DNA of 64,000 bases. Source: an uncultured Cocleimonas sp. (GTDB taxonomy: Bacteria > Pseudomonadota > Gammaproteobacteria > Thiotrichales > Thiotrichaceae). A model generated the notes under the pieces. It saw only the letters and a list, made by a program, of their open reading frames with translations, was not told the origin of the DNA and did no database searches. This document shows, piece by piece, positions 1-64,000 of the stretch. How positions within the stretch are numbered: the stretch's first letter is position 1; every line of letters begins with the position of its first letter. The translations under genes and the position numbers were made by a program. Where the stretch lies: contig NZ_CANLZW010000001.1 in the NCBI RefSeq assembly GCF_947495625.1, positions 186,001 to 250,000 on the forward strand. Reading direction: 5' to 3'.

Positions 1-204
1 TGCATCAGTCATATCGGCTTCAAAAACAGAATCTGTGATATCTGCAAGAGCACCAGCAGTTCCTGAACGACCACTATGAGCGATTACTTTTGCGCCACAT
101 TGTTTCATTGCTTTGGTTATGGCTAAACCAATACCGCGACCTGCACCAGTTATTACAACGGTCTTACCTGATAGAAGATCGTTACTAAATCCATTATTAG
201 TCAT
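1..204 (-). CDS. SDR-family oxidoreductase, N-terminal part (runs off the window)
   Basis: Only the first 68 codons are present; the gene continues past base 1. The start reads MTNNGFSNDLLSGKTVV and is followed by TGAGRGIG, the TGxxxGxG dinucleotide-binding motif of classical short-chain dehydrogenases, then a second beta strand (AKVIAHSGR). The family reduces or oxidises NAD(P)-linked alcohols and ketones; the substrate cannot be inferred. It lies 43 bp after glpK on the same strand and is probably the last gene of the glycerol transcription unit. Confidence 0.8.
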   Translation of the reverse strand, partial: MTNNGFSNDLLSGKTVVITGAGRGIGLAITKAMKQCGAKVIAHSGRSGTAGALADITDSVFEADMTDA

Positions 205-247
205 TAGCTTTTTCCTTTAATTCTTATTTAGTCATTTTCTGAAATGG

Positions 248-1762
248 TTAATTATCATTTGAACTAGCTTTTGATTGAGCAATAGTACTTTCAACTGCCG
301 CACGCCAAGCCTTGTATCGACAAGCACGTTTAGCTTCATCCAATCGCGGTTCAAAACGGTTCTGGAGTTTCCACGATTTGGAAAATCCTTCCATATCTGG
401 CCAAACACCACTCTTCATTCCAGCAAGCCAAGCGGCGCCTAAAGCTGTTGTCTCAAGAATAGAAGGTCGATCAATAGAAGTAGCAAGTGTGTCTGCGAGA
501 TATTGCATCGTCCAATCGCTAGCCACCATACCGCCATCAACTCTGAGTACACTTTCTTCCTTTTGCCCTTGCCAATCCTTTTTCATGGCATCAACCAAAT
601 CACGTGTTTGGTAACAAACCGCTTCTAAAGCAGCTCGTGATAATTCTCGTGGTCCCGTGTTGCGCGTTAGTCCAAATATTGCTCCTCTAACATCCGGCTC
701 CCAATAGGGTGCGCCGAGACCAGCAAATGCAGGAACCATAATGACATCTTGACTACGATCAGCTTCAGCAGCAAGACCTCCAGTTTGACTCGCATCATCA
801 ATGATTTTCAATCCATCTCGGAGCCACTGTACAGCAGCTCCCGCAATGAAGATTGAACCTTCTAATGCATAAGTCGTTTTACCATCGATTCTGTAAGCGA
901 TAGTTGAAAGTAGACGGTTGTTCGATACCGCTCGTTGCTCGCCGGTATTCAACATAACAAAACAACCTGTTCCGTAAGTTGACTTGATCATTCCGGGAGA
1001 AAAACACGCTTGCCCTAAAACGGCAGCATGCTGATCGCCGGCAATTCCAAGTACTGGAATTGAAGCACCAAATAAATCTGTTACGGTATTACCAAACTCA
1101 GCAGCACAATCTTCAACAGTTGGAAGAATTGCCCGCGGAATGTTAAATATTTTCAGTAATTCATCGTCCCACTCATTCTTTTCCGTATTAAAAAGTAGCG
1201 TTCGGGAAGCGTTTGTCGCATCTGTTTTATGCGAAGCACCATCGGTAAGACGCCATAATAAATAGGTATCGATTGTTCCGAATAGTAACTCTCCGTTGTT
1301 CGCCTTCTTTCTAGCGCCATCCACATGATTGAGCAACCAGTTAATTTTTGTTGCAGAAAAATAAGGGTCAAGCAAAAGCCCTGTTTTATCTCTAACCGTT
1401 TCTTCGTAGCCACTCGCTTTTAATTCATTACAAAAACTAGAAGTACGTCTGTCCTGCCAAACAATCGCGTGATGTATGGGTTTACCTGAAGACTTTTCCC
1501 AGATGACTGTAGTTTCACGTTGGTTTGTGATTCCAATACCGGCAATTTGTGTCGCTTTTATTCCGGCATCAGCAATAGCTTTTCTGCAAGTTGCCACAAC
1601 GCTATGCCAAATTTCTTCAACGTCATGTTCGACCATACCCGATGCGGGAAAATGTTGAGTGAACTCCTGTTGTGCTGATGAGATAATATGAAAAGCATCA
1701 TCAAATAGAATAGCGCGAGAGGATGTTGTACCTTGATCTATCGCCAGAATGTAAGAAGCCAT
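248..1762 (-). CDS. glpK: Glycerol kinase
   Basis: Phosphorylates incoming glycerol to glycerol 3-phosphate in the cytoplasm, trapping it for GlpD. The N-terminal phosphate-binding motif [12 protein letters not shown], the GIAGDQHAA adenosine-side motif and the C-terminal [12 protein letters not shown] segment mark the FGGY kinase family; 504 residues is the usual length. The start is placed at 1762 because GGAG lies 6 nt upstream of [10 protein letters not shown]. An in-frame ATG at 1786 would add eight residues and lacks such a site. The gene follows glpV after a 135-bp gap that holds hairpins and a terminator-like stem, so its dose may be set below that of the transporter. Confidence 0.95.
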
Positions 1763-1797
1763 AACTGTCTCCATTTTTTTGTACAAAACATATAATT

Positions 1798-1825
1798 AAA
1801 AAAGGACCTGAGTTGCCTCAAGTCC
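1798..1825 (-). terminator. Intrinsic terminator or attenuator between glpV and glpK
   Basis: On the minus strand a 9-bp stem (GGACTTGAG / CTCAGGTCC, one G-U pair) closed by a GCAA tetraloop is followed directly by TTTTTT. This is the classic Rho-independent form. It stands 36 nt before the glpK start, so it probably ends part of the glpV transcripts and lets some read through. Confidence 0.75.
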
Positions 1826-1858
1826 AAATCGCATCCTTTTTAAGCGATGCAGGAGGAG

Positions 1859-1900
1859 TGCACGTCTAAACCTCTAGACGTGCATAGTAAGTACTTACTA
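1859..1900 (-). promoter_or_regulatory. Two stem-loops immediately after glpV
   Basis: A perfect 10-bp stem (TGCACGTCTA / TAGACGTGCA, 6-nt loop, 1859-1884) abuts a perfect 16-bp palindrome TAGTAAGTACTTACTA (1885-1900) that includes the glpV stop codon. Stem-loops behind binding-protein genes commonly protect the 3' end of the mRNA and raise binding-protein output over its neighbours. That role is inferred here. Confidence 0.55.
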
Positions 1901-3619
1901 CTGAGTCCAACTCTTAACAAGTTCGTCGTATGAAATAGTAACGCCTTGAGGCTTTTCATTTGCTAATTTTGGTTTAGGTGCACCAGCTTGAGCTAACCAG
2001 TATTCTGCATCTTTTTCCTCATTTAACTTAGGACCAAGATCACCTTGAACACCTGCACGCTCGATACGAGCTAATACTTTTTCCTGTGCAGCGCATAAAC
2101 CATCTAATGCTCCTTGTGCCGTTTTAGAACCAGACATGGCATCACCAATATTCTGCCACCAAAGTTGAGCTAGCTTAGGATAATCAGGTACATTTGTTCC
2201 AGTTGGAGACCACTGAACACGAGCAGGTGAGCGATAGAATTCAATCAATCCACCAAGCTTATTCGCACGATCTGTAAAGTGCTTAGCGTTAATGGTAGAT
2301 TCTCGAATGAAGGTAAGACCCACATCAGATTTCTTCAAATCAACAGTTTTAGAGGTCACAAACTGAGCATACAACCATGCCGCTTTTGCTCTATCAGTTG
2401 GAGTAGACTTCATCAATGTCCATGAACCTGCATCCTGATAACCAATTTTTGTACCTTCTTTCCAGTAAGCACCATGTGGTGAAGGAGCCATCCGCCATTT
2501 AGGAGTACCGTCTTTATTCATTACTGGGAGATCAGGTTTAACTGTTGCAGCAGTAAAGGCTGTATACCAGAACATTTGTTGAGCAACATTACCTTGCGCT
2601 GGAACTGGTCCTGCTTCACCAAATGTCATACCAGCAGCTTCAGGTGGAGAATACTTCTTCAACCATTCGATTGCTTTAGTTACCGCATAAACAGCAGCAG
2701 GTGAATTAGTCGCGCCACCACGTGCAACACAAGAACCTGTTGGTTGTGACTTGTCATTTACACGAATACCCCACTCATCAACAGGAAGCCCGTTTGGTTC
2801 TCCGACATCACCCATACCCGCCATTGACATCCAGGCATCAGTATAGCGCCAGCCAAGTGATGGATCTTTTTTACCATAGTCCATATTGCCATACACTTTC
2901 CCATCAACGCCTAAGCGCGATAGGTCACGTCCTGTAAAAAACTCAGCAATATCTTCATACGCTGACCAGTTCACTGGAACACCTAGGTCGTAGCCATATT
3001 TAGCTTTGAAATCCCCTTTGTTTTTTGCGTCATCGAACCAATCGGCTCTGAACCAATAAAGGTTTGCAAACTGTTGGTCAGGGAGCTGATAGAGTTTCCC
3101 ATCAGGTGCGGTTGTAAAAGATGTGCCGATAAAGTCTTTAATATCAAGACCTGGATTTGTAACGTCTTTACCTTCTCCATCCATCCAGTCTGTCAGGTTT
3201 CTTACTTGTTTGTAACGCCAGTGTGTTCCAATTAAATCGGAATCATTTACATAGCCATCATAGATGTTCTCACCTGATTGCATTTGAGTTTGAAGTTTCT
3301 CAACTACATCGCCCTCGCCAATCAAATCATGAGTGATTTCTATACCTGTAATGGCTGTAAATGCTGGTGCAAGAACCTTGGATTCATATTCATGCGTACC
3401 AATAGTTTCTGAAACAACCTTAATTTTCAAATCCTTGAACGGTTTGGCTGCATCGATAAACCACTTCATTTCTGCTTTCTGTTCATCAGCATTTAACACT
3501 GAGACGCCAGCGATTTCGTCTGTTAGAAACTTATCTGCAGCAGCCATATCAGCTTGTGCAGAACTCATCCCTAACATCAAACCAGCTACTGCTGTAGATA
3601 TTAGTAAATGTTTTCGCAT
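1898..3619 (-). CDS. glpV: Glycerol ABC transporter, periplasmic binding protein
   Basis: Captures glycerol in the periplasm for the GlpPQ permease. The 573-residue product starts with a signal peptide (KHLLISTAVAGLMLGMSSAQA) and has the large two-lobe build of family-1 solute-binding proteins. The start has a full AAGGAGG site 9 nt upstream. Its place between glpU and glpK is the same as in the rhizobial glycerol operon glpD-S-T-P-Q-U-V-K, which is the main reason for the substrate call. It is the most strongly initiated gene of the operon, which fits the need for excess binding protein. Confidence 0.88.
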   Translation of the reverse strand: MRKHLLISTAVAGLMLGMSSAQADMAAADKFLTDEIAGVSVLNADEQKAEMKWFIDAAKPFKDLKIKVVSETIGTHEYESKVLAPAFTAITGIEITHDLIGEGDVVEKLQTQMQSGENIYDGYVNDSDLIGTHWRYKQVRNLTDWMDGEGKDVTNPGLDIKDFIGTSFTTAPDGKLYQLPDQQFANLYWFRADWFDDAKNKGDFKAKYGYDLGVPVNWSAYEDIAEFFTGRDLSRLGVDGKVYGNMDYGKKDPSLGWRYTDAWMSMAGMGDVGEPNGLPVDEWGIRVNDKSQPTGSCVARGGATNSPAAVYAVTKAIEWLKKYSPPEAAGMTFGEAGPVPAQGNVAQQMFWYTAFTAATVKPDLPVMNKDGTPKWRMAPSPHGAYWKEGTKIGYQDAGSWTLMKSTPTDRAKAAWLYAQFVTSKTVDLKKSDVGLTFIRESTINAKHFTDRANKLGGLIEFYRSPARVQWSPTGTNVPDYPKLAQLWWQNIGDAMSGSKTAQGALDGLCAAQEKVLARIERAGVQGDLGPKLNEEKDAEYWLAQAGAPKPKLANEKPQGVTISYDELVKSWTQ

Positions 3620-3691
3620 AATAAAATCCTCCTTTAAGATTTTATGTAGATTGAAGGGACATACTTTCTAGTGTATGTTCCCATTTTGACT

Positions 3692-3973
3692 TCATACTGT
3701 TTTAAATACGCCAATGGCATAAACAAATGAAATACCGAGAGCCCACCACAAACCAGGACCTATAAAGCCTAGCCAAGCGAGGTGGATAAATGCACTACCA
3801 AGCAATGATATAAACAAACGATCACCCCTTGTTGTTTCGAAACGTAAAATACCTACCCGTGGATTTCCACCCGGTGAAAAATATTCCCATACCATCATAA
3901 TGACCAGGCAACTCACAATTCCTAACCAGAAAAGTGCAGTCGGACCGGTCCATGCCATCCAAGAGAGATCCAT
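3692..3973 (-). CDS. glpU: Small membrane protein of the glycerol transporter (DUF2160-like)
   Basis: The 93-residue protein has about three hydrophobic segments (near residues 10-30, 52-72 and 74-92) and the charged central motif SPGGNPRVGILRFETTRGDR. It sits between the permease gene glpQ and the binding-protein gene glpV, as glpU does in Rhizobium. There it belongs to the glycerol ABC cluster but its biochemical role is not settled; an accessory membrane subunit is the simplest reading. A good AAGGAG site precedes the ATG. Confidence 0.8.
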   Translation of the reverse strand: MDLSWMAWTGPTALFWLGIVSCLVIMMVWEYFSPGGNPRVGILRFETTRGDRLFISLLGSAFIHLAWLGFIGPGLWWALGISFVYAIGVFKTV

Positions 3974-3996
3974 TATTTGATACTCCTTTTAATTGT

Positions 3997-4869
3997 TTAA
4001 ACGCGGCCTAGGGCAAAACCCTTAGCGATATAATTTCGAACAAAGTAAATAACTAATGCACCAGGAATAATGGTTAATACTCCTGCCGCTGCTAAAACGC
4101 CCCAATCAACCCCTGAAGCTCCCACCGTTCTTGTCATAATTGCGGCTATTGGTTTTGCATCAACAGTGGTCAATGTTCTAGCTATCAATAATTCAACCCA
4201 AGAAAACATAAAGCAGAAGAATGCTGCCACTCCTATTCCAGAAGCAATTAATGGTGTGAATACTTTTATAAAGAATTTTGGAAATGAATAACCATCTATA
4301 TAGGCTGTTTCATCAATTTCTTTTGGAATGCCAGACATGAACCCTTCTAATATCCAAACTGCTAAGGGAACATTAAACAAACAATGAGCGAGCGCTACGG
4401 CTATATGAGTGTCAATCAAACCAAAGGATGAATATAGTTGAAAAAATGGAAGTACGAATACTGCTGCGGGTGCCATACGATTCGATAACAACCAAAAAAA
4501 CATATGCTTATCACCTAGAAAACGATATCTAGAAAATGCATAAGCCGCTGGCAGGGCCACTGAAATTGAAATAACCGTATTCATCACTACATAAATAATC
4601 GAATTTATGTAGCCGTTATACCAAGACGGATCGCTGAAAATTACCGCATAATTGCTTAATGTTGGATTATCAGGAATAAGTGTAAATTTAGAGAGAATTT
4701 CCTGGTTCGTTTTAAAGCTCATATTCACGAGCCAGTAAATCGGCAACATCAAAAAGAAAATATAAAGAGAAGGAGTAAACCATCTAAAATTTTTTGGTTT
4801 TTTCATTTGGTTTGCCTGACGCAGTGCACCTTCAACCAAATGTGTAGTCGGTTTATTATTATCAGACAT
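3997..4869 (-). CDS. glpQ: Glycerol ABC transporter permease 2
   Basis: One of two inner-membrane subunits that form the glycerol channel. The 290 residues contain about six membrane segments, and the ABC-coupling EAA-type loop is visible as KEIDETAYIDGYSFPKFF near residues 185-202. This is a MalG/CUT1-type permease. Its start lies 2 bp after the glpP stop, and the end of glpP carries GGAGGAAT as the ribosome site, implying translational coupling. Confidence 0.88.
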   Translation of the reverse strand: MSDNNKPTTHLVEGALRQANQMKKPKNFRWFTPSLYIFFLMLPIYWLVNMSFKTNQEILSKFTLIPDNPTLSNYAVIFSDPSWYNGYINSIIYVVMNTVISISVALPAAYAFSRYRFLGDKHMFFWLLSNRMAPAAVFVLPFFQLYSSFGLIDTHIAVALAHCLFNVPLAVWILEGFMSGIPKEIDETAYIDGYSFPKFFIKVFTPLIASGIGVAAFFCFMFSWVELLIARTLTTVDAKPIAAIMTRTVGASGVDWGVLAAAGVLTIIPGALVIYFVRNYIAKGFALGRV

Positions 4870-4871
4870 AA

Positions 4872-5753
4872 TTATTCCTCCACCTCTGGCTTATCGGTTC
4901 CCACATTACTCATTACTGTGAAAAAGACATAGCAAACCAGCAACACGATTAGTTGGTAAACAAGCGACATCGCCGCAGCAGGGCCTAAATCAAATTGGCC
5001 AATAGCTTGCTTTACAAGATCGATTGAAAGAAACGTTGTTGAGTTACCTGGACCACCACCTGTGAGAACGAAAGGCTCTGTATAAATCATGAATGAATCC
5101 ATGAATCGAAGCAGAAAAGCGATAATTAAAACGCCCTGCATTTTTGGTAATTGTATGTAACGAAAAACCGACCATTTCGAGGCACCATCAATTCTAGCTG
5201 CTTGATAATAGGCTTCAGGAATAGAAACTAAACCGGCATAACACAGTAATACAACAAGGCTTGTCCAATGCCAGACATCCATAATAATAATTGTAGCCCA
5301 CGCATCGAATACATTACTTGAATAATTATAGTCAATTCCAAGCGCAGCCATTGTATGACCAAGCAGTCCGATGTCTGCTCTTCCAAAAATCTGCCAAATA
5401 GTTCCTACAACATTCCATGGAATGAGTAACGGAAGTGCCATCAAAACCAAGCAAATAGGAACCCAAATACCTTTTTTTGGCATTGATAATGCAATCAAAA
5501 TACCTAAAGGAATTTCTATACAGAGAATGATAAATGAGAACAAAAGATTACGACCTAAAGCATCATGAAAACGCTCAGATCTAAGGACATCAGTAAACCA
5601 CTCTGTACCTACCCAGAAAAATTTATTACCGCCAAAGGTATCCTGCACGGAATAGTTAACCACAGTCATTATTGGAATAATTGCAGATAAAGCAACCAGC
5701 AAAAAAACCGGTATTACCAGTAACCAGGCTTTGTTGTTATATGTCTTATCCAT
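4872..5753 (-). CDS. glpP: Glycerol ABC transporter permease 1
   Basis: MalF/UgpA-type inner-membrane subunit of 293 residues with six predicted membrane segments. The coupling loop reads EAYYQAARIDGASKWSVF near residues 180-197. It pairs with GlpQ and contacts the GlpS/GlpT ATPases. It begins 3 bp after glpT, and an AAGG site lies within the end of that gene, so it belongs to a tightly packed polycistron. Confidence 0.88.
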   Translation of the reverse strand: MDKTYNNKAWLLVIPVFLLVALSAIIPIMTVVNYSVQDTFGGNKFFWVGTEWFTDVLRSERFHDALGRNLLFSFIILCIEIPLGILIALSMPKKGIWVPICLVLMALPLLIPWNVVGTIWQIFGRADIGLLGHTMAALGIDYNYSSNVFDAWATIIIMDVWHWTSLVVLLCYAGLVSIPEAYYQAARIDGASKWSVFRYIQLPKMQGVLIIAFLLRFMDSFMIYTEPFVLTGGGPGNSTTFLSIDLVKQAIGQFDLGPAAAMSLVYQLIVLLVCYVFFTVMSNVGTDKPEVEE

Positions 5754-5756
5754 GAT

Positions 5757-6845
5757 CTAAATACCTTTTTCATTTTCTAGGGAACGAACCAAATGATCAT
5801 CCTGGTAAATATTTATTCGTGTTGAATCGAAGATCAATTTAGGCTCAGCAGGAATGTTTTCTCCTTCATTTAAAACAACATTCAATTCAACGCCTTCAAT
5901 ACTTGCACGAACAATCTTGAAACGGCCTATGTCTTCAACACCATTAATTTGTGCGGGAATTCCCGATTCCGAATTTGTAAGGGTCAAAAATTCAGGACGA
6001 ATACCAAGCTCAATTTTTCCTGCTAAATCTGGGTAAGCTCCTTTTAGAGTAACTGTATGATTTCCCAATTTTGCCTGATTACCACTGACTTCAGCAGGTA
6101 AAATATTCATACCTGGCGATCCAATAAAATAACCAACAAAGGTATGTTTAGGTTCATCAAACAGTTCCTCTGGCGTCCCTATTTGAACCACTTCACCTTC
6201 ATACATAACCACGACTTTATCGGCGAAGGTCAATGCTTCTGTCTGATCGTGTGTTACGTAAATCATGGTGTGACCGAATTGACGATGCAGATCTTTTAAT
6301 TTAGTTCGAAGTTGCCACTTCATGTGCGGATCAATAACCGTCAATGGCTCATCAAACAGAATAGCGTTCACGTCGTAACGAACTAAACCACGACCCAGCG
6401 AAATCTTTTGTTTTTCGTCAGCAGTAAGTCCGCGTGCTTTTCTATCTGCTTTTTCGCTTAAATCCAGAATGTCTATCATTTCAGAAACTCGCTTTGATAT
6501 TTCATCATTTGGCACTTTACGATTCTTAAGTGGAAATTCGAGATTTTGACGAACAGTCATCGTGTCATAAATAACTGGAAACTGAAAAACTTGAGCAATA
6601 TTGCGTTGCTCAGGTTGTAGGTTTGTCACATCTTTTCCATCAAAGAGTATCTGTCCATTAGATGGAACTAATAGCCCTGATATGATATTTAGAAGCGTTG
6701 TTTTACCACAGCCTGAAGGTCCCAAAAGAGCATAAGCTCCACCATCATCCCAAGCATAATCAAGCTCTTTTAATGCAAAATCATGATCGGTTTTTGGATT
6801 TGGCAGGTAGGAGTGCGCCAGTTTATCAAGTGTGATTTGAGCCAT
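5757..6845 (-). CDS. glpT: Glycerol ABC transporter ATP-binding protein with degenerate signature
   Basis: MalK-type ATPase of 362 residues. Walker A (GPSGCGKTT), Walker B (AILFDEPL) and the switch histidine region (YVTHDQTEA) are intact and a C-terminal TOBE-like regulatory part follows. The signature loop reads LTADEKQ instead of LSGGQ, so the composite site that uses this loop should hydrolyse ATP poorly. Its partner GlpS keeps LSGGQ, giving an asymmetric pair. It overlaps the glpS stop by one base (TAATG). Confidence 0.9.
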   Translation of the reverse strand: MAQITLDKLAHSYLPNPKTDHDFALKELDYAWDDGGAYALLGPSGCGKTTLLNIISGLLVPSNGQILFDGKDVTNLQPEQRNIAQVFQFPVIYDTMTVRQNLEFPLKNRKVPNDEISKRVSEMIDILDLSEKADRKARGLTADEKQKISLGRGLVRYDVNAILFDEPLTVIDPHMKWQLRTKLKDLHRQFGHTMIYVTHDQTEALTFADKVVVMYEGEVVQIGTPEELFDEPKHTFVGYFIGSPGMNILPAEVSGNQAKLGNHTVTLKGAYPDLAGKIELGIRPEFLTLTNSESGIPAQINGVEDIGRFKIVRASIEGVELNVVLNEGENIPAEPKLIFDSTRINIYQDDHLVRSLENEKGI

Positions 6846-7924
6846 TATGCTGCTCCCGTCTTTGGAGCAGATATGAGTTTATTCTCTCCATCAAATATAA
6901 AAAATTTCGCTGGATCCATATAAACCTGAATTTGCTCACCGATATCTACTCGATGTACACCGTGTGTAAGTATCACCAGTTTTATGTCATCGAAAGCCAC
7001 ATGAACAAACGTCTCTGATCCAGCTATTTCTGAAGTAGAAACAGGTGCCACAACTTTCACTGATGATTGCTTTGGCTCACTGAGCATTAAGTGATGTGGG
7101 CGAATACCAATACTATAAGAACCGTCTGATAATCCAGATAGATCTTCAGGGCAGTCAACCTTACCTTGAGAAAAGGCGAATTGTGCGCCTTGCTTTTGCA
7201 TCGGAATCACATTCATGGGTGGATCGGAAAAGGTTTGTGCCGTGACTAAATCTGAAGGATTATTGTGTACATCAATTGTCTGGCCAAATTGTGTGATACG
7301 GCCTTCATGTAATGTCGCAGTATCACCACCTAGTAATAAAGCTTCTTGTGGTTCTGTAGTCGCATAAACAAATATAGCACCAGTCTCTGCAAAAATACGA
7401 GGCAGTTCTATTCTCAGTTCTTCACGTAATTTATAGTCTAAATTTGCTAATGGCTCATCAAGTAAAACAAGTTCTGCGCCTTTTACTAATGCTCTTGCCA
7501 GTGCGGTTCTTTGCTGTTGACCACCCGATAAATACAAAACTCCTCTATCAAGATATGGCGAAAGCTTCATCAACTCTGCAGCTTCACGAACCTTCTTATC
7601 TATTGATACTTTATCAACTCCTGCTACTCGTAAGGGAGAGGCAATATTTTCGTAAACAGTAAAGCCTGGGTAGTTAATGAATTGCTGATATACCATCGCA
7701 ATATTACGTTTTTGCACAGGTGTTTTAACCACACTAGCGCCGTCCATCAAAATATCGCCTGAGGTTGGTTTATCAAGACCCGCCATCAATCGCATCAATG
7801 ACGTTTTTCCAGACAAAGTTGGCCCTAGAAGGACATTTAAAGACCCTTTCTCTAATTTCAAAGACACATCATTTATGTGAAAGGTATTTCCTACCTTTTT
7901 ACTCACATTACGCAATTCTAACAA
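6845..7924 (-). CDS. glpS: Glycerol ABC transporter ATP-binding protein
   Basis: MalK-type ATPase of 359 residues energising glycerol import. Walker A is GPTLSGKTS, the Q-loop is in VYQQFINYP, the signature is LSGGQQQR and Walker B is LVLLDEPLANLD. The switch region reads YATTEPQEA, so the usual histidine of the H-loop is replaced by threonine, another hint of functional asymmetry with GlpT. A C-terminal TOBE-like domain follows. The start is TTG with AGGAG 7 nt upstream. Confidence 0.9.
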   Translation of the reverse strand: MLELRNVSKKVGNTFHINDVSLKLEKGSLNVLLGPTLSGKTSLMRLMAGLDKPTSGDILMDGASVVKTPVQKRNIAMVYQQFINYPGFTVYENIASPLRVAGVDKVSIDKKVREAAELMKLSPYLDRGVLYLSGGQQQRTALARALVKGAELVLLDEPLANLDYKLREELRIELPRIFAETGAIFVYATTEPQEALLLGGDTATLHEGRITQFGQTIDVHNNPSDLVTAQTFSDPPMNVIPMQKQGAQFAFSQGKVDCPEDLSGLSDGSYSIGIRPHHLMLSEPKQSSVKVVAPVSTSEIAGSETFVHVAFDDIKLVILTHGVHRVDIGEQIQVYMDPAKFFIFDGENKLISAPKTGAA

Positions 7925-7965
7925 TTCCAGCTCCTCTGCTTTGTTTCTTGCTTATTTACTTTTAT

Positions 7966-9462
7966 TTATTGGTTTTGTTGTAGCCAATTATCTAATTCTT
8001 TTATTTCCTGATCGCTAAGGCGAATACCAAGTTTGGATCTTCTCCAAACAATATCTTCCGCAGTTTCTGCCCACTCGTGTTTTATCAAATACATGACTTC
8101 TCGTTCTGTCAGCGAACCACCAAAATCATGTCTCATATCTTCAAGCTTAACCGCACCATCCATCAGTACCCAAGCTTTGGTACCATAAGAGCGAATCAAC
8201 CTTTGAGCCAAAGATTGCTCTATAAAAGGGAATTCAGCCTTTAATTTCGACACTAATAAATCATAGTCAGAAACTGCGAAATCACCACCAGGGAGGGAAG
8301 AATCTGCAGTCCATGAATCTTTTCGACTTCCGATCAAATCCTCAATTTTCTCGAGCATTGACTCTGCCAATCTGCGGTAAGTAGTGATTTTTCCACCAAA
8401 AACATTCACTAGTTTTGGCTCATCACCTTTGCCATCAACGCGTAACACATAATCTCGTGTCGCCTCTTGTGCCTCTGTTGCACCATCGTCATAAAGAGGG
8501 CGAACACCTGAATATGACCAAACGATATCTTCAATTTTGATCGGTTTTTCGAAATACTCACTGGCAGCTGAACATAAATACGAAACTTCAGAATCAGTGA
8601 TTTTGGCGTTTATCGGATCACCTTTGAAATCATGATCCGTGGTTCCTATGAGGGTGTAATCATTCTCGTAAGGCAACGCAAAAATAATGCGGTTGTCGCT
8701 ATTTTGAAATATATATGCTCTGTCATGATCATGAAGTTTTGGGACAACGATATGACTTCCTTGTACCAGTCGAACATTTTTAGCGTTGTTGCTGCTCATC
8801 GTTTCATCGAGCACTTTATCTACCCAGGGTCCTGCAGCATTCACTATCAAACGAGCTTTATGCTGTTTCCTATCCCCGGTACGAACATCTTCTGTCGTAA
8901 TGTTCCAATAGTCTTTCTCTCTACAAGCATAGACAACTTTAGAGCGAGTTTCTATTTTTGCGCCACGATCTTGAGCGTCTTTTGCATTCAAAACGACTAG
9001 ACGAGCATCATTCACCCAACAATCTGAGTACTCAAATCCTTTTGAAAATATTTTTTTTAACGGTTTTCCTATAACAGACGTTTTTAAATTAACCTGAGAA
9101 GTGCCGGGTAATAACTTGCGCTTACCGATGTGATCATAAAGAAATAAACCTAGTCGCAATAACCAGGCTGGACGCATATCACTGTGATGGGGTAAAACGA
9201 AACGCATCGGCCAGATGATATGCGGTGCCATTTTTAAAAGCACTTCACGTTCACCCAAGGATTCACGTACCAACCTGAATTCGTAATACTCCAGATAACG
9301 CAAACCACCATGAATGAGTTTTGATGACCAGGATGATGTGCCACTTGCCAGATCGTTCATTTCAGCTAGACGAACAGAATAACCACGGCCAACAGCATCG
9401 CGAGCTATGCCACATCCATTTATTCCGCCACCAATGACGAAAATATCATCTATCTCAGACAA
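7966..9462 (-). CDS. glpD: Aerobic glycerol-3-phosphate dehydrogenase
   Basis: FAD enzyme on the inner face of the membrane that oxidises glycerol 3-phosphate to dihydroxyacetone phosphate and passes electrons to quinone. The 498-residue protein begins with the Rossmann FAD motif VIGGGINGCGIARDA and has the GlpD motif SSWSSKLIHGGLRYLE, plus NVFGGKITTYR near the C terminus. The start is TTG at 9462, six bases after AGGAG. It is the first structural gene of the glycerol operon, 140 bp downstream of glpR. Confidence 0.95.
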   Translation of the reverse strand: MSEIDDIFVIGGGINGCGIARDAVGRGYSVRLAEMNDLASGTSSWSSKLIHGGLRYLEYYEFRLVRESLGEREVLLKMAPHIIWPMRFVLPHHSDMRPAWLLRLGLFLYDHIGKRKLLPGTSQVNLKTSVIGKPLKKIFSKGFEYSDCWVNDARLVVLNAKDAQDRGAKIETRSKVVYACREKDYWNITTEDVRTGDRKQHKARLIVNAAGPWVDKVLDETMSSNNAKNVRLVQGSHIVVPKLHDHDRAYIFQNSDNRIIFALPYENDYTLIGTTDHDFKGDPINAKITDSEVSYLCSAASEYFEKPIKIEDIVWSYSGVRPLYDDGATEAQEATRDYVLRVDGKGDEPKLVNVFGGKITTYRRLAESMLEKIEDLIGSRKDSWTADSSLPGGDFAVSDYDLLVSKLKAEFPFIEQSLAQRLIRSYGTKAWVLMDGAVKLEDMRHDFGGSLTEREVMYLIKHEWAETAEDIVWRRSKLGIRLSDQEIKELDNWLQQNQ

Positions 9463-9602
9463 TACATTCTCCTATGTATTTATACATTTTCTGAATTTGC
9501 TTCATAAATTACGAATAGGAAAGATATTTGAAAACAAAACGAATGTCAAACGAAAGTCATGAGAAAATAATTGTTGAGTACTGTAAAAGTTATCTAGACT
9601 CG

Positions 9603-10370
9603 TTAGGTGGCCTCTACTTCGATAACCTTTACTTCAGACTCCTCACAAATCTCCCTAAACTCATTATCGTCAATAATATCTGTGACGAATGTATCTATTT
9701 GAGAGATGTGACCAATTCTCACTGGTGCGCTGCGTTTAAGTTTAGTTGAATCTGCAACCAATATAACGTGACGTGCATTTTTGATAATGGCTTGAGCTAC
9801 TTTTACTTCTCGAAAATCAAAGTCTAATAATGAGCCATCAGAGTCTATTGCTGAAGAGCCAATAATGGCGTAATCGACTTTAAAGTTCTCAATAAAATCA
9901 ACCGCAGCTTCACCCACAATCCCGCCATCTGATGATCTTACTACGCCGCCAGTAATAATTACTTCATTTTCTAAATATAGTCTTAACCTACTGGCAACAT
10001 TGATATTATTGGTTATAACCATTAAGCCTTTATGATCTACAAGTGCATCGCTGAATGCTTCAGTAGTGGTTCCTATATTGATGAAGAGGGAAGCATTATC
10101 GGGAATCATTTCAGCCGCTGCTTTGCCAATCAGTACTTTCTGTGATGCTGCGATCTGTCTTCTTGCTTCATACTCGACATTGCCGCGACTATTAAGCAGT
10201 CTCGCTCCACCATGAACCCTCACCAGTTTTTTTGCTTTATCGAGTTCGTTAAGATCATTTCGAATAGTTTGCGGAGTCACATTAAATTCAGCGACCAGAT
10301 CTTCAACAGAAACCTGATCCAGTTTTTTTAGCATATCGAGAATTTTATTTTGCCTTTTACTAATAAACAT
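9603..10370 (-). CDS. glpR: DeoR-family repressor of the glycerol operon
   Basis: The 255-residue regulator has an N-terminal DeoR winged helix (VEDLVAEFNVTPQTIRNDLNEL, residues about 20-41) and a C-terminal sugar-isomerase-like sensor domain with the INIGTTTE phosphate-binding segment. GlpR proteins are released from DNA by glycerol 3-phosphate; that ligand is inferred from family and context. As the promoter-proximal gene it probably controls itself and the whole operon through the palindromes upstream. Confidence 0.88.
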   Translation of the reverse strand: MFISKRQNKILDMLKKLDQVSVEDLVAEFNVTPQTIRNDLNELDKAKKLVRVHGGARLLNSRGNVEYEARRQIAASQKVLIGKAAAEMIPDNASLFINIGTTTEAFSDALVDHKGLMVITNNINVASRLRLYLENEVIITGGVVRSSDGGIVGEAAVDFIENFKVDYAIIGSSAIDSDGSLLDFDFREVKVAQAIIKNARHVILVADSTKLKRSAPVRIGHISQIDTFVTDIIDDNEFREICEESEVKVIEVEAT

Positions 10371-10419
10371 AAATCCACATGTCCCTTTATATTATTTTTA
10401 CTCTATTTTTCGATTTTTT

Positions 10420-10458
10420 GTAATTGTACAAATTACGCAAATTTTTGCTCTTTGTCAA
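10420..10458 (-). promoter_or_regulatory. Candidate glp operon promoter with overlapping operator
   Basis: On the minus strand a perfect TTGACA (plus-strand 10453-10458) is followed after 17 nt by TAATTT (10430-10435), a weak -10. The inverted repeat GTAATTTGTACAATTAC (10420-10436) covers that -10, as expected for a repressor site. Promoter and GlpR operator are inferred from position and symmetry. Confidence 0.5.
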
Positions 10459-10482
10459 AATAGACTTAAATTACTGATATAT

Positions 10483-10505
10483 AATACATAATTACTATAT
10501 GTATT
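10483..10505. promoter_or_regulatory. Second palindrome upstream of glpR
   Basis: AATACATA and TATGTATT form a perfect 8-bp inverted repeat around a 7-bp spacer in the 439-bp gap between glpR and the rightward gene at 10810. It could be an upstream operator or activator site. The rest of this gap is AT-rich, holds one copy of the G-tract repeat, and shows no convincing gene. Confidence 0.35.
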
Positions 10506-10716
10506 AAAATTTTGAAAAAAATTTACCCTTTAAATCCTAAATAAGAAAGTAAAACGAAAATATTTTATGGGTATTACAATCATAAAAACTGACAAACAAA
10601 ATATTAAATAGCCCTTAAACATTTCCAAAACATAATTTTCTTTTAAGAAAATTATGCAAAATATATTTAATGAAAACCGAAATGCTTTGTTTTTCAGGAC
10701 CTTATTAAAATTTAAA

Positions 10717-10737
10717 GGCACCCCCCCACTTATAAGC
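10717..10737 (-). repeat. Dispersed G-tract repeat, copy 1
   Basis: On the minus strand the copy has core ATAAGTGGGGGGGTGCC, the seven-G subtype. It lies 72 bp before the start of the rightward gene at 10810 and is not next to any stop codon. Confidence 0.8.
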
Positions 10738-10809
10738 GTTTTTTAAGGGTATTCGATATGCAACATTAATCTCGAACATGTACAATAATGCCCAAAAGGG
10801 GAACATCTT

Positions 10810-11448
10810 TTGATCGAACTAGTACTTACCATTATTTTAGGCATTGGCGTTTTATTATTTTTAGTGAGTTATCTCACTTATATAGTTACCGGCTTTAAAC
10901 ACCATTTTGTGACGGGAGTAATCGCAGCATTACCTGTGCTCAACGTAGTTACACTGCCTTCACTATGGGATAAAGGCAGAGGTAAGTTCCTGATGGGGTT
11001 AGTAGGACTAGTTCTGGCGGGGGGATCATGGATTCTAGGTGCCAATAAAACCGTTAATAATTACCTTGCTCACAGAAATAACACTTCACCAGAGACTGTA
11101 ATACGCAGTTCAGATAACACTCAACGCATTGTTACAAATAAGGGTACTGCCTCAAATAATAATCTCACTCCACCAAGAGCACAATACAACCCTATTGATG
11201 AATCAAAGATGCTTGGCCTGCCTAGCAAAGCGTTATATTCGATGCATTTTGACCCAGTACCCGTTAATCAAATAAGTACATTACAAGGCCGTATAGTTAA
11301 AATAACCAATCAACAAAATGAAGAGATTGAAGGTCGAATTAAAGCAGTAAGTGCGAGTAGTGTGGTGGTTGAAGGAGATTATGAAAATGAAATTCCGATT
11401 GCGACAATAAAACAAGTATTACTCATGGTTAAAAAAGCAAACCGATGA
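10810..11448 (+). CDS. Uncharacterised membrane protein
   Basis: I do not recognise the family. The 212-residue product has an N-terminal hydrophobic segment (about 2-28), a second around 33-48 and a third around 61-79, then a polar, Asn/Thr-rich linker (about 85-130). A compact C-terminal part (about 135-212) has the SH3-like pattern LQGRIVKITNQQNEEIEGRI. The start is TTG with AAGGGG 7 nt upstream. It overlaps the YcgL gene by four bases (ATGA), so the two are translationally coupled. Confidence 0.75.
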   Translation: MIELVLTIILGIGVLLFLVSYLTYIVTGFKHHFVTGVIAALPVLNVVTLPSLWDKGRGKFLMGLVGLVLAGGSWILGANKTVNNYLAHRNNTSPETVIRSSDNTQRIVTNKGTASNNNLTPPRAQYNPIDESKMLGLPSKALYSMHFDPVPVNQISTLQGRIVKITNQQNEEIEGRIKAVSASSVVVEGDYENEIPIATIKQVLLMVKKANR

Positions 11449-11711
11449 ATTGTTATGTCTACCGCAGTAATAAAAAACAAGGTATGTACCTCTATCTTGT
11501 TGAAAGAGACAATTTCGAAGATGTACCTGAGTCTCTAATGAAATTATTAGGTGAAGTCGTATTCTCTTTTGAGTTTGATCTAAGCAAAGATCGTAAATTA
11601 GTAAAAGCAGAATCAGAAGAAGTGTTAAGAATACTAAAAGAAAATGGCTATTTTTTACAAATGCCTCCTGCCAAGAGTGAGTTTTTTGGGAACAATGAAT
11701 CTCTAAATTGA
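11445..11711 (+). CDS. ycgL: YcgL domain protein
   Basis: The 88-residue protein matches the YcgL family: it opens MNCYVYRSNKKQGMYLYL, has VPESLMKLLGE in the middle, and ends with ENGYFLQMPP, where E. coli YcgL has a very similar GYYLQLPPP. Biochemical function is unknown. It is coupled to the upstream membrane protein by an ATGA overlap and followed by a terminator 23 bp downstream. Confidence 0.88.
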   Translation: MNCYVYRSNKKQGMYLYLVERDNFEDVPESLMKLLGEVVFSFEFDLSKDRKLVKAESEEVLRILKENGYFLQMPPAKSEFFGNNESLN

Positions 11712-11733
11712 CCTAGACATAATTTTGTTCCAC

Positions 11734-11766
11734 AAAAAAGCCGCTATCTTTCGATGCGGCTTTTTT
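11734..11766. terminator. Bidirectional intrinsic terminator
   Basis: AAAAAAGCCGC and GCGGCTTTTTT form an 11-bp stem with a short loop that pairs further (ATC/GAT, one bulged T). The A and T runs on both sides allow termination from either direction. It separates ycgL from the convergent pilus operon. Confidence 0.85.
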
Positions 11767-11806
11767 CATTGAAGCAGTTATTGCTTCAAATCATAACTTT
11801 TAACTA

Positions 11807-12295
11807 CTACTGAGTTGTTACAGTTAAAGTAACAGTATCAGAGTAAGTACCAGCTTGTACTACACCAGAAATAGCAGGTGAAGTCATGTTGAAAGCACTT
11901 GAAGCATTGTTACAAGAAGTTAAAGTTGCAGCGTTCGGAGCGCCAGCTGTATATGTAGTACCTGCCCAGCTTACTGAGTAATTAGAAGCACCGTGTAGGT
12001 ACAAAGCAGCAACTGTATCATGCTGTAATTTGAAATCATTTACCGAAGATACTGCAACAGTACAACCACCAGTAGTGTTAGCTTCTGTACCTAGCGTACC
12101 AAGAGTAGTAGTCGCACCATTAACATCTGCTTCAGCAAGAACTACAGAAGTATTTCCAGCTAATGTGCCAATTAGGTTTACGTATGCATCTTTAGTTACA
12201 TTGATTTCGATATCTGTAGAATCTGTTGCCGCAATAGCGAAAGAGCTAGTTGCTAAAAGAACAGCAGACGCAAGAATAGATTTAGTAAATTTCAT
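11807..12295 (-). CDS. Putative pilin subunit of a chaperone-usher pilus
   Basis: The 162-residue exported protein has a clear signal peptide (FTKSILASAVLLATSSFAIA). Its mature part is rich in Thr, Ala and Val, has alternating hydrophobic strands, two cysteines (GGCTVAV and LTSCNN) that could form a disulphide, and a final strand TVTLTVTTQ. Small size, composition and position as last gene after chaperone and usher support a structural pilus subunit. A good AGGA site precedes the ATG. No separate tip adhesin gene is present. Confidence 0.7.
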   Translation of the reverse strand: MKFTKSILASAVLLATSSFAIAATDSTDIEINVTKDAYVNLIGTLAGNTSVVLAEADVNGATTTLGTLGTEANTTGGCTVAVSSVNDFKLQHDTVAALYLHGASNYSVSWAGTTYTAGAPNAATLTSCNNASSAFNMTSPAISGVVQAGTYSDTVTLTVTTQ

Positions 12296-12490
12296 TGTTT
12301 TTCCTATTTTTTATTTTAAAAGGGTTTGTTATGGGTTTGTTTTTTAAAACAAGGTAACCGTTAATTTTTATATTGTTGACCTTGGATATATCTTATCCAT
12401 TTTTAGCTGAATGCTTCCTGAATAAAACATTCAGTTTTCTACCGTGTATCTGTTACCCTTTTCCAAAATGGCTATACAGAGGGGTTTTAC

Positions 12491-15400
12491 TTATTCACCT
12501 ATGATTAAGTTACCCACTTTGTGGACTTCACCTTTTAAGTCAGGAACAGTAATCTGGATAGAATCCATATCGGGATAATCGAATAATTCTAATTTATATG
12601 TTCCTGCGGGAATTGAAATAACTCTAAAACGACCCGCTTTATTAGAAAAGAATGCAATGGTGTTTTCTTCTTTAGCATTATTATTTGAAACAGGCACCCA
12701 TTGACCTCCTTTAAACCCTAGAGGTTTATTTGCAGTGTTAACTAACATTCCATCTAAAATAGTCTGTGGTTCACCACCTGCTTTAATTAAGAAACCTTGA
12801 TGATATTTTGGTAATACTTCAAACTCTGTTTTTTCAGTATCGTAACCATTAGGCAATGTGCTTTCATCGATATTAATGTTTTGATAACGGTATGAATCTA
12901 AACGCACCACAGCACTATCTCCCTTACCAGGTATCAAAGCCGTATAGTTATCGGGCAAACCAGTGTCATTATCTTCCGAGTATCTAAAACGATTATTACC
13001 GTTATTAATGGCAATGGGTGCTTCCTGATTAGAAGGCCCCGTAACTAATGCAAAACTATCATTAATAGGGTATGAAGTAGCGCAGTTTCCGCCCACACAG
13101 GCTAAACTCGTATTAAAACCTACATTCAATTGCTGAGTATTTTCACTATCAGACATACTGTATCTATTATGTGCAGCGAATGTGGATTCAAATCTGTTGT
13201 GCCTATACTGAACGTTAAGGTTCTGCTGTCTTGTATCATCATCTTGATAATGTTCTAAAGACCCTGCCAAACTGTTTGTGCCCACTAAACTTGTTGGTTT
13301 TACACTTAATTTCGATTCTAGAGTGCTGTCTTTGGTATTCACTAATACATCGAGACTCTTTTTACGACGGCTTGATTTATGTGATAAAGGAACAGAGAGT
13401 TGCATGCTCATTGAAAAATCATCTTCACTGTCATATCGCGCACCTAAACTGAGAGACACACCATTATCAAATCGCCTGGTGGTATTCAGGCTTGCATAGA
13501 TATTTTCATCAGCATCATAATAATCGGATATTCCGAGGTTTAAATAACCATTCCACTTTTCACTTAAGTTCAAACTGAAGTTCGTTTGAAAATTCGACTT
13601 TAGACGTTGATTGCTTACTTCTACGATATTGCCTAATTCATCAACCGTATCTAATTGCACTTCATTAATTTGTGAAAAGTTTTCACTTCGATATTCGCCC
13701 GTAATTGTCCAACCATTCAGAAAGTCATTTATCGGTGGTTCAAGTCCGAGCATATCTTCTCTTAAGGTATCTAGACTAATATATTCTCTTTTCTTATTTG
13801 GTCTAAACTCGAAGCTTGTCGCATAACCTGTATCCTGATTATCAGCACCGCCACTAACGGCAAAACTGTTCTTTATTGAGCCTAAAGCCACAGATGTTAA
13901 AACTTCAGTTCCCAATAAGTAACTATTAGGGGTGATTTGAGCGTCTACGCTCAATGTAAGGTCTTTGGTTAAACCTTTTTGATAGTAGCCACTTAGGATC
14001 AATTCATCTTCTAAACTATCGTTGGTGTAACCTTCTTCATTACTCAAATAACCGACACTGAAAGCGTACAGAGACAAGCCTGATTTTAATAAGTGAGAGT
14101 CATAAAACTGCTCACTACTTTTGACTGTAATTTTTCCAAACTCGTCTTTTATGCGAACCCGTATGTTATTTGCACCGTTATATAGACCAATATCTTCTAA
14201 AGAATAAACCCCTTCTTTTAAGTAAAAACGACGGATTAATTGATTGTTTATGAATACTTCTACTTCCGAGTCTGAATCAAGAACCAGTGATTCATTCGCT
14301 TGTGGTCTTATCTGCAACTCAGGATCCATAAAGAATTCTTTACTCACTCTGATTCCATTTAAAGACAAGTTTTCTTGAAAGTTTCTATTTCCTGAAGATA
14401 TATTGCCTAAGGTATAACGCTTCAATTTCTCAGGCTGATCAAAGGTAAGTGTTGTATTACTGAATACGTATTCTTCATCTCGAATATCTAAGGTTGTCTC
14501 TAATACTCTATCGCCAATATTCAAACTTCCTTCTAATTTCATTTTGAAATCAGCTTCACTAGTGTTCTGAGAATTTAAACCAACAGTGGTATATGCATTA
14601 ATAAAAGTACTAATGTCATTAGCCTTTATTTTATTCTCGGCTCTAACTGATGCTTTCTTTCTGTTTATCATCGACAGAATATTGGGTTTTCTGAATTCAT
14701 TCTTAATGTTTAAATCAAGACTTAGATTTGTCGGGTTATATTCCGCATCAATCCCCATTTTACTTAACTCAGAAAAATGAATTTTCTTTTGGCTCTTCAA
14801 TTTTTCGTCTACGCGAACATAAACATGCTCTTTTAAAACATCTTTGAGAGAAATCAGTAATGGTTCAGTTTCTACTTTGTCTAAAACGCCCTGTGTATTA
14901 CTAAATAATTTTAATTCACCAACCGTTGATTTGTTGACTCTTAATTCTGCAGTGACTTCCTTAGGAGTACTTGCAACCTTTTTACCAAATGCTTTTGCAA
15001 ATAAAGCATTTAGATCGCTAGCTTTGGAATTATTTGGGGATGGTTGTTCAGCTTTTTCATCACTAACTCCCTGATTTGAAAGGGCCGTGTTATTAGTAGT
15101 TTGAGATAACGTTACAGAGCTTTTTACATCAGCTTCAGGAACTTCCTCTCTCGAACTGCTGAGTACTTCGACTCTAGCTGGAGTTTTTATAATTTTATTG
15201 GCTAAAAGTGGGGGGGTGACCTTACCTTTATTATCTATATCTACATATAGATTATCTGCCTGATTATTTATCGTTTTGTCATAACTTGTATCGCGATTAT
15301 CAATTACAGCAGCATTTTCTTTAGTGACTTTACGAGCCACAATTACAGTGTTTTTTTCTTTTGGAGCTGACTTTTTTTGAACTTCTGGAATAAGTTTTTT

Positions 15401-15748
15401 GATATCCAGACTTTCATAAAAAGCGATCAATGCGGGATCATTTCTATTTAAATCACCTGTACTTTTTAACACTGCAACCTTTTTGGGTTTACTGGTATTT
15501 TTTAGTTTAGGTGATAATTTTTTCCGGTAAGATTTTTTTATCTTTGGAGAAGTCAGTTTTTTTTGCTGTCTAATCGATGATTTTTCAGCAGAAGAAATTT
15601 GATGATAGAAAGCAGCTATTTCAGCATCTGTTATTTCTTTTGCTGAGACTGAAGAAGAAGTAAAAAAGAGGGTGTAAAAAAGGAGAAAAAAACCAGCAAC
15701 CCAAAAAATAACTTTAGAATCGTTAATTTTGATGAGTTGCTGGTTCAT
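12491..15748 (-). CDS. Fimbrial outer-membrane usher with long N-terminal extension
   Basis: Outer-membrane channel that assembles pilin on the cell surface. After a signal peptide (about 15-36) comes a polar Lys/Ser/Asn-rich region of roughly 230 residues, with repeated short motifs such as EIAAFYHQIS and LIAFYESLD, that normal ushers of 800-880 residues lack. From about 280 the usher pattern begins: TLGNISSGNRNFQENLSLNGI, a plug-type segment with VEVFINNQLIRRFYLKEGVYSLEDI, and GANNIRVRIKDEFG. A long beta-barrel part follows. The C-terminal part resembles a carboxypeptidase-like beta-sandwich (AGRFRVISIPAGTYKLELF). A copy of the dispersed repeat lies in frame at 15200-15220, encoding part of the extension (KVTPPLLAN). 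Confidence 0.85.
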   Translation of the reverse strand: MNQQLIKINDSKVIFWVAGFFLLFYTLFFTSSSVSAKEITDAEIAAFYHQISSAEKSSIRQQKKLTSPKIKKSYRKKLSPKLKNTSKPKKVAVLKSTGDLNRNDPALIAFYESLDIKKLIPEVQKKSAPKEKNTVIVARKVTKENAAVIDNRDTSYDKTINNQADNLYVDIDNKGKVTPPLLANKIIKTPARVEVLSSSREEVPEADVKSSVTLSQTTNNTALSNQGVSDEKAEQPSPNNSKASDLNALFAKAFGKKVASTPKEVTAELRVNKSTVGELKLFSNTQGVLDKVETEPLLISLKDVLKEHVYVRVDEKLKSQKKIHFSELSKMGIDAEYNPTNLSLDLNIKNEFRKPNILSMINRKKASVRAENKIKANDISTFINAYTTVGLNSQNTSEADFKMKLEGSLNIGDRVLETTLDIRDEEYVFSNTTLTFDQPEKLKRYTLGNISSGNRNFQENLSLNGIRVSKEFFMDPELQIRPQANESLVLDSDSEVEVFINNQLIRRFYLKEGVYSLEDIGLYNGANNIRVRIKDEFGKITVKSSEQFYDSHLLKSGLSLYAFSVGYLSNEEGYTNDSLEDELILSGYYQKGLTKDLTLSVDAQITPNSYLLGTEVLTSVALGSIKNSFAVSGGADNQDTGYATSFEFRPNKKREYISLDTLREDMLGLEPPINDFLNGWTITGEYRSENFSQINEVQLDTVDELGNIVEVSNQRLKSNFQTNFSLNLSEKWNGYLNLGISDYYDADENIYASLNTTRRFDNGVSLSLGARYDSEDDFSMSMQLSVPLSHKSSRRKKSLDVLVNTKDSTLESKLSVKPTSLVGTNSLAGSLEHYQDDDTRQQNLNVQYRHNRFESTFAAHNRYSMSDSENTQQLNVGFNTSLACVGGNCATSYPINDSFALVTGPSNQEAPIAINNGNNRFRYSEDNDTGLPDNYTALIPGKGDSAVVRLDSYRYQNINIDESTLPNGYDTEKTEFEVLPKYHQGFLIKAGGEPQTILDGMLVNTANKPLGFKGGQWVPVSNNNAKEENTIAFFSNKAGRFRVISIPAGTYKLELFDYPDMDSIQITVPDLKGEVHKVGNLIIGE
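15200..15220 (+). repeat. Dispersed G-tract repeat, copy 2, inside the usher gene
   Basis: The copy has core AAAAGTGGGGGGGTGAC on the plus strand, antisense to the usher, where it reads as codons for V-T-P-P-L-L-A. It puts a seven-base homopolymer into the coding region. Confidence 0.85.
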
Positions 15749-15803
15749 TGTTAATTAATTCACAAATTAAGCTATAGATAACCGTAAATTAGTTAATGAA
15801 TTA

Positions 15804-16535
15804 TTATTTAGGGTATTTAATTTCAGCTTTCCAGGCCCCATCCCTGAAATTCTTTGGTAATGGGATAAAAAAGCGTTTAGTTGAGCCACCTAAAACATTA
15901 TTGCCTTCCAATCCTAAAATTTGCTTACCTTTAAGCTGAATTGTTTGACCGCCATTACGCAATATCAACGTTGCATAACGCATTAGTTGATGTTTATTAC
16001 CTGTATTCGCTACTGTAATCGCTAATTTATTACCCTGACGCTGAACACTTTTAACCGATAGATTGCTCTTTGTTCCATTAGGCTGAACATAAAGCGCACC
16101 AACCAGCGTCATTAACATCTTTACACCCGTTGTATTTTTCTCTTCGAGTGAAACATAAACTTGTTCTGCAATTAGGCGATATGCTTGTTCTCGGGGTAAT
16201 TTACCCGAGCCTAACCATTCAACTCTCACTCTTTGTGTAGAGTTAGCAGGAATAATCGTTTGCGGAGGATAGATCATGAAATCCTTATCAGCAGGTTTTC
16301 TTACTTCTTTATTATTGATTTGTTGTCTTGTAGTAACACTAAACTGAACCGCGATTGGCTGATTGCTTTCGTTAGATACTCTAACGGATTGTTTAGCTCC
16401 GCCACCAGAAGGTTTTAAAACTAATGACAAAGGATTCATTTGTAGCGCATTGCTACTCACACTGACGAGTAAAAAGAAAACACTAATAAAGGCTTTAGTA
16501 AGGAAGTGGTTATTTTTGTTATTTATTTTGTTCAT
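15804..16535 (-). CDS. Periplasmic pilus chaperone
   Basis: The 243-residue protein has a signal peptide (about 13-30) and an immunoglobulin-like PapD-type layout: the edge-strand segment SVRVSNESNQPIAVQFSV, then YPPQTIIPANSTQRVRVEW, the region that normally holds the subunit-capping strand, and a second domain from about 130. It would hold pilin subunits in the periplasm and hand them to the usher. It is the first gene of the operon. The 298-bp gap to the rightward gene at 16834 must hold the operon promoter, but I could not place it. Confidence 0.82.
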   Translation of the reverse strand: MNKINNKNNHFLTKAFISVFFLLVSVSSNALQMNPLSLVLKPSGGGAKQSVRVSNESNQPIAVQFSVTTRQQINNKEVRKPADKDFMIYPPQTIIPANSTQRVRVEWLGSGKLPREQAYRLIAEQVYVSLEEKNTTGVKMLMTLVGALYVQPNGTKSNLSVKSVQRQGNKLAITVANTGNKHQLMRYATLILRNGGQTIQLKGKQILGLEGNNVLGGSTKRFFIPLPKNFRDGAWKAEIKYPK

Positions 16536-16833
16536 TGCTTACATCCGATATGTATTATTTTTATTTTTGCTAAAGAACGTTTTATCCTTAACGTTACTCG
16601 TTTGAATATACAATGTGTTTTCTTTACCTAGGCTTAACCATTATTATTTTTGCATTTTTTATTGTTTTTGATCGGTTTTTTCTTACATATACATTATCAC
16701 TTAATCTTTCACACCTACTTCTTTTGTTATTTATAATGTTCTCTTTTAGCATCTATTCATCTTTCGTTTAAGTCTATGATACGCTTGAGATGCGTCATAC
16801 CTTAAATTTCAATCTTGCCTTAGGTTATTTATA

Positions 16834-17553
16834 ATGGAAATCAGAATCGGGATACTCCTATGCGATCACGTTGCAGATGATTTAATCGAAAATCATGGCG
16901 ACTATCAGGATATGTTTGCTGATTTAGTCCTATCTCAAGATGATGAGATTGAAATTAGCGTATACGATTTAACGGCTAATCAGTTTCCTATAGATTTAAG
17001 TGCTTGTGATGGCTATATAATCACTGGCAGTAAGTTCAGTGCGTTTGAAGATATTCCCTGGATTCATAAAGCCAAAGATTTGGTGAGAGATCTATATCAG
17101 GCTCAAATACCCACAGTTGGTATTTGCTTCGGTCATCAGCTCATTGCCGAAGCATTGGGCGGTAAAGTAGAAAGGGCGACAGATAAAGGTTGGGGTGTTG
17201 GTGTACACCAATGGCAAATTAAAAACCAACAAGAATGGATGAAGAGGAATCCTTTGGAATCAATGTCAATGCGCGCTAGCCATCAAGATCAAGTTGTGAA
17301 AATGCCGAAAGACGCCACATTAATTGCTGGTAGTGACTTCTGTCCCATTGCAGGGTTTCAGCTAAATTCCGTTGTTACGTTTCAAGGACACCCTGAATTT
17401 TCAAAAGAATATTTAGAAACTTTAATTACAAATCGATTAGATCGCATTGGTGAAGACACCACTAATGCCGCTATTGAGTCATTAAAGAAAGAGGTCGATG
17501 GTAAAACCGTTGGTTCCTGGATGGTAGATTTTATTAAGAACTCTCGTGCATAA
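16834..17553 (+). CDS. Class I glutamine amidotransferase-like protein
   Basis: The 239-residue protein has the nucleophile elbow GICFGHQLIAEALGG (Cys about 97) and a downstream GHPEF histidine/glutamate (FQGHPEFSKEY), giving the complete Cys-His-Glu triad. It resembles stand-alone GMP-synthase-like amidotransferases (YfeJ/GuaA1-like) rather than a fused biosynthetic enzyme. It would hydrolyse glutamine or a gamma-glutamyl compound in the cytoplasm; the acceptor is unknown. Confidence 0.85.
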   Translation: MEIRIGILLCDHVADDLIENHGDYQDMFADLVLSQDDEIEISVYDLTANQFPIDLSACDGYIITGSKFSAFEDIPWIHKAKDLVRDLYQAQIPTVGICFGHQLIAEALGGKVERATDKGWGVGVHQWQIKNQQEWMKRNPLESMSMRASHQDQVVKMPKDATLIAGSDFCPIAGFQLNSVVTFQGHPEFSKEYLETLITNRLDRIGEDTTNAAIESLKKEVDGKTVGSWMVDFIKNSRA

Positions 17554-17600
17554 TTCACAATCTACTATCTATCTTTCAATAGGATAAACCCGCTAACTTG

Positions 17601-17981
17601 ATGAAACTGAGAAAATACACCTATATAGTTTTGGGTTGGCTAAGCTTTGCTATTGGCTTTCTTGGGATGTTTGTACCATTACTTCCTACAGTTGTATTTT
17701 GGATTATTGCCGTTTGGCTCTGGTCTCGCGGTGCGCCTGAGCTCATGCAAAAAGTGTATGACAACGCTAAGTATGGTTCTCAGATAGAAGCTTTCATGCT
17801 GCATGGCGTGGTTTCAAGAAAGGGTAAAATAGCGGCCGTTGTTAGCATGTCTATTAGCTATATCTTGTTTCAGTTTTTTGCAAAGCCCGCCTTCATGACC
17901 GGAGCAGGGGTAGCTATTGTCTTAAGTGTAATTGCTATCTGGTTAGTCACAAGACCTGAACAGCCAAAACAAGATCCCTAA
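17601..17981 (+). CDS. DUF454 (YbaN-like) inner membrane protein
   Basis: The 127-residue protein has hydrophobic segments near 8-30, 32-45, 76-92 and 97-113. The DUF454 hallmark GMFVPLLPTVVFWIIAVWLWSRG spans about 23-45 (in pieces FVPLLPTV and FWSRG-like WLWSRG). Function is unknown. ATG at 17601 is preferred over the adjacent in-frame TTG at 17598. It follows the amidotransferase by 47 bp, so co-transcription is possible. Confidence 0.8.
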   Translation: MKLRKYTYIVLGWLSFAIGFLGMFVPLLPTVVFWIIAVWLWSRGAPELMQKVYDNAKYGSQIEAFMLHGVVSRKGKIAAVVSMSISYILFQFFAKPAFMTGAGVAIVLSVIAIWLVTRPEQPKQDP

Positions 17982-17990
17982 TTCAGTTAA

Positions 17991-18011
17991 GTCACCCCCC
18001 TACTTTAAGGC
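17991..18011 (-). repeat. Dispersed G-tract repeat, copy 3
   Basis: On the minus strand the core is TAAAGTAGGGGGGTGAC. It lies between two convergent genes, 11 nt after the DUF1304 stop codon in that gene's sense orientation and 9 nt after the DUF454 stop on the other strand. Confidence 0.85.
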
Positions 18012-18022
18012 TCTTTTTATTA

Positions 18023-18373
18023 CTATAATGTAAAAATCAGAGCAATAAATGCAGGTAATGCCTGAAACACAACAATCTTCTTACTCACTGTCAGTGCGCC
18101 AAATATTCCCGCAACAATTACGCAAGTAAGAAAGAATATAACAATAGAGCGTCCACTTTCACCTAGGCTTAAACCCCAGATTAGTCCAGCTGCTAAAAAA
18201 CCATTATATAAACCCTGGTTGGCCGCCATTGCTTTTGATTGGGTAGCAAATTCCTGAGTTAAACCAAATACTCTTCGGCCCATGGGTTTATCCCATAAAA
18301 ACATTTCCAGGACTAAAAAATAGATGTGTAAAACGATTACCAGTGCGGTAAAACCTATAGCAAGCATTTGCAT
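18023..18373 (-). CDS. DUF1304 membrane protein
   Basis: The 116-residue protein has four hydrophobic segments and the DUF1304 pattern LEMFLWDKPMGRRVFG near 27-42, followed by ANQGLYNGFLAAGLIWG. Proteins of this family are small integral membrane proteins of unknown role. It starts 21 bp after the racemase gene on the same strand. Confidence 0.82.
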   Translation of the reverse strand: MQMLAIGFTALVIVLHIYFLVLEMFLWDKPMGRRVFGLTQEFATQSKAMAANQGLYNGFLAAGLIWGLSLGESGRSIVIFFLTCVIVAGIFGALTVSKKIVVFQALPAFIALIFTL

Positions 18374-18394
18374 AAAGACTACTCAGTGAAAAAT

Positions 18395-19111
18395 TTATTT
18401 AACGTCAGTTTTACAATAGCCTAACAATGCCTTTTCAACAGCTTTAAGTGCATGAATTTTTGTTGTATCAAAAAGTAGGGCAGTTGTATGTTCCGGTTTA
18501 ACCAGCAATGTAATTTCAGTACACCCGAGAATAATCGCTTCAGCACCCTGTTCGACTAAGGAATCTATAATCCGCAAATATTCCTGTCTTGATGAATCTG
18601 CGATATTTCCCAGACATAACTCATCATAAATAATTTGATGAATGATTTGTTGATCTTGCTCGTTTGGAACAATCACATCCAAGCCATACTCCCTGATCAA
18701 GCGACCTTTGTAAAAATCCTGCTCCATGGTAAAACCAGTGCCTAAGAGTGCGATTTTATTAAGGCCTTGTTTTACAATTTCTTCTGCTGTCGCATCAGCA
18801 ATATGTAATAGCGGAATAGAAATACCTTGTTGTATTTGCGGCGCAACAAGGTGCATCGTGTTAGTACATATCAGTATAAAATCAGCGCCTGCTTTTTCTA
18901 ATCCTTGAGCAGCAGCTTTTAGTATTTCAGCTGTTTCATCCCATTTTCCCTGATGCTGAAGTTTTTCAATTTCTGAAAAATCTACGCTGTGCAAAACAAT
19001 CTTGGCAGAATGTAATCCACCAAGGTTTTGTTTTATCCCTTCATTTATCCAACGGTAATAAAGCTCTGTAGACTCCCAGCTCATGCCGCCTAATAAACCT
19101 ATTGTTTTCAT
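18395..19111 (-). CDS. Aspartate/glutamate racemase family protein
   Basis: Cofactor-independent two-cysteine racemase of 238 residues. Both catalytic cysteines are visible: CTNTMH (about 82) and GCTEITLL (about 196). The N terminus MKTIGLLGGMSWEST is typical of the RacX/YgeA branch, which tends to have broad amino-acid substrate range. It would interconvert L- and D-amino acids in the cytoplasm. The substrate is not predictable here. Confidence 0.88.
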   Translation of the reverse strand: MKTIGLLGGMSWESTELYYRWINEGIKQNLGGLHSAKIVLHSVDFSEIEKLQHQGKWDETAEILKAAAQGLEKAGADFILICTNTMHLVAPQIQQGISIPLLHIADATAEEIVKQGLNKIALLGTGFTMEQDFYKGRLIREYGLDVIVPNEQDQQIIHQIIYDELCLGNIADSSRQEYLRIIDSLVEQGAEAIILGCTEITLLVKPEHTTALLFDTTKIHALKAVEKALLGYCKTDVK

Positions 19112-19165
19112 TTTTTATAACCTTTATTAACTATTCGGGAGCCAATCTATAACGAAGTAAGACTT

Positions 19166-20893
19166 TTATAGCCCTGGAACTATACGATCTTCAGGATAAC
19201 TCACGGAGTAACCATACTTAATATTCACTGACTTTTTTGGTAATAAGTTAATGTTCCAACTCGACACTCCTTTCTTACCATCTACATGTGTATTGGTAGG
19301 AAGGTCTCCCAGTATTTTAATTTTAAGTTCTTCGTTAGACGAAACAGGCAATACATCCTGTATCACTAATGGATAAGCTTTATTGTGGTTACTGTTTACG
19401 CTGACTTTGTAATGTCTTTCAACAACCTTCTTTTTACCAAATAATAAACCGTCTTTTCGTTTCTGATCTGGGTCAGGTAAAAATTTGATTTTCACTTTAT
19501 CGTCTTCACCAAACGATAGTTTTATTTCTTCGCCTGATTGTTTTTGAGATAAGAAGGTACTGCCGACAAAACTACCGTTTCGATAAAGCGACATACTGCC
19601 AGCCAGTAATGGTGTTTCATCCTGGTATTTTGTAGTAGCAAGAATCATCACTCTAGGATCCATTCGAGGAGCGCTAGCAAGATTAATCGTTGATTGTAAA
19701 TCTTGTGATGTCAGCGCGAAACGTCGCTTATTACTGCCAGAACCTAAACTGATATTACCCGGAACTTTATATTCCGCAGAAAAATCTGTACTGATCAAAC
19801 GGCTTTGCTGTTGCTGCATACTTTTCCTAGGTGCTCTTTTGACGGGCGAAGGCATAGGAGCTGCCAGTGCCATATCTGCCATATTGTTTTTCTTCATCAT
19901 CATGCCAGCACTTTCTGCTTGTACCATAGGCATAGCTTCTGGCATAAAATCTAATGCCCAGGGTTGAAGTATTGGTAATTGCGAGCCTGCGCTAGGACGC
20001 AAGGTAGATAACGTTACATCTACACCCGTCCAGTCTTCACCGGTTCGTTGACTAATTTGGGCTAAGGTTTTTAATTTAATGTCGCCTGTTTGAGTATCTA
20101 AATCAGCATCGTAAACTGGCTCCCAGCGGGCCCCGTTTATTTGATAAGTAAGATTTAAGGTTAACTCAGTCGCTCCATTAGATTCGACTTGTAGTTTTGC
20201 ACTTCTGGTTTCTTTTTGATTAGTAGCGACCAGCTGAAGCTCGCGTTTCAATTGATTTAATGTCTGATCTTTCTCTGAAAGCGCAATTTCTGACTGTCTG
20301 ATTTTTTCTTGCACTTCAGCAGTTGCAGAGTCTAATGTATCCCATGCCTGTTTCCACTGATCTAAAGGCAGATTCGTGTAGCTTCCACTTTTAACTTCTT
20401 CATTTTTTTGCTTTGTATTATTACTACCTAAAACCATCTGACGAATAAATTGAAGTTGTGTCTTATTACGACTTATATCATCTCGAATACGTTTTTGTTC
20501 TAACTGAACATCTTCAATTTTTTGACGTAATTCTTTTTCCTGTTGTTGCACTACATCTCTTTTAATATTCTTGAATAGCTCAATGCTACCAAGTGATACA
20601 TCAGCCTGACTTTCACCAGATACACGCAATGAAGTTTCATTAAGATTTAAAGGCAAATTTTCTATAACCACTTCATTATTGCCCGCATTTAATGAAATCT
20701 TGCTAACTCGCGTCACTTTGGCGCTACCCGGATATACAGTGACTGCTTCAATGCTAGATTCTGCAATGATGTCATCTGCAAATGCCAGTGATGAAAATTG
20801 AGCAGAGAGTAGTAAGCCAAATAATGCAGTACTACTCACTAGTTTTAATGATGAAGATGACTTGAATATTAAGTCAGAAGTATTCTTAGACAT
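19166..20893 (-). CDS. MuiA-like DUF4139 exported protein
   Basis: The 575-residue protein has a signal peptide (about 15-39), an N-terminal DUF4140-type beta domain (VYPGSAKVTRVSKI), a charged coiled coil (about 105-225, with QKEKELRQKIEDVQ-like heptads) and a C-terminal DUF4139 beta domain from about 235 (TYQINGARWEPVYDADLD). A low-complexity Met/Lys/Ala stretch lies at about 325-350. The founder was described as a mucoidy inhibitor; the biochemical role is unknown. A periplasmic or surface location is inferred. Confidence 0.82.
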   Translation of the reverse strand: MSKNTSDLIFKSSSSLKLVSSTALFGLLLSAQFSSLAFADDIIAESSIEAVTVYPGSAKVTRVSKISLNAGNNEVVIENLPLNLNETSLRVSGESQADVSLGSIELFKNIKRDVVQQQEKELRQKIEDVQLEQKRIRDDISRNKTQLQFIRQMVLGSNNTKQKNEEVKSGSYTNLPLDQWKQAWDTLDSATAEVQEKIRQSEIALSEKDQTLNQLKRELQLVATNQKETRSAKLQVESNGATELTLNLTYQINGARWEPVYDADLDTQTGDIKLKTLAQISQRTGEDWTGVDVTLSTLRPSAGSQLPILQPWALDFMPEAMPMVQAESAGMMMKKNNMADMALAAPMPSPVKRAPRKSMQQQQSRLISTDFSAEYKVPGNISLGSGSNKRRFALTSQDLQSTINLASAPRMDPRVMILATTKYQDETPLLAGSMSLYRNGSFVGSTFLSQKQSGEEIKLSFGEDDKVKIKFLPDPDQKRKDGLLFGKKKVVERHYKVSVNSNHNKAYPLVIQDVLPVSSNEELKIKILGDLPTNTHVDGKKGVSSWNINLLPKKSVNIKYGYSVSYPEDRIVPGL

Positions 20894-20916
20894 TTTTATA
20901 CCTTTTGTTGTTGGGT

Positions 20917-21181
20917 TAGGGCATATCTACTGCTTAGGTGTTTCATTTTCAAGACTAAACACGATCATATCCTAGGCTCACTTTGTAGGAAATGGATACC
21001 CCTTTACAAGAAGTGAAACAACGGAGATGATTGTGTTTAGCCTTGCCCAAAGGGGCTTAGCCAAAAATTCAAACTCTGCGTTATACTCACTTGAAAGGCA
21101 ATAAGCATTCTGCGTGACTATGCCTTGATTCTGATTTTTTGGCGTTGCCAAATGAAGTACCTAAGCAATAGACATGCCCTA
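20917..21181. mobile_element. MITE-like element with 32-bp terminal inverted repeats
   Basis: The ends 20917-20948 and 21150-21181 are inverted copies identical at 28 of 32 positions; both begin TAGGGCAT. The outer TA on each side looks like the TA target duplication of IS630/Tc1-type or some IS5-type elements. A second internal inverted repeat (CTAAACACGATCAT near 20954 and ATGATTGTGTTTAG near 21027) adds secondary structure. No reading frame inside could be a transposase, so it is non-autonomous. It fills most of the 381-bp gap between the MuiA-like and TatD genes. Confidence 0.75.
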
Positions 21182-21274
21182 CATATGACATCACTATAAA
21201 GAACGAGACTTTTAATTCGTTAATCAAGTGTAACAACTTTGTAAAAAGAATGTAAAAACCTAAAATAAGAAACC

Positions 21275-22051
21275 ATGGAACTCATAGATAGCCATTCACA
21301 TATTGATTTTGCAGAGTTTGATCATGATCGCGCTGACGCTATCCTGCGGGCTAAACAAGTAGATGTTTCTCATATTATCGTTTCATCGACAATTTCGGAT
21401 CGTTGGAGATTGATTACAAATATAGTTGAAGCTAATCCATCAATGTGTCACGCAGCTTATGGTTTACATCCGATGTTTATGGATGATGTAAATAATGATG
21501 ATCTGGGTAAATTAAAACAGTATTTACAAGAGTATAATGCCGTCGCAATAGGGGAGATTGGTCTGGATTTTTTTATCCCTGAAAGTCATCAACAACAGAA
21601 CAAACAAAAGCAAATAGATATATTCGTCGGGCAATTAGCCATTGCTAATGAGTTTCAGTTGCCGGTTATTATTCACGCGCGTAAATCACTCGATATAGTA
21701 CTAAAACACCTCAGACAATTTCCTTCTTTAACTGGATCTATTCACAGTTTTTCGGGTAGTGAACAACAAGCAAAACAGCTGATAGATCTGGGTTTTTATT
21801 TAGGCTTCGGTGGACCTATTACTTACACACGGGCAACTCGGTTACAACAACTTGTAAAAACACTGCCCCTGGACAATATGTTGATAGAGACCGACTCTCC
21901 GGATCAACCTGACTCATCTCATCACCAACAACGTAACGAACCCTCCTATTTACCCACAGTTGCAAATACCATTGCAGAAATACGCGGTATAGACATCAAT
22001 CAGGTAGCGAGTGTAACAACGGCTAATGCGAAGAGGTTGTTTGCGTTATAA
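21275..22051 (+). CDS. TatD-family metal-dependent DNase/hydrolase
   Basis: TIM-barrel hydrolase of 258 residues. All metal-site motifs are visible: DSHSHIDF (HxH), GEIGLDF (Glu), VIIHARKS (His), SIHSFSG (His) and IETDSPDQP (Asp). Members act as 3'-5' exonucleases in DNA repair or as phosphoesterases. The length fits the YcfH/YjjV branch. The paralogue cannot be decided by eye. Confidence 0.9.
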   Translation: MELIDSHSHIDFAEFDHDRADAILRAKQVDVSHIIVSSTISDRWRLITNIVEANPSMCHAAYGLHPMFMDDVNNDDLGKLKQYLQEYNAVAIGEIGLDFFIPESHQQQNKQKQIDIFVGQLAIANEFQLPVIIHARKSLDIVLKHLRQFPSLTGSIHSFSGSEQQAKQLIDLGFYLGFGGPITYTRATRLQQLVKTLPLDNMLIETDSPDQPDSSHHQQRNEPSYLPTVANTIAEIRGIDINQVASVTTANAKRLFAL

Positions 22052-22080
22052 TCCTGCGTCAGATTATTAGATGTGACTTT

Positions 22081-22569
22081 ATGATGAAAACACTCTCCAC
22101 CATAATTATGGGTATCGTTATTTTAGCTGGATTGATACTCGCGGTAACACCATTCGTTGCTGATAAGTTTTTCCCCGTTCCTGAGAATGCTACACGTGTA
22201 GCAAAACCAGAAGCAGCTGTAATGGCGCTTCAGCAATGGTTTCAATCACCCGATGCCTTAATCACGGATGTACAAGCAATTAACAAGTCGGGCAATGAAG
22301 CTTCATCATCCTGGTTTTCATTTAGCGTGGGTCGTCGCCCAGTTGAAAAGTACATTATCAATAAAAAATTATCTCAAAATACGCTGACACCAGAAATTTT
22401 AGAATCCACTTTCTCTACAAATAACCCACCAGCCAGTTGGTGGCATCCCACTGCTGTGAATCAGGAAACCTATTTTTCTGGCACAGATCAGGGACGTTCT
22501 GTGGCTTTGATATATAACCCGGATACTAAACGTGGTGTGTTAGTGACTAGAACTAAAAAGCTTAATTAA
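22081..22569 (+). CDS. Uncharacterised membrane-anchored protein
   Basis: I do not recognise the family. The 162 residues begin with one hydrophobic segment (about 8-25) that would act as an anchor or uncleaved signal, and a hydrophilic domain follows outside the membrane (SSWFSFSVGRRPVEKYI, NPPASWWHP). It starts 29 bp after the TatD gene. The stop codon is followed 6 nt later by a dispersed G-tract repeat in sense orientation. Confidence 0.7.
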   Translation: MMKTLSTIIMGIVILAGLILAVTPFVADKFFPVPENATRVAKPEAAVMALQQWFQSPDALITDVQAINKSGNEASSSWFSFSVGRRPVEKYIINKKLSQNTLTPEILESTFSTNNPPASWWHPTAVNQETYFSGTDQGRSVALIYNPDTKRGVLVTRTKKLN

Positions 22570-22575
22570 AAAAGT

Positions 22576-22596
22576 GCCTAAAAGTAGGGGGGTGAC
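22576..22596 (+). repeat. Dispersed G-tract repeat, copy 4
   Basis: The copy has core AAAAGTAGGGGGGTGAC, the six-G subtype, on the plus strand. It begins 6 nt after the stop codon of the gene ending at 22569, in sense orientation. Confidence 0.9.
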
Positions 22597-22631
22597 TTTA
22601 TATTTATAGTATTACTGTTTAAAGTAGAAGT

Positions 22632-23114
22632 ATGAGCCATTCTCCCGAGCAAGACTTTCTGACATTTAAATCAAGTGTTAAAACACTCTCCTTATCTACA
22701 CTGACAGAAGAAGGTCAACCTAATATCAGTTATGCACCGTTTATTGAAGATGGGCATGGCCACTTTTATCTATTTTTAAGTCAATTAGCTAGCCATACAC
22801 AAGATCTTCTAAAGCAACCTATAGCCAGTATATTACTGATGGAAGATGAACAAGATTCTAGACAGTTATTCGCTAGGCAACGCATTACCTATCAATGCCA
22901 AATAGACATCATTCAAGCGAATGACTCTACTTATTCTAGTACTTTAGATAATTTCGAAAATTCTTTTGGTAGCATCATTCCATTACTGAGAAGCCTGCCA
23001 GATTTCATTCTATTTAAACTAACACCAACTGAAGGACTTTATGTTCAAGGCTTCGGTAAAGCCTATCAACTAACCGGTGAACATTTAACAGAACTGGAAC
23101 ATATCAGCGCCTAA
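22632..23114 (+). CDS. HugZ/HutZ-like flavin-fold protein
   Basis: The 160-residue protein has the split-barrel pyridoxamine-phosphate-oxidase fold seen in haem-utilisation proteins: LSTLTEEGQPNISYAPFI at the N terminus, a central MEDEQDSRQLFARQRITYQC strand set (in parts), and the end segment EGLYVQGFGKAYQL. HugZ/HutZ proteins bind or degrade haem and release iron in the cytoplasm. No haem receptor genes are adjacent, so the haem role rests on family likeness alone. Confidence 0.75.
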   Translation: MSHSPEQDFLTFKSSVKTLSLSTLTEEGQPNISYAPFIEDGHGHFYLFLSQLASHTQDLLKQPIASILLMEDEQDSRQLFARQRITYQCQIDIIQANDSTYSSTLDNFENSFGSIIPLLRSLPDFILFKLTPTEGLYVQGFGKAYQLTGEHLTELEHISA

Positions 23115-23184
23115 GCACATCGTATCGAAGTAACACGAACGTAGTTTCATTTACTTAACATACAGTTGTTTACTAGTCTTTAGT

Positions 23185-23572
23185 ATGACTTCTGATGCCA
23201 CTTTTATTCTGATTAGCTATCGAATTATCGTTTTAACCCTTCTCGCATTAACGCTAGGCAGTATCGCTTCGCTCGCTGCAATAGCGTTTATTGAATCAGT
23301 AGACTGGATAAATGATGTATTACTTATTTCTCCTCGCTCTCGCATCCAGTTACACAATTCATTTTTACTGACTGCAGCTACAGTATTAGTACCCGCTATT
23401 GGTGGCCTGATTGTTGGTTTTTTTTCAAAAACTAACCATTGAAAAGAGACCTTTGGGGCCTGCCGATGCAATTAAAGCGGTACAACTTAGAACATCTTTA
23501 CCGGATGCACGATCTGGTTTCGCTTCAACCTTGGCGTCGCTGGTTTCAATAGGGATTCTAAAACTGAATTAA
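23185..23572 (+). pseudogene. Remnant of a ClC-type chloride channel gene
   Basis: The first reading frame (to 23442) gives a ClC-like N terminus with two membrane segments, ending in PAIGGLIVGFFSKTNH. A one-base shift then continues as EKRPLGPADAIKAVQLRT and FASTLASLVSIG, which matches the ClC stretch leading up to the selectivity motif GxSVGREGP. That motif and everything after it are missing: translation stops after SIG-ILKLN. The gene therefore has a frameshift and a large deletion. Confidence 0.75.
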
Positions 23573-23859
23573 AAAATGACTTTATCCGTTTTGTTATAAA
23601 AGCCGAAAACATGGCTAAACTGGTAGAGATTATCCCTTACTTACCCACTAGAAAAAGTGCCTTACGCAGAATAGGTCTACATGCTGAACAAGGCTTTTCT
23701 ATGCGTGATCAATTGCCAACAGCCACCCATCATTTAGACAGGGCACTGTTTATAGATGCAAATTGGTATGCCATTACTCAGAATTTAAGGAAAACACTGT
23801 TCTGGGATTGGTTAAATCAAAATAATATAGATGATGCTGCTAGCGAGGACAATCAATGA
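23554..23859 (+). pseudogene. Unidentified C-terminal gene fragment fused after the ClC remnant
   Basis: An open frame of about 100 codons without an obvious start site or Shine-Dalgarno; the first ATG is at 23611. It contains FVIKAENMAKLVEIIPYLP, RRIGLHAEQGFS and NLRKTLFWDWLNQ. I do not recognise it, and it does not look like a CBS domain of ClC proteins. It is best read as the surviving 3' end of another gene, joined to the ClC remnant by deletion. A real small protein starting at 23611 cannot be excluded. Confidence 0.45.
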
Positions 23860-23860
23860 T

Positions 23861-24475
23861 CTAGCTTTCTACAAACCCCAATCTAATCCCTAAACCAATC
23901 AAAATAACACCCGTCGCCTTGCCAATTAGTGTGCTAATTTTTTCGTTATTACTGAGTAATTCACCAAATTTGGAAGAGAATAAAACCACAGAGATAAGTA
24001 TGGGCAATGATAAAACAAGAAACAGTAAACCCAACAAAACCATATTAGTAAAAGCATCTGAATCCGGTTTTACGAACTGAGGCAAAAAAGCCATAAAGAA
24101 TAGCGCTAGTTTAGGGTTAAGCGTGCTTGAAAGCATACCTTCTTTTAATAGTTTTAAATCGGATGCTTTGTCTCTAGTCTTCTTTATTTCTAAACGCCCT
24201 TTTTGTCTGAATGCTTGAATACCCAGATAAATCAAATAGAGTGCGCCAACAATTTTGATAACGGTAAATGCATAGGCGGAGGTTAATAAAATTGCTGCAG
24301 CTCCAGTGGCTGCTGCTAATGTGTGAAACATAACCCCGATAAATAAACCTGTTACAGAAATGAAACCGGCGCGAATACCTTGAGAAATGCTTCGAACCAT
24401 AACATAGATAAAATCTTGCCCGGGTGTCATGGCTAATATCAATGTTGCAGTGATGAAAAGTGATAGGTTTTGCAT
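23861..24475 (-). CDS. LysE/RhtB-family exporter
   Basis: Inner-membrane exporter of 204 residues with about six hydrophobic segments and the family signature TPGQDFIYVMVRSISQG near residues 17-33. Members pump amino acids or homoserine lactone-like metabolites out of the cell; the substrate is unknown. It lies 38 bp after a second LysE gene on the same strand. The two look like old paralogues. Confidence 0.88.
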   Translation of the reverse strand: MQNLSLFITATLILAMTPGQDFIYVMVRSISQGIRAGFISVTGLFIGVMFHTLAAATGAAAILLTSAYAFTVIKIVGALYLIYLGIQAFRQKGRLEIKKTRDKASDLKLLKEGMLSSTLNPKLALFFMAFLPQFVKPDSDAFTNMVLLGLLFLVLSLPILISVVLFSSKFGELLSNNEKISTLIGKATGVILIGLGIRLGFVES

Positions 24476-24513
24476 AAGAGATAATCAGCTTACTTGCTCA
24501 CCAAGTAAGTACT

Positions 24514-25137
24514 CTAACTTGTTCCTCTGCTGACTAAGAACAAACCAGCACCAATCATAATACTGCCTGCAGTTTTGTTCAGTCGTTTTAATGCCTTTTG
24601 CGACTTTAAGTATTTTCTAACCGAAGATGCCATCACAGCCACTAGCATCAAACCTACCATTAAAGCTAGCAGGGTTAATCCGCTGACTAATACAATATCC
24701 GAAGTAGACAGTTTGGTTAAGTCCATAAACGTTGGTAAAAATGCAATATAAAAAAGTATAACTTTTGGGTTAGAAGCAGAAATCAAAAAACCTTGAATAA
24801 AGCCACTAAGCAAAGAGGGTCTTCCTAACTTAGAATTTTGTATTTCATCATCTACTTTTGCTGTCCACATTTTCCAGCCTAAGTACATCAGGTAAGCTGC
24901 ACCTATAAACCGTATCGCTGTAAATAAACCACCATAGTTTTCTGCAATTGCTGCAAGACCAAATGTTGCCAAGATCAAATAAATAACATCGCTAACAGAC
25001 ATTCCCAAAGATAATGGAATACATGATTTTGCACCTGAATTTAAAGCACGTGCCAGTATTGCAAAGATGCCTGGACCAGGAGTAATACCAAAAATGAATA
25101 TTGCGAGAGTAAATGTAATCGCTGCTTCTAAAGACAT
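24514..25137 (-). CDS. LysE/RhtB-family exporter
   Basis: Inner-membrane exporter of 207 residues with the N-terminal signature TPGPGIFAILARALNSGAK (about 20-38), a charged central loop (TAKVDDEIQNSK) and six hydrophobic segments. It is the upstream member of a tandem pair. A dispersed repeat copy sits 17 bp upstream of its start codon, between it and mnmE. Confidence 0.88.
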   Translation of the reverse strand: MSLEAAITFTLAIFIFGITPGPGIFAILARALNSGAKSCIPLSLGMSVSDVIYLILATFGLAAIAENYGGLFTAIRFIGAAYLMYLGWKMWTAKVDDEIQNSKLGRPSLLSGFIQGFLISASNPKVILFYIAFLPTFMDLTKLSTSDIVLVSGLTLLALMVGLMLVAVMASSVRKYLKSQKALKRLNKTAGSIMIGAGLFLVSRGTS

Positions 25138-25154
25138 GGCTAACCTAAAAAACC

Positions 25155-25175
25155 GCTTATAAGTGGGGGGGTGAC
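25155..25175 (+). repeat. Dispersed G-tract repeat, copy 5
   Basis: The copy has core ATAAGTGGGGGGGTGAC, the seven-G subtype, on the plus strand in the mnmE-LysE gap. It is antisense to both flanking genes, unlike most intergenic copies. Confidence 0.85.
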
Positions 25176-25217
25176 TTTTTGTTGAAGATTATTCCTGTTT
25201 TAATCGAAATAAAAGCT

Positions 25218-26555
25218 TTATTTGCCGATACAGAAACTACTAAAGATTTCACCTAATAAATCATCTGAGGTGAATTTTCCAGTGATTTGGCTAAGCTCAT
25301 CCTGCGCCAGTCTTAACTCTTCTGCCATTAACTCTCCGGCATTAAATTCCGTTAATTGCATTTCTGCATTATCGACAAATTCCTGAGTTCTTTCTAACGC
25401 TTGAAGGTGTCTTCTCCTGGCTATAAATATCCCTTCATTATTATTCTGATATCCCATTCTTTCTTTGAGTTCTTCTTTTAGAATATCTATTCCAAGATTG
25501 TATTTAGCAGAGATATTAATCATATCTCCATCTTTACCAGCATCTTTTGAATTTAAATCTATCTTATTCTGAACAATTAGCAATGGGAGTGAATCAGGAA
25601 GCTTTTTGACTATTTCATCACTTTTTGTAGATAAATGGGTATCGCCTAATAGCAAAAGCGCAATATCTGCTTTTTCTACTGCTTTCCAGGCACGCTCGAT
25701 TCCGATCTTTTCAACAGGGTCATCACTGTCTCGAAGACCAGCGGTATCCACTAAATGTATTGGCATGCCATCAAGATTAATTGACTCATGCAATACGTCA
25801 CGTGTAGTGCCAGCTATATCAGTGACTATCGCAGTATCGTTACCCGATAAAGCATTCAGTAAACTGGATTTACCTGCATTAGGTTCACCGATAATAACGA
25901 GGTTTAAACCGCTTCTTAACAAGCTTCCCTGTTTTGCTTTATAGGTAATTTCAGTGAGTTGATCTTTAATAGCCTGTAATCGTTCTAGAACTTTTTTATC
26001 CGCTAAAAAATCAATTTCTTCTTCTGGAAAATCTAATGCTGCTTCTACATAAACGCGCATCTCAATCATTTTAATCAGCAATGAATCGATTGAAGAAGAG
26101 AACTCACCTTGTAAAGAACGCAACGCTGATCTTGCTGCTTGCTCAGAACCTGAATCTATCAAATCAGCAATTGCTTCTGCCTGTGTAAGATCGAGTTTAT
26201 CGTTGAGGAATGCTCTTTCCGAAAACTCACCAGGTTTCGCTATTCTTGATCCCAATTCAAGACATCGTTTTAGAACCATATCCAAAACGATTTGACCGCC
26301 GTGACCCTGAAGTTCTAAAACATCTTCACCGGTAAACGAATTGGGAGAGGGGAAAAATATGGCAACGCCATCATCAAGAGTTTCTTGATCAGCATCTTTG
26401 AATAGACGATGTGACGCTTTAAAAGGAGGTGGTAAGGAACCTAGTATATCAACAGCCATATCACGAACTGATGGCCCTGAAATACGAATGATACCTACAC
26501 CACCTCTACCAGATGGTGTAGCTATTGCGGCAATTGTATCGATGGTATTCATCAT
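25218..26555 (-). CDS. mnmE: tRNA-modification GTPase MnmE
   Basis: With MnmG it forms 5-(carboxymethyl)aminomethyl-uridine at the tRNA wobble base. The 445-residue protein shows the N-terminal formyl-folate-binding domain ([20 protein letters not shown]), the helical domain, an inserted G domain with [24 protein letters not shown] and VQNKID, and the C-terminal CIGK with its conserved cysteine. It ends the rpmH-rnpA-yidC-mnmE series. MnmG is not in this window. Confidence 0.97.
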
Positions 26556-26616
26556 TTACTAATACCACTAAATGTTAATGAACGTTAATAAACCTTTATT
26601 GCAAAGGAATAGTTAA

Positions 26617-28323
26617 CTATCCGTCGCCTATTATCTTTTTATTGATATACCACTGTTGGAAGATAGAAAGTATATTATTCACGACCCAGTAAAGTACAAG
26701 ACCTGCAGGGAAGAATAAGAACATTACAGTAAAGATAACTGGTAAATAGGTAAATATTTTTTGCTGCATCGGGTCTTGAACAGCAGGTGGATTCAGCTTT
26801 TGCTGAATAAACATACTAGCACCCATAATAAGCGGCAAAATAAAGAATGGATCCTTTATCGATAAATCTTGATACCAGAGAATCCATGGGGCCTGACGTA
26901 ATTCTACACTTTCTTGCAATACCCAATACAATCCCATAAATACGGGCATTTGTATCAACATGGGTAAACAACCACCCAGAGGATTTATCTTTTCTTTACG
27001 ATAAAAAGCCATGGTTTCTTTTTGTTTGGCTTGTGGGTCATTTTTATATTTTTCGCTAATTTCTTTAATCTTAGGAGCAAGCTTCTTCATCTTAGCCATA
27101 GATTTGTAACTCATGGCTGAAGGATAAAAGAAAATTATTTTAATAAACAAAGTTAATAAAATAATTGTCCAACCCCAATTGCTTACAATATTTTGATTTA
27201 TAAAGCTCATCACCCAAAAAATAGGCTTAGAAACAAACGCAAATATTCCGTAATCAACCGTCAAATCCAGACCTTCAGAAATTTCAGCCAATGTCGCCTG
27301 ATCTGTAGGTCCTACATATAATTGACTGTCGAAACTACCCGATGTACCAGGTTGAATTTCTTTAACAGGTGATTTAACACCGATAATATAATTATCGCTG
27401 GATTTGTTATAACGAGTGTAATAAGTATTTATTTGTTCTTTAGAAGGTACCCAGGCACTCACAAAATAGTGCTTCAACATTGCTATCCAGCCGCCTTGTA
27501 TTAATCGGCTTGCTTTTTCTTCTTCTGGCAATGCGTTAATTTCGGAACTATTAAGATCTTTTAACTCACCATCTTTTATTTCATCGAAATCAATTTTATC
27601 GTACTTATTATTGTAATAAGCAGGGCCAACGTAAGCGATGGCGCCACCAAGTAGACTGCCTGTCCTTTCGTGCTCTATATGTGTAAGTTCTAAATACTCA
27701 TTACCAGACCATACTTGATCTGTTTTGTTCTCAACGGTCTGAATTTGTTTAACCAAAAAAGAACCGCGTTCAAACAAAAACGTTTTAGTAACCGTTATAC
27801 CTTGTCCATTACTCCAGGTAAGAGGCACTTGAAGTGTGTCTTGACCATCTTGCAGAGTATATTCCGTACTCTTAGCTTCAAAATTAGTGTAATGATTTGG
27901 TGCTGAACTTTCACCATTGCTTCCACGATAGATAAGACCTGCTTGTGCAGCGTACTTCATTTCTCTATCGATGATTCGCGTTGCTTTATCTTGTTCTTCT
28001 AAACTAATTGGGTGAGTCGGTAAATCAGCCTGAACAATAGTTCCACCAGTAGTACTGATATACATATCAAGCACGTCTGTTTTAACGTGAATTTGTTGAG
28101 CTTGTGCATTTGTAGCTGAGGAATTAGCTGAAGGAATTACATCTGTTCCATTTACTGAGACACTCGATCCTGAAGGAATAGAGTTACCCCCAGCGGTCTG
28201 CTGCTGAACAGTTGAATTAGCTGGAGTAATAGGTTTTGGTGCATGCTCTTGTTGCCAAGTAGACCAAATTAAAAAACCTAAAAAAACTAAACTTAAATAT
28301 AGAAAAGGGCGTTGTTGTTCCAT
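26617..28323 (-). CDS. yidC: Membrane protein insertase YidC
   Basis: Inserts and folds inner-membrane proteins, alone or with SecYEG. The 568-residue protein begins with the uncleaved anchor QQRPFLYLSLVFLGFLIWST and has a large periplasmic domain (about 55-345). The conserved insertase core with five membrane segments follows, including NPLGGCLPMLIQMPVFMGLY and the end VNNILSIFQQWYINKK. It starts only 12 bp after rnpA; the yidD gene that usually lies between them is absent. Confidence 0.97.
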   Translation of the reverse strand: MEQQRPFLYLSLVFLGFLIWSTWQQEHAPKPITPANSTVQQQTAGGNSIPSGSSVSVNGTDVIPSANSSATNAQAQQIHVKTDVLDMYISTTGGTIVQADLPTHPISLEEQDKATRIIDREMKYAAQAGLIYRGSNGESSAPNHYTNFEAKSTEYTLQDGQDTLQVPLTWSNGQGITVTKTFLFERGSFLVKQIQTVENKTDQVWSGNEYLELTHIEHERTGSLLGGAIAYVGPAYYNNKYDKIDFDEIKDGELKDLNSSEINALPEEEKASRLIQGGWIAMLKHYFVSAWVPSKEQINTYYTRYNKSSDNYIIGVKSPVKEIQPGTSGSFDSQLYVGPTDQATLAEISEGLDLTVDYGIFAFVSKPIFWVMSFINQNIVSNWGWTIILLTLFIKIIFFYPSAMSYKSMAKMKKLAPKIKEISEKYKNDPQAKQKETMAFYRKEKINPLGGCLPMLIQMPVFMGLYWVLQESVELRQAPWILWYQDLSIKDPFFILPLIMGASMFIQQKLNPPAVQDPMQQKIFTYLPVIFTVMFLFFPAGLVLYWVVNNILSIFQQWYINKKIIGDG

Positions 28324-28335
28324 GACTAAAAGACT

Positions 28336-28731
28336 CTATTCGTTTGATAATGCAGGGAATTTCTTACGCATGAAGCGCCATTGTGTTTCTATTTGCCTTT
28401 GCATCTCCGCATTATCTAAAGAAAGAATGCTTGGCTTACACATAGCGACGATATCAACATTGGGTAATCTATGTTGATTTAACCTGAAGCTTTCACGGAA
28501 TAATCTTTTAATGCGGTTTCTATCTACAGCTCTTTTTGCGCATTTTTTAGATATAGCTAACCCTAACCTAGGATGATCTAAATTATTTGTTCTGACTAAT
28601 ACAGTCAAACTGTGATTACCAAAACGCTGTGAATCACTAAAAACGAATTTATAGTTTTCAGCATTCAACAATTTTAAGTCACGATGAAGATGAAGCTTAA
28701 TATTATTGTCAGCCACATCTATTACGTTCAC
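28336..28731 (-). CDS. rnpA: Ribonuclease P protein component
   Basis: Protein subunit that helps the RNase P RNA trim tRNA 5' leaders. The 131 residues contain the RNR motif region RAVDRNRIKRLFRESFR (about 67-83) and GLAISKKCAK. The start read here is GTG at 28731, giving about ten residues more than typical RnpA; a second in-frame GTG six codons in is also possible. No clear Shine-Dalgarno decides. It lies 39 bp after rpmH. Confidence 0.93.
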   Translation of the reverse strand: MNVIDVADNNIKLHLHRDLKLLNAENYKFVFSDSQRFGNHSLTVLVRTNNLDHPRLGLAISKKCAKRAVDRNRIKRLFRESFRLNQHRLPNVDIVAMCKPSILSLDNAEMQRQIETQWRFMRKKFPALSNE

Positions 28732-28770
28732 TTTAAACCGAAATCTTAAGTTGTTTAAATAACTTAAAAA

Positions 28771-28905
28771 TTAACAGCAGAGTGATGCACGACCTTTTGC
28801 GCGACGAGATGCTAAAACTTTACGTCCACCAACAGTGCTCATACGTGCGCGAAAACCGTGTGTACGTTTACGCTTTAAAATACTTGGTTGAAATGTTCTT
28901 TTCAT
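28771..28905 (-). CDS. rpmH: Ribosomal protein L34
   Basis: The 44-residue basic protein begins [20 protein letters not shown] and continues through [20 protein letters not shown], the full L34 core. The C terminus is odd: after GRAS it ends Leu-Cys-Cys, where gammaproteobacterial L34 usually ends in a short Ser/Thr/Val/Ala tail. It is the first gene of the leftward operon opposite dnaA. Confidence 0.97.
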
Positions 28906-28956
28906 GACTAAAAACCTATTAAAATCTGTTATTTATGACTTCATTATGAAGAATGC

Positions 28957-29005
28957 ATACTACAGTTGATCATATTGCTATATTCGAAATACTGTAGTAT
29001 CGCAA
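28957..29005 (-). promoter_or_regulatory. Candidate rpmH promoter flanked by an inverted repeat
   Basis: On the minus strand TTGCGA (29000-29005) and TATAGC (28977-28982) are 17 nt apart. A perfect 10-bp inverted repeat, ATACTACAGT at 28957-28966 and ACTGTAGTAT at 28991-29000, brackets the -10 box. It could be an operator or a chance palindrome. Promoter strength is only inferred. Confidence 0.35.
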
Positions 29006-29076
29006 AGGGCGGAAAAAATACGCTATGATTCGCTCAATGTCAAATAATATATTATTTTTTTGAACCAAAAACTGCT

Positions 29077-29085
29077 TGTGGATAA
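29077..29085 (-). promoter_or_regulatory. DnaA box upstream of dnaA
   Basis: TGTGGATAA is an exact consensus DnaA box (minus orientation). A one-mismatch copy, TGTGTATAA, lies at 29179-29187. The 415-bp rpmH-dnaA gap is otherwise AT-rich and carries the divergent promoters. These boxes probably serve dnaA autoregulation and possibly origin function. Confidence 0.65.
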
Positions 29086-29320
29086 CTTATCATAGAGAGT
29101 AGTATTTGACCTTCTTAAGTACAATACAAAGCATTTATTTTTTATAGCTTTATGACAGTACTCATAATAAGAATAGAATGTGTATAAATGGTAATTCGCC
29201 CCCTAGCAAATTACCTTTGTTGCCATTCAATCACAATACTAATATTTTTAACCCACTAATCAATTTTTGATTTTACGGTTTAATCCTTAAATTGTCATAA
29301 ATTTCGTAGGAGTATCATCT

Positions 29321-30727
29321 ATGCTCTGGCAACAATGCCTGAATAAATTAGAGTCAAAACTATCAGACCAGGAAATTAATACCTGGTTACGTACTCTACA
29401 TGGTACACAGCATGATGATGTTTTAGTACTTCTAGCCCCAAATACATTTGTATTCCAATATGTTAAAGATCAGCATTTACAAACTATTAAGGATGAAGTT
29501 AAACAAATCTCTAATGGCAATAATGTTCAAGTTATTCTGCAAATAGGAGCTGGAGATACATTATCGTATTCTGAGCCACCACCATCAGAAGCTTCTATAA
29601 CTGCGCCTGGTTCTGGAACTACACCAACCAATCAAAGTTATAATAATGGTGCAAATAGTTATTCTAATTCGCAACCACAACCGATTATTAACCAAAAGAG
29701 TTTTACAAATAATCTAAATCCTACAATGACTTTTGAAAATTTCGTTGAAGGTAAATCCAATAGGCTTGCCGTTGCTTCTGCTAAACAAGTGGGAGATAAC
29801 CCAGGACAATCTTACAATCCTTTATTTATTTATGGGGGAGTTGGATTAGGTAAGACTCACTTAATGCATGCTATTGGTAATCAAATTAGAGAAAATAATC
29901 CAAATGCTAAAGTGGTATATCTGCATTCGGAACGTTTCGTTAATGACATGATTACCGCATTACGCACAAATAGTATTGATCAATTCAAAGTATATTATCG
30001 TACCGTAGACGCTTTACTTATTGATGATATTCAATTTTTTGCAGGAAAGAAAAGTTCTGTAGAAGAATTTTTTCATACTTTTAATGCATTACTTGAAGGT
30101 CAAAAACAAATCATTCTAACCAGTGATAAATACCCCAGAGATGTAGAAGGAATTGATGATCGTTTACGCTCTCGCTTGAATTGGGGTCTTACAGTAGAAA
30201 TAGAACCACCAGAACTAGAAACACGTGTAGCCATACTGACAAAGAAAGTAGAAGAATTTCATCTTGATTTACCAAAAGATGCTGCGTTCTTTATCGCTAA
30301 ACGTTTTCGTTCTAATGTAAGAGACCTGGAAGGGGCCTTACAAAGAGTTCTTGCAAGCTTACGCCTACATCAGCGTACAGACATTACTCTTGATTTTGTG
30401 CATGATGCATTACGTGATCAATTAGCGAGCCAGGATAAGATGGTGACCGTTGATAACATTAAAAAGACCGTAGCACAGCATTATAATATTAAAACCTCTG
30501 ACCTCGATTCTAAGAGACGTACAAGATCAATAGCACGTCCAAGACAAGTCGCCATGAGTCTATCTAAAGAATTAACAAATCATAGTTTGCCTGAAATTGG
30601 TACTTTCTTTGGAAATAGAGATCACACTACTGTTTTACATGCTTGTAAAAAAATTAAAGAATTAAGAACAGAAGATACAACTTTAGATGAAAGCTATCGT
30701 ATACTAGAAAGAACCTTAACAAGGTAA
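29321..30727 (+). CDS. dnaA: Chromosomal replication initiator DnaA
   Basis: AAA+ ATPase that binds DnaA boxes and opens the origin. The 468-residue protein has domain I (about 1-85), a Gln/Asn/Ser-rich linker (about 86-130), an AAA+ core with GGVGLGKTHLMHA (Walker A) and ALLIDDIQFF (Walker B), and a C-terminal helix-turn-helix ending DHTTVLHACKKI, the box-recognition signature. AGGAG lies 8 nt upstream of the ATG. Confidence 0.98.
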   Translation: MLWQQCLNKLESKLSDQEINTWLRTLHGTQHDDVLVLLAPNTFVFQYVKDQHLQTIKDEVKQISNGNNVQVILQIGAGDTLSYSEPPPSEASITAPGSGTTPTNQSYNNGANSYSNSQPQPIINQKSFTNNLNPTMTFENFVEGKSNRLAVASAKQVGDNPGQSYNPLFIYGGVGLGKTHLMHAIGNQIRENNPNAKVVYLHSERFVNDMITALRTNSIDQFKVYYRTVDALLIDDIQFFAGKKSSVEEFFHTFNALLEGQKQIILTSDKYPRDVEGIDDRLRSRLNWGLTVEIEPPELETRVAILTKKVEEFHLDLPKDAAFFIAKRFRSNVRDLEGALQRVLASLRLHQRTDITLDFVHDALRDQLASQDKMVTVDNIKKTVAQHYNIKTSDLDSKRRTRSIARPRQVAMSLSKELTNHSLPEIGTFFGNRDHTTVLHACKKIKELRTEDTTLDESYRILERTLTR

Positions 30728-30979
30728 TATTAGGGTAAGGATAAGTCGTTATTAAATTCGTTATAAATCTAATAACAAGCTGTGGATAAAAAAGTACATA
30801 AATTTAAAAGTATACTTATCCACAGTTCTTACACAGATATAATTGTTTTTATCAGGTACAATATCAACATACATTTTTATCTTTAAATTACTGATTTAAT
30901 TGTATTTATAAACTTTGTTAACAAAAAAGCGTTACCCCTATTACTACTATTATCTTTTAAATATATATATAATATAAAT
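30728..30979. other. Candidate origin of replication, dnaA-dnaN gap
   Basis: The 252-bp gap holds two exact DnaA boxes in opposite orientation, TGTGGATAA at 30781-30789 and TTATCCACA at 30816-30824, 26 bp apart. It also holds a partial box (TTACACAGA near 30830) and a very AT-rich tail (ATATATATATAATATAAATA before dnaN). Origins at dnaA-dnaN are common in bacteria. The rpmH-dnaA gap is the competing site. GC-skew over the whole chromosome would decide. Confidence 0.45.
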
Positions 30980-32086
30980 ATGAAATTAACTATTTCCAAA
31001 GAAACATTGCTCGATCAACTCACTCACGTTGTCGGTGCTGTAGAGAAAAAACACACTAGCAAAATTCTTGAAAATATATTAATTCAAGTCTCAGAAAATC
31101 AATTAAGTCTTGTTGGAACAGATCTTGAAATTGAAATGTCTTCTAAACTTGATATTCAAGCAGAAGAACCTGGTCAAATAACTGCACCTGCAAGAAAATT
31201 ATTTGATATTTGCAAAGCCTTGCCTGCTGACTGTTTTATTTTATTTGAAACCGAAGGTGAACGACTTCACATCAAAGGTCTTAGAAGTAAATTTGAATTA
31301 GCAACGTTACCTGCTGAAGAATACCCTCTGCTAGATGACATCCCTATACAAAATGAAATTACTATTCCTGAAAAAAATCTTAAATTATTGATGGAAAAAG
31401 TATCATTCTCGATGGCGAATCAAGATGTCAGATATTATTTAAATGGTCTGTTACTAGAATTATCTGATAATAAACTTTTGGCTGTTTCAACTGATGGCCA
31501 TCGTTTGGCGGTTTCTGAATTTACTGTAGAAAATCTTAAATTAGATACTCCTTTAAAAATTATAGTGCCAAGAAAAGGAATTCTTGAATTAACTCGTTTA
31601 CTCGATTCAAGCAGTGAAATCCCTGTTGCTTTACAAATTAGTGATAATCATATTCGTGTTCATAAAGATAATATTAGATTCACATCAAAACTAATTGATG
31701 GGAAATATCCAGATTATCAAGCAGCGATTCCAGCTAACTGCCAACATAATATCGAACTAGACAGAGAACAGTTTAGAGATACTCTGTCTCGTGTTGCTAT
31801 TCTCTCAAATGAAAAATTTCGTGGCATAAGATTAAAACTTCAAAATGGAGTAATGATTCTTCACAGTAATAATCCAGAAAATGAAAGTGCTGAAGAAGAA
31901 ATAGATATTAATTATTCTGGTGAATTATTTGAAATTGGTTTTAATGTGACTTATTTGCTTGAAGCCGTAAATCACTTAGAAGGTAAAATTGTTCATCTGG
32001 AATTATCAACACCTGATAGCAGTGCCCTATTACATTCTTCAGATGATTTGCAAACACGATATGTTGTTATGCCAATCCGTTTGTAA
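30980..32086 (+). CDS. dnaN: DNA polymerase III sliding clamp beta
   Basis: Ring-shaped processivity factor for DNA polymerase III. The 368-residue protein, close to the usual 366, starts MKLTISKETLLDQLTHVVGAVEKK, of which ETLLDQL and VVGAVEKK are typical, and ends with the conserved RYVVMPIRL tail. NGLLLEL and STDGHRLAVSE are clamp motifs. It follows dnaA and precedes recF in the canonical order. Confidence 0.98.
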   Translation: MKLTISKETLLDQLTHVVGAVEKKHTSKILENILIQVSENQLSLVGTDLEIEMSSKLDIQAEEPGQITAPARKLFDICKALPADCFILFETEGERLHIKGLRSKFELATLPAEEYPLLDDIPIQNEITIPEKNLKLLMEKVSFSMANQDVRYYLNGLLLELSDNKLLAVSTDGHRLAVSEFTVENLKLDTPLKIIVPRKGILELTRLLDSSSEIPVALQISDNHIRVHKDNIRFTSKLIDGKYPDYQAAIPANCQHNIELDREQFRDTLSRVAILSNEKFRGIRLKLQNGVMILHSNNPENESAEEEIDINYSGELFEIGFNVTYLLEAVNHLEGKIVHLELSTPDSSALLHSSDDLQTRYVVMPIRL

Positions 32087-32110
32087 TTATATTTCATACC
32101 TTCTGATCTT

Positions 32111-33196
32111 ATGTGGATTCAGAAACTCAACATTAAAAATGTACGCTCAATTGAGGATGAAAGTTTAGACTTTTGTCCTGGCTTTAATATTATTATTGGT
32201 GACAATGCTTCTGGTAAAACAAGTTTACTCGAATCTTTAAGTTTATTATCTAGTGGTAGATCATTCAGATCTGCGCATATCTCAGAAGTTATAAAACATA
32301 AGCAATCATCTGCTTTGGTAAATGCAACACTCAATAACAATAATTCTTCAATTAAAATGGGTATTGATAAAAGCCAAAGTAAAACGGCAATTCGTATTAA
32401 CCAGAAAGATATTTTTTCTCAAGCAGAACTAAGTTCTCATTTACCAATAACAATAATCCATCCAAATTCATTAGAACTTATTACCGGTGCTCCATCTTTA
32501 AGACGAGCTTACATTGACTGGTTGGCTTTCTATATTTTTCCTGATTTTTATTCAAAGTGGAAAAAATACCAACATGTATTAAAACAGCGAAATATATGTT
32601 TAAAGTCCCCTAAACATTTTTATGCTTTAGATAAGTGGACAAGTGAACTAGTAATTAATCAACCAGAAATTATTAAATACCGATCTCAAACTATTGAATT
32701 AATAAAACCGATACTCCAAAAGATTACTTCTGTCTTGTTACCTGATCTAGATATTAATATTGATTTATACTCTGGCTTTCCAAACGATATACAAACAGAT
32801 TCAAAATCTTTATTGGATTTCTACTTATCAAAATCTGATATTGATATTAAATTCAAGCGAACGGTAACTGGTGCGCATAAAGCTGATCTTAAAATTAAGT
32901 TAGGTGATATTTCCGCTTCGCAGTCTGCATCAAGAGGACAACTTAAACTTATTGCAATATCTTTACTTTTAGCTCGCAGTGAAATTATTCTAGAAACCAA
33001 ATCCAGTAAAGGTATTTTGTTAATTGATGACTTGTCTTCAGAGTTAGATGTCATTAATCAAAATAAACTTTTAAATTTTATTTCTGATTTACAGTTACAA
33101 TCGATCATTACTACTACAAAGCCGTTAAGTTATGATTTGGAACATGCAAAGATGTTTCACGTGAAACACGGTTCTTTCTCTGAATATCAAGGCTGA
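32111..33196 (+). CDS. recF: DNA replication and repair protein RecF
   Basis: SMC-like ATPase that loads RecA at gaps with RecOR. The 361-residue protein has Walker A GDNASGKTSLLESL (about 34-47), the signature region SASRGQLKLIAISLLLA and Walker B GILLIDDLSSELD. It begins 24 bp after dnaN, consistent with one transcript. Confidence 0.96.
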   Translation: MWIQKLNIKNVRSIEDESLDFCPGFNIIIGDNASGKTSLLESLSLLSSGRSFRSAHISEVIKHKQSSALVNATLNNNNSSIKMGIDKSQSKTAIRINQKDIFSQAELSSHLPITIIHPNSLELITGAPSLRRAYIDWLAFYIFPDFYSKWKKYQHVLKQRNICLKSPKHFYALDKWTSELVINQPEIIKYRSQTIELIKPILQKITSVLLPDLDINIDLYSGFPNDIQTDSKSLLDFYLSKSDIDIKFKRTVTGAHKADLKIKLGDISASQSASRGQLKLIAISLLLARSEIILETKSSKGILLIDDLSSELDVINQNKLLNFISDLQLQSIITTTKPLSYDLEHAKMFHVKHGSFSEYQG

Positions 33197-33322
33197 AGAA
33201 GTCTAGCTAATCTAAATACATTTTCAGAAGAATAGGGTATAATTCATCGGTTAATTTATCCCGCACAAAACTAAAATACTCAATATATTTCATGTGCCTA
33301 AAATCAAATAGATAGGTTGTAG

Positions 33323-35743
<2,421 letters not shown>

Positions 35744-35755
35744 AAAAGTATCGAT

Positions 35756-36523
35756 ATGAAGATAATTACAGCAAATACAAATGGTATTCGTGCTGCTGCA
35801 AAAAAAGGTTTTTTTGACTGGCTAGAAAAACAGAATGCTGATGTGACTTGTATTCAGGAAACCAAAGCGCAAGTCCATCAACTCGAAGATCCTATGTTTC
35901 ATCCTGGTTTTAGTTATTATAATGATGCCGTTAAAAAAGGTTATAGCGGAACCGCTCTTTATTGTAAAAGAGAGCCCGATGATTTGATAAGTGGGACAGG
36001 CTACGAGACATTTGATTCAGAAGGACGCTATCTAGAAGCCAAATTTGGTAACTTGAGCGTTATCTCTTTGTACATGCCTTCAGGTTCTGCGAAAGATGAA
36101 AGACAGCTCATTAAATATGAGTGTATGGATTTCTTCATGAATCTTATGGAAGAAATGAAATCTTCTGGTAGAGATTACATTATTTGTGGTGATTGGAATA
36201 TCGCTCACAAGAATGAAGATATTAGAAACTGGAAAGGTAATAAAAAGAACTCTGGTTTCCTTCCTGAGGAGCGTGCCTGGTTAGATACTCTTTTTGATGA
36301 TGTGGGCTTTGTAGATGCGTTCAGAGAGTTAGAACAGGAAGAACATAGTTATACCTGGTGGTCTAATCGAGGTCAGGCCTATGCTAATAATACAGGCTGG
36401 CGTATTGATTACCATGTACTGAGTCCTTCATTAAAAGGAACAGTTAAGAAAACAGAAATCTATAAGGATGAAAAGTTCTCGGATCATGCTCCATTGATTA
36501 TCGATTACGACTATAAGATTTAA
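35756..36523 (+). CDS. Exodeoxyribonuclease III-type AP endonuclease
   Basis: Cuts DNA at abasic sites and removes 3' blocking groups. The 255-residue protein keeps the metal and catalytic motifs of the ExoIII family: QETK (Glu about 36), ICGDWNIAHK (Asp/Asn), GWRIDYHVLS and SDHAPL. Its overall pattern (FLPEERAWLD, GFVDAFREL, YTWWSN) is that of the branch that also contains pseudomonad Crc, but Crc has lost these catalytic residues and this protein has not. It is in the gyrB transcription unit. Confidence 0.9.
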   Translation: MKIITANTNGIRAAAKKGFFDWLEKQNADVTCIQETKAQVHQLEDPMFHPGFSYYNDAVKKGYSGTALYCKREPDDLISGTGYETFDSEGRYLEAKFGNLSVISLYMPSGSAKDERQLIKYECMDFFMNLMEEMKSSGRDYIICGDWNIAHKNEDIRNWKGNKKNSGFLPEERAWLDTLFDDVGFVDAFRELEQEEHSYTWWSNRGQAYANNTGWRIDYHVLSPSLKGTVKKTEIYKDEKFSDHAPLIIDYDYKI

Positions 36524-36566
36524 CAGATTAGTTACTATATTTATTCATTTAGAATAAGAAATAAAT

Positions 36567-36623
36567 GCCCTAAAGTAGGGGGTGACTTAATATTAATAAA
36601 ATGACACCCCCCTACTTTTAGGC
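36567..36623. repeat. Head-to-head pair of dispersed G-tract repeats, copies 6 and 7
   Basis: Copy 6 (36567-36586, plus, core TAAAGTAGGGGGTGAC with five Gs) and copy 7 (36603-36623, minus, core AAAAGTAGGGGGGTGTC) face each other across 16 bp of AT-rich sequence. Together they can form a stem of about 20 bp. The pair lies 43 nt after the exonuclease stop codon and probably forms a strong hairpin in its mRNA, like a BIME or a paired uptake-sequence terminator. Confidence 0.9.
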
Positions 36624-36674
36624 ATATTTTAAACAATTAGATATTTTATAAATATTTATAACTAACTGAAAATT

Positions 36675-37001
36675 ATGCAGATGTTGAATAGATTTAAAAT
36701 TATATTAATTTTTATTGTAGTTCTAATTTCAGCAATGGCATGTCAAACAATTCCGTCTAATAACTCATCGTCATCTTCTAACAACAGTAGTAAAAAACAT
36801 TCAAATTATCTGAGTTGTTCTAATTCTCGACCTCAAATGTGCACGAAAGAATTTAGACCAGTATGTGCGGATGTTGATACTAAAGTGAGATGTGTAAAAG
36901 CACCCTGTCCATCAAACATCAGAAAGACAGTTTCAAATGGCTGCACTGCCTGCAGTGACAGTAATATTTATGGATATAGTTTAGGTGCTTGTGAAAAATA
37001 A
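36675..37001 (+). CDS. Small cysteine-rich putative lipoprotein, Kazal-like
   Basis: The 108-residue protein has an N-terminal hydrophobic segment (about 8-23) ending ISAMAC, a plausible but non-ideal lipobox, then a Ser/Asn-rich linker (about 28-42). A Cys-rich domain follows with CTKEFRPVCADVDTKVRC, CPSNIRKT and CTAC. The CTKEFRPVCA pattern resembles Kazal-type protease inhibitor domains. Eight cysteines lie after the signal region, suggesting disulphides in the periplasm or at the surface. Inhibitor function is not proven. Confidence 0.6.
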   Translation: MQMLNRFKIILIFIVVLISAMACQTIPSNNSSSSSNNSSKKHSNYLSCSNSRPQMCTKEFRPVCADVDTKVRCVKAPCPSNIRKTVSNGCTACSDSNIYGYSLGACEK

Positions 37002-37015
37002 AGAAAAAATATCAA

Positions 37016-37435
37016 TTACTTAACAAACGAATATTTATAATTACCACTGCTTAATATAAGTTTGTTGTTGTTCAGAAAATCAATTCCATACTTTAAAATA
37101 ATATCATCACCGTTTATAGGTGATAGATTTGTTACATATAAAATTTGACGTTTTATATGCCAATTTTCAGCATCAACAGAGAATGCATTAGGTATTAAAC
37201 ACGCGTCTCCTACAGATTTGTAATATCTGTTTTTGTAAAATGTTTGTGACCATGATGTGTCTTTACAATCATCATGTTGTCGCTGATATTTCCAGATACC
37301 ACTTGTGAGTGTTTTTTCTATATTGACGTCTTTCTGTGATTTAAGTGGATGAGATGACATAGTATTAGAAGCAGTATTAAAGTTGCTGCAACCTGTGAAT
37401 AGAACAGACAATAATATTAGCGGTATAACTTTCAT
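37016..37435 (-). CDS. Uncharacterised lipoprotein
   Basis: The 139-residue protein starts with MKVIPLILLSVLFTGCSNFN, where LFTGC is a good lipobox, so it should be lipid-anchored. The rest has no motif I recognise; segments such as SGIWKYQRQHDDC and NNKLILSSGNYKYSF suggest a small lipocalin-like or META-like beta barrel. It lies 96 bp after the di-haem gene on the same strand and may be the last gene of the amine-oxidase-like cluster. Confidence 0.65.
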   Translation of the reverse strand: MKVIPLILLSVLFTGCSNFNTASNTMSSHPLKSQKDVNIEKTLTSGIWKYQRQHDDCKDTSWSQTFYKNRYYKSVGDACLIPNAFSVDAENWHIKRQILYVTNLSPINGDDIILKYGIDFLNNNKLILSSGNYKYSFVK

Positions 37436-37531
37436 CAGTAAAAATCCATTTAGCCCAATAGAGTGAGATATTGTTATACATTGTTACATAATGTTTAGTG
37501 ATAAAAAAGGGTTTAACCTAGACAATTAGCT

Positions 37532-38731
37532 TTATAAAGTGAGTAAGAAATTAACAATATCTTGTTGTTCTTTAACAGTTAAAGATATGGGTGGTAGGTC
37601 TACTTCTAGCGCTCTGTTTTCATCAATACTACTGTAATATTTTAGAACTTCTTGTAAATTATTAAACCGGCCATCATGCATATAAGGTGCAGTTTTAGAT
37701 AAGTTTCTTAAAGACGGTGTTTTAAAAGCACCAGAGAGACCATGCTTGTTTCTATTGATGTAATTTAATTCAACACATTCTTCTTTTTTTGCATCGCTGT
37801 ACTTGCTTAAACAATTAAATTCATCATGTATAACAGCTTCTATAACTTCTGATCTACCGTTATCGTGAGCGAGAATTCCGGTACCAATATTATGAAATTC
37901 TTTATTGGTAAATAGTGGACCGCTATGACAATTTGAACAACCAGATTTTGGATTTATGAAAAGTTTATAACCGTTTATCTCAGATTCATTCAGAAGAGAA
38001 GAATGTTGTGTTTTTGCTAACTCGTAAGAAAACTTATCAAAACGTGCCTCTTTTGATTCAAGTGTAGATACATAGGACGCAATTGATTTTCCAATATTAG
38101 TAAAAAACTGATTTATTTTATCTCTTTGATTAGGTGTAAGTTTTTTCCATGCTATTAAACCTTGTAAATCTGCATTAGGACCGGCTTTATTAGGTAAATT
38201 TACGGGTGTAATAGATTTGGAGAGAGTTTGTTTAAAGCTAGATTCATACAGTGTTTTATAAATATTATCTCTCATGAATAAATTATATAACTCTACTCGG
38301 GTAAAATTTTGTTCTGCAGGATTTTCAATAGAACTTAATACTTGTGCCCAAAGACTGTCTTTACTTCCATCAGCAAAAAACCAGTTATGATGTGCTGCAT
38401 TTAAAAGTGTCGGTGTGTTTCTAAAACCTTTTTGTAAGCCAACAGCGAGATTATGATTATCTGTAAAAGCATTCCCTTTTATATGACAGGTAGCACAGGA
38501 TATTTTTTGATTACTGCTTAATCGAGTATCAAAAAATAAATTTTCACCTAAGGAAATAGCATTTTTATTTGAAAGATATTTATTTGAAGGATCAACAACA
38601 GGATCTAGTTGTTTCAGGGTAAAGGTGTTGATCTTTAGTATGTCTTCTTTAGACCATGAACTTGCATCTACCAAAGAGACGATAAATACTAAATTGAACA
38701 AAACTAAAAGATTAAATGAAGTCTTAATCAT
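37532..38731 (-). CDS. Di-haem cytochrome c peroxidase / MauG-family protein
   Basis: Periplasmic protein of 399 residues with a signal peptide (about 1-23) and two c-type haem sites, CATCH (about 79) and CSNCH (about 267). The family segment FRNTPTLLNAAHHNWFF follows the first haem, and KTPSLRNLSKTAPYMHDGRF lies near the C terminus. Such enzymes either reduce peroxide or, as MauG and MbnH, oxidise protein side chains to build cofactors. It is in one leftward unit with amine-oxidase-like genes, so a maturation or electron-transfer role for them is a reasonable hypothesis. Confidence 0.88.
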   Translation of the reverse strand: MIKTSFNLLVLFNLVFIVSLVDASSWSKEDILKINTFTLKQLDPVVDPSNKYLSNKNAISLGENLFFDTRLSSNQKISCATCHIKGNAFTDNHNLAVGLQKGFRNTPTLLNAAHHNWFFADGSKDSLWAQVLSSIENPAEQNFTRVELYNLFMRDNIYKTLYESSFKQTLSKSITPVNLPNKAGPNADLQGLIAWKKLTPNQRDKINQFFTNIGKSIASYVSTLESKEARFDKFSYELAKTQHSSLLNESEINGYKLFINPKSGCSNCHSGPLFTNKEFHNIGTGILAHDNGRSEVIEAVIHDEFNCLSKYSDAKKEECVELNYINRNKHGLSGAFKTPSLRNLSKTAPYMHDGRFNNLQEVLKYYSSIDENRALEVDLPPISLTVKEQQDIVNFLLTL

Positions 38732-38742
38732 TGTTCAAGTTT

Positions 38743-39153
38743 TTACTTAATTTGAAAGTTAAAAGTAACAATGTCTCGAGGCAGATTTTCAGTTTTATCT
38801 ATTAAAAATTTAAGTTGCCAAGCACCTGACATACTAAACTTTAAGCCATTGATTTTATGTGTCTTTTTATCAGAATCCCAAATTATTTTAGGTGAAGTCG
38901 GTAGACCATGATGATGTTCTGGCATTCCACCTTCAATAATGATGTCGGCATTAGGGATTATTACGTTTTTATCGTGAAGGTTTAAACTACATGACTGAAA
39001 GCCGCTTAAAGTGGGGGGGTGATCACATTGTAAATCAACTTTATAGTGGTTGTTTGTAGATACCTGAGACATTACCCAGATAGAGTTTTCACCCGCATTC
39101 AGTATGGCGTAAGAAACAATGAATATAGAAAATAATACAGATTTAATCATCAT
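38743..39153 (-). CDS. FixH/YtkA-like small exported protein
   Basis: The 136-residue protein has an N-terminal signal segment (about 4-20) and one beta-sandwich-like domain. It contains the His-rich motif GGMPEHHHGLPTSPK (about 82-96) and INGLKFSMSGAWQLKFLI (about 108-125), a pattern seen in FixH/YtkA-type proteins often found beside copper or cytochrome genes. The histidines and methionines could bind copper. It overlaps the upstream amine-oxidase-like gene by 11 bp. A copy of the dispersed repeat (39004-39023) is embedded in frame and encodes the HPPTLS part between two cysteines. Confidence 0.7.
   Translation of the reverse strand: MMIKSVLFSIFIVSYAILNAGENSIWVMSQVSTNNHYKVDLQCDHPPTLSGFQSCSLNLHDKNVIIPNADIIIEGGMPEHHHGLPTSPKIIWDSDKKTHKINGLKFSMSGAWQLKFLIDKTENLPRDIVTFNFQIK
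39004..39023 (+). repeat. Dispersed G-tract repeat, copy 8, inside the FixH-like gene
   Basis: The copy has core TTAAAGTGGGGGGGTGA on the plus strand, antisense to the host gene, where it encodes H-P-P-T-L-S. It is the second of two intragenic copies, and both host genes encode exported proteins. Confidence 0.85.
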
Positions 39154-40672
39154 TCTTTAACCTGCGACTTACACTTAACAAAATAATACTTAATAAAAAG
39201 AACAGTGAAATTAGCGATAATGATCCACCGCCAGAACCAGAACTAGTAGCTGCCTCTGTTACAGTCCAATTGAATTCAGTAGAACTATTTTGTTGACCAT
39301 CTGACACGGATATTTGTACAACATAAGTTCCTGTATTCGTTGGAGTACCAGTTATTTTACCCGTAGTAGCATCTATATTTAATCCAGGAGGTAAGTTAGT
39401 CCCTGAGTAATTTAAGCTATCGCCATCAGAATCATTAGCTTCTACATTGAGAGTAATAGATTTATTGATCTCACTGCTTTGACTGCCGATAGTTGTAATA
39501 GTAGGGGCTGAATTACTAACTTGTTCACTTAAAGTGTTTCTAGCCATCCAATCTCGAGGAATTATTTTGAGATGACTCCAGTGAGCATCCATATGCGGTG
39601 CATCTTCTGAGCGAGGCATATGATAAAAAGTGACTCCGGCCCAAACTACGATATCGTTATCAACAATATTTTCACCATTTACAAATTCATCTAAATTTTC
39701 GCCGCCACTGGTGTTGTGTGATGCAAAGCGTTCGTTATCCTTCTGGGTGGTAACAAAGAAGTCATTGTGAGTAAATGGTTCGCTTGTTGGACCGATGTCT
39801 TGATGGCCCATTTCACTAAGAATGACATCATAAGAAATATTATGACCATTCTCATTTTTAGCTGTTTTATCTTTTACACGCCAATGACGCATAGTGTCTG
39901 GGTTAACTTTGCGCGCTGCTTCTTTAGAAAAAGGAATAATGCTACGCTGTCGTTTACCATCAACAAGATCAAAATTAATTTCTTCTACAACATCATCTAG
40001 ATAGGTTTTATTTAGATCAAAGTCTAGTTTCCAATAAAAGTTATGTAAGTGAGCAATACCTACTCTGTCATCAGCTAATAACCAGCCAGTACTTTGGTCT
40101 GTTCCAAAACGTTGAAGTGCACCAGTAGCTCCCATCCAAGGTTCTATAGAGCCATTATCGAAGAATTTCCAGGTGGGAATATAATAGTAAGCACCGACTG
40201 GAGATACACTAAACAAACTTAGATAATAACCATTTGATGAATTAGTACCTGATTTAAATGAGATATCTTGTTTAGTCGTTTGTTTACAAAGAACATTTTT
40301 ACCGTTGAATGGCAGTAGGCTTCCGCTTGGGCATTCGTCAGCTTGGACTTCTAACATATTCAAGCCACCTATTCCGAGATCTGATAAATCATGAAAACGG
40401 GTGCCGTTATCATCATAAGGAACGTGTATTTGTGCTATTGCAGCTTGATTCAGTACCATTCTACGAGAGCCATTTTTTGGCGTAAAATAGATACTTTTGA
40501 AGATAATCCCTTCTCTGTCTTTATGTTCCCAACACATATCCCAGCGAGCACCATTGGGAAAGATTTCATTGACATAAAACTCATCACCGCAATCTTCGGC
40601 AGCGTGAGCGTTACTAAAACCAAGTAAAAAAATTGTTATTAGTAAAACTATTTTTGTTATTAATTTATTCAA
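39143..40672 (-). CDS. Copper-amine-oxidase-like catalytic domain protein, surface-anchored
   Basis: The 509-residue protein has a signal peptide (about 6-24) and a domain (about 27-385) that aligns with the C-terminal catalytic domain of copper amine oxidases. Visible are a catalytic-base region (HDLSDLGIGG), the cofactor strand (VSPVGAYYYIPTWKF, where true enzymes have V-G-N-Y-D-Y), the HLHNFYWKLDFDL copper HxH, and the third ligand YHMPRSEDAP, which fits the family signature. One Ig-like putative-sugar-binding repeat (about 392-478) and a GGGS-hydrophobic-basic GlyGly-CTERM-like tail follow. The N2/N3 domains are absent and are encoded by a separate gene. Confidence 0.78.
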   Translation of the reverse strand: MNKLITKIVLLITIFLLGFSNAHAAEDCGDEFYVNEIFPNGARWDMCWEHKDREGIIFKSIYFTPKNGSRRMVLNQAAIAQIHVPYDDNGTRFHDLSDLGIGGLNMLEVQADECPSGSLLPFNGKNVLCKQTTKQDISFKSGTNSSNGYYLSLFSVSPVGAYYYIPTWKFFDNGSIEPWMGATGALQRFGTDQSTGWLLADDRVGIAHLHNFYWKLDFDLNKTYLDDVVEEINFDLVDGKRQRSIIPFSKEAARKVNPDTMRHWRVKDKTAKNENGHNISYDVILSEMGHQDIGPTSEPFTHNDFFVTTQKDNERFASHNTSGGENLDEFVNGENIVDNDIVVWAGVTFYHMPRSEDAPHMDAHWSHLKIIPRDWMARNTLSEQVSNSAPTITTIGSQSSEINKSITLNVEANDSDGDSLNYSGTNLPPGLNIDATTGKITGTPTNTGTYVVQISVSDGQQNSSTEFNWTVTEAATSSGSGGGSLSLISLFFLLSIILLSVSRRLKNDD

Positions 40673-40686
40673 AATATTTGCTCTTA

Positions 40687-45054
<4,368 letters not shown>

Positions 45055-45067
45055 TATTATAAAGTCA

Positions 45068-46246
45068 TTACAACTTGTTTGTTGATGTCCAGTCACGTGG
45101 TAACAATATGAAATTGCTCCATTGAACAGCAGCAGGAGAAAAATCTTCATCTCTTGGCAAAGTGTGATGAACTAAGCGGTACCAAACAACAATATCTTTA
45201 GCATTAGTATTTTGTGAATTCACAAACTCTGAAACATTACTACCACAGCTATTAGTTGGATTATTTACCGCAAATCTTTCACAAGCGTTATAAGTAGTTA
45301 TGTAAACATCATTTTTTAACCACGGATAAGAGCTGTTTCCCTTACTTTGCTGGCCATAATTAAGCATTACCATTTCATAAGATATGGGTTGGTTGGCATT
45401 ATTAGTTTCACTTTGGTCTCTGATACGCCAGAATTTTTTATTAGCAGGTGTAAAAGAAGCAGCTAACTCAGATGATATGGTTTGTGTTTGCTTGGTTTTA
45501 GTTAAGCGATCAGTAGATGGAATACTTTTTATTTGCTCTACAACATCATTATCATTGCTAGAACCTATATCGAAATCAAGGCGCCAAAAGAAGTGATCAG
45601 TAAAGCTTGTTGAAATTTTATTTTCAGAGGTCACTGTCCAACCTGCTTTAGAATCTGAGGTTGTTTTGGTGAATTGACCCGTAATTCCGACGCCTGTTTC
45701 AATAGTCCCATTTTCCAGAAATGACCAGCGCAGAATAAACTCTCTGGAATTGATACTTGATGCACTTAGAATTTCTAATTTGCTGCCTTGACGACGTACT
45801 TCATCTCGATATCGATAAATATAACCATTAGCGCGAGTAACTTCACATAACACGTTTCTTCCAGCTTCTTCGTGCAGTTGACCACCTTCACACATGGAAG
45901 GGCTAAGGGTCTGCAATCTATTTCCACCTAATCCAAAATCAGTAACAAGAAATTGGTCTGCAGAGCCGTCATCATATTCTGTTTGAATTTGAGAGAGGCT
46001 TACTTCACCTAATACTTTCTTTCTCGTTGCACCTACAGCTTTATAGTGAATATCACTTAAAACCACACCTTCTTCATCTCTTACTTCCCAACAAAGATCC
46101 CAGGCAGCACCGGAAGAAAATGTTTTTGAAATAGTATTACCTGCAGCACAAGAGCTGGTATTAGGTCTTGCAAAAGAAGCACTAGAGATTAACAGTGATG
46201 TCAAAATTAAAAGAGTTAAACCTGCTTTGATTATATTTTTATTCAT
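45068..46246 (-). CDS. Catalytically degenerate copper-amine-oxidase-like protein
   Basis: The 392-residue exported protein (signal about 8-26) aligns over its whole length with the oxidase domain of its two neighbours: WDLCWEVRDEEGVVLSDIHY, YDDGSADQFLVTDFGLGG, NVLCEVTRANGY and VVWYRLVHHTLPRDED. Every catalytic residue is changed. The base Asp is Leu (FLVTDFG), the cofactor Tyr is Arg (NSREFILRW), the copper HxH is Phe-x-Asp (FTDHFFWRLDF), and the third copper His is Thr. It has no Ig repeats and no sorting tail. It should be a non-enzymatic partner or scaffold. Confidence 0.78.
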   Translation of the reverse strand: MNKNIIKAGLTLLILTSLLISSASFARPNTSSCAAGNTISKTFSSGAAWDLCWEVRDEEGVVLSDIHYKAVGATRKKVLGEVSLSQIQTEYDDGSADQFLVTDFGLGGNRLQTLSPSMCEGGQLHEEAGRNVLCEVTRANGYIYRYRDEVRRQGSKLEILSASSINSREFILRWSFLENGTIETGVGITGQFTKTTSDSKAGWTVTSENKISTSFTDHFFWRLDFDIGSSNDNDVVEQIKSIPSTDRLTKTKQTQTISSELAASFTPANKKFWRIRDQSETNNANQPISYEMVMLNYGQQSKGNSSYPWLKNDVYITTYNACERFAVNNPTNSCGSNVSEFVNSQNTNAKDIVVWYRLVHHTLPRDEDFSPAAVQWSNFILLPRDWTSTNKL

Positions 46247-46248
46247 GC

Positions 46249-46941
46249 TTAAAAACCGATTCTCTGAGTTACAACACCCGCGGATAAATTAACAATAGGA
46301 GAAATTTCAAATACAATATTTTCATCGGTATAAAGCATCAGCTGCGCGCAGCGATGGATACCACATTGTTTGCTCGCTTCGTTGACTCTATTAGGCAAAC
46401 TATCTGCTGTGAATGTAAATGCTTTGATATTTAATTCAGATGTATCATTCAGTGTGCGTGATGTGATTCGGTTGTATTCGTGCTCAAGAATCTTACGTTC
46501 ATCTTCATCTTCAAATACAATTTCTTTTGCTCGTTTGAGTTCATTAACCGTCAAAGGAAGCTGAACTCCTTGTTTGGTAACAGAGCTGATAATTTCTGAA
46601 GTATTTAGATCAACTAAGGTTTCTTGTAGTTCATCCGTTGCATAATTATAAATATAGACATCGGCACGACGTTGTCCCTTAGGAGCACCTTTTTCTTCAT
46701 TGCGCTCAATCAATAAAACTTCCTGATTATCATTTGTTCCTATGCCTGTTGCTATACCATTTTCAGATTTAGCAGCGAGCGTCTGAGGAGTGACTAAATT
46801 ACCGACTCGAGAAATTTCATCAATGGTTAAAGGATCATTACTATGAGCGTAGACATTGCTTATGCTAATAAGGCTTAAGCTAAGAGCACTTATAATTATT
46901 GATGCATACATTTTTGTGTTTGTTGGTCTAGAAAAAATCAT
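46249..46941 (-). CDS. Stand-alone copper amine oxidase N2/N3-like protein
   Basis: About 230 residues with a signal peptide (about 10-32, ending SISNVYA). The mature part starts HSNDPLTIDEISRVGNLV, like the HPLxPLTxxEI opening of amine oxidase domain N2, then EVLLIERNEEKG, QRRADVYIYNYATDELQETLVDL (in parts), and an N3-like half beginning LPLTVNELKRAKEIVFEDEDERKI (in parts). No catalytic domain follows. It ends 2 bp before the degenerate oxidase gene and is first in the cluster, so it may assemble with the separate catalytic subunits. The ATG at 46941 is preferred over TTG at 46947. Confidence 0.72.
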   Translation of the reverse strand: MIFSRPTNTKMYASIIISALSLSLISISNVYAHSNDPLTIDEISRVGNLVTPQTLAAKSENGIATGIGTNDNQEVLLIERNEEKGAPKGQRRADVYIYNYATDELQETLVDLNTSEIISSVTKQGVQLPLTVNELKRAKEIVFEDEDERKILEHEYNRITSRTLNDTSELNIKAFTFTADSLPNRVNEASKQCGIHRCAQLMLYTDENIVFEISPIVNLSAGVVTQRIGF

Positions 46942-47197
46942 TATCAACTCACTAAAATAAATTTTTATTATATCTGGTCAAGTATAAACCAGATTCGGCG
47001 CATTAAAATGATAATAGTCAAACAGTTACTGCCATCTATCAGATAATTACTGTAAATATCGTTGTTAAATGTAGGTTAACTAATCATCAAAAGCTTTCAA
47101 AGGGTTATCAGGTTTAGGCACATTTCTTTACAAGCAACGAAACACACCATAAACTCTCCATAATTTCAAAATGCCCCCCCAAATTTGGTGATTAGCT

Positions 47198-47878
47198 ATG
47201 GTTACAAAAAACTATATGTCTGGCCTGTTCGGTAGATCTCCTATAACTCCTTTGCAAGAACACATGTACCGTGTGTATCGCTGTGTAAGACATTTAACAC
47301 CACTTATAGAAGGTATGGTGGAGTCAGACGAGAAAAAGGTTCTAAAAGCTCATAATTCTATTGCTAAAGGCGAGCATGACGCAGACAAAATGAAGCATGA
47401 ATTACGTACGCATCTACCTAAAGGTTTATTCATGCCAGTAGATAGGCGTGATGTTCTTGATGTATTACTACGCCAGGACATGATAGCGAATCAGGCAAAA
47501 GACATTTCTGCTTTGATTGTTGGACGAAAAATGCAATTACCTGCAGAAATGAATGAACCATTCCAGCTATTTACTAATCGCTGTGTTGATTCGGTAAAAC
47601 AGGCATTACAAACCATCAATGAGCTAGATGAATTAGTAGAAACAGGTTTTAGAGGTCTGGAAGTTGATCGTGTTGAAGCGATGCTTTCTGAATTGGGAGC
47701 AATTGAAAGTGAAACGGATACGATGCAGGATGAATTAAGGGCAACGTTGTTTAAATTAGAAAAAGACCTTGGTCCAGTAGATGTAATTTTCACCTACAGA
47801 TTGATAGATTGGGTTGGAAATGTAGCTGACAATGCCGAGCGTGTTGGTAGTCGTTTATCTTTGATGCTAGCACGATAG
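47198..47878 (+). CDS. PhoU-like DUF47 protein
   Basis: Helical protein of 226 residues in the TIGR00153/DUF47 family: SGLFGRSPITPLQEHMYRV at the start, then PHUO-like helices with ALIVGRKMQLP and the C-terminal RLIDWVGNVADNAERVGSRL. Members modulate Pit-type phosphate carriers and bind metal ions. It starts 11 bp upstream of the Pit gene, so the two form an operon. GGTGA lies 9 nt before the ATG. A C7 run upstream (47173-47179) is not part of the dispersed repeat family. Confidence 0.87.
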   Translation: MVTKNYMSGLFGRSPITPLQEHMYRVYRCVRHLTPLIEGMVESDEKKVLKAHNSIAKGEHDADKMKHELRTHLPKGLFMPVDRRDVLDVLLRQDMIANQAKDISALIVGRKMQLPAEMNEPFQLFTNRCVDSVKQALQTINELDELVETGFRGLEVDRVEAMLSELGAIESETDTMQDELRATLFKLEKDLGPVDVIFTYRLIDWVGNVADNAERVGSRLSLMLAR

Positions 47879-47889
47879 GTATATAAATC

Positions 47890-49152
47890 ATGGAATTTTT
47901 AACTGATACAACGTTTATCTATATCACTCTTGCGGCCGTTTTTGGAATTTTCATGGCATGGGGTATTGGCGCAAATGATGTTGCAAATGCAATGGCGACG
48001 TCGGTAGGCTCAAAAGCTATCACCATTAAACAAGCGATTATAATTGCAGCAATATTTGAGTTTTTAGGTGCCTACCTAGCTGGAGGGCAAGTTACTAAAA
48101 CCATCAGAAAAGGTATCGTTGATCTCAATGCTTTTGATGGTAATCCGGATTTATTGATCTGGGGTATGCTCGCATCGTTATTAGCAGCAGGTACTTGGCT
48201 GTTAATTGCATCGATGAAGGGTTGGCCGGTTTCTACCACGCATAGTATTGTGGGTGCAGTTATTGGATTTGCTGCAGTCGGCGTAAGTGCTGACGCGGTT
48301 AGTTGGGGCAAAGTTGGTACTATCGTAATGAGTTGGGTGGTTTCACCGGTACTTGCCGGTGGTATAGCGTTTGCGGTGTTCAAAAGTATCCAAAACCTGG
48401 TTATTAATACCAACAACCCTTTAGAAAACGCAAAAAAATACGGGCCATTTTATTTATTTATGGTCGGTTTCATTATTGCCTTGGTGACAATCAAGAAGGG
48501 TTTAAAGCACATAGGCCTAGATGTTAATGGCGGCATGGAATTTGTTTACGCGATTATCCTAGGTTTGTTAGTAGCGCTACTAGGTGTGTATTTAATCAAA
48601 AAAGTAAAATTTGATGAAAAAGCTGAAAAACGCTTTCACTTTGCCAATGTTGAAAAAATATTTGCTGTATTAATGGTGTTTACCGCTGCGGCTATGGCTT
48701 TTGCTCATGGCTCAAATGACGTGGCAAATGCGGTTGGACCTATGGCGGCTGTTATTAGTGTTGCTCAATCTGGCGAGTTAGCTTCAAAATCTGAGTTGCC
48801 AAGCTGGGTACTGCTAGTAGGTGCTATTGGTATTGTTATAGGACTTGCTACCTTGGGTTACAAGGTAATGGCGACAGTAGGTAAAAATATTACCGAACTA
48901 ACACCCACTCGTGGTTTTTCTGCAGAAATTGGAGCGGCTTCGACAGTAGTATTAGCCTCTTATACCGGACTACCAATTTCAACTACGCAAACTTTAGTGG
49001 GTGCGATTTTAGGTGTTGGTCTTGCTAGAGGTATTGCTGCAATAGACTTACGCGTTGTGGGTAATATATTTATGTCTTGGGTAATTACCTTACCAGCTGG
49101 TGCAATTCTCTCAATATTGTTCTTTTACATGCTCAAAGGAATATTTGGTTAG
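47890..49152 (+). CDS. PiT-family inorganic phosphate transporter
   Basis: Low-affinity phosphate carrier of the inner membrane, 420 residues. Both inverted-repeat signatures of the family are present: GANDVANAMATSVGSKAIT near 27-45 and HGSNDVANAVGPMAAV near 273-288. The two STTHS/STTQT helices are also visible (WPVSTTHSIVGA, LPISTTQTLVGA). It is co-transcribed with the DUF47 partner. A dispersed repeat lies 22 nt after its stop codon in sense orientation. Confidence 0.93.
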   Translation: MEFLTDTTFIYITLAAVFGIFMAWGIGANDVANAMATSVGSKAITIKQAIIIAAIFEFLGAYLAGGQVTKTIRKGIVDLNAFDGNPDLLIWGMLASLLAAGTWLLIASMKGWPVSTTHSIVGAVIGFAAVGVSADAVSWGKVGTIVMSWVVSPVLAGGIAFAVFKSIQNLVINTNNPLENAKKYGPFYLFMVGFIIALVTIKKGLKHIGLDVNGGMEFVYAIILGLLVALLGVYLIKKVKFDEKAEKRFHFANVEKIFAVLMVFTAAAMAFAHGSNDVANAVGPMAAVISVAQSGELASKSELPSWVLLVGAIGIVIGLATLGYKVMATVGKNITELTPTRGFSAEIGAASTVVLASYTGLPISTTQTLVGAILGVGLARGIAAIDLRVVGNIFMSWVITLPAGAILSILFFYMLKGIFG

Positions 49153-49174
49153 AGTAGGTAAATACACAAAAAGT

Positions 49175-49195
49175 GGCTATAAGTGGGGGGGTGTC
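49175..49195 (+). repeat. Dispersed G-tract repeat, copy 9
   Basis: The copy has core ATAAGTGGGGGGGTGTC, the seven-G subtype, sense to the phosphate transporter and 22 nt after its stop codon. The remaining part of the 659-bp gap to 49811 is AT-rich and shows no convincing gene. Confidence 0.88.
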
Positions 49196-49553
49196 TAAAT
49201 TATTTAATGTTTTTAGACATCTTTCTTCCGCAACTAATTGATTCTAATTTATATCAAATGGAACGTTTTTAATTCCAAAGAATTGAAAATATAGAAGCTA
49301 ATGATTAGTTTTCAATTTACGGGCGCGTGAATATCAGCTAATATTATCTTGGCTTCAATAATTTAATTGTTTGTAGCTCGGTCTTTTTTAAGACTTTGGG
49401 GAATGTGTTCGACAACTTTTTTTAGACCAATTAATGGTTTATTCAATATCTAAGATATTTATATATACAGAACACTAAATTACGCATTGCAGTTCAAATT
49501 CGATTAATAAAATATAAGTAATAAGCAACGCGAATTTAAGGGCAGAAGTTAAA

Positions 49554-49569
49554 GGGCACAGAATCTGCT
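49554..49569 (+). promoter_or_regulatory. Candidate sigma-54 promoter of the prkA operon
   Basis: GGGCACAGAATCTGCT contains the invariant GG-N10-GC spacing of sigma-54 promoters and matches GGCAC and TGC of the consensus. It lies 243 bp before the PrkA start. In E. coli the orthologous yeaGH operon is nitrogen-controlled through sigma-54, which supports the reading. The site is weak and unproven. Confidence 0.35.
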
Positions 49570-49811
49570 CTGTCGAACTAAATAAAAATACACGAGTCTT
49601 ATAGATTAGATGAGTGATATTTTTCTCATTCTTTCTAAGCTACAAAGTTACGTATTTTTTGTGAATTTCAAGGCAAGATGCGGTTATAACTTTTAAAAGC
49701 ATATTGCTGTTTAAGATTCAAAAAATAGAAAACGTTCGCAAAAAATAAGTACCAGAAGCAGTTTAGATTATTGTTGAATAAAGCAATTATCAAAATAACC
49801 TGGGGTACATT

Positions 49812-51734
49812 ATGAGCATCTTTGACAGTTATCAGTCACGTTACGAGTCATTTCTCGAGGAGGAATACTCACTTCAAGAATACCTTAACCTGTGTAAGGA
49901 GGATCCCTCTGTTTACGCATCTGCAGCTGAAAGAATGCTCAAGGCAATCGGTGAGCCGGAGCTCATAGACACTGCCAATGACGAACGCCTCAGTCGTTTA
50001 TTTTCCAATAAAGTTATAAAACGCTACCCTGCATTTTCAGAATTTTTTGGAATGGAAGATGCAATAGAGCAAATCGTTTCTTTCCTACGTCACGCTTCTC
50101 AAGGCCTTGAGGAAAGTAAACAAGTCTTGTATCTATTAGGTCCTGTGGGTGGTGGTAAGTCCTCTTTAGCAGAGCGCTTAAAAGTTCTGATGGAGAAAAT
50201 GCCAATTTATTGTATAAAGGGTTCTCCTATTAATGAATCACCGCTTGGTTTATTTGATGCGGGAGAAGATGGAGCAATACTTAGAGAAGACTATGGTATT
50301 GATCAACGTTATTTAGGCAACATCATGTCTCCTTGGGCAGTGAAACGTTTAAACGAGTTCGGTGGCGATGTCACTCAATTCAAAGTAGTAAAGAGATTCC
50401 CATCTCAATTGAATCAAATAGCTATTTCGAAAACAGAACCCGGAGATGAGAACAACCAAGATATCTCTGCTTTAGTGGGTAAGGTTGATATAAGAAAGCT
50501 TGAAGATTTTTCACAAAATGATACAGACGCTTATAGTTATTCAGGCGGTTTGTGCATGGCGAACCAAGGTTTGCTTGAATTTGTCGAGATGTTTAAAGCG
50601 CCCATTAAAGTGCTTCATCCTTTACTTACTGCTACTCAGGAAAAGAATTATAACGGCACTGAAAACATAGGTGCGATTCCTTTTGACGGAATGATACTGG
50701 CCCACTCGAATGAATCTGAGTGGCAGTCCTTCAAGAATGACCGTAACAACGAAGCATTTATCGATCGTATTTCTATAGTGAAAGTACCGTACTGTTTAAG
50801 TGTCAATGAAGAGATTCAAATCTATAACAAATTATTAGAGGCTAGTTCACTCAATAAAGCACCGTGTGCCCCGGATACACTTAAAATGCTCGCCCAGCTT
50901 TCGATACTTTCTCGAATCAAAGAGCCTGAAAACTCAAATACCTTTTCTAAGATGAGCGTATACAACGGTGAAAATCTAAAAGACATCGATCCGAAAGCTA
51001 AAACGTATCAAGAGTATCGTGATGTTGCGGGTGTGGATGAGGGTATGAATGGTCTATCTACTCGTTTCGCATTCAAGATCCTTTCCCGTGTATTTAATTT
51101 TGATTCACAAGAAATAGCGGCTAACCCCGTGCATTTAATGTACATCCTGGAAAAACAAATAGAACGCGAGCAATTTCCGCAAGAAATACAAGATCGCTAT
51201 ATCGGCTTTATTAAAGAATATCTAAGTCCACGTTATGTAGATTTCATAGGAAAAGAAATTCAAACCGCATACCTGGAATCATATTCTGAATATGGTCAAA
51301 ACCTGTTTGATCGTTATGTAACTTACGCAGATTTCTGGATTCAGGATCAAGAATATCGTGACCCAGAAACAGGTCAGATTTTAGATCGTGCAGCACTTAA
51401 TAATGATCTGGAAAAAATTGAAAAGCCAGCGGGTATCAGTAATCCAAAAGACTTCAGAAATGAAGTGGTTAATTTTGTATTACGCGCCAAAGCACATAAT
51501 GATGGTCAAAACCCAGTTTGGACAAGTTATGAAAAGCTTCGTCATGTCATAGAAAAGAAGATGTTTTCTAGCACGGAAGATTTACTACCAGTGATTTCTT
51601 TCAGCACAAAAGCATCTAATGAAGAGCAACAGAAGCACGATAATTTTGTTTCTAGAATGGTGGAACGTGGCTATACCGAGAAGCAAGTGAGATTGCTTGC
51701 AGAATGGTATTTAAGAGTAAGAAAGTCACAATAA
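49812..51734 (+). CDS. yeaG: PrkA-type serine protein kinase (YeaG)
   Basis: The 640-residue cytoplasmic protein matches E. coli YeaG (644). An AAA-like N-terminal module with Walker A GPVGGGKSSLAERL (about 108-121) covers the first two thirds. The C-terminal PrkA domain includes DEGMNGLSTRFAFKILSRVF (in parts) and ends RMVERGYTEKQVRLLAEWYLRV. It acts with YeaH and SpoVR-like YcgB in starvation responses; target proteins are not known with certainty. It is the first gene of a three-gene operon. Confidence 0.95.
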   Translation: MSIFDSYQSRYESFLEEEYSLQEYLNLCKEDPSVYASAAERMLKAIGEPELIDTANDERLSRLFSNKVIKRYPAFSEFFGMEDAIEQIVSFLRHASQGLEESKQVLYLLGPVGGGKSSLAERLKVLMEKMPIYCIKGSPINESPLGLFDAGEDGAILREDYGIDQRYLGNIMSPWAVKRLNEFGGDVTQFKVVKRFPSQLNQIAISKTEPGDENNQDISALVGKVDIRKLEDFSQNDTDAYSYSGGLCMANQGLLEFVEMFKAPIKVLHPLLTATQEKNYNGTENIGAIPFDGMILAHSNESEWQSFKNDRNNEAFIDRISIVKVPYCLSVNEEIQIYNKLLEASSLNKAPCAPDTLKMLAQLSILSRIKEPENSNTFSKMSVYNGENLKDIDPKAKTYQEYRDVAGVDEGMNGLSTRFAFKILSRVFNFDSQEIAANPVHLMYILEKQIEREQFPQEIQDRYIGFIKEYLSPRYVDFIGKEIQTAYLESYSEYGQNLFDRYVTYADFWIQDQEYRDPETGQILDRAALNNDLEKIEKPAGISNPKDFRNEVVNFVLRAKAHNDGQNPVWTSYEKLRHVIEKKMFSSTEDLLPVISFSTKASNEEQQKHDNFVSRMVERGYTEKQVRLLAEWYLRVRKSQ

Positions 51735-51789
51735 TTATCACAGATTCTTACGAAGACTATGGAAGTTAAAGGAAACTAACGGAGACAAA

Positions 51790-53082
51790 ATGTCATCTTA
51801 CATCGTAGATCGCCGGCTCAACAGTAAAAATAAAAGCACGGTTAATCGACAGCGTTTTTTAAAGCGCTATCGTAAGCAAATACGTAAAGCTGTATCGGAT
51901 GCGGTCAACGAGCGTAAGCTGGAAGATATGGAAAATGGGGATAATATTAGTATCCCCAAGAAGGATTTATCTGAGCCAGTCTTTAGTCATGGCAAAGGTG
52001 GCAATCAAAGCATTGTGCACCCAGGTAATAAAGAGTTTGTAGTTGGAGATCGATTTAAACGACCAGAAGGGGGTCAAGGAGGGCCCGGCGAAGGGGAAGC
52101 ATCGGACTCAGGTGAAGGCGAAGATGAGTTCGTCTTTCAGATCTCTCAAGCAGAATTCTTAGAGTTCATGTTTGAAGATCTGGCTCTTCCTAATATGGTC
52201 AAACTTCAATTAAGCACAGACGATTCATTTAGTTATAAACGTGCTGGTATTAGTGAAGTAGGTAGTCCGAACCAAGTTAATGTGGTGCGCTCACTTCGCA
52301 GCGCACAAGCACGAAGAATCGCATTGGGAGGTAAAAAAAGAAGGAAGCGCAGACAGTTGCGAGAGGAGCTTGCTGAATTCCTGGAAGCGACACCCAAGCC
52401 GTATGACGAAGAGCAGAAAAAGAAGAAGCTATTACTCGAAGAAGAAATAGCGTCATTGAGTGCTCGTTTAGATGCGTTGCCATATATTGATGAATTTGAC
52501 CTGAAATTTAACCTGCGAGTAAAAATTCCACAGCCTTCTCCAAAGGCAGTAATGTTCTGTGTATTGGATGTGTCAGGGTCGATGACACAGGAAATTAAAG
52601 ACACAGCTAAACGCTTTTTCTATCTACTTTATTTATTTTTAAACCGTAGCTATACCAAAATAGAAGTGGTGTTTATACGTCATCACACCAAAGCGGAAGA
52701 AGTGAGTGAAGAAGACTTTTTCTATTCCCGTGAAACAGGGGGAACGGTCGTATCAAGCGCTTTAGAGTTGATGAATGATATCATCAAAGAACGTTACCCT
52801 GCTGATCAATGGAATATCTATGGTGCTCAAGCATCTGATGGTGATAACTGGCAGAACGATACAGCTAAGTGCAGTGAGTTAATGACTCAGCAAATCTTAC
52901 CAGCAGTGCAGTATTTCACCTATATTGAAATTGGTGAGCAAGATCCACAAGAATTGTGGCGACTTTATACAGACTTAAAGGGTAGTTTTGGCGATCGTTT
53001 TGCTATCAGTAAAGTACGAAATAACGGTGAAATTTTCCCTGTGTTCCGTGAGCTGTTTAAAAAAGAGGGGCAACGGGTATGA
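51790..53082 (+). CDS. yeaH: DUF444 protein YeaH
   Basis: The 430-residue protein has a basic N terminus (VDRRLNSKNKSTVNRQRFLKRY), a Gly/Glu-rich acidic stretch (about 92-112) and a von Willebrand A-like domain with the metal-site motif DVSGSM (about 258-263) and an ASDGDNW segment. It is the constant partner of PrkA and SpoVR genes. GGAG stands 6 nt upstream of the ATG. It overlaps the next gene by four bases (ATGA). Confidence 0.93.
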   Translation: MSSYIVDRRLNSKNKSTVNRQRFLKRYRKQIRKAVSDAVNERKLEDMENGDNISIPKKDLSEPVFSHGKGGNQSIVHPGNKEFVVGDRFKRPEGGQGGPGEGEASDSGEGEDEFVFQISQAEFLEFMFEDLALPNMVKLQLSTDDSFSYKRAGISEVGSPNQVNVVRSLRSAQARRIALGGKKRRKRRQLREELAEFLEATPKPYDEEQKKKKLLLEEEIASLSARLDALPYIDEFDLKFNLRVKIPQPSPKAVMFCVLDVSGSMTQEIKDTAKRFFYLLYLFLNRSYTKIEVVFIRHHTKAEEVSEEDFFYSRETGGTVVSSALELMNDIIKERYPADQWNIYGAQASDGDNWQNDTAKCSELMTQQILPAVQYFTYIEIGEQDPQELWRLYTDLKGSFGDRFAISKVRNNGEIFPVFRELFKKEGQRV

Positions 53083-54653
53083 GTAAAGCAACAAAACAAA
53101 CACCATTTTCAAAATTTGATGTCGATGGGCGATCTGAACCCGCTCAACCGCATGGGCCGCACAGTGATAAGAATTACATCTCGACCAGCTCGGAATGGAC
53201 CTTTGAATTACTCGAAAAATACGACAAAGAAATTAGTCGCATAGCCAAAGAGAAATTCAAACTAGACACCTATCCTAATCAGATAGAAGTTATTAGATCG
53301 GATCAAATGATGGATGCTTATGCCTCGGTTGGTATGCCTATTAACTATAATCACTGGTCTTACGGTAAATCTTTTCTCAGTACAGAGCAAGACTATCAAC
53401 GTGGTCGCATGGGGTTAGCATATGAGATTGTTATTAACTCAAGCCCTTGTATTGCCTATTTGATGGAAGAAAATACGCTAACAATGCAGGCCTTAGTTAT
53501 CGCGCATGCGTGTTACGGGCATAACTCGTTCTTCAAGGGTAATTATCTGTTTAGAGAATGGACAGATGCTGAAGCAATCATTGATTATCTGTTATTCGCT
53601 AAAGGCTATATCGCAAAGTGCGAGGAGCGCCATGGCGTAGAAGAGGTAGAAAAGATACTCGATTCTTGTCATGCATTGATGAATTACGGCGTCGATCGTT
53701 ATAAGCGCCCTACTCCTATATCTGTTGTAGAAGAACAAAAACGCCAGAAAGAACGTGAAGAATATATTCAGAAACACATCAATGATCTGTGGCGAACATT
53801 GCCCGAGGAAAAGGATAAGGTTAAAAAGAAAAAGCGCTTTCCAGAAGATCCGCAAGAAAATATCCTCTACTTCATAGAGAAAACATCACCAAAACTAGAG
53901 AATTGGCAGCGAGAAATTGTGCGTATCGTACGCAAGGTATCACAGTATTTTTATCCACAGCGTCAGACTCAGGTAATGAACGAGGGTTGGGCGACCTTTT
54001 GGCATTACACTATTTTGCATGAGCTTTATGATGAAGGCTTAGTTTCTGAAGGTTTTATCATGGAGTTTTTGGTGTCGCATACCAGCGTTGTGGCGCAACC
54101 AGATTTTGATAGTCCCTATTATTCAGGGATTAATCCGTATGCATTGGGATTTGCGATGATGCAGGATATCCGCAGAATATGTGAAAATCCAACCGATGAA
54201 GATTACGAATGGTTTCCTGATATTGCAGGTAGTGATTGGTTAGACACGATGCATAATGCTATGCGTAATTATCGTGATGAAAGTTTTGTACTGCAATTTC
54301 TATCACCTAAAGTAATGCGCGATTTCAAGTTCTTCCATTTAAGCGATGATGATAAAGAAGAAACCATTGGTGTCGAAGCGATTCATAATGATCAAGGTTA
54401 TAAACAGATTAGAGAGCAGTTATCACAACAATATAATTTGAGTTATCGTGAGCCAGACATCCAGGTGTTTAATGTTGATATTCTTGGCGATAGAACACTG
54501 ACTCTCAATCACTTTATGAATAATCGCAGACCTTTAGGACAGGCGACTACAGAAGTGGTTAAGCATATTCGCCAGTTATGGGGTTACGATGTGAAACTCA
54601 ATTCTGTCGATGAAAATGGGGAAACAGTGACGAGTTATTCTTCGTATTCTTAA
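53079..54653 (+). CDS. ycgB: SpoVR-family protein YcgB
   Basis: The 524-residue cytoplasmic protein carries the SpoVR pattern: SEWTFELLEKYDKEI near the start, HACYGHNSFFKGNYLF, VMNEGWATFWHYTILHEL and SGINPYALGFAMMQDI. The name comes from a Bacillus sporulation gene; in proteobacteria it is a stress or starvation protein of unknown activity. It is coupled to YeaH by an ATGA overlap. A dispersed repeat starts 5 nt after the stop. Confidence 0.95.
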   Translation: MSKATKQTPFSKFDVDGRSEPAQPHGPHSDKNYISTSSEWTFELLEKYDKEISRIAKEKFKLDTYPNQIEVIRSDQMMDAYASVGMPINYNHWSYGKSFLSTEQDYQRGRMGLAYEIVINSSPCIAYLMEENTLTMQALVIAHACYGHNSFFKGNYLFREWTDAEAIIDYLLFAKGYIAKCEERHGVEEVEKILDSCHALMNYGVDRYKRPTPISVVEEQKRQKEREEYIQKHINDLWRTLPEEKDKVKKKKRFPEDPQENILYFIEKTSPKLENWQREIVRIVRKVSQYFYPQRQTQVMNEGWATFWHYTILHELYDEGLVSEGFIMEFLVSHTSVVAQPDFDSPYYSGINPYALGFAMMQDIRRICENPTDEDYEWFPDIAGSDWLDTMHNAMRNYRDESFVLQFLSPKVMRDFKFFHLSDDDKEETIGVEAIHNDQGYKQIREQLSQQYNLSYREPDIQVFNVDILGDRTLTLNHFMNNRRPLGQATTEVVKHIRQLWGYDVKLNSVDENGETVTSYSSYS

Positions 54654-54658
54654 AAAAC

Positions 54659-54679
54659 CCTCAAAAGTAGGGGGGTGTC
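54659..54679 (+). repeat. Dispersed G-tract repeat, copy 10
   Basis: The copy has core AAAAGTAGGGGGGTGTC, sense to the SpoVR gene and 5 nt after its stop codon. The convergent ankyrin gene ends 17 bp further on. Confidence 0.9.
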
Positions 54680-54696
54680 ATTTTAATTAGTAAATA

Positions 54697-55503
54697 TTAG
54701 CGAACACCAAATGCACCAAGAATACGTCTGTCTTTATTAGCTTTAGCTATATCAATTGCGCTAACACCGTCAGAAGTTTTTGCGTAAGGAGAAGAGCCGC
54801 GCTGTTTTAAATAATTGGCAATCTGCGCATGGCGAAATCTCGTAGCGTGGTGTATTGGTAACCAGTTATTAACTGTTCGGGCGTTAATATTCGCTCCATG
54901 ATTAATTAAATAGATCACAGTAGAATATTGTCCCTTTGCTGCAGCCATATGTAACGCAGTTTCTCTTTCAGCGTTACCTGCATTTACGTTAACGCCACGA
55001 TTGATTAGCTGACCAATCTTTCTTACATCACCTCTACTTGCCGCATCAAATAATTCATTATTTGTAGGGGGAGTAACAGCTGGGGTTTTTGGCATAGCTC
55101 TTGCCTGAACAGCCTGCGCAGGTCTTCTGTTTTGGCGTTGAGACTGTTGCTGTTGTAGCTGCTGAATTTGTCGCTGCTTAGCCAATTGTTGTAATTGCCT
55201 TTTTCTTGCTTGAAGTTGCTGTTGTGACTGCTGTTGATTAGTCACAAGCCTAGCTTGCTCAGCAAAACTTAACTGAGACCTTTGGCTAGTTTTAGCTTTT
55301 GTTATAGGTTGAGATGTCTGTTTTTTAACAGCTCTTTTCTTAGCTGCTGTTGCCTTTGGTTTTTTAAGCTGATTTTGATATTCACTTTGTAAGGCACCAA
55401 TCTCAGACATATCATAAGCATATTCTGAATCAGCTGCTGATAGGTTGCTTACCAAGAAAACAGTGGCGACTATAGTGTATAAAGTGATGTTAGAGCATGA
55501 CAT
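54697..55503 (-). CDS. Exported ankyrin-repeat protein with Gln-rich coiled region
   Basis: About 268 residues. The start at 55503 is chosen because AAGGA lies 8 nt upstream; an ATG at 55524 is less likely. A signal peptide (about 6-23, ending SNLSAA) precedes a basic, Gln-rich segment (about 75-135, with QQQSQQQLQARKRQLQQLAK) likely to be helical or coiled. Three to four ankyrin repeats follow (about 150-250: ELFDAASRGDVRKIGQLINR, ETALHMAAAKGQYSTVIYLI, WLPIHHATRFRHAQIANYLK). A periplasmic scaffold role is inferred. Confidence 0.8.
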   Translation of the reverse strand: MSCSNITLYTIVATVFLVSNLSAADSEYAYDMSEIGALQSEYQNQLKKPKATAAKKRAVKKQTSQPITKAKTSQRSQLSFAEQARLVTNQQQSQQQLQARKRQLQQLAKQRQIQQLQQQQSQRQNRRPAQAVQARAMPKTPAVTPPTNNELFDAASRGDVRKIGQLINRGVNVNAGNAERETALHMAAAKGQYSTVIYLINHGANINARTVNNWLPIHHATRFRHAQIANYLKQRGSSPYAKTSDGVSAIDIAKANKDRRILGAFGVR

Positions 55504-55619
55504 ATTAATTTCCTTTGTAAGCACATCTAATCACTTGATTATATGACAAAAAATGAATTCACGTTGCTTGATGATTAGGCAGCTCTAATTCAGCTGGAAG
55601 TCAAATATAAGAAAGTAAA

Positions 55620-55640
55620 GTCACCCCCCTACTTTTAGGC
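55620..55640 (-). repeat. Dispersed G-tract repeat, copy 11
   Basis: On the minus strand the core is AAAAGTAGGGGGGTGAC. It lies 5 nt after the stop codon of the DM13 gene in that gene's sense orientation. Confidence 0.9.
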
Positions 55641-55645
55641 ATTTT

Positions 55646-56113
55646 TTAGCGGTATTTGGTAGCGCTAATGAATTCTCCAAAAGATTCGCACCAGACCACA
55701 ACCGTATTAAAATTTTCTGGATTGATAGTTTCTGGAACCGGTATAACAAAATTCTTAAAGGTTTTCACGTCGCCTACTTTTACCATTTTGGATTTCAGTT
55801 GATTGAATGAGGCCTCTGTATCGACAAATTCTGGTGACAAATAGAGTTTGTAATCTGGTCCGGGAGCAATCTCTCCATCAAGTGAGATAAACTGATTTCC
55901 CACAGAAACTGTGCCTTCACCCCAATGTAAGAAATCGCTGCCTTCAAGATCTTTTTTGAATTCGCCTTTATAGCTTGCTAGAGCTTCTGCCGTTTTCATG
56001 GCATCTATGCTGGGAGCTTCAGGTGCAGTGAGAATAGGTAGGGCGTAGATTCCTAATGCGAAACCAATGGCGGCAAAGATTAAATGTGAAACCAATAAGA
56101 CAAACTTTTTCAT
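55646..56113 (-). CDS. DM13-domain membrane-anchored protein
   Basis: The 155-residue protein has an N-terminal hydrophobic anchor (about 4-27) and a DM13 domain (about 48-154) with GEGTVSVGNQFISLDGEI, GPDYKLYLSPEF and VVVWCESFGEFISA. The single cysteine in VVWCE is the conserved DM13 residue thought to take part in electron transfer or metal binding. Location would be periplasmic, tethered to the membrane. Confidence 0.78.
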   Translation of the reverse strand: MKKFVLLVSHLIFAAIGFALGIYALPILTAPEAPSIDAMKTAEALASYKGEFKKDLEGSDFLHWGEGTVSVGNQFISLDGEIAPGPDYKLYLSPEFVDTEASFNQLKSKMVKVGDVKTFKNFVIPVPETINPENFNTVVVWCESFGEFISATKYR

Positions 56114-56652
56114 GAGTGACTCGCTAATGTATACATCAATTATGGGATTCCATTCATAAAGCTCATCGAGTATAGGATTCTATAATGACAATTTCATTAT
56201 TTTTTATGGAGTGTATGAGTTTATCGTTGTGTAAAAATCATGATAAACCAAATTTCAACTTCTACTAAAACGTTCTTGATACCACTCGTCAGAGCAAGCT
56301 CTAACTTTAAGTAAGATGTGTTATTTTTAGTCAATATAAATAATTTGCACGCAAATATATTGTAATTAATTATATATGCGCGGCTTTAGTTGTAAGTTGC
56401 TGTTAATCATTGCCTTTTGGCATTACTAACAGGCTGCTCATGACTAAATAGCTTATACGAATCTTATGTATATTAAATAATAAAAATTATTACATACTTT
56501 TGTACAACAGGATTGGATGAAAAAACACTCAAAATAATCTTCAAATTTTCCTGTTTAAATAAGCGTGCTTAACTCGTTAATGGAAATGTGTTTTGCCACT
56601 AATTTCAAAAAATTTTATTTGAATGTATCAAAATTTACCATAGGACATCACA
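56114..56652. other. 539-bp gap without a recognised gene
   Basis: AT-rich sequence between the leftward DM13 gene and the rightward phosphatase gene. It must carry their promoters, but none could be placed with confidence. I saw no RNA gene, repeat or sizeable frame on either strand. Confidence 0.5.
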
Positions 56653-57267
56653 TTGAAAAACTCATTTGTTATTACGTTTAAAACTCTAGTATACATTTGT
56701 TGTTGGATACCTATATCTCTATCGTTAGCAGTACCTTCAGAAACTTTATCCACACCAGATTTAATAAAAGCTTTGCAATCTGGTGGACATATTATTTACA
56801 TGCGCCACGCAAATACGGATCGCACACAGATGGATACGGATGGGGATACTTTTGATGATTGTGATAATCAGAGAAACTTGTCTGCTGAAGGTCGAGAGCA
56901 AGCTAAACGGATAGGACTTATTATACAAAAGCTTAGAATCCCGATAGGCACTGTTTTATCTAGCCCTTATTGTCGAACTAAAGAAACGGCCAAGTTAGCA
57001 TTTGGCCAGTTCGGAGTTGTATCTAAATTGCAATATTCATTTACTAAGAATAGTGAAGAATTTAAACGGCTAGGTGCAGATCTACTTACAATGATGAAGA
57101 AAACAGAAGCGGAGGAAAAAAATGATGTGTTTGTAGGTCATTCAGCGAATCTTAAAGATGGTTTGGGTGTCTGGCCTAAGCCTGAAGGGGTATTGGTTGT
57201 TTTTAAGAAAAGCGGAGAAGACATTATATTCAAGGGAATGATTCAGCCAGATGAGTGGCCGAAGTGA
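56653..57267 (+). CDS. Exported histidine phosphatase family protein
   Basis: The 204-residue protein has a signal peptide (about 8-26), then the phosphohistidine motif IIYMRHANTDRTQ (about 48-60), SSPYCRTKETAKLA and the second-half histidine FVGHSANLKDGL. All core residues of the RHG fold (R-H, R, H) are visible. It would dephosphorylate a small molecule or sugar phosphate in the periplasm. The start is TTG with AGGA about 9 nt upstream. It precedes the c-di-GMP gene by 33 bp. Confidence 0.8.
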   Translation: MKNSFVITFKTLVYICCWIPISLSLAVPSETLSTPDLIKALQSGGHIIYMRHANTDRTQMDTDGDTFDDCDNQRNLSAEGREQAKRIGLIIQKLRIPIGTVLSSPYCRTKETAKLAFGQFGVVSKLQYSFTKNSEEFKRLGADLLTMMKKTEAEEKNDVFVGHSANLKDGLGVWPKPEGVLVVFKKSGEDIIFKGMIQPDEWPK

Positions 57268-57300
57268 ATATTAAAACCATCGTGATTAAGAGTTGAATCA

Positions 57301-59892
57301 ATGAATTGTTTTAATAGGCTTTCCACACGTAGTCGTTTCCTGGTTGCTCCATTTATTGGCGTGGTTCTTACACTGCTTATCTTCTTTAGTAGTAATAGCA
57401 TTATTCAAAAACACACCGACATATTCAAACAATTACACGAAACAAATTTAACCCAGGTCGGCGAAATAATCCGTACGACTGTATTACTGTCAAAGAATAA
57501 CGAAAAGCTCGAACATCTTTTGATTGCAACCGAGACACAACCGGACGAAGAGACAAGCTTTCTTAATGGAAGAGACATACTGAATGACCTGGAGCTTCTG
57601 GAGGAACAACTTAACAAGAGCCTTGGTTCCACACATAAGATCATTAATGGTGTAGATATATTCGAAAAAATCAGGGTTAACTTTAGCTATTACCGTGAAA
57701 AAAGTCTTCTTGCTATTCAATTGTCAAGTTTCAATCCTAATCTTGCAAAGCAAGAATATCTTAAAGCCAATATGGTTCTGCAGCAGTTAGACAAATGGTT
57801 TTTAATTTTATCTGACTTTTATGTAAAAGATCTGACCGAGCAATCTGGAGTAGTCGAAAGTACTCTTTACGATCAATCATCATTGACTATTTTTACAATT
57901 TTATTGTTAGCGGTGATGGTATTTTCTGCCTTATTTTTTTCCAGGCGCATGTCATCTGAGATTGATTTAGTTAATAAGTCATTGATTGGCCTTTCAAAAG
58001 GTAAAAAAACGATTAATCTACCTAAACAGTCAAATGACAATATGCATCAGTTATACAATGCTGTTTACATGTTCAAACGAAGCATAGAACAAAACGAAAA
58101 AACTCAGGAAAAACTTAGCCAAACCATTGGGGAATTGACTGATAGTAAAGAGCGATACATTAATCTTTTAAATCTAATACCGACCGCTATTATCGCTATC
58201 AACGATTCACAGAAAATAGTTTTGTTTAACAAAGCTGCCGAAAAAATACTGGGTTACGATAGCCGAGAGATTTTTGGTAAGCGACTTGAGATACTGATGC
58301 CAGAACAATATCGTCAATTTAACACGCAATATGTTGAAAAGTTCAAAGAATCAGAATTAGATAATACTCTTATCACAGCTATAAGAAGAACACCGGTGAC
58401 AGCGCAGAAAAAAAATGGTGACAAAATCTACATTGAAGCCAGTATTGCAAAATTACAACTGGAAAATGAAAATATGATGACTATTGCAGTTACTGACGTC
58501 ACCGATCGTATGCAAGCAGAGAAGGAAATCCTGCATAAGGCTCATTACGATGCATTAACTGATTTGCCTAACCGTTTTCTCGCTCTCGATTGCTTGAATA
58601 AAGGTTTAAAAGAGGCACGTATTAAGAATGATATTTTAGCCGTGCTTTTCCTTGATTTGGATGGTTTCAAAAAGATCAATGACACATTGGGCCATGAAAC
58701 AGGGGATAAACTCCTGATTGAAGCAGGAAAACGATTACAAGATGTTGTTCGTGAAGGTGATACTGTTGGACGTTTAGGAGGAGATGAATTTATAGTCATA
58801 CTCTATGGGCTTATGCATAGCGTAGAAGCAGTCCCCACGGTACAAAAACTTATTAAGCAGTTTAGAAAACCCTTCGAGGTAGATGACCGCGAGCTGATAC
58901 TTACCGCCAGCGTTGGTATTTCATCTTATCCGGAGGATGGTGATAATGCTTCAGAATTATTGCGTAAAGCAGACGCTGCTATGTACAGTTCTAAGGATAG
59001 AGGTCGTAATACATCCACCTTCTTTACTGAGTCGATGAATCTTGCAGTATCACGGCAGCTAACTCTGGAAGAACAATTGCACGGTGCATTGAAGCGTCAG
59101 GAATTCAGACTTGTTTATCAACCCCAGATTGATATTAGCAGCGGTCAAATAGTTGGTGCCGAAGTCTTGATAAGATGGAACAATAATATTCTCGGTGAAG
59201 TTTTACCCGAGGAGTTTATTCCCATCGCTGAGCATACAGGTTTGATAATACCTTTAAGTCAATTTGTTTTGAGCGAATCTCTCAAGATGCTAGCCCTATG
59301 GCAAGTGACCCATGAAAGTACATTCCGATTAGCTGTAAATCTTTCGCCACGCCAGTTTAGAGACCCCAATTTCATTAGCTTTATAAAGAAAACATTACGA
59401 GACAGTGGAGTTGCTGCTAATACCTTGGAACTGGAGATAACTGAGGGAGTGCTAATGAGTGGTCATAGTTTTATTGATGATGCCTTATCGTCCTTAAGCA
59501 AGCTGGGTATAAGGTTGGCAATGGACGATTTTGGTACAGGATATTCATCTTTAAGTTATCTACGTAAATATTCCTTTGATACTTTGAAGATCGACCGTAG
59601 TTTTATTAATGATATTAACCTGAGCTCGCGTAACCGGGAACTGGTCAATGCTATTATAGCCATGGCTCAAGCTCTAGGGCTTGAAATAGTCGCTGAGGGT
59701 GTTGAAACGAAAACGCAATTAAAATATCTAGCCAAACGTAATTGTGAGTATGCACAGGGATATTTTTTCAATAAACCGATAACCTCTGAAGAAGTCACTG
59801 TAATACTTGAAAGACAGAAGAGGCGTGAGAAGAGGAAAATAATAGGAAAAGAAGGTATAAAAAAAGATCAATACAGTGAGCTGGTTAATTGA
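57301..59892 (+). CDS. Membrane PAS-GGDEF-EAL c-di-GMP enzyme
   Basis: The 863-residue inner-membrane protein has two membrane segments (about 12-31 and 197-217) flanking a periplasmic helical sensor domain, then a HAMP-like stretch and a PAS domain (about 282-395, IPTAIIAINDSQKIVLFNKAAE in parts). A GGDEF domain has intact GRLGGDEF and an inhibitory RxxD site (REGD) five residues before it. An EAL-type phosphodiesterase domain follows with AEVLIRW, DDFGTGYSSLSYL, KIDRSFI and AEGVET. Both activities look intact, so the balance is probably set by the sensor and PAS ligand. The C-terminal tail is Lys/Arg-rich. Confidence 0.92.
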   Translation: MNCFNRLSTRSRFLVAPFIGVVLTLLIFFSSNSIIQKHTDIFKQLHETNLTQVGEIIRTTVLLSKNNEKLEHLLIATETQPDEETSFLNGRDILNDLELLEEQLNKSLGSTHKIINGVDIFEKIRVNFSYYREKSLLAIQLSSFNPNLAKQEYLKANMVLQQLDKWFLILSDFYVKDLTEQSGVVESTLYDQSSLTIFTILLLAVMVFSALFFSRRMSSEIDLVNKSLIGLSKGKKTINLPKQSNDNMHQLYNAVYMFKRSIEQNEKTQEKLSQTIGELTDSKERYINLLNLIPTAIIAINDSQKIVLFNKAAEKILGYDSREIFGKRLEILMPEQYRQFNTQYVEKFKESELDNTLITAIRRTPVTAQKKNGDKIYIEASIAKLQLENENMMTIAVTDVTDRMQAEKEILHKAHYDALTDLPNRFLALDCLNKGLKEARIKNDILAVLFLDLDGFKKINDTLGHETGDKLLIEAGKRLQDVVREGDTVGRLGGDEFIVILYGLMHSVEAVPTVQKLIKQFRKPFEVDDRELILTASVGISSYPEDGDNASELLRKADAAMYSSKDRGRNTSTFFTESMNLAVSRQLTLEEQLHGALKRQEFRLVYQPQIDISSGQIVGAEVLIRWNNNILGEVLPEEFIPIAEHTGLIIPLSQFVLSESLKMLALWQVTHESTFRLAVNLSPRQFRDPNFISFIKKTLRDSGVAANTLELEITEGVLMSGHSFIDDALSSLSKLGIRLAMDDFGTGYSSLSYLRKYSFDTLKIDRSFINDINLSSRNRELVNAIIAMAQALGLEIVAEGVETKTQLKYLAKRNCEYAQGYFFNKPITSEEVTVILERQKRREKRKIIGKEGIKKDQYSELVN

Positions 59893-59913
59893 AAACGTCA
59901 CCTTTTTATGGAC

Positions 59914-60486
59914 TTATGCTCTTCGGGTATAGGGATCAAGAATTACAATTTCGTTATTTACTGGGCGTATCATGAGATTGTCGCCATGTAAGTCCCAAGC
60001 TAATACACCTTCATACTGGTTATAGAATTCAAAAAGTTTCATGATATCTTTGGCGAGTTCTGAGTTATATCGTTTCTCAATTCCGGCGAATATTTTTTTT
60101 CTATCTGATTCGTTTTGCCATTCTAAATCTTTAACACAGCGATCAAAGTATTTAGAGTCTTCTTCATTTAGATGTTTCAGTTTTTCCATGATATAGATAA
60201 AACGATGATCTGTTTCTTCACCTGAATAAATAATTTCGTTGCTAGGTTGTTCAACAGGATTATCATCTTCATCCAAAATACCGACTCGTTTTATATTTGG
60301 AACCTTTGTTAGTTCGTGCTGATGAATAGCTCCGCAGTAATATTCCAAACCTAGTGAACGTTTTTCTAACAACACATTATTTTCATCAAAATCATACACA
60401 TTAGTTAGAAATGTGTTTTCACATTTCTCGCAATGAATTTGGGGGTATTCATCCGCTATGAAATTATCGAGCACCTTAACCGTCAT
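59914..60486 (-). CDS. Small kinase-like protein with HGDN catalytic motif
   Basis: The 190-residue protein has a C-terminal segment VLAWDLHGDNLMIR ... IVILDPY. This matches the HxDxxxxN catalytic loop and the DFG-equivalent of protein kinase-like and aminoglycoside-phosphotransferase-like folds. A CEKC pair (about 19-22) and CGAIHQHE could form a small metal site. The N lobe is too short for a normal kinase, so the fold is incomplete or divergent. The start at 60486 gives an ATGA overlap with the HAD gene and is preferred over 60516. Possibly phage-derived. Confidence 0.6.
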   Translation of the reverse strand: MTVKVLDNFIADEYPQIHCEKCENTFLTNVYDFDENNVLLEKRSLGLEYYCGAIHQHELTKVPNIKRVGILDEDDNPVEQPSNEIIYSGEETDHRFIYIMEKLKHLNEEDSKYFDRCVKDLEWQNESDRKKIFAGIEKRYNSELAKDIMKLFEFYNQYEGVLAWDLHGDNLMIRPVNNEIVILDPYTRRA

Positions 60487-60965
60487 GAGATGCAATTCCT
60501 TTCTAGAAGTTTGCATGAATCTAAACTTATTCCGGGATAAAAATCATCAATCCAAATGTGGATTGAGATTCCTAGCTTCTTTAAGTATCTGCGTTTTGGT
60601 TTTCCATCTGTAAAGTAAATGGGAATTTGTAGTTCTTCAAGAAAACCATAGATTTCTTCACGGTCTTCTATATCAGGAGCGCGTAAGGTACATATGCAGG
60701 GTTTAAATCCAGAGTTTTGCAGTTTAAGAATCAGTTGTTTGAATAGTGGTTTATCTGCACTGATGGTGTTATCCCAATCTATCGCTATTTCTTTTGACTT
60801 TTTATTATCCAGAAGAAGATAGATATCGATAAGAAACTCATTGTATTTATCTACAAGGTCATGTTCTTTTTGTACTAGGAAGTGACTGATTAGTTGATAA
60901 GCAGGATATGTTTGTTTCTTTTTCGTACAATAATAAAAAGTTAATTTGTCGTCGTCATCAATCAT
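60483..60965 (-). CDS. HAD-fold phosphatase-like protein
   Basis: The 160-residue protein has all HAD motifs in its second half: AIDWDNTIS (motif I, DxDxT), CTLRAPD (motif II Thr), GKPKRRYLKK (motif III Lys) and WIDDFYPG (motif IV, DD). The first 60 residues are helical with no motif. It overlaps the kinase-like gene by four bases, so a phosphatase and a kinase-like protein are made in a coupled way. Substrate unknown. Confidence 0.65.
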   Translation of the reverse strand: MIDDDDKLTFYYCTKKKQTYPAYQLISHFLVQKEHDLVDKYNEFLIDIYLLLDNKKSKEIAIDWDNTISADKPLFKQLILKLQNSGFKPCICTLRAPDIEDREEIYGFLEELQIPIYFTDGKPKRRYLKKLGISIHIWIDDFYPGISLDSCKLLERNCIS

Positions 60966-60986
60966 TATCTTTCATCAACGTTACTT

Positions 60987-61574
60987 TTATTTTTGGGCTA
61001 AGTGAATCGTATATGCCTTGCCCTGTTTTAATTTTTTGTAATTACCAAATATTTCTTTAAGATTACGTTTCATATACTGACGTAATCCATTTACTGTAAC
61101 CAAGTATAAACTACCGTTCTTTTCTAAATGATGATGTGCGTCATGCAACATTAAAGACATCATCTCTTTTCCAACTTTTGCAGGAACATTAGAAGCAATC
61201 ACATTGAAACGTTTTGATCTTTCGATATGCTGAAAGCCGTTACTGAGTTGTGCTGTTGCATTCGGAATTTTGTTTAATGCGGCATTTTTATTGGCGTATT
61301 CAACAGCCATAAAATCTTTATCAACCAATATCGTTTCTCCATTAGGAGCGAGTTTTGCCATAGTCAGACCAATAGGTCCGTAGCCGCAACCTAAATCAAA
61401 ACAATTGTCATCGGGATTTATTTTGATGTATTGCATCATCAGCTTTGTGCCGTCATCTAATTCACGCGGAGAAAAAATTCCCCAGGTACTCTTGTAGTTT
61501 AAAGTGGTGTCACAAAGTGTTCCACTAAACGAGATATCCTTACGATATTCATCTAACTGTTTTTTATCTAACAT
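60987..61574 (-). CDS. RsmC-like class I SAM methyltransferase
   Basis: The 195-residue enzyme has the SAM-binding motif CFDLGCGYGPIGLTMAK (about 58-74) and an acidic end of strand 2 (ILVDKDFMAVEYA). The catalytic motif reads ASNVPAKVG (about 128-136) in place of NPPFH, and the N terminus has SGTLCDTTLNYKSTWGIFS. This matches the MTS domain of 16S/23S rRNA guanine-N2 methyltransferases without their N-terminal half. The RNA target is uncertain. Confidence 0.8.
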   Translation of the reverse strand: MLDKKQLDEYRKDISFSGTLCDTTLNYKSTWGIFSPRELDDGTKLMMQYIKINPDDNCFDLGCGYGPIGLTMAKLAPNGETILVDKDFMAVEYANKNAALNKIPNATAQLSNGFQHIERSKRFNVIASNVPAKVGKEMMSLMLHDAHHHLEKNGSLYLVTVNGLRQYMKRNLKEIFGNYKKLKQGKAYTIHLAQK

Positions 61575-61647
61575 GGTTTTTTAATCTTGTGGTTGATGCT
61601 TATAAAGCGAAGAAAGGTTTATAAGGTACATTTTTTATAAAAGTTAC

Positions 61648-62022
61648 CTAGAAAAGTGGTGCTATTGTATGTGTACCAATTAAAGCGGCATAAACAAATG
61701 CAAAAAGTCCAAGCAGCCATAATCCACTTGCAACAGCTTTTGATAGACCTTGTTTGAGAGCGATTGTGCCAAAGGCGACAAATAACAATAAACTGATAAT
61801 TTTAGTTAGGATAAAGCCATCAGCAAATGAAAGCTTTTGTGCAAAACCGATATAAACACCTAATCCGAAAAGTAATATGGTGAATATAGAGGCTATTGAT
61901 AAGACTATAGCTGAATTTGTCTTGGTTGAACTTGCCAGCATCATAACCCCACGGACGATATAGATTATCAATACGACTATTGCGATGCCAGAATGCGCTT
62001 TTATTAATAGCGTTAAATCCAT
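61648..62022 (-). CDS. SirB2-like membrane protein
   Basis: The 124-residue integral membrane protein has four hydrophobic segments (about 12-30, 38-58, 66-86 and 95-118) and the start LLIKAHSGIAIVVLIIYIVRG, typical of SirB2/DUF-type four-helix proteins with an N-terminal His. Function unknown. Confidence 0.72.
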   Translation of the reverse strand: MDLTLLIKAHSGIAIVVLIIYIVRGVMMLASSTKTNSAIVLSIASIFTILLFGLGVYIGFAQKLSFADGFILTKIISLLLFVAFGTIALKQGLSKAVASGLWLLGLFAFVYAALIGTHTIAPLF

Positions 62023-62075
62023 AATTACTCCTTACTGAGTCTATTACTTTATGGAGAATGACTTGGTCTAACAGA

Positions 62076-63212
62076 CTAAGCCGATAATTGATTAAATATA
62101 GCGTCAGCTTGCTGTTGAGCATCCGTTAAATTATCTGAGAGCGTGCAGAAATGTCCCATCTTACGGCCTACTCGGGCTTCCATTTTTCCGTAGAGGTGTA
62201 ACTTGGTCGATGAATTTTCAAATAATTTATTCCAATGTGGTTGTGTATTTTCTCCTGAACCCCATAAATCGCCAAGCATGTTTGTCATCACTACAGGACT
62301 CAATAAACGAGCATCACCAAAGGGTAACCCACAAACCATCCGTACCTGTTGTTCAAACTGTGATGTTACACAAGCATCAAGCGTGTAGTGCCCACTATTA
62401 TGTGTTCTTGGTGCCATTTCGTTAACCAGCAATTCGCCTTTTTTGGTCACAAAGAATTCAATGGCCATCACACCCACATAATCAAGTTTATCAGCCATTC
62501 TCTTGGCAGCTGCTTGTGCAGCATTCGCTATATCATGATCAACTCTAGCGGGTGCTAGTGTTTGATAAAGAATACCGTCACGGTGGATATTTTCTGCAAC
62601 AGGGAAACATTGTGTTTCACCTTGCTCGTTTCTTCCCAGAATCACAGAAACTTCACAATCAAGATCAATGCGTTGTTCTAAAACGCAAGAAACCTGACCT
62701 GTTTCTTTAAATGCCACTTCTACTTCATCTGCACTTTTTATTGTTTGCTGGCCTTTACCATCGTATCCAAAACGTGCTGTTTTTAAGATCGCAGGGAAAG
62801 TGATATCTTTAACTGCTTTGGCGATATCAGAACTGGTGTTAATCACACCATAAGGAACTGGTAACAATCCACAGGATAGAATAAATTCTTTTTCTACAAT
62901 ACGGTCTTGTGCTTTTTCAACGGCGCTAGCGGATGGAAAAACAGGACAATATTCGGTGAGCTTATTCAGAACTTCAGCAGGAATATTTTCAAACTCTGTT
63001 GTGATTACATCACATTGATTACCAAGTTTTACCAATGCTTCAGCATCATCATAAGCAGCAATGATATGTTCGTTAGCAAGTTGTCCAGCAGGACTGCCTG
63101 TATCAGGCTCTAGAACAATAACGTTATAACCTAGATTTCTAGCGGCGATGGTAAACATTCGACCTAATTGACCGCCACCTAGCATTCCGATTGTTGCGCC
63201 TGGTAGTAACAT
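62076..63212 (-). CDS. purK: N5-carboxyaminoimidazole ribonucleotide synthase
   Basis: ATP-grasp enzyme of purine synthesis that converts AIR, bicarbonate and ATP to N5-CAIR, passed to PurE. The 378-residue protein starts LPGATIGMLGGGQLGRMF and has the ATP-grasp segments RFGYDGKGQ, CVLEQRIDLDCEVSVI and NEMAPRTHNSGHYTLDAC. It overlaps the purE stop codon by one base (TAATG). Confidence 0.97.
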   Translation of the reverse strand: MLLPGATIGMLGGGQLGRMFTIAARNLGYNVIVLEPDTGSPAGQLANEHIIAAYDDAEALVKLGNQCDVITTEFENIPAEVLNKLTEYCPVFPSASAVEKAQDRIVEKEFILSCGLLPVPYGVINTSSDIAKAVKDITFPAILKTARFGYDGKGQQTIKSADEVEVAFKETGQVSCVLEQRIDLDCEVSVILGRNEQGETQCFPVAENIHRDGILYQTLAPARVDHDIANAAQAAAKRMADKLDYVGVMAIEFFVTKKGELLVNEMAPRTHNSGHYTLDACVTSQFEQQVRMVCGLPFGDARLLSPVVMTNMLGDLWGSGENTQPHWNKLFENSSTKLHLYGKMEARVGRKMGHFCTLSDNLTDAQQQADAIFNQLSA

Positions 63213-63709
63213 TATTTTTGCTCTGGTGGGAGTTGCATATTCATCGCTACTTGCTTTTGTGCTTCCCGAAACTCTGTGAGTTTTTTAGCAATAGCATCAT
63301 CTGAATTAGCTAATAAAGAGATAGCAAATAAGGCTGCATTGGTTGCACCCGCTTCACCGATAGCAAATGTAGCCACTGGAATTCCAGCAGGCATTTGTAC
63401 GATTGAGTGAAGTGAATCTACGCCTTTTAAATAGCGCGAAGGAACTGGTACGCCTAGAACGGGTATTTCAGTTTTAGCTGCAAGCATACCAGGTAAATGC
63501 GCTGCACCACCCGCGCCTGCGATTATGGCTGTTAAACCACGTTCTTTCGCAGTACTTGCATATTCAAAAAGTAGGTCAGGCGTACGATGAGCCGACACTA
63601 CTTTGTATTCATGTGGAATACCAAAAGCTTCTAATTGCTCAACAGCTTTGGACATAATATTCCAATCGCTATTGCTACCCATTACTACGCCAACAAGGAC
63701 TTGAGACAT
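63212..63709 (-). CDS. purE: N5-carboxyaminoimidazole ribonucleotide mutase
   Basis: Converts N5-CAIR to CAIR in purine synthesis. The 165-residue protein has [17 protein letters not shown] at the N terminus, the active-site histidine segment [21 protein letters not shown] and [20 protein letters not shown] (in parts), all class I PurE motifs. It is the first gene of the purEK pair. No PurR-type operator was evident upstream. Confidence 0.97.
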
Positions 63710-63806
63710 TGATACGTTCCTTAAATCTCACGAAACGGCGCATTATAACCGGAATAACGCTGTTGTTGTAAGGTTATTACACCATTGTAGCTTTTCGCGT
63801 TTGTTA

Positions 63807-64000
63807 TCAAAAAGTCAGTTTTTCAATAACAGTGTTTAATCCAGGACTTGTTTCAATCATTAACCTGATTGGAGGGCCCACATAACGACTGATATCTTCC
63901 TCAAACAGCTGATCAAAGTTACCAATTTCAGCGATATCTGCCGCAGGTTGCTCAAGTAATAATTTACGTCCACCACGGTTATCCATGGCATATAAACGTA
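63807..64000 (-). CDS. C-terminal part of an unidentified protein (runs off the window)
   Basis: The last 64 codons of a leftward gene whose 5' end lies beyond base 64000. The tail contains YAMDNRGGRKLLLEQPA, IAEIGNFDQLFEEDISRYVG and ends TVIEKLTF before a TGA-TAA double stop. I do not recognise the family. The steady codon use and double stop argue that it is real. Confidence 0.6.
   Translation of the reverse strand, partial: RLYAMDNRGGRKLLLEQPAADIAEIGNFDQLFEEDISRYVGPPIRLMIETSPGLNTVIEKLTF

What the first reader, a model, noticed from the sequence alone, without database searches (positions are those of the whole stretch)
37532..46941. A split copper-amine-oxidase-like system with three catalytic-domain paralogues and a di-haem partner
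Seen: a gene with only N2/N3-like sequence (46249-46941), followed on the same strand with gaps of 2-15 bp, or overlap, by three proteins resembling only the catalytic domain. A FixH/YtkA-like His-rich protein and a MauG-type di-haem protein come next. Known: normal copper amine oxidases carry N2, N3 and catalytic domains on one chain and make their TPQ cofactor without help; MauG and MbnH di-haem enzymes oxidise residues of other proteins to build cofactors or copper sites. Inferred: this is a multi-subunit extracellular oxidase in which domain roles are divided between chains, perhaps with a di-haem enzyme for maturation or electron transfer. Two members have GlyGly-CTERM-like tails, pointing to the cell surface.
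Basis: partly seen in the sequence, partly recalled or inferred. Interest (0 to 1): 0.86.

Follow-up and report, generated by a model that had tools for sequence, protein, structure and literature searches.

The report
Copper amine oxidase split into chains
A gammaproteobacterium, with relatives in two other phyla, encodes a copper amine oxidase in separate pieces, here with one apparently inactive copy of the catalytic part and two possible helper genes, whereas textbook versions of this enzyme are one self-sufficient chain.

Summary
Separate N2/N3 and catalytic genes recur in Thiotrichaceae, Methylococcales, Herpetosiphon and Streptomyces. The three paralogues are not equivalent. The first (CATa) belongs to one clade of 34 in which every member lost both HxH histidines and the base aspartate. 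The other two belong to an 85-member class keeping copper ligands, precursor tyrosine and base, yet 0 of 85 have the asparagine before that tyrosine, described as strictly conserved; mutating it cripples cofactor formation in known enzymes. In the own family 27 of 27 genomes with catalytic genes have N2/N3, and a high-scoring MauG subfamily is in 23 of these 27 and 0 of 36 others. Best reading: a heteromeric, surface copper/quinone oxidase with an inactive structural subunit. Whether the di-haem protein matures it, is its redox partner, or acts on YtkA is open: other loci lack it, and related YtkA-MauG pairs occur without the oxidase.

The parts
46249..46941 (-). free N2/N3-like chain (P0004; the ORF could also start at TTG 46947); C195 and C200 of the printed protein are invariant in the 30-row alignment
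   Evidence: searches (PF02727 E 1.1e-3, below cut-off; PRK11504 5.7e-10), (fold of a Thiothrix homologue; 32% to the Herpetosiphon homologue)
45068..46246 (-). CATa: catalytic-domain paralogue without catalytic residues (R168 at the TPQ position, F215/D217 at HxH, Leu at the base position)
   Evidence: (PF01179 1.1e-32)
40687..45054 (-). CATb1: catalytic domain + He_PIG/Big_9 domains + three unassigned repeats of about 170 aa + GlyGly-like tail; start corrected from 45150
44401..44775 (-). CATb1 active-site span: Tyr94 (44773-44775), base Asp103 (44746-44748), precursor Tyr170 (44545-44547), His216/His218 (44407-44409, 44401-44403); third ligand His359 lies at 43978-43980
   Evidence: alignments
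39143..40672 (-). CATb2: catalytic domain + He_PIG + GlyGly-like tail
40043..40417 (-). CATb2 active-site span: Tyr86, base Asp95, Ala161 (the usual Asn), precursor Tyr162 (40187-40189), His208/His210; third ligand His351 at 39620-39622
38743..39153 (-). YtkA-like secreted protein with GGMPEHHHGLPT motif (Met77, His80, His82), putative copper carrier
   Evidence: (27.1 bits, cut-off 25.9)
37532..38731 (-). MauG/MbnH-like di-haem protein: CATCH at residue 79, CSNCH at residue 265, Tyr366 at the six-coordinate haem ligand position, Ala120 where relatives have Trp (FWDG)
37016..37435 (-). small lipoprotein-like gene, likely last of the operon; same place in C. flava (94% identical) and in two other Cocleimonas loci

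Best explanation
It is a secreted copper/quinone amine oxidase whose parts are made as separate chains. CATb carries copper (three His), the tyrosine that should become topaquinone (TPQ) and the base Asp; the free N2/N3 chain docks on it as the N2/N3 domains do in a one-chain enzyme; CATa, which lost its active site, takes a structural or regulatory place, most likely that of the second protomer in the dimer. CATb1 and CATb2 are held at the cell surface by rhombosortase-processed GlyGly tails and oxidise amines there (small amines or amino groups of surface polymers) to aldehyde, ammonia and H2O2. YtkA delivers copper and the di-haem protein serves the oxidase, by maturation or as redox partner. 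Shown by computation: separate chains, residue states, co-occurrence, CATa as one clade, fold match. Inferred: assembly, TPQ, substrate, surface anchoring, roles of YtkA and the di-haem protein.
For: The N2/N3 gene stands next to the catalytic gene in Thiotrichaceae, Methylococcales, Herpetosiphon (4 of 4) and Streptomyces (32 of 32 with room upstream). In the own family 27 of 27 genomes with catalytic genes have the N2/N3 gene; the one genome with N2/N3 alone has it at a contig end. All 85 CATb keep the base Asp, third His and Tyr284 equivalent, which were not used to define the class. CATa: 34 of 34 without base Asp and HxH, one clade. A read-through model of Streptomyces N2/N3 + CATb superposes on whole pea amine oxidase at 4.2 A over 464 residues, both parts included. 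Rhombosortase is in the genome (144 bits, cut-off 84). MauG subfamily at 560 bits or more: 23 of 27 oxidase-bearing genomes, 0 of 36 others (threshold set after seeing the gap between 362 and 562 bits).
Against: No complex was modelled as separate chains. The Streptomyces model has mean pLDDT 59, Foldseek's own superposition of it on AGAO is poor (rmsd about 14 A, TM 0.49/0.58), and AlphaFold2 has seen copper amine oxidases. In the Thiothrix N2/N3 + CATa model the parts match by fold but not by placement (rmsd 23-28 A when both are included, TM about 0.49, pTM 0.58). The N2 family score is under its cut-off here and absent for two homologues scanned. Asn before the TPQ tyrosine is absent in 85 of 85, so activity may be low or different. 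Eight lone CATb loci have no N2/N3 nearby, and in G026 CATb lies on another contig than N2/N3-CATa.
Confidence: 0.6

Rival explanations
1. Assisted biogenesis: because the asparagine before the precursor tyrosine is gone, the tyrosine of CATb is not converted efficiently by copper and O2 alone; the MauG-like di-haem enzyme (Tyr-ligated haem, long-range oxidation as in MauG and MbnH) completes or alters the cofactor.
For: 0 of 85 CATb have the Asn. Asn-to-Ala slows TPQ formation 180-fold in AGAO (PMC9491219, passages) and leaves 5-10% TPQ in HPAO (PMC3382800, passages). The MauG subfamily tracks the oxidase in the own family. Tyr at the six-coordinate haem position in 16 of 16. A copper enzyme + copper chaperone + mauG operon is described for methanethiol oxidase (PMC5739008, passages).
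Against: CATb whose loci hold no di-haem match lack the Asn as well (34 Streptomyces with W, 4 Herpetosiphon with A, L041, L051, L065, L070-L074); a copy elsewhere in those genomes was not sought. The Trp of the FWDG motif, taken (recalled) as the bridging Trp, is Ala in 4 of 16 including the window, although BthA works with Ser at that site (PMC6405878, passages). YtkA-MauG pairs exist in genomes without a catalytic match.
Confidence: 0.2
2. The di-haem protein is the redox outlet: it removes the H2O2 made by the oxidase or takes electrons from the reduced cofactor, and has no part in maturation.
For: Member of the CCP_MauG superfamily, exported beside an enzyme that by inference makes H2O2, gene downstream in 16 of 80 collected loci.
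Against: Tyr rather than Met at the six-coordinate haem position in 16 of 16, the MauG/BthA type rather than the canonical peroxidase type described in PMC6405878 (passages), although BthA still reduces H2O2; Streptomyces and Herpetosiphon loci hold no such gene.
Confidence: 0.2
3. The di-haem protein acts on the YtkA-like protein, as MbnH acts on MbnP (recalled), making a modified copper site; the pair supplies copper and is merely hitched to the oxidase.
For: In 4 of 4 genomes with a 331-362-bit MauG and no catalytic match, a YtkA-like gene lies directly before it and a protein with an AH(I/V)KWFV stretch after it (one of the four, G050, has the N2/N3 gene). YtkA has an invariant GxM-x2-H-x-HGLPT core in 17 of 17 rows and a Trp in the 16 rows that reach it. 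In G026 the pair stays with N2/N3-CATa while CATb is elsewhere.
Against: The subfamily with the oxidase scores apart (562-634 bits against 331-362) and was found only with it (one oxidase-bearing genome has a partial copy at 331 bits). In L068 a MauG-like gene follows CATb with no YtkA match.
Confidence: 0.3
4. Not an enzyme: CATb is a surface copper-binding or adhesive protein that kept the copper site but no longer makes TPQ.
For: Asn lost in all 85; the residue right after the tyrosine varies freely; Ig/cadherin-like domains and GlyGly-like tails in the window chains.
Against: Base Asp and Tyr284 equivalent, needed for catalysis and cofactor placement rather than copper binding, are kept in 85 of 85.
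Confidence: 0.15

Closest known systems
Copper amine oxidases (AGAO, ECAO, HPAO, pea seedling)
   Same: Catalytic-domain homology over nearly its full length (profile E 1.2e-36 to 1ksi); three His ligands, precursor Tyr, Tyr284 equivalent and base Asp in CATb; N2/N3-like fold in the separate chain.
   Different: N2/N3 on another chain; a dead catalytic paralogue as an extra gene; no Asn before the TPQ tyrosine in 85 of 85; surface domains and GlyGly-like tails; YtkA and di-haem genes in the operon.
MauG (TTQ biosynthesis)
   Same: Two CxxCH haems, Tyr at the six-coordinate haem position.
   Different: 136 bits against an equivalog cut-off of 443.85; Ala in place of the FWDG Trp in the window.
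MbnH and MXAN_0977 di-haem enzymes
   Same: Best NCBIfam score (150 bits); best profile hit in the PDB is 6e1c, labelled di-heme enzyme (MbnH is recalled); paired with a small His/Met-bearing exported protein.
   Different: Below the curated cut-off of 362.85; the partner is YtkA-like.
mtoX-SCO1/senC-mauG operon (copper methanethiol oxidase; PMC5739008, passages)
   Same: A copper oxidase gene followed by a copper chaperone and a mauG-like gene.
   Different: Unrelated oxidase family (SBP56); SCO1 instead of YtkA; a TTQ, not a TPQ, is proposed there.
Pichia lysyl oxidase PPLO (1n9e, 1w7c)
   Same: A copper amine oxidase that acts on polymers (recalled); found in the searches.
   Different: One chain with its own N-terminal domains (recalled); no pseudoenzyme partner known to me.

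Membership tests
Canonical copper amine oxidase | Cu_amine_oxid catalytic domain (PF01179) | tested here: met
   134, 132.9 and 114 bits against a cut-off of 27
Canonical copper amine oxidase | N2, N3 and catalytic domain on one chain | tested here: not met
   Separate ORFs in the window and in the N2/N3-bearing loci of L035-L114
Canonical copper amine oxidase | Three His copper ligands | tested here: met
   CATb1 and CATb2 met; CATa not met: 0 of 34 keep either His of HxH
Canonical copper amine oxidase | Catalytic base Asp and conserved Tyr284 | tested here: met
   85 of 85 CATb; CATa 0 of 34 for the Asp
Canonical copper amine oxidase | T-x-x-N-Y-D/E consensus around the precursor tyrosine | tested here: not met
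   0 of 85 have Asn (A 40, W 34, S 5, E 4, Q 2); 2 of 2 canonical controls have it; consensus from PMC3382800 (passages)
Canonical copper amine oxidase | TPQ present and self-made with Cu and O2 | not testable with these tools
   needs purified protein
Canonical copper amine oxidase | Homodimer | not testable with these tools
N2 domain of copper amine oxidase (PF02727) | Sequence score over the curated cut-off | tested here: inconclusive
   19.6 bits against 21; three homologues scanned: AGAO-like_N2 at E 0.026 in one, nothing in two; family profile against PDB copper amine oxidases only E 0.041; predicted fold of homologues matches
MauG (TIGR03791) | Equivalog score | tested here: not met
   136 against 443.85 bits
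MbnH (TIGR04039) | Equivalog score | tested here: not met
   150.2 against 362.85 bits
CCP_MauG superfamily (PF03150) with Tyr-ligated haem | Superfamily score, two CxxCH, Tyr at the ligand position | tested here: met
   127.4 against 25.6 bits; both CxxCH and the Tyr in 16 of 16; this Tyr aligns with Met in the peroxidase 1iqc and sits at chain position 294 of MauG, and with Tyr in 6e1c; ligation itself not measured
YtkA-like (PF13115) | Score over cut-off | tested here: met
   27.1 against 25.9 bits, just over
GlyGly-CTERM/rhombosortase | Gly-rich motif, hydrophobic helix, basic end on the substrate; rhombosortase in the genome | tested here: inconclusive
   Tails seen by eye, weak SVAGG match only; rhombosortase 144 bits against 84

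The most novel reading that the evidence does not exclude
A copper amine oxidase lineage that gave up self-processing: an obligate heteromer of a live and a dead catalytic subunit plus a detachable N2/N3 chain, in which a di-haem enzyme builds or tunes the tyrosine-derived cofactor that other copper amine oxidases make unaided.
Probability: 0.15. Interest if true: 0.92.

Novelty: new variant of a known kind. Interest (0 to 1): 0.72.

Why it matters
Copper amine oxidases are a model for cofactors that a protein makes from its own side chain, and the asparagine before the precursor tyrosine is held to be strictly conserved (PMC3382800). Here is a broad natural family, in three phyla, that lacked it in all 85 live-looking members read, has its domains on separate chains and, in Gammaproteobacteria, carries a dead paralogue beside the live one. 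It makes two questions testable: can TPQ form in vivo without that asparagine, and with whose help; and what does a catalytically dead protomer do in such a dimer. The two-chain Herpetosiphon or Streptomyces form and the Thiotrichaceae form with its di-haem gene are natural controls for each other.

Tried and rejected
FixH identity for the His-rich protein: only YtkA passed. My first reading of the base Asp (the SD of SDLG) was wrong; the profile alignment to pea amine oxidase puts it at Asp95, which changes the Streptomyces result from lost to kept. Neighbours of Streptomyces, Herpetosiphon, Methylococcales and Pseudomonadales loci were scanned in samples for shared partners: housekeeping genes or unassigned, no shared partner beyond N2/N3. 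Promoter and terminator scans were uninformative (39 promoter-like sites, 43.6 expected; 9 terminator-like, 5.5 expected). Plasmid collection: the catalytic domain finds 53 records, all under 60% identity, those with names shown being ordinary amine oxidases or hypothetical proteins; the N2/N3 chain finds nothing. A rooted position of the split family against canonical enzymes was not attempted beyond two controls with long branches. A first Fisher test used 24 of 27; one search replaces it with 23 of 27, as the G043 copy is partial.

Literature: ten searches; no listed title or abstract start concerns a split or two-chain copper amine oxidase, a dead paralogue, or MauG with a copper amine oxidase. 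The library is open-licence PMC only, and listings were cut (15 of 46, 15 of 19, 12 of 33, 10 of 54); the locus names were guesses. Of PMC12058724 (tree of life of these enzymes) I saw three passages; the terms N2 domain, Streptomyces and Proteobacteria do not occur in it.

Limits: the genome scan works from two peptide patterns and kept the best 80 of 282. CATb was defined by HxH plus tyrosine, so only the other residues are independent. Many rows are close kin (34 Streptomyces). Fisher p-values ignore kinship.


Full report
WHERE IT IS. The window is G000:C1:186001-250000 of a 4.6-Mb genome; the nearest named locus found is that of Cocleimonas flava DSM 24830 (91% in the second live catalytic domain). 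The operon lies on the minus strand between a gyrB-exonuclease stretch and a phosphate-transport pair (names recalled from the ORF translations). Order in direction of transcription: N2/N3 chain 46249-46941; CATa 45068-46246; CATb1 40687-45054; CATb2 39143-40672; YtkA-like 38743-39153; MauG-like 37532-38731; lipoprotein-like 37016-37435. Gaps are 2, 13, 14, -11, 11 and 96 bp.

WHAT THE CHAINS ARE. The three catalytic chains match Pfam Cu_amine_oxid far over its cut-off. CATb1 and CATb2 are 70% identical in this domain; CATa is 32% identical to CATb2. The 46249-46941 product is weaker by sequence: PF02727 just under cut-off, PRK11504 positions 10-151 at 5.7e-10, no or sub-threshold N2 matches for three homologues, and a family profile against the PDB that reaches only E 0.041, with Hansenula amine oxidase on top. 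Fold speaks more clearly: an AlphaFold2 model of the Thiothrix lacustris homologue read through into CATa (mean pLDDT 80.7, pTM 0.58) is matched by Foldseek to AGAO at 1.4e-32 over 656 columns (TM 0.49), and alignments by VIA-align run from model residue 28 to 616 in order.

THE SPLIT IS OLD AND CONSERVED. A pattern-based scan of the genome collection gave 282 relatives, of which the best 80 were kept: Cocleimonas, Thiothrix, Leucothrix, Methylococcales and Pseudomonadales assemblies, Hydrocarboniphaga, a Caldilineaceae assembly, four Herpetosiphon and 34 Streptomyces loci; that is three phyla. N2/N3 lies upstream of CATb as a gene of its own in 32 of 32 Streptomyces and 4 of 4 Herpetosiphon loci with room, and for 32 of 43 CATb of the rest; of the 11 others, 8 are lone CATb loci (L054-L057, L061-L064) and 3 are second or flanking copies inside operons that do hold N2/N3 (L035, L070, L071). 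Window and Herpetosiphon N2/N3 chains are 32% identical over 194 residues. In the 63 genomes of the own family, 27 have catalytic genes and all 27 have N2/N3; one further genome (G050) has N2/N3 alone, at a contig end; 35 have neither. The system is patchy within genera (for instance 6 of 12 in the own genus), so this is not only shared descent, but the p-value (5.7e-17) ignores kinship.

LIVE AND DEAD COPIES. Residues were read on one profile alignment of 121 proteins: 119 family members (3 of the window, 116 from loci L035-L114) and 2 canonical controls. I classed a chain as CATb if it had HxH and the precursor tyrosine: 85. All 85 also have the third His, the AGAO Tyr284 equivalent and the base Asp (placed by the alignment to pea amine oxidase). 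The other 34 (CATa, window 45068-46246 among them) have none of: first His, second His, base Asp; 6 of 34 still have the tyrosine. There is nothing in between. In a tree of 94 rows (34 CATa, 58 CATb with Streptomyces thinned, 2 controls) CATa is one clade with SH-aLRT 100 (quick search, no bootstrap). CATa was found only in Pseudomonadota loci; Herpetosiphon and Streptomyces loci, the Caldilineaceae locus and Hydrocarboniphaga have N2/N3 and CATb without it.

THE MISSING ASPARAGINE. 0 of 85 CATb have Asn before the precursor tyrosine (A 40, W 34, S 5, E 4, Q 2); both controls have it. PMC3382800 calls this residue strictly conserved and reports 5-10% TPQ in HPAO N404A (passages); PMC9491219 reports TPQ formation at 1/180 and kcat at 1/160 in AGAO N381A (passages). 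At this residue the window is like the AGAO mutant 7wir, which the PDB search listed.

ASSEMBLY. No multichain prediction was available. A read-through model of Streptomyces N2/N3 + CATb (mean pLDDT 59.2, pTM 0.64) superposes on whole pea amine oxidase at 4.2 A over 464 residues spanning both parts (Z 25.9), but Foldseek's own superposition on AGAO is poor (about 14 A, TM 0.49/0.58). The Thiothrix N2/N3 + CATa model does not place the parts as in the known enzymes (rmsd 23-28 A when both are included; 2.6-3.5 A where the aligned part is mainly catalytic). This suggests, weakly, that N2/N3 belongs on CATb. The two models differ in organism, depth and quality, and the program has seen these enzymes.

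YTKA AND THE DI-HAEM PROTEIN. The di-haem protein is in the CCP_MauG superfamily but under the equivalog cut-offs of MauG and MbnH. All 16 aligned proteins have both CxxCH and a Tyr (366 in the window) that aligns with Met in the peroxidase 1iqc and with Tyr in 6e1c, and that sits at chain position 294 of MauG (this takes chain position as the published number). Twelve of 16 keep the Trp of FWDG, taken from recall as the bridging Trp, and the four Cocleimonas proteins, window included, have Ala; BthA has Ser there and still works (PMC6405878, passages). The YtkA-like protein has two Cys and a GxM-x2-H-x-HGLPT core in 17 of 17 rows (one cut short by a contig end), a plausible copper site (inference). 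In the own family a MauG subfamily scoring 560 bits or more is in 23 of 27 oxidase-bearing genomes and 0 of 36 others; the threshold was set after seeing that nothing lies between 362 and 561 bits. Of the four misses, G043 has a partial copy on the oxidase contig, and G008, G038 and G047 are incomplete assemblies (80, 69 and 56%). In G026 the order is N2/N3-CATa-YtkA-MauG with a CATb on another contig (residues checked). Against a tight bond: among CATb rows with CATa before them and over 2 kb behind them, MauG follows in 14 of 24 and YtkA in 13 of 24; profile searches find MauG in 16 and YtkA in 16 of the 80 loci and neither in any Herpetosiphon or Streptomyces locus (not sought elsewhere in those genomes); and four genomes without a catalytic match (G016, G023, G025, and G050, which has N2/N3) have YtkA-MauG followed by another protein, with a sub-threshold MauE match in 2 of 2 scanned (E 0.008 and 0.038). 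The pair therefore looks like a module that more than one system uses. A similar set, copper oxidase + SCO1 + mauG, is described for methanethiol oxidase (PMC5739008, passages).

CELL SURFACE. CATb1 and CATb2 end in Gly-rich, hydrophobic, basic tails, carry He_PIG and, in CATb1 and more weakly CATb2, Big_9 domains, and the genome has a rhombosortase over cut-off (weaker hits ring in all 14 control genomes, none over cut-off).

VERDICT. A real, conserved and, as far as ten searches of an open-licence library show, undescribed variant of copper amine oxidase: split chains, a dead sister chain, no consensus asparagine. It is filed as a new variant, not as a canonical member, because two defining features were tested and not met. 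Function, assembly and the job of the di-haem protein remain inference.

Noticed in passing
L117:99-2889, L118:3379-6304, L119:1-2134, L120:3634-6410: A YtkA-MauG-third protein (AHIKWFV or AHVKWFV stretch near the start; sub-threshold MauE match in two scanned) cassette in four Thiotrichaceae genomes without a catalytic-domain match; a separate unexplained di-haem system.
   Followed up: partly
window 41077-43332: Three repeats of about 170 aa in CATb1 (IDGN/VDGN start) alternating with cadherin-like domains; no convincing Pfam family or solved relative.
   Followed up: partly
L070:7099-12484, L071:5662-11110: Doubled unit CATa-CATb-N2/N3-CATa-CATb in two Thiothrix genomes; the catalytic chains are 386-416 aa, too short for tails or extra domains.
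   Followed up: no
L054, L055, L056, L057, L061-L064: Lone CATb genes in Thiothrix and Leucothrix-type genomes; five of them have E or Q before the tyrosine.
   Followed up: no
L051: A N2/N3-CATa-CATb trio on Thiothrix fructosivorans plasmid pTfr446, so the system may travel.
   Followed up: no
window 36675-37001 (+): Small Cys-rich lipoprotein-like ORF (108 aa) convergent with the operon; no confident family.
   Followed up: no
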